Below, piece after piece: positions 1 through 10,704 of a stretch of DNA of 10,704 nt (positions within the stretch are counted from its first letter, which is position 1; each line of letters opens with the position of its first letter). The DNA lies in assembly GCA_945871455.1 (NCBI GenBank), contig CAMBXJ010000092.1:1-10704 (forward strand), written 5' to 3'. The notes beneath the pieces are model-generated. The model was not told where the DNA came from and did not search any database. It saw only the letters and a list, made by a program, of their open reading frames with translations. The position numbers were made by a program, and so were the translations under genes. The stretch comes from Asaia bogorensis. GTDB taxonomy: Bacteria; Pseudomonadota; Alphaproteobacteria; Acetobacterales; Acetobacteraceae.

Positions 1-1
1 C

Positions 2-169
2 ATCGTCGAGATGCTGCAGGAGGCGCTGCCGCGCAAACCGGAAGGAAAAGAGGCCCTGGTTGCCCGGATCAACCAGCGGCATGCACGAAGACGGGGCGCG
101 ATCGAATCTCGTTTCCGCACCCAACAAATACGCGCGTCCGGGACGGCAAAAATCATGCCAAAAATTTGA
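2..169 (+). CDS. C-terminal fragment of an unidentified protein
   Basis: An open frame runs in from the left edge and stops at TGA 167-169, giving 55 residues that start IVEMLQEALPRKPEGKEALV. The tail is helical-looking and strongly basic (HARRRG, then a Lys/Arg-rich end). I do not recognise the family. The start lies outside the window. The stop codon sits inside a symmetric dyad (163-181) and overlaps a TTG that could begin the next small ORF. An overlapping frame is also open, so the coding call rests on plausible amino-acid composition only. Confidence 0.45.
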   Translation: MVEMLQEALPRKPEGKEALVARINQRHARRRGAIESRFRTQQIRASGTAKIMPKI

Positions 170-181
170 CTCTGTCAAATT
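163..181. promoter_or_regulatory. 19-bp perfect dyad, operator-like
   Basis: AATTTGAC-TCT-GTCAAATT is an 8-bp perfect inverted repeat with a 3-bp centre. Size and symmetry are typical of operators for dimeric helix-turn-helix repressors such as TetR-type proteins, but no regulator gene for it is visible. It covers the stop codon of the upstream fragment. It is too short and too AT-rich to be a convincing terminator. Function is inference. Confidence 0.35.
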
Positions 182-321
182 ACGGTATCAGGCGGGTATC
201 GCGCATCCAATCGGTCGCGATACCGGCGGTTCTGTTGACCTGGGTGCTGGGATTGGCAGCTAGCGACCTGGCCTTGCCTGGCGCAGACGGCAAGTATCAG
301 TTCAGCAAGCCATGGAATTAG
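166..321 (+). CDS. Short signal-anchor-like ORF, probably truncated
   Basis: This frame stops at TAG 319-321. From TTG 166 it gives 51 residues: a basic start (GIRRVSR), a hydrophobic stretch (SVAIPAVLLTWVLGLAAS) and a short polar tail ending KYQFSKPWN. That pattern is that of a signal peptide or a single membrane anchor. There is no ATG or GTG start and no clear ribosome binding site; TTG overlaps the upstream TGA. The ORF ends 5 bp before the inverted repeat of a likely insertion remnant, so it may be the front of a gene cut by that insertion. Family unknown. It could also be chance. Confidence 0.3.
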   Translation: MTLSNYGIRRVSRIQSVAIPAVLLTWVLGLAASDLALPGADGKYQFSKPWN

Positions 322-326
322 TAGCC

Positions 327-453
327 CTGCACAGTGATTTTGACTCTTTGGAATCGATCCTTGCGAAGATTGACCGGACTCGCTGCGCCTTGAGCCACGG
401 GCATTCTGATTTTTTGGTCCGCCGTGGATCAACCGGTCAAAATCACTGTGCAG
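327..453. mobile_element. 127-bp insertion-sequence remnant or MITE-like fragment
   Basis: CTGCACAGTGATTTTGAC (327-344) is repeated as its exact reverse complement at 436-453, an 18-bp perfect inverted repeat around 91 bp. The space between has no transposase. The repeat style recalls termini of IS21-like elements, which carry several related subterminal repeats, but this is from memory and not shown. No target duplication is visible at the two outer edges. The DNA from 454 to 605 holds no gene I can support; minus-strand reading there gives only very short peptides and may also be leftover element sequence. Confidence 0.45.
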
Positions 454-605
454 AGGTACTTGGTCCCGCTCGCGCTCACGTCTCCTTGCATGGTCAGTGC
501 ATCTCCTCACCTCGCGCGATGCTGTTTCAGATCGATGCCGGACATGGCTTGCCCGGCGCGGATTGCCTTGGGTAGATTGACATCCGGGAGCCACCCAGTG
601 GCGGG

Positions 606-1199
606 TTACACCATCGCTGCTGGGACAGGCGGCGCCTGAAACGTTTCTTCCAGGTCGTGCAGAACTCGCTTTTCCGCATCAGAGATGCGCGCGGTCAGGC
701 CAAGAAATCCACCTGACGCTTCCGCCACCGATCGTGCCCGCCCCACGATCTGGGTCTTTAGAGTCGTTTTGGCGGGATCGTCGAGATTTGCGACCAGCGC
801 GGCGACGTATTGCTTCCAGACGGTTATCAGGTCAGGCGGAGGCCTATTCGCGAGCCAGCCGTTGAGCAACTCATAATTGGGGCTTTGCTTGCTCAAACCT
901 TCCTGCTCAGCAGCCCGCAAGACGGCCGAACGTTCGTTTGGGTCAATCGTGCCATCGGCCCATGCGACTGCGACAAGCGGCACCAGAGACATCGCCGCCA
1001 GTGTTTCGCTGTTGATGTTCATTGCAAAGAGCTTGTCCAGAACAGCCTCATCGCGAATGCCAGACGTCTCGGCGAGGGCAGCTTTCCCGGCCTTTGCCGA
1101 CTCCTTTTCCGCCATTCGGCGGCGCAGCTCTATGTCCTGCTGAGCGAAAAAAACGTTCTCGAGGCTGGCTTTGCGTTCGCCGAGTAAGTCACCTGACAT
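606..1199 (-). CDS. TerB-like helical protein
   Basis: The product has 197 residues and is all-helical in appearance. Residues 65-185 resemble the TerB (tellurite resistance / DjlA-like) fold: a hydrophobic helix SLVPLVAVAWADG followed by the acidic loop DGTIDPNER (D82, D86, E89), which is the usual conserved site of this family and may bind metal. Residues 1-50 form a charged, probably coiled-coil segment (QQDIELRRRMAEKE). There is no signal peptide or membrane helix, so it is likely cytoplasmic. GGAG at 1207-1210 lies 7 nt before the ATG and supports this start. No ter operon genes are nearby, so a link to tellurite is not implied. TerB-like assignment is moderately sure; the role is unknown. 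Confidence 0.75.
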   Translation of the reverse strand: MSGDLLGERKASLENVFFAQQDIELRRRMAEKESAKAGKAALAETSGIRDEAVLDKLFAMNINSETLAAMSLVPLVAVAWADGTIDPNERSAVLRAAEQEGLSKQSPNYELLNGWLANRPPPDLITVWKQYVAALVANLDDPAKTTLKTQIVGRARSVAEASGGFLGLTARISDAEKRVLHDLEETFQAPPVPAAMV

Positions 1200-1832
1200 G
1201 GCCGGTCTCCAGAATCCAGATCTGCGACATGGTGACGGAGAGCACGGCTGCTAAGGCCGCGCGCGACGATAGGTGATTGAGATTACGATATTTTTAGATA
1301 GACGATCAGATTGGAAATTCCGGCGTGGTCTCGCATTGGCGACCGTTCGCCGATGATCGACAAGGACGCGGTCCGCAAGCAATAGACGGCCATCAGCGAC
1401 CGGTCGGAGGCGAGCGGACGCGTGGTATGAGTCTACTCCGCCGACGGCAGGTGCGCGCGCAGGGTTGCCCGAGGGAGACAGCATGCGACTTCGCGCGAAA
1501 TTAAGGGGATATCAGCCGACCGACCGCCCCTCGACGGGTCAATGGTTCGGTCGGTCAGCATAAGACCGGACGTTGCAAGTCTCGCAATTCGCCGTCACGC
1601 TGAGAGCCTTGATCCGACCTGATCCGTCCGGGTTGGTTGATGAATGGGCAGAAGAGACCAAAAGGAGATCATCAGCGCGCTGGCCGCGGCCGCTGCAACG
1701 CTGTAGCGGATGGCGATCAGTAAAGTGACCAGGGCAGCAATCGCTGGGGGAGCGATCAGGGCAAAGGACGCGGCAGCACGTTTATGCGCGTGAAGCCCAG
1801 GCAGGCCGAAGCCCGCCCGGGCCGTATCGCGA
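1200..1832. other. Gene-poor spacer between terB-like gene and sodB
   Basis: I find no convincing gene in these 633 bp. An AT-rich patch at 1280-1320 lies upstream of the minus-strand TerB-like gene and is the likely place for its promoter, though no clean -35/-10 pair stands out. A short stretch at 1311-1385 reads as LEIPAWSRIGDRSPMIDKD before a TAG and may be gene debris. Minus-strand reading from about 1790 to 1595 encodes two hydrophobic stretches but has no start codon outside sodB. Two dyads (1515-1559 and 1792-1853) are listed separately. Confidence 0.5.
1515..1559. repeat. Inverted repeat GACCGACCG / CGGTCGGTC
   Basis: GACCGACCG at 1518-1526 pairs perfectly with CGGTCGGTC at 1548-1556, and the stem extends to 12 bp with one mismatch. 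The loop is 21 nt. There is no T-run on either side, so a simple intrinsic terminator is not supported. It could be a structured 3' end for the sodB transcript, an operator pair, or a relic. Confidence 0.35.
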
Positions 1833-1853
1833 TCAGCCGAGCTGGGCTTCGGC
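1792..1853 (-). terminator. Competing hairpins over the sodB stop codon
   Basis: Two perfect inverted repeats share the same right arm: GAAGCCCAG (1792-1800) with CTGGGCTTC (1842-1850), and GCCGAAGCCC (1805-1814) with GGGCTTCGGC (1844-1853). Only one can form at a time. Both include the sodB stop region. There is no T-tract, so this may be a Rho-type or stability element at the 3' end of the sodB mRNA and not a classical terminator. Confidence 0.3.
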
Positions 1854-2429
1854 GAACTCGTAGTTGGCCAGGTTGTCCAGCCAGTTCTGCAGGTAGTTCG
1901 GGCGGACATTCTTGAAGTCCAGGTAATACGCGTGTTCCCACACGTCGCAGCCCAGCAGGACCTTGCCCTGGTTCTCGGCCAGAGGGCCGGAGCCGTTGGC
2001 GGTCTTCGTCACCTTCAGCTTGCCGTCGGATCCCAGCACCAGCCACGCCCAGCCAGAGCCGAACTGGCTGACGCCAGCGGCCTTGAAGGCGTCCTTGAAC
2101 TTCTCGGTGCCGCCCAGGTCGGCGTCGATCTTGGCCTGCAGCTTCGAGGGGATCTTGCCGCCTGTCGGGCTCATGGATTGCCAGAACAGGATGTGGTTCC
2201 AATGCTGGCCGGCGTTGTTGAACACCGGGCCGCCGGCGGCGGCGGTCGCGGCGACGATTTCGTCCAGCGACTTGCCGGCCAGAGCGGCGTCCGCCGCCAC
2301 GAAGCCATTCAGCGCCGTGACATAAGCCTGATGGTGCTTGCCATGATGCAGGTCGAGGGTCTCCTCGCACATGCCCTTCGCCGCGAGGGCGGTTTTGGAA
2401 TAGTTCAGGGTCGGCAGTTCGAAAGCCAT
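1833..2429 (-). CDS. sodB: Superoxide dismutase, iron type
   Basis: This 198-residue cytoplasmic enzyme converts superoxide to oxygen and hydrogen peroxide. Metal ligands are all visible: H28 (LDLHHGKHH), H79 (HWNHILFW), D162 and H166 (DVWEHAYY). Q75 in FNNAGQHWNH and the absence of the glutamine after TAN that marks manganese enzymes point to the iron type; cambialistic use of metal cannot be excluded. Length matches the family. GGAGG at 2435-2439 is 5 nt before the ATG. The gene is divergent from the phytoene-synthase-like gene, and its likely promoter (2576-2604) is separated from the start by a tandem repeat array, giving a predicted long 5' leader. Family identification is firm. Confidence 0.97.
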   Translation of the reverse strand: MAFELPTLNYSKTALAAKGMCEETLDLHHGKHHQAYVTALNGFVAADAALAGKSLDEIVAATAAAGGPVFNNAGQHWNHILFWQSMSPTGGKIPSKLQAKIDADLGGTEKFKDAFKAAGVSQFGSGWAWLVLGSDGKLKVTKTANGSGPLAENQGKVLLGCDVWEHAYYLDFKNVRPNYLQNWLDNLANYEFAEAQLG

Positions 2430-2460
2430 GGAATCCTCCGATCGATATGGTGCTTGGCGC

Positions 2461-2563
2461 CCAGACGCGAATGCGTCCGCTCGCCGTGTCGCGGATGCGT
2501 CCGCTCGCCGTGTCGCGGATGCGTCCGGTCGCCAGACGCGAACGCGTCCGGTCGCCGTGACGC
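2461..2563. repeat. Tandem array of a ~24-bp unit
   Basis: The core ATGCGTCCG occurs at 2471, 2495 and 2519 with a 24-bp period, and a fourth variant copy (ACGCGTCCG) begins at 2542. Copies one to three share GTCGCGG or close variants between cores; the outer copies also share CCAGACGCGAA at 2461 and 2532. The array lies between sodB and the divergent synthase gene. Downstream of the predicted sodB promoter it would be transcribed as a 5' leader. It has no spacer/repeat alternation, so it is not a CRISPR array. Confidence 0.85.
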
Positions 2564-2575
2564 AAGTGCTCCCGG

Positions 2576-2604
2576 TAGCTATGGCCGAGGGTCCGATGCG
2601 TCAA
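2576..2604 (-). promoter_or_regulatory. Candidate sigma-70 promoter for sodB
   Basis: On the minus strand TTGACG (2599-2604) is followed after exactly 17 bp by TAGCTA (2576-2581). Orientation and position suit sodB. Transcription would begin near 2569, giving a leader of about 140 nt that contains the whole 24-bp repeat array. Prediction from motif match only. Confidence 0.45.
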
Positions 2605-2641
2605 GCTTGCATGTGACGGGGATTGGCGCCACCTCGCCCGC

Positions 2642-3421
2642 ATGAACGACCCGATTGCCGCCCTGGTGCGCCAGCACGACCCCGACCGGTTCCTGACCGC
2701 CCTGTTCGCGCCACCGGAAAAGCGCCAGGCCCTGCTGACCCTGTATGCCTTCAACCACGAACTAGCCCGCGCCCGGGAAGTGGCCTCCGAGCCGACATTG
2801 GCGCTGATTCGCCTGCAATGGTGGCGGGAGGTGGTGGAGGGCGAGGCCAAACGTCACGAAGTCGCAACCCCGCTGATCGAGGCCATCCGCAACGGCCTGC
2901 TGGACCCCGACGATCTGCTGGCGATCATCGATGCGCGGGAGATCGAGGCCGATGACAGGATCGAGACAACCGCTGTCTGGCGGGCCTGGCTGCTCGCCGG
3001 CGCCGGGGGGCTTGTCGTGGCGGCCGGCCGGCTGCTTGGTGCGCCGCGGCCCGAGGCGCTGCGCCCGTTCGGTGCGGCCTTCGCCGTGTCGGGCTTGTTA
3101 AGGGGTGTGCCGGCGCTTGCCTCGCAGGGCCGCTGCCTGCTGCCGGCCGACTTGCTGCTGGACCATAAGCTGGTGCCGGAGGCGGTCATCTCGGACCCCA
3201 ATGCGGCGGGCATGCTGGATGTGGGGCAGGAATTGGTGCGGGAGGGGGAGCGGTTTCTGGCCGCGACCGCACCTGTCCAGGCGGCCCGATCCTGGATCGC
3301 GGCGGTGCTGCCGGCGGTGCTGGCGCGTCGCGACCTGGCGCGGTGGCCGCGTGTCCACCGACCCCGCCGATTCGGCGACCGCTGGGCTGTCACATATCGC
3401 GGCTTGACAGGACACTTCTAA
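2642..3421 (+). CDS. Squalene/phytoene synthase family protein, NDUFAF6-like
   Basis: The 259-residue product has the all-helical class I isoprenoid synthase pattern. Residues 34-65 (LYAFNHELARAREVASEP then IRLQWWREVVEG) match the alphaproteobacterial branch related to the mitochondrial complex I assembly factor NDUFAF6. The catalytic aspartate-rich motifs of true phytoene synthases are not kept: the first region has ELARAREV where DDxxD is expected, and the second (LLRGVPALASQGRCLLPAD, 152-170) has Gly and Leu in place of the two Asp. A prenyl-diphosphate condensing activity is therefore doubtful, and an assembly or chaperone role for NADH dehydrogenase is the better guess. The start has no clear ribosome binding site, but the N-terminus aligns with family expectations. 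No carotenoid or hopanoid genes are adjacent. Confidence 0.85.
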   Translation: MNDPIAALVRQHDPDRFLTALFAPPEKRQALLTLYAFNHELARAREVASEPTLALIRLQWWREVVEGEAKRHEVATPLIEAIRNGLLDPDDLLAIIDAREIEADDRIETTAVWRAWLLAGAGGLVVAAGRLLGAPRPEALRPFGAAFAVSGLLRGVPALASQGRCLLPADLLLDHKLVPEAVISDPNAAGMLDVGQELVREGERFLAATAPVQAARSWIAAVLPAVLARRDLARWPRVHRPRRFGDRWAVTYRGLTGHF

Positions 3422-3432
3422 AACCGTCGAGT
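3404..3432 (+). promoter_or_regulatory. Candidate promoter for the redox operon
   Basis: A perfect -35 TTGACA (3404-3409) overlaps the last codons of the synthase gene. After 17 bp comes TCGAGT (3427-3432), a poor -10. It would transcribe the 15-bp repeat array and the five-gene operon. The -10 weakness keeps this tentative. Confidence 0.3.
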
Positions 3433-3510
3433 CTTCCGTGGAACGGCACCAGCCGGAACACGTCAGGCTCGTCCGGGAGGCGCGGAACTGGCCCCGGGAT
3501 GGCGGAGAGG

Positions 3511-3605
3511 GGAATTCCAAGGTCGGGCATTCCGCGGTCGGGAATTCCAAGGTCGGGGATGCCAAGCTCCTGGATGCCAAGAGACTGGATGCCAAGAGAC
3601 TGGAT
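3511..3605 (+). repeat. Six tandem copies of a 15-bp unit
   Basis: Consecutive 15-mers begin at 3511, 3526, 3541, 3556, 3571 and 3586. Copies one and three are identical (GGAATTCCAAGGTCG), copies five and six are identical (TGGATGCCAAGAGAC), and the others are intermediates, so the array shows a gradient. A partial seventh copy (TGGATG) ends it. The period keeps reading frame: in the frame of the next gene it would encode GIPRS and WMPRD repeats, and the last copies each carry an in-frame ATG. Confidence 0.9.
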
Positions 3606-3610
3606 GGAGG
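3606..3610 (+). promoter_or_regulatory. Shine-Dalgarno that sets the first operon start
   Basis: GGAGG directly follows the repeat array and lies 5 nt before GTG 3616. This favours GTG 3616 over the in-frame ATG codons inside the array (3559, 3574, 3589, 3604) and over ATG 3499, none of which has a comparable site. Confidence 0.55.
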
Positions 3611-3615
3611 TGTGT

Positions 3616-3822
3616 GTGGCCGCATTCATCGTACAGGCCGTAACGGGTTATGGGGCGATCGGCGTGGCCGTCGCCGTGGTCTTCCTCCTTTGGGGCATCG
3701 ACCGGATCGACCCGGGCGCGCGTGGCGGCTACGCATTCCGCCCGCTGCTGTTCCCTGGCCTGGTCCTGCTATGGCCCTTCGTCCTCCTCCGTTGGCTGGT
3801 TTTGGAGCGCGCTCGGACATGA
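3616..3822 (+). CDS. Small two-helix membrane protein, first gene of redox operon
   Basis: From GTG 3616 the product is 68 residues with two predicted membrane helices: about 4-24 (QAVTGYGAIGVAVAVVFLLW) and about 45-62 (LLFPGLVLLWPFVLLRWLV), separated by the polar loop GIDRIDPGARGGYAFRP. That loop looks like a conserved signature of small proteins found beside Rieske/ferric-reductase genes; I know no assigned function. The stop TGA (3820-3822) overlaps the next ATG. If translation began at ATG 3499 the protein would carry an N-terminal GIPRS/WMPRD repeat extension, but no ribosome binding site supports this. Likely a subunit or assembly factor of the membrane redox complex encoded downstream. 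Confidence 0.75.
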   Translation: MAAFIVQAVTGYGAIGVAVAVVFLLWGIDRIDPGARGGYAFRPLLFPGLVLLWPFVLLRWLVLERART

Positions 3823-4004
3823 GGCGCGGTCATCGCGCCACCCATCGGGGGCTGTGGACGGTGCTGGCGGTCCTGCTGCCGATGACCGTCCTGCTGGCCC
3901 TGGCCGCGCGCCGCACCGGGCCGCTTGAAGCGCCTCAGGTCCAGCTGACCGCACCATCGCCATCCCTTGGGGTAACCCCGACCCGTGGGGAAACCCCGAA
4001 ATGA
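3819..4004 (+). CDS. Small single-helix membrane protein
   Basis: The 61-residue product has a basic N-terminus (MRRGHRATHRG), one hydrophobic helix at about 12-31 (LWTVLAVLLPMTVLLALAA) and a Pro/Thr-rich tail probably in the periplasm. The ATG overlaps the upstream stop and its own TGA overlaps the next ATG, so translation is probably coupled on both sides. The tail codons contain two tiny GGGG/CCCC hairpins just before the next start. Function unknown; position suggests a subunit of the same complex. Confidence 0.75.
   Translation: MRRGHRATHRGLWTVLAVLLPMTVLLALAARRTGPLEAPQVQLTAPSPSLGVTPTRGETPK
3969..3997 (+). promoter_or_regulatory. Twin GGGG-CCCC mini-hairpins before the Rieske gene
   Basis: GGGGTAACCCC (3969-3979) and GGGGAAACCCC (3987-3997) are two perfect 4-bp stems with 3-nt loops, the second ending 3 nt before ATG 4001. 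They hold the only purine-rich stretch that could act as a ribosome binding site for that gene. Opening by ribosomes finishing the upstream gene would give coupling. Inference from sequence only. Confidence 0.35.
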
Positions 4005-5050
4005 GCGCGCGCTACGAACCGGTAGGCTGGAATGCCAGCAAGATTGTCTATGATGTCGTCGCGTTGGTCGCCATCGGGCTGTATCTGACCCTGTTCATGT
4101 GGCTGGCGCCGCGGTTCCAACACGTTACCCTGCCGCTGGATGGTTACACGGTGCGGATGAACGCTTTCGGGACCTGCGCCTTTCTGCTGATGACGCTCAT
4201 TCTCTGTATCGGCCCGGCGGCGCGCCTGGATCGGCGGTTCCTGCCGTTGCTTTACAACCGCCGCCATATCGGGGTGATGACGGCGGCGATCGCGCTGACC
4301 CATGCCTGGGCGGCGGTGGATTGGTATTTCAGCTACAGCCCGCACAACCGGTTCGAGATGGTGTTGCGCGGCAATACCAGCTTCTTCCAGGTGTCCGGCT
4401 TCCCGTTCGAGCTGTTCGGCATTTTCGCTCTGTTCATGCTGGTGCTGTTGGCCTGCACCAGTCACGATTTCTGGTTGAAATTCCTGACGCCTCCGGTGTG
4501 GAAGGCCCTGCATATGGGCCTCTACGCCGCATATGCGGCCGTCGTGCTGCATGTCGCGTTGGGCGCTTTGCAGGCGGCGCAGAACCCGCTGCTGGCCGTG
4601 GTGGTGACCTTATGCGCCGCCGGGGTCGGGGTGCTGCATGTGGCCGCGTCGCGCCGGGAACGGGGGCGGGATTTGGCGGTGGCGCCGCCATACCGGGATT
4701 CGCCCTGGGTGGTCGCCGGTCCGGTCGCCGCGATCGCCGAAGATCATGGCATGGTCGTGCATCTGGACGATGCCGAACCGGTGGCGATCTTCCGCCATCA
4801 GGGACATTTGTCCGCGGTCACCAACCTGTGTGCGCATCAGAACGGACCGTTGGGGGAAGGCAGGGTGGTCGATGGCTGCATCACCTGTCCCTGGCACGGC
4901 TTCCAATATCGGCTGGCCGATGGACGCGCGCCGGAGCCGTTCACGGAAAGGCTGGCCACCTATCGGTTGAAAGTGGAGGACGGGATGATCTTGCTGGATC
5001 CTCGGCCCAATCCGCCGGGCACCCATGTTGATCCGGTGCCGGTGCGATGA
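4001..5050 (+). CDS. Ferric-reductase-like haem membrane protein fused to a Rieske 2Fe-2S domain
   Basis: The 349-residue protein has about six membrane helices (near 18-36, 54-72, 90-110, 135-153, 168-190, 196-216) of the ferric reductase-like/YedZ type. Candidate haem ligands are H101 (ALTHAW), H171 (KALHMG) and H184 (VVLHVA). Residues 230-335 form a Rieske domain: C277-A-H279 and C296-PW-H299 (CITCPWHGFQY) are the expected cluster ligands, as in soluble bacterial Rieske ferredoxin modules. Electrons could pass between the cytoplasm-side cluster and membrane haem. No NAD or FAD domain is present, so the electron source must be another protein. It is the third of five overlapping genes and the clear core of the operon. 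Substrate and direction of electron flow are unknown. Confidence 0.92.
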   Translation: MSARYEPVGWNASKIVYDVVALVAIGLYLTLFMWLAPRFQHVTLPLDGYTVRMNAFGTCAFLLMTLILCIGPAARLDRRFLPLLYNRRHIGVMTAAIALTHAWAAVDWYFSYSPHNRFEMVLRGNTSFFQVSGFPFELFGIFALFMLVLLACTSHDFWLKFLTPPVWKALHMGLYAAYAAVVLHVALGALQAAQNPLLAVVVTLCAAGVGVLHVAASRRERGRDLAVAPPYRDSPWVVAGPVAAIAEDHGMVVHLDDAEPVAIFRHQGHLSAVTNLCAHQNGPLGEGRVVDGCITCPWHGFQYRLADGRAPEPFTERLATYRLKVEDGMILLDPRPNPPGTHVDPVPVR

Positions 5051-5799
5051 GCCGGCGGCATTTCTTCATTGGCTGGTCGGCCGCCTCGGCACGCCCCATC
5101 GCCGCATTCCTTGCCGCCGTGGTGCTGTCCGGTCTGCTCGGTTTGGGCGGCCTGGCATTGGCCTTGGGCAGCCGGGTGGACGATCCGGGCGGGGGGGACA
5201 TCACGGGCGATCGGGTGCTGACCGGCACATTGGTGGAATTTCCCTATCCGGTGCTCGTGCTGGATCCGGACGCGACCTACCCGTCGGGCCATGCCGTGCT
5301 GCTGTCGGGCGGCGGCAAGCGAGGGGTGCAGGAGGAGGCGGCCAAACTTGCCGGACAGCGCGTGCGGATCAGCGGCACCGGCGTGCGGCGCGGCAGCATC
5401 GACATGCTGTTGGTGGGCGAGATGAAGGCAGCCCCCGGCACCTCGTCCGGCGTGGCGCCGGCGTTGGTGCCACCAAATCTCGTACCAATGGGTGAATGGC
5501 GCCTGACCGGGGAAATCTGCGACGGCAAATGTGTGACCGGGGTGATGCGCCCGGGTAACGGGCTGGCGCACAAGGCATGTGCGAATGTCTGCATCATGGG
5601 CGGTGTGCCGCCGGTGCTGGTCACCACCAGCCCGGTCGCCGGGACGACTTTCCTGCTGATGGGGGATCCCCACGGCAAGGCACTGCCAGACGCGTTCCGG
5701 GACCATGTCGGCCTGCCACGGCGAATGGATGGCACGGTGGAACGCATCGCCGATTTGCTGGTGTTTCGCACCGACGTGACCCGCGCGGTGGTGCCATGA
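5047..5799 (+). CDS. Membrane-anchored protein with four-cysteine motif
   Basis: The 250-residue product begins with a basic N-terminus and one hydrophobic helix (about 18-41), then a probably periplasmic domain. Residues 55-125 look like a beta-rich, OB-like fold (GTLVEFPYPVLVLD, GQRVRISGTGVRRG). Residues 155-190 contain GEICDGKCVTGVMRPG and HKACANVCIMGG, giving C158, C162, C178 and C182 plus H175, in CxxxC pairs that could bind a metal or form disulfides. I recall similar motifs in unnamed proteins next to such operons, but no function is assigned. The ATG overlaps the stop of the Rieske gene, and its stop overlaps the next ATG. Probably a partner of the Rieske/haem protein on the outer face of the membrane. 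Confidence 0.8.
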   Translation: MSRRHFFIGWSAASARPIAAFLAAVVLSGLLGLGGLALALGSRVDDPGGGDITGDRVLTGTLVEFPYPVLVLDPDATYPSGHAVLLSGGGKRGVQEEAAKLAGQRVRISGTGVRRGSIDMLLVGEMKAAPGTSSGVAPALVPPNLVPMGEWRLTGEICDGKCVTGVMRPGNGLAHKACANVCIMGGVPPVLVTTSPVAGTTFLLMGDPHGKALPDAFRDHVGLPRRMDGTVERIADLLVFRTDVTRAVVP

Positions 5800-5966
5800 G
5801 CGCGGTTTTCGCCGCCTGCGCCCTGGCCGTCGCGGCCCTGTTGTGGTGCTACGCCCCGGTGCTGATGGGCATCGTGGGGTTGGACGAATTCGGGGAGATC
5901 GGTCAGGTCGGCCTGGTGATCCTGGGCCTGACGGCAGCGGAGAAATTGTGGTCCCGGTTTGGTTAG
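5796..5966 (+). CDS. Small membrane protein, last gene of redox operon
   Basis: The 56-residue product has a hydrophobic helix at about 5-29 (FAACALAVAALLWCYAPVL) and a second, weaker hydrophobic stretch near 36-48 (EIGQVGLVILGLTAAE) before the ending KLWSRFG. The ATG overlaps the TGA of the four-cysteine gene. Codon choice has the strong G/C third positions of its neighbours. No known family recognised. A strong hairpin follows 5 nt after the stop, so this is probably the last gene of the operon. Confidence 0.7.
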   Translation: MSAVFAACALAVAALLWCYAPVLMGIVGLDEFGEIGQVGLVILGLTAAEKLWSRFG

Positions 5967-5971
5967 GCGGC

Positions 5972-6010
5972 GGACGCGCGGGATCGCCTTTGGCGGTTGT
6001 CCCCGCGTCC
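5972..6010 (+). terminator. Strong hairpin after the redox operon
   Basis: GGACGCGCGGG (5972-5982) pairs with CCCCGCGTCC (6001-6010) with a one-base bulge, and an inner stem CGCC-TTT-GGCG closes the loop. There is no T-run after it, so it may terminate weakly, attenuate, or protect the 3' end of the operon mRNA. Confidence 0.4.
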
Positions 6011-6026
6011 ATTGTTCGAGTGCGGC

Positions 6027-6033
6027 AAGGAGG
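6027..6033 (+). promoter_or_regulatory. Strong Shine-Dalgarno ahead of a small ORF
   Basis: AAGGAGG is followed after 8 nt by GTG 6042. It is the best ribosome binding site in the region between the redox operon and the SecA-like gene, and the SecA-like ATG has none of its own. Confidence 0.5.
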
Positions 6034-6041
6034 GTTGTTCG

Positions 6042-6236
6042 GTGCGTCAATACGGTCGCGCGAAGCCGGGCAGGAACACGATCCGGTCTCTCGGGTCCGC
6101 GTCCCGCCTGCCAAAGCCGGCGCGGGGCCGCTTCGGATATCCTGCCGCGCGGACCGTCGGCGAAGCGGCGTCCGCCGGCGGAATCGGGCCGTTCTTCCAC
6201 CACCGGGGACGGGTGCCGGCCCGCTTTGCTCGATGA
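6042..6236 (+). CDS. Possible 64-residue basic peptide coupled to the SecA-like gene
   Basis: The GTG start follows a strong AAGGAGG site, and the stop TGA 6234-6236 overlaps the SecA-like ATG 6233. The peptide is rich in Arg, Gly, Ala and Pro (start RQYGRAKPGRNTIRS, end FFHHRGRVPARFAR), has no cysteine and no membrane helix. About three quarters of third codon positions are G or C, compatible with coding but only modestly above the other positions. It could be a translated leader that couples ribosomes into the SecA-like gene, a partner or substrate of that ATPase, or a chance ORF in G+C-rich DNA. No family recognised. Confidence 0.4.
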   Translation: MRQYGRAKPGRNTIRSLGSASRLPKPARGRFGYPAARTVGEAASAGGIGPFFHHRGRVPARFAR

Positions 6237-8281
6237 CGCGGGCCGTTCGGGAAGCGATCCTCGCCGATCCTTCCGTACTGGCGGCGGGGCGGCCGTATTC
6301 GGAACGGTCGGAGAAAGAGCCTGGCCTGCACGACAAGGTCGCCGAATATCTGCTGGCCAATACCATCCTGCCGATCAGCGGCCGGCTCCGCGACCCCGCC
6401 CGCGGACTGCGCGCGATCGACGCCCATACCGCTCGGCATGAAGCCGCGCTTGCAACCAAATCGGACGTGGAGTTGGTGGCCCTGGCGCGCGGCATGCGGT
6501 CACGGCTGCGCCGGCAGGGCTTCGTGCCGTCCCTGGTCGGCGAATGCTTTGCCCTGATCCGGGAAGCGGCGCACCGCACCCTGGAAAAACGCCACTACAA
6601 GTCGCAGTTGATGGCCGGCTGGGGGTTGCTGCAAGGCAAGCTGGTGGAAATGGCCACCGGGGAGGGCAAGACCTTCGCCGCCACCCTGCCGGTCTGCACC
6701 GTCGCCCTGGCCGGCTACCCGGTACATGTCATCACCGTGAACGACTACCTCGCATCCCGCGACGCCGAGGAGATGCGGCCGCTTTATGAGTTCCTTGGCC
6801 TGACCGTCGGCACCGTCGTGCAGGGCATGGAGCGGCCGGAACGGCGGGCGGCCTATGCGTGCTCCATCACCTATTGCACCAACAAGGAACTGGCGTTCGA
6901 TTATCTCCGCGATGGCGTGGCGAAAGGCTCTGGGGGAAACAAGGGCGGCAGCCGGCTGCATCTTGCGTTGGGCAAACTGCGTGGCGATGCGGTCCAGGCC
7001 GATGGGTTGGTGCTGCGCGGTCTCTATTTCGCGATTGTCGATGAGGCTGACAGCGTCTTCATCGACGAAGCCCGCACGCCGCTGATCCTGTCGGCATCCG
7101 GTGGGGCGGCCGATGAGGCCGAGGTCTGCGAGCATGCACTGTCCGTAGCCGCCGCCCTGGCCCTGGGGGATGATTACAAAGTCGAACTGGCGGAGCGTCA
7201 CATCGAACTGACCGATGCCGGACGTGCCACCATCGCCACCCTGTCGAAGGGCCTGGACGGGATTTTTCTGTCCGCCCGGGCGCGTGAGGAGTTCGTCACC
7301 CAGGCGCTGGTCGCGCGCATCCTGTTCCGCCGTGACGAACATTACGTCGTCGTCGACGGCAAGATCCAGATTGTCGACGAATCGACCGGCCGCGTGATGG
7401 CGGACCGGTCCTGGGAACGCGGTCTGCACCAGTTGATCGAAGTCAAGGAAGGCTGCGAGACCACCGAACGCCGCGAAACCCTGGCTCGCCTGACCTATCA
7501 GCGCCTGTTCCGCCGCTATCTGCGCCTGTCCGGCATGACCGGCACGGCGCGGGAGGTGGCGCGGGAAATCCGCTCGGTCTACGGCCTGGACGTGGTGCGC
7601 ATCCCGCTGCACCGGCCATCCCGCCGGGTGTTCGACTCCGAGATCGTCTGTGCGACGCGGGACGAGAAATGGCGGGCGGTCGCCAACACGATCGCGCGCC
7701 TGGTGGCCGAGGGGCGCCCGGTGCTGGTCGGCACCCGATCGGTCGGCGCGTCGGAGGAGATCAGCGCGGTGCTGACCGCGCGCGGCATCCGCCACGCCCT
7801 GCTGAATGCGAAGCAGGACGATACGGAGGCCGAGGTGATCGCCGCCGCCGGGCAGGCATCAACCGTGACGGTGGCCACCAACATGGCTGGCCGCGGCACC
7901 GATATCGCCCTGGCGCCGGGCGTTTCCGAACGGGGCGGGCTGCATGTGATCCTGACCGAGTTCCATGACTCCCGCCGTGTCGACCGGCAGTTGTTCGGCC
8001 GCTGCGCGCGCCAGGGGGACCCTGGCGGTTGCACCTCCATCGTGTCGCTGGAGGACGATCTGTATGCCGTCTACGCGCCCAAGGCGACCGGATTGGTGAA
8101 GCGACTGGGCGGGGCGGCCGCGTTGGGGCCGGTGTCCTGGGTGGCGCGTCTGGCGCATGGATGGTTGCGACGCATGGCGCAACGATCCGCCGAACGGCGC
8201 AGCAAGGAAATCAGGGTGGCGAACCTGAAGCAGGATCGGCGTCTGGAGCAGACCCTGGCGTTCTCCGGACGCGGCGAGTAG
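6233..8281 (+). CDS. Accessory SecA-like translocase ATPase, shortened
   Basis: From ATG 6233 the protein is 682 residues; typical SecA has about 850-900. Motor motifs are intact: Walker A MATGEGKT (140-147), DEAD-type VDEADSVFIDEARTPLI (269-285), VDESTGRVM (381-389), SGMTGTA (433-439), TNMAGRGTDI (549-558) and the arginine-finger region GRCARQGDPGG (589-599). The segment between the DEAD box and VDESTGRV, which holds the preprotein cross-linking domain, is shorter than in E. coli SecA. The sequence ends about 75 residues after LEDDL (606-610), so most of the helical scaffold, wing, two-helix finger and zinc-binding tail are absent. An N-terminal extension of roughly 40 residues precedes the usual start. 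It is unlikely to be the housekeeping SecA. The ATG lacks its own ribosome binding site but overlaps the stop of a small ORF. The substrate is unknown. Confidence 0.9.
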   Translation: MTRAVREAILADPSVLAAGRPYSERSEKEPGLHDKVAEYLLANTILPISGRLRDPARGLRAIDAHTARHEAALATKSDVELVALARGMRSRLRRQGFVPSLVGECFALIREAAHRTLEKRHYKSQLMAGWGLLQGKLVEMATGEGKTFAATLPVCTVALAGYPVHVITVNDYLASRDAEEMRPLYEFLGLTVGTVVQGMERPERRAAYACSITYCTNKELAFDYLRDGVAKGSGGNKGGSRLHLALGKLRGDAVQADGLVLRGLYFAIVDEADSVFIDEARTPLILSASGGAADEAEVCEHALSVAAALALGDDYKVELAERHIELTDAGRATIATLSKGLDGIFLSARAREEFVTQALVARILFRRDEHYVVVDGKIQIVDESTGRVMADRSWERGLHQLIEVKEGCETTERRETLARLTYQRLFRRYLRLSGMTGTAREVAREIRSVYGLDVVRIPLHRPSRRVFDSEIVCATRDEKWRAVANTIARLVAEGRPVLVGTRSVGASEEISAVLTARGIRHALLNAKQDDTEAEVIAAAGQASTVTVATNMAGRGTDIALAPGVSERGGLHVILTEFHDSRRVDRQLFGRCARQGDPGGCTSIVSLEDDLYAVYAPKATGLVKRLGGAAALGPVSWVARLAHGWLRRMAQRSAERRSKEIRVANLKQDRRLEQTLAFSGRGE

Positions 8282-8316
8282 GGGTAGGTTCGAAAACCGG
8301 CCGCCGCCGCTATCCT

Positions 8317-8361
8317 CCCCCTCTCGTCATTGCCGGGTCAAGCCCGGCAAAGACGAGGGGG
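8317..8361. terminator. Strong hairpin downstream of the SecA-like gene
   Basis: The left arm (8317-8337) and right arm (8343-8361) pair almost completely, with TTGCCGGG/CCCGGCAA nearest a 5-nt loop and a 2-nt bulge further out. It begins 35 nt after the stop. The core resembles dispersed palindromes with CCCGGCAA that are common between alphaproteobacterial genes. No T-run follows, so it may be a bidirectional or Rho-assisted end, or a mobile-type repeat. Confidence 0.55.
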
Positions 8362-8436
8362 CCAAGGGGACGGTGCCGCGGTACATGGCTCGACCGGTAG
8401 ATTTTGTACCAACCGACCGAAACAATGACCCACAGG

Positions 8437-8545
8437 CAGTGCCTCTCTGTCATGGCGGCCGCAGGGCCGCCATCCACGACCTCCCTGGTTGCAGCTTGGG
8501 AAAGTCGTGGATGCCGGCCTGCGCCGGCATGACGAGGAGGCACTG
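8437..8545. repeat. Inverted pair of REP-like palindromes
   Basis: Two related arms face each other around a 23-bp spacer. Outer stem CAGTGCCTC (8437-8445) pairs with GAGGCACTG (8537-8545). Each arm holds its own hairpin: ATGGCGGCC/GGCCGCCAT (8452-8473) and ATGCCGGC/GCCGGCAT (8511-8530). Inner TCCACGAC (8473-8480) pairs with GTCGTGGA (8504-8511). This layout is that of a REP doublet (REPIN-like). Its place between convergent genes also suits a bidirectional terminator. No REP-associated transposase is in the window. Confidence 0.75.
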
Positions 8546-8577
8546 ACCGGGAGGGTCAATCTTTCCGCCTATAGGCT

Positions 8578-10203
8578 TCAGTCGAACAACGTGGCCAATC
8601 TCTGCTTGATGCTGTCGGCGATATACAGTGCCAAAGCCTGGATGGTGGAGGTCGGATTGACCCCCCCGGACGTCACCCAGATGCTACCATCGACGATGAA
8701 CAGGTTCTTCACGTCATGGCAACGACCCCAGGCATTCACCACCGACCGTTCCGGATCGTTGCCCATCCGCGCGGTGCCCAGCAGATGGCCCGGGCTATTG
8801 AGAATGGTCCGGGACGTGTAGAGATTGGTGGCGCCGGCCGCGGTCAGGATATCGCTGGCGCGGGCGATGCCATGTTCCATCATGCGGCGCGTGTTTTCGC
8901 TGATCGTATAGTCGATCTTTGCCGCCGGAATGCCGTGGCTGTCCTTCAGCACGGGGTCCAACGTCACCCGGTTGTGTTCCTCCGGCAGATCCTCGCAGGC
9001 GACGCCGATCTGGATGCGGCGATACAGCAGGTCGCGGTAGATGCGGTGATGATCCTTGCCCCAGGGCAGATGGCCGACCGAGGCGCTGGTAATCGCCTCG
9101 TTCACCACGCCGGTGCCGCGGGCGAATTGCAAGGTGTAGCCACGCACGAAATCCCGATTGGGGTCGGTTTCGTAGAACTCCTTGCTCCAGATCGACAGCA
9201 TGGGGGCGTGGTCGCCATCCAGCCGTTCGTCGACATAGCCGCGCACCTGCGGCCAGGGATGCAGCATCAGGTTCTTGCCGACCAGACCGCTGGAATTGGC
9301 CAGTCCGTTGGGAAACCGCGACGATGCCGAGTTCAGCAAAAGCCGCGGCGTGCCGATGCCGTTGCAGGCGACGATGACCATCTCGGCCGGCTGGAACCGC
9401 TCGATCCCGTCGGCATCGTAATAGATCGCGCCCGAGGCCATACCCTGTGCGTTGGTGGTGATTTCCCGCACCCGGCAGCGCGGGCGCAGTTCCACCCCGG
9501 CGCGGATGGCATGCGGCCAATAGGTGATATCGACGCTGGCTTTCGCGCCCTGGGCACAGCCCGGCGTGCAATGTCCGAGGTTGATGCAGGGCGCGCGCCC
9601 GTCATATTCCGTTGTGGCAATGGCCGAATCCGATGGCCACCAGTGCCAGCCAAGCTTGTTCATGGCCTTGGCATACCGGGTGCCGGTCTTGCCCAGAGGC
9701 AGCGGCGGCATGGTCGGCTGGTGCGGCGGATAGGCCGGATCGCCCGCGAGGCCGGCGACACCGGTCATGCGGTCGTTCTCGGCAAGAAACGGCTCCAGGG
9801 TCGCGTAATCGACCGGCCAGTCATCGGCGATGCCATCCAGCGACTTCACCCGGAAATCGGATGGGTGCATGCGCGGATAATGCGCCGTGTACATGACCGT
9901 GCCGCCGCCGACGGCGTTGAAATTGGCGACCTTCATCACGGAGTTGTCGTCGTTGACCGGATAATCCGTGTCACGCGCCCGCCGGTTCGGGCTGATGTCG
10001 AAATCGCCGTAGCGCCGCGCTTCCCAGTCGCGTCCATTGCTGGGGAAGTCGGATTGCTTCATCCAATCCCCTTGCTCCAGACACAGGATACGCATTTTGG
10101 TTTCGGCCAGGCTCCATGCCACCGCGGCGCCTGACGCGCCGGAGCCGATAATCAGGACATCCACCATGTCGTTGGTGGGGTGGGTGGTGCTGGACGGCGC
10201 CAT
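8578..10203 (-). CDS. GMC-family FAD-dependent dehydrogenase
   Basis: The 541-residue flavoenzyme has the FAD dinucleotide fold at the start (VLIIGSGASG, G20/G22/G25, with E43 as ribose binder) and the GMC signature end: H473 in SPGHLLGTARMG and N516 in GGVNPTSTIQALA, the expected catalytic pair. It probably oxidises an alcohol, sugar or polyol. Between 206 and 216 it has CINLGHCTPGC, three cysteines in C-x5-C-x3-C spacing, in the region where FAD glucose and gluconate dehydrogenases carry a 3Fe-4S cluster. GGAG at 10212-10215 is 8 nt before this ATG; M13 is a possible alternative start. The partner small subunit ends 33 nt upstream. No Tat signal is seen, so it may act in the cytoplasm. Substrate unknown. 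Confidence 0.93.
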   Translation of the reverse strand: MAPSSTTHPTNDMVDVLIIGSGASGAAVAWSLAETKMRILCLEQGDWMKQSDFPSNGRDWEARRYGDFDISPNRRARDTDYPVNDDNSVMKVANFNAVGGGTVMYTAHYPRMHPSDFRVKSLDGIADDWPVDYATLEPFLAENDRMTGVAGLAGDPAYPPHQPTMPPLPLGKTGTRYAKAMNKLGWHWWPSDSAIATTEYDGRAPCINLGHCTPGCAQGAKASVDITYWPHAIRAGVELRPRCRVREITTNAQGMASGAIYYDADGIERFQPAEMVIVACNGIGTPRLLLNSASSRFPNGLANSSGLVGKNLMLHPWPQVRGYVDERLDGDHAPMLSIWSKEFYETDPNRDFVRGYTLQFARGTGVVNEAITSASVGHLPWGKDHHRIYRDLLYRRIQIGVACEDLPEEHNRVTLDPVLKDSHGIPAAKIDYTISENTRRMMEHGIARASDILTAAGATNLYTSRTILNSPGHLLGTARMGNDPERSVVNAWGRCHDVKNLFIVDGSIWVTSGGVNPTSTIQALALYIADSIKQRLATLFD

Positions 10204-10236
10204 GATGGGGTCTCCGGTCTTGGCGGGGCGGTGGTC

Positions 10237-10692
10237 TTACGGAGCGTCGCGCCACATTTTCGGGCGGGCGCGGACCGGATCCAGCAGCGACCAATCCCCC
10301 TGTTCCAGGGTGTGGCCTTTCGGGAAGGGCGGGCGTGGTTCCAATCCCAGGGACCGCACGACGCGATCATCGCGGTAGTAGCATTGCAGGATGACGCGAC
10401 CGAGCGTGGTTGCCAGCGCGCCGTCGGTCGCCTGGAAGGAGTCCGCGGTCGCCTGCTTGCGGGTCGGATCGAGGTCACTGAACGCGCCGCCGCCGAGTTC
10501 CGCGATTTTGGCGAGGGCCTTCTTGATGTCGGCCATGTCGCGGCCGATGGATTTCTCGATATCGGCGAATATGGCCGGATCGTCGGCGCCGGGGACACGG
10601 AACTCCTCGCTGGCCGGGATCATCAGGCCGGCAATACTGCGCAGGTCGCGGCTTTCGGCCGGGGAGAGACCTGGTTCGGAGGTGGTCTGCAT
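10237..10692 (-). CDS. Gluconate 2-dehydrogenase subunit 3-like small subunit
   Basis: The 151-residue product matches the small subunit that pairs with GMC dehydrogenases: RDLRSIAGLMIPASEEFRVPG near the start (15-35) is the typical family opening, followed by mainly helical sequence with YYRDDRVVRSLGLEPRPPFPKG (about 105-126). GAGG at 10698-10701 precedes the ATG. Family members usually carry a Tat signal that exports the complex; this one starts MQTTSEPGLSPAESRD with no twin-arginine or hydrophobic segment. It is the upstream gene of a two-gene operon with the GMC subunit. Any genes before it lie outside the window. Confidence 0.85.
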   Translation of the reverse strand: MQTTSEPGLSPAESRDLRSIAGLMIPASEEFRVPGADDPAIFADIEKSIGRDMADIKKALAKIAELGGGAFSDLDPTRKQATADSFQATDGALATTLGRVILQCYYRDDRVVRSLGLEPRPPFPKGHTLEQGDWSLLDPVRARPKMWRDAP

Positions 10693-10704
10693 GGGGGCCT
10701 CAAT

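Follow-up and report, generated by a model that had tools for sequence, protein, structure and literature searches.

Conservation of a five-gene operon

The question raised by this locus is what kind of assembly is encoded by five consecutive open reading frames, g1–g5, of which only g3 passes the cut-offs in a Pfam/NCBIfam scan, g1, g2, g4 and g5 falling below them. The frames lie on the forward strand at positions 3616–5966 of the window, the 10,704-nucleotide stretch of Asaia bogorensis DNA analysed here, which is contig C92 of a genome of 4.06 Mb that is 85% complete. All five were confirmed in the sequence, and ATGA can be read at each of the four junctions, at 3819, 4001, 5047 and 5796, as stated in the initial annotation of this DNA. 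The best start for g1 is GTG 3616, with a likely ribosome-binding site, GGAGG, at 3606–3610 on the same strand; ATG 3604 is also in frame. Comparison with the nearest relative (locus L018), in which g3 is 93% identical, gives Ka/Ks values of 0.18, 0.45, 0.10, 0.10 and 0.28 for g1 to g5, respectively, so that all five behave as protein genes under purifying selection.

GTDB species genomes were scanned with the g3 alignment and 347 relatives were confirmed; the locus counts given below cover the best 80 of these 347. In these 80 loci, all from named genomes, the order g1-g2-g3-g4 is seen, with g4 present in every one, either complete or truncated at a contig end. The carriers include Roseibium/Labrenzia, Pseudovibrio, Filomicrobium, Hyphomicrobium, Litoreibacter and Acetobacteraceae, and most of the window's closest relatives bear the title Acetobacteraceae MAG. 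The −4 overlap recurs at the g1/g2 junction in 36 of 71 loci with calls for both genes (5 of the 71 being fused), at g2/g3 in 61 of 72 and at g3/g4 in 50 of 80, counts that carry a mild bias because starts were picked near the homologous start; other spacings occur in some loci. Since the overlaps recur in other lineages and the Ka/Ks values are low, the gene set represents more than chance. The operon is a real and conserved set in many alphaproteobacteria, in keeping with the single multi-gene unit of the initial annotation; the fixed stoichiometry that was also read from the overlaps does not follow, as overlaps alone do not show it.

Five Rhizobium plasmids carry the operon among 72,556 plasmid records (E up to 1e-40). 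On three of these it appears as five consecutive annotated genes, g3 being labelled a 'Rieske 2Fe-2S domain-containing protein', with g1, g2, g4 and g5 given as hypothetical. Among 398 genomes drawn evenly across the phylum, taken as Pseudomonadota, full-length g3 and full-length g4 are found in the identical seven genomes and in no others (Fisher p 3e-15, which overstates independence because the genomes are related). Three more of the 398 gave weak matches to the g4 profile, confined to its domain 2, and 59 more gave matches to the g3 profile starting at position 202 or later, that is, to the Rieske part. In a set of 98 relatives, g3 was found in 16, one copy being a fragment near a contig end. 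This patchy distribution indicates that the operon is accessory rather than core.

The ferric-reductase and Rieske core

The g3 protein (349 residues; 4001–5050, forward strand) is a fusion of a ferric-reductase-type membrane domain and a Rieske [2Fe-2S] domain. Residues 57–181 match Ferric_reduct, PF01794 (E = 1.6e-10; 41.5 bits against a cut-off of 28), and residues 236–321 match Rieske, PF00355 (E = 1.1e-13; 51.3 bits). No flavin or NAD(P)H (FAD) domain is found among the Pfam/NCBIfam matches of g3, so that the flavin-free pairing of a Rieske centre with a haem-type membrane domain, recognised at the outset, is borne out. The Rieske domain as a whole spans about residues 236–332 (4706–4996, forward strand), and its nearest solved structures are the Rieske ferredoxins of dioxygenases (Foldseek E values to 1.2e-5). 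Its ligands, C277, H279, C296 and H299 in the arrangement CxH...CxxH, are invariant in 51 g3 sequences, as are H89, H101, H155, H171 and H184. Four of these are haem-type histidines: H89 and H101, with X11 spacing, lie in helix 87–110 (TM3), and H171 and H184, with X12 spacing, in helix 164–187 (TM5).

The model of g3 (pLDDT 82.4) consists of six long helices and the C-terminal Rieske domain. Searches with its membrane part gave weak matches, STEAP2 ranking best (E = 1.5e-3), with NOX5 at E = 3.9e-3. The TM3 and TM5 histidines would be expected to hold two b haems. Arginine-rich loops, RLDRRFLPLLYNRR between TM2 and TM3 and SRRERGR after TM6, lead by the positive-inside rule to a predicted cytoplasmic location for the Rieske domain.

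A predicted membrane-anchored Cys/His protein

The g4 protein (250 residues; 5047–5799, forward strand) is predicted to be periplasmic and to be anchored in the membrane by its N-terminal helix. Its model (pLDDT 91.9) comprises this helix, residues 12–42, and two OB-like β-barrels, residues 51–128 and 146–242, with a Cys/His motif carried on a helical insert. Alignment of 58 sequences defines the motif as C158-x3-C162-x4-M167-x7-H175-x2-C178-x3-C182 (5518–5592, forward strand), with C158 kept in at least 90% and no variation at C162, M167, H175, C178 or C182. The two CxxxC pairs reported earlier, C158/C162 and C178/C182, are thus present, but C158 falls outside the wider motif C162-M167-H175-C178-C182. 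Taken with the arginine-rich loops of g3, the g4 model agrees with the initial annotation in predicting a Rieske centre in the cytoplasm and a Cys/His protein in the periplasm.

In the fold search, OB folds were matched by the first barrel only, and the Cys domain was barely covered. The proposed OB character of the latter rests on the order of its strands in the model, and we do not claim a new fold. A sequence search of g4 against solved structures returned nothing meaningful, and Pfam lists no family for the window's g4 at E up to 1. Across the 58 members of the family the Pfam matches were weak, DUF5818 appearing in seven (best E = 0.0027) and four other families in one or two each.

The small membrane proteins

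A hydropathy scan gives two transmembrane segments in g1, one in g2 and two in g5, consistent with their earlier description as three tiny membrane proteins. The 68-residue g1 (3616–3822, forward strand) carries the motif GIDRIDPxARGxYAFRPLLIPG..WP and, numbered from ATG 3604, has F27, R34, Y43, F45, R46, P51, G52, W57 and P58 invariant in 14 sequences. It lies directly upstream of g3 in 77 of the 80 loci. The three others (L027, L037 and L061) start at a contig end; whether Rieske homologues routinely lack the small genes had been put forward as a test, and in the 80 loci g1 is found wherever upstream DNA exists.

The 61-residue g2 (3819–4004, forward strand), with an N-terminal HRxxH..W, has a tblastn match in 72 of the 80 loci, and R6, H9, W13 and P21 are invariant in 14 sequences. 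In eight of the 80 loci g1 and g2 form a single open reading frame. This fusion argues for contact between the two proteins; it also suggests that g1 has its C terminus on the side of the membrane where g2 has its N terminus, probably the cytoplasmic side.

Directly after g4, a short hydrophobic open reading frame corresponding to g5 (56 residues; 5796–5966, forward strand) is present in 71 of the 80 loci, a count that favours positives, the most hydrophobic candidate frame having been chosen. Its sequence is poorly conserved across loci while its position is kept, so that g5 is conserved by place and not by letters. Among the nine loci without it, three (L029, L080 and L095) stop within or just past g4, four are from Pseudovibrio, and L064 and L071 lack the gene.

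A link to SCO1

Domain 2 of g4 is homologous to a secreted protein of 147 residues (hhalign E = 7.7e-10, probability 96.5), and the homology is confined to this domain. We refer to it and to a 188-residue Cys protein, itself homologous to it, as the 147-aa and 188-aa proteins; these are working labels for proteins for which no published name was found. The 147-aa protein keeps the other Cys residues and the His of the g4 motif, with C158 replaced and the Met one residue further on; in comparison with it, g4 is membrane-anchored, with an additional barrel at the N terminus and one more Cys, C158. Genes for the 188-aa protein and for SCO1/SenC adjoin the 147-aa gene in all nine loci examined by tblastn (one from each of the eight genomes positive for the 147-aa protein, plus L049), and Pfam SCO1-SenC was confirmed in six of these. 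One locus of this set, L109/L111, has a Ferric_reduct protein without a Rieske domain nearby.

The 147-aa protein is present in five of the seven g3-positive genomes against three of the 391 others (p 1.4e-8, kinship inflating the independence), the latter being three genomes with the 147-aa protein and without g3. The window's genome, at 85% completeness, and G176 gave no match to it; as both carry the operon, the 147-aa protein is not an obligatory target. Pfam identified no SCO1 gene among the ten window proteins scanned, and the sole SCO1 match of the window's genome is on another contig, C109.

The two gene sets meet in a Filomicrobium MAG, L049, where they are divergent and form one cluster. 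One strand carries SCO1, the 188-aa and 147-aa genes and a Rieske-TPP enzyme; the other carries a cation/proton-antiporter-like gene (named by reading), a Rieske-FMN glutamate-synthase-like gene (Rieske-GltS) and g1–g5. In L048, L050 and L151–L153 an OpgC/TPP/TPR gene group is found no more than about 8 kb from the operon, and in L049 OpgC and TPP are about 9 kb away from it. The SCO1 set has the same group at a similar distance, up to about 8 kb, complete in L116 but lacking TPP in L111 and L113.

Neighbouring genes

Rieske-GltS is encoded on the same strand as the operon and within 6.5 kb of it in 38 of the 80 loci, 14 of which belong to neither Roseibium nor Pseudovibrio, and a Rieske-TPP enzyme is placed likewise in 20 of the 80. 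Neither was seen next to the operon in L018–L027, the ten closest loci, some of which are on short contigs. Another Acetobacteraceae locus, L063, has a glutamate-synthase-like gene; the rhizobial loci L151–L153 gave no match to Rieske-GltS. As an obligatory partner, Rieske-GltS had to be rejected: a search at E up to 1e-100 failed to detect it in 15 of the 16 g3-positive genomes among the 98 relatives, and it was missing from the matches in the window's genome as well. In the 398-genome draw, it occurs in four of the seven g3-positive genomes, and versions with the Rieske part occur in seven g3-less genomes, all of family f74 (five full length and two partial); the neighbourhoods of the five full-length f74 genes indicated no clear function. 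Rieske-GltS and Rieske-TPP add to the system but do not define it.

A CopD-family gene is located downstream of the operon on two of the three annotated Rhizobium plasmids, directly on one and 5.6 kb further on on the other; none was seen after the operon on the third. In the window itself, the downstream SecA-like gene (6236–8281) was rejected as part of the operon: it is beside it in none of the 80 loci, among which it gave three chance-level matches (E 0.2–0.76). The squalene/phytoene-synthase-like gene upstream, also rejected, is kept in eight close relatives only.

Proposed electron path and alternatives

It is very likely that g1–g5 encode one inner-membrane complex. The Rieske [2Fe-2S] cluster of g3, on the cytoplasmic side, would be the point of entry for electrons, which would then traverse the membrane by way of two b haems on the TM3 and TM5 histidines and arrive at the Cys/His/Met centre in the OB-fold domain of g4 in the periplasm, with g1, g2 and g5 as small membrane subunits that would join g3 to g4. 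From g4 the electrons would pass to secreted SCO-type Cys proteins, either to reduce a dithiol or to convert Cu(II) to Cu(I). There is a precedent for thiol reduction in a periplasmic SCO protein, namely the action of TlpA on ScoI, according to the accessible part of PMC6696091. The outward direction of flow seems the likelier one. The tie of the g4 family to SCO1 and the CopD genes on two Rhizobium plasmids suggest that the targets are thiol or copper sites, a proposal that we make tentatively. The whole reading, a Rieske/haem b complex exporting electrons to periplasmic SCO-type Cys/His proteins, is the one we prefer, while placing it somewhat short of an even chance. These degrees of confidence in the complex, its direction and its target are judgements; we regard the complex and its wiring as well supported, and infer its topology and cofactors.

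More doubtfully, the system may constitute a third route of periplasmic reducing power beside DsbD/CcdA and MsrQ, leading from a Rieske centre through two b haems and Cys/His/Met OB-like domains to SCO-type thiol/copper proteins, with the Roseibium- and Filomicrobium-type versions adding Rieske-GltS and Rieske-TPP as possible donors. If this were so, a recurrent and functionally unannotated alphaproteobacterial redox complex, found on Rhizobium plasmids and in cultured Roseibium, would acquire a name, the SCO1-tied OB-like Cys/His family would gain its first biochemical handle, and a Rieske cluster would be seen to replace a flavin dehydrogenase as the point of entry to a ferric-reductase-type membrane protein.

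Other accounts of the complex have to be weighed. It might itself reduce Fe(III) or Cu(II) in the periplasm or outside the cell, with g4 as a metal-docking subunit. FRE and STEAP enzymes reduce such metal ions; g3 has the core of their FRD superfamily and, in its membrane part, STEAP2 as the top though weak structural match, the C/M/H/C/C set of g4 could bind metal, and the CopD-family genes beyond the operon on two of three plasmids fit as well. However, no iron transporter or siderophore gene was noticed in the annotated regions of the three Rhizobium plasmids, and the SCO1 link suits copper delivery or thiols at least equally with the reduction of free ions, so we think direct metal reduction unlikely. 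Quite improbable is a role for g4 as a structural or disulfide-containing assembly factor in a complex that would carry no steady electron flow and would help another membrane enzyme to mature. In many cases OB folds do no more than bind partners, two disulfides can be formed from four Cys residues, and SCO1 proteins serve in assembly, but the invariant Rieske and haem ligands of g3 imply a redox role.

The least probable of the alternatives has g3 in the role of MsrQ and g4, or another protein, repairing oxidised periplasmic residues. The FRD family is common to both systems, and in one locus (L146) an msrA-like gene, assigned by reading and not by a profile, comes after the Rieske-GltS gene. 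Yet a search of the window's genome, at 85% completeness, gave no MsrP-type molybdo-domain, PF00174, there is none in the operon, and the eight NCBIfam families that g3 matches at E up to 1 include none named MsrQ. Electrons might also run inward, periplasmic oxidation at g4 feeding the cytoplasmic Rieske-GltS and Rieske-TPP enzymes, as their frequency near the operon (38 and 20 of the 80 loci) would allow. This too is improbable: neither enzyme adjoins the operon in the ten closest loci, Rieske-GltS is missing from the matches of nearly all g3-positive relatives (15 of 16), and FRE, NOX and MsrQ send electrons outward or to periplasmic partners in the accounts given in parts of PMC3591440 and PMC5676040.

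Relationship to known systems

The membrane haem domain with TM3 and TM5 histidines is common to g3 and the FRD superfamily, which comprises MsrQ/YedZ, bacterial FRE, NOX and STEAP. In g3, however, a Rieske domain takes the place of the flavin/NAD(P)H module, and g3 has constant small partners, namely g1, g2 and g4. NOX and long FRE proteins have FAD- and NAD(P)H-binding domains, whereas none is listed for g3. The NOX filter described in the available part of PMC5676040 consists of two His-X12/14-His pairs; the TM5 pair of g3 has X12, but its TM3 pair, with X11, fails.

The fusion of an FRD domain to a Rieske domain is already known, having been drawn in 2013 as architecture M4, also labelled with FMN, according to the Figure 3 legend of PMC3591440. 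In keeping with the initial annotation, no assigned function for the five-gene set was found in print. Open-licence full texts yielded no published account of the operon or of its link to Rieske-GltS, g4 offering no name under which to look, and the operon is not treated in the accessible parts of PMC10715153 and PMC5449189.

With the Rieske ferredoxins of dioxygenases and with NirD, g3 shares C277-x-H279 and C296-x2-H299 and a full domain match, but its Rieske domain is tethered to a membrane haem domain, and the ten proteins of the window that were scanned include no oxygenase. Pfam gave no match to a DsbD/CcdA membrane domain or to a thioredoxin domain in g1–g5. The outcome proposed for the g3/g4 system, reduced Cys pairs in the periplasm, is like that of DsbD/CcdA and TlpA-ScoI, whereas the means would be a Rieske cluster and haem in place of dithiols.

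Genes and repeats flanking the operon

The gene lying 3′ of the five-gene operon (window 6236–8281, plus strand) encodes a SecA-like protein of 681 residues, in which the DEAD, cross-linking and P-loop domains of SecA are matched. The protein scores under the NCBIfam cut-offs for SecA and SecA2, and among relatives the gene displays no linkage to the operon.

Two neighbouring 15-bp tandem repeat arrays, GGGAATTCCAAGGTC and GGATGCCAAGAGACT, occupy window positions 3510–3606, immediately 5′ of g1, the first gene of the operon, which encodes a 68-residue protein with two transmembrane segments. A further tandem repeat, of 24 bp in 4.2 copies (window 2464–2563), is situated close upstream of a minus-strand open reading frame (1833–2429), whose product, judged by reading alone, appears to be a superoxide dismutase. 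The region 8578–10692 contains a minus-strand gene for a GMC oxidoreductase of 541 residues, assigned by domain match, and, close upstream on the same strand, a gene for a 151-residue protein that, on inspection of its sequence alone, resembles the small subunit of a dehydrogenase.

Neighbourhoods in other genomes

At one locus (L146, 8103–10245), a gene for a Rieske-FMN glutamate-synthase-like protein, of the type found near the operon in some relatives, occurs without g3, the ferric-reductase/Rieske gene, and is followed directly by what we read as an msrA-like gene. This genome belongs to the same phylum as that of the window and is not listed in its class.

The operon also occurs on Rhizobium plasmids. 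On one from R. leguminosarum (L151, 12915–15385), it is followed on its 3′ side by genes for a sigma-70 factor, a DUF1109 protein, a chlorite dismutase family protein and NrsF, from which a link to the stress response is possible. On one from R. binae (L153, 1–2648), genes for DsbD, a thioredoxin-fold protein and a DsbA-family protein are located 7 to 9 kb 5′ of the operon.
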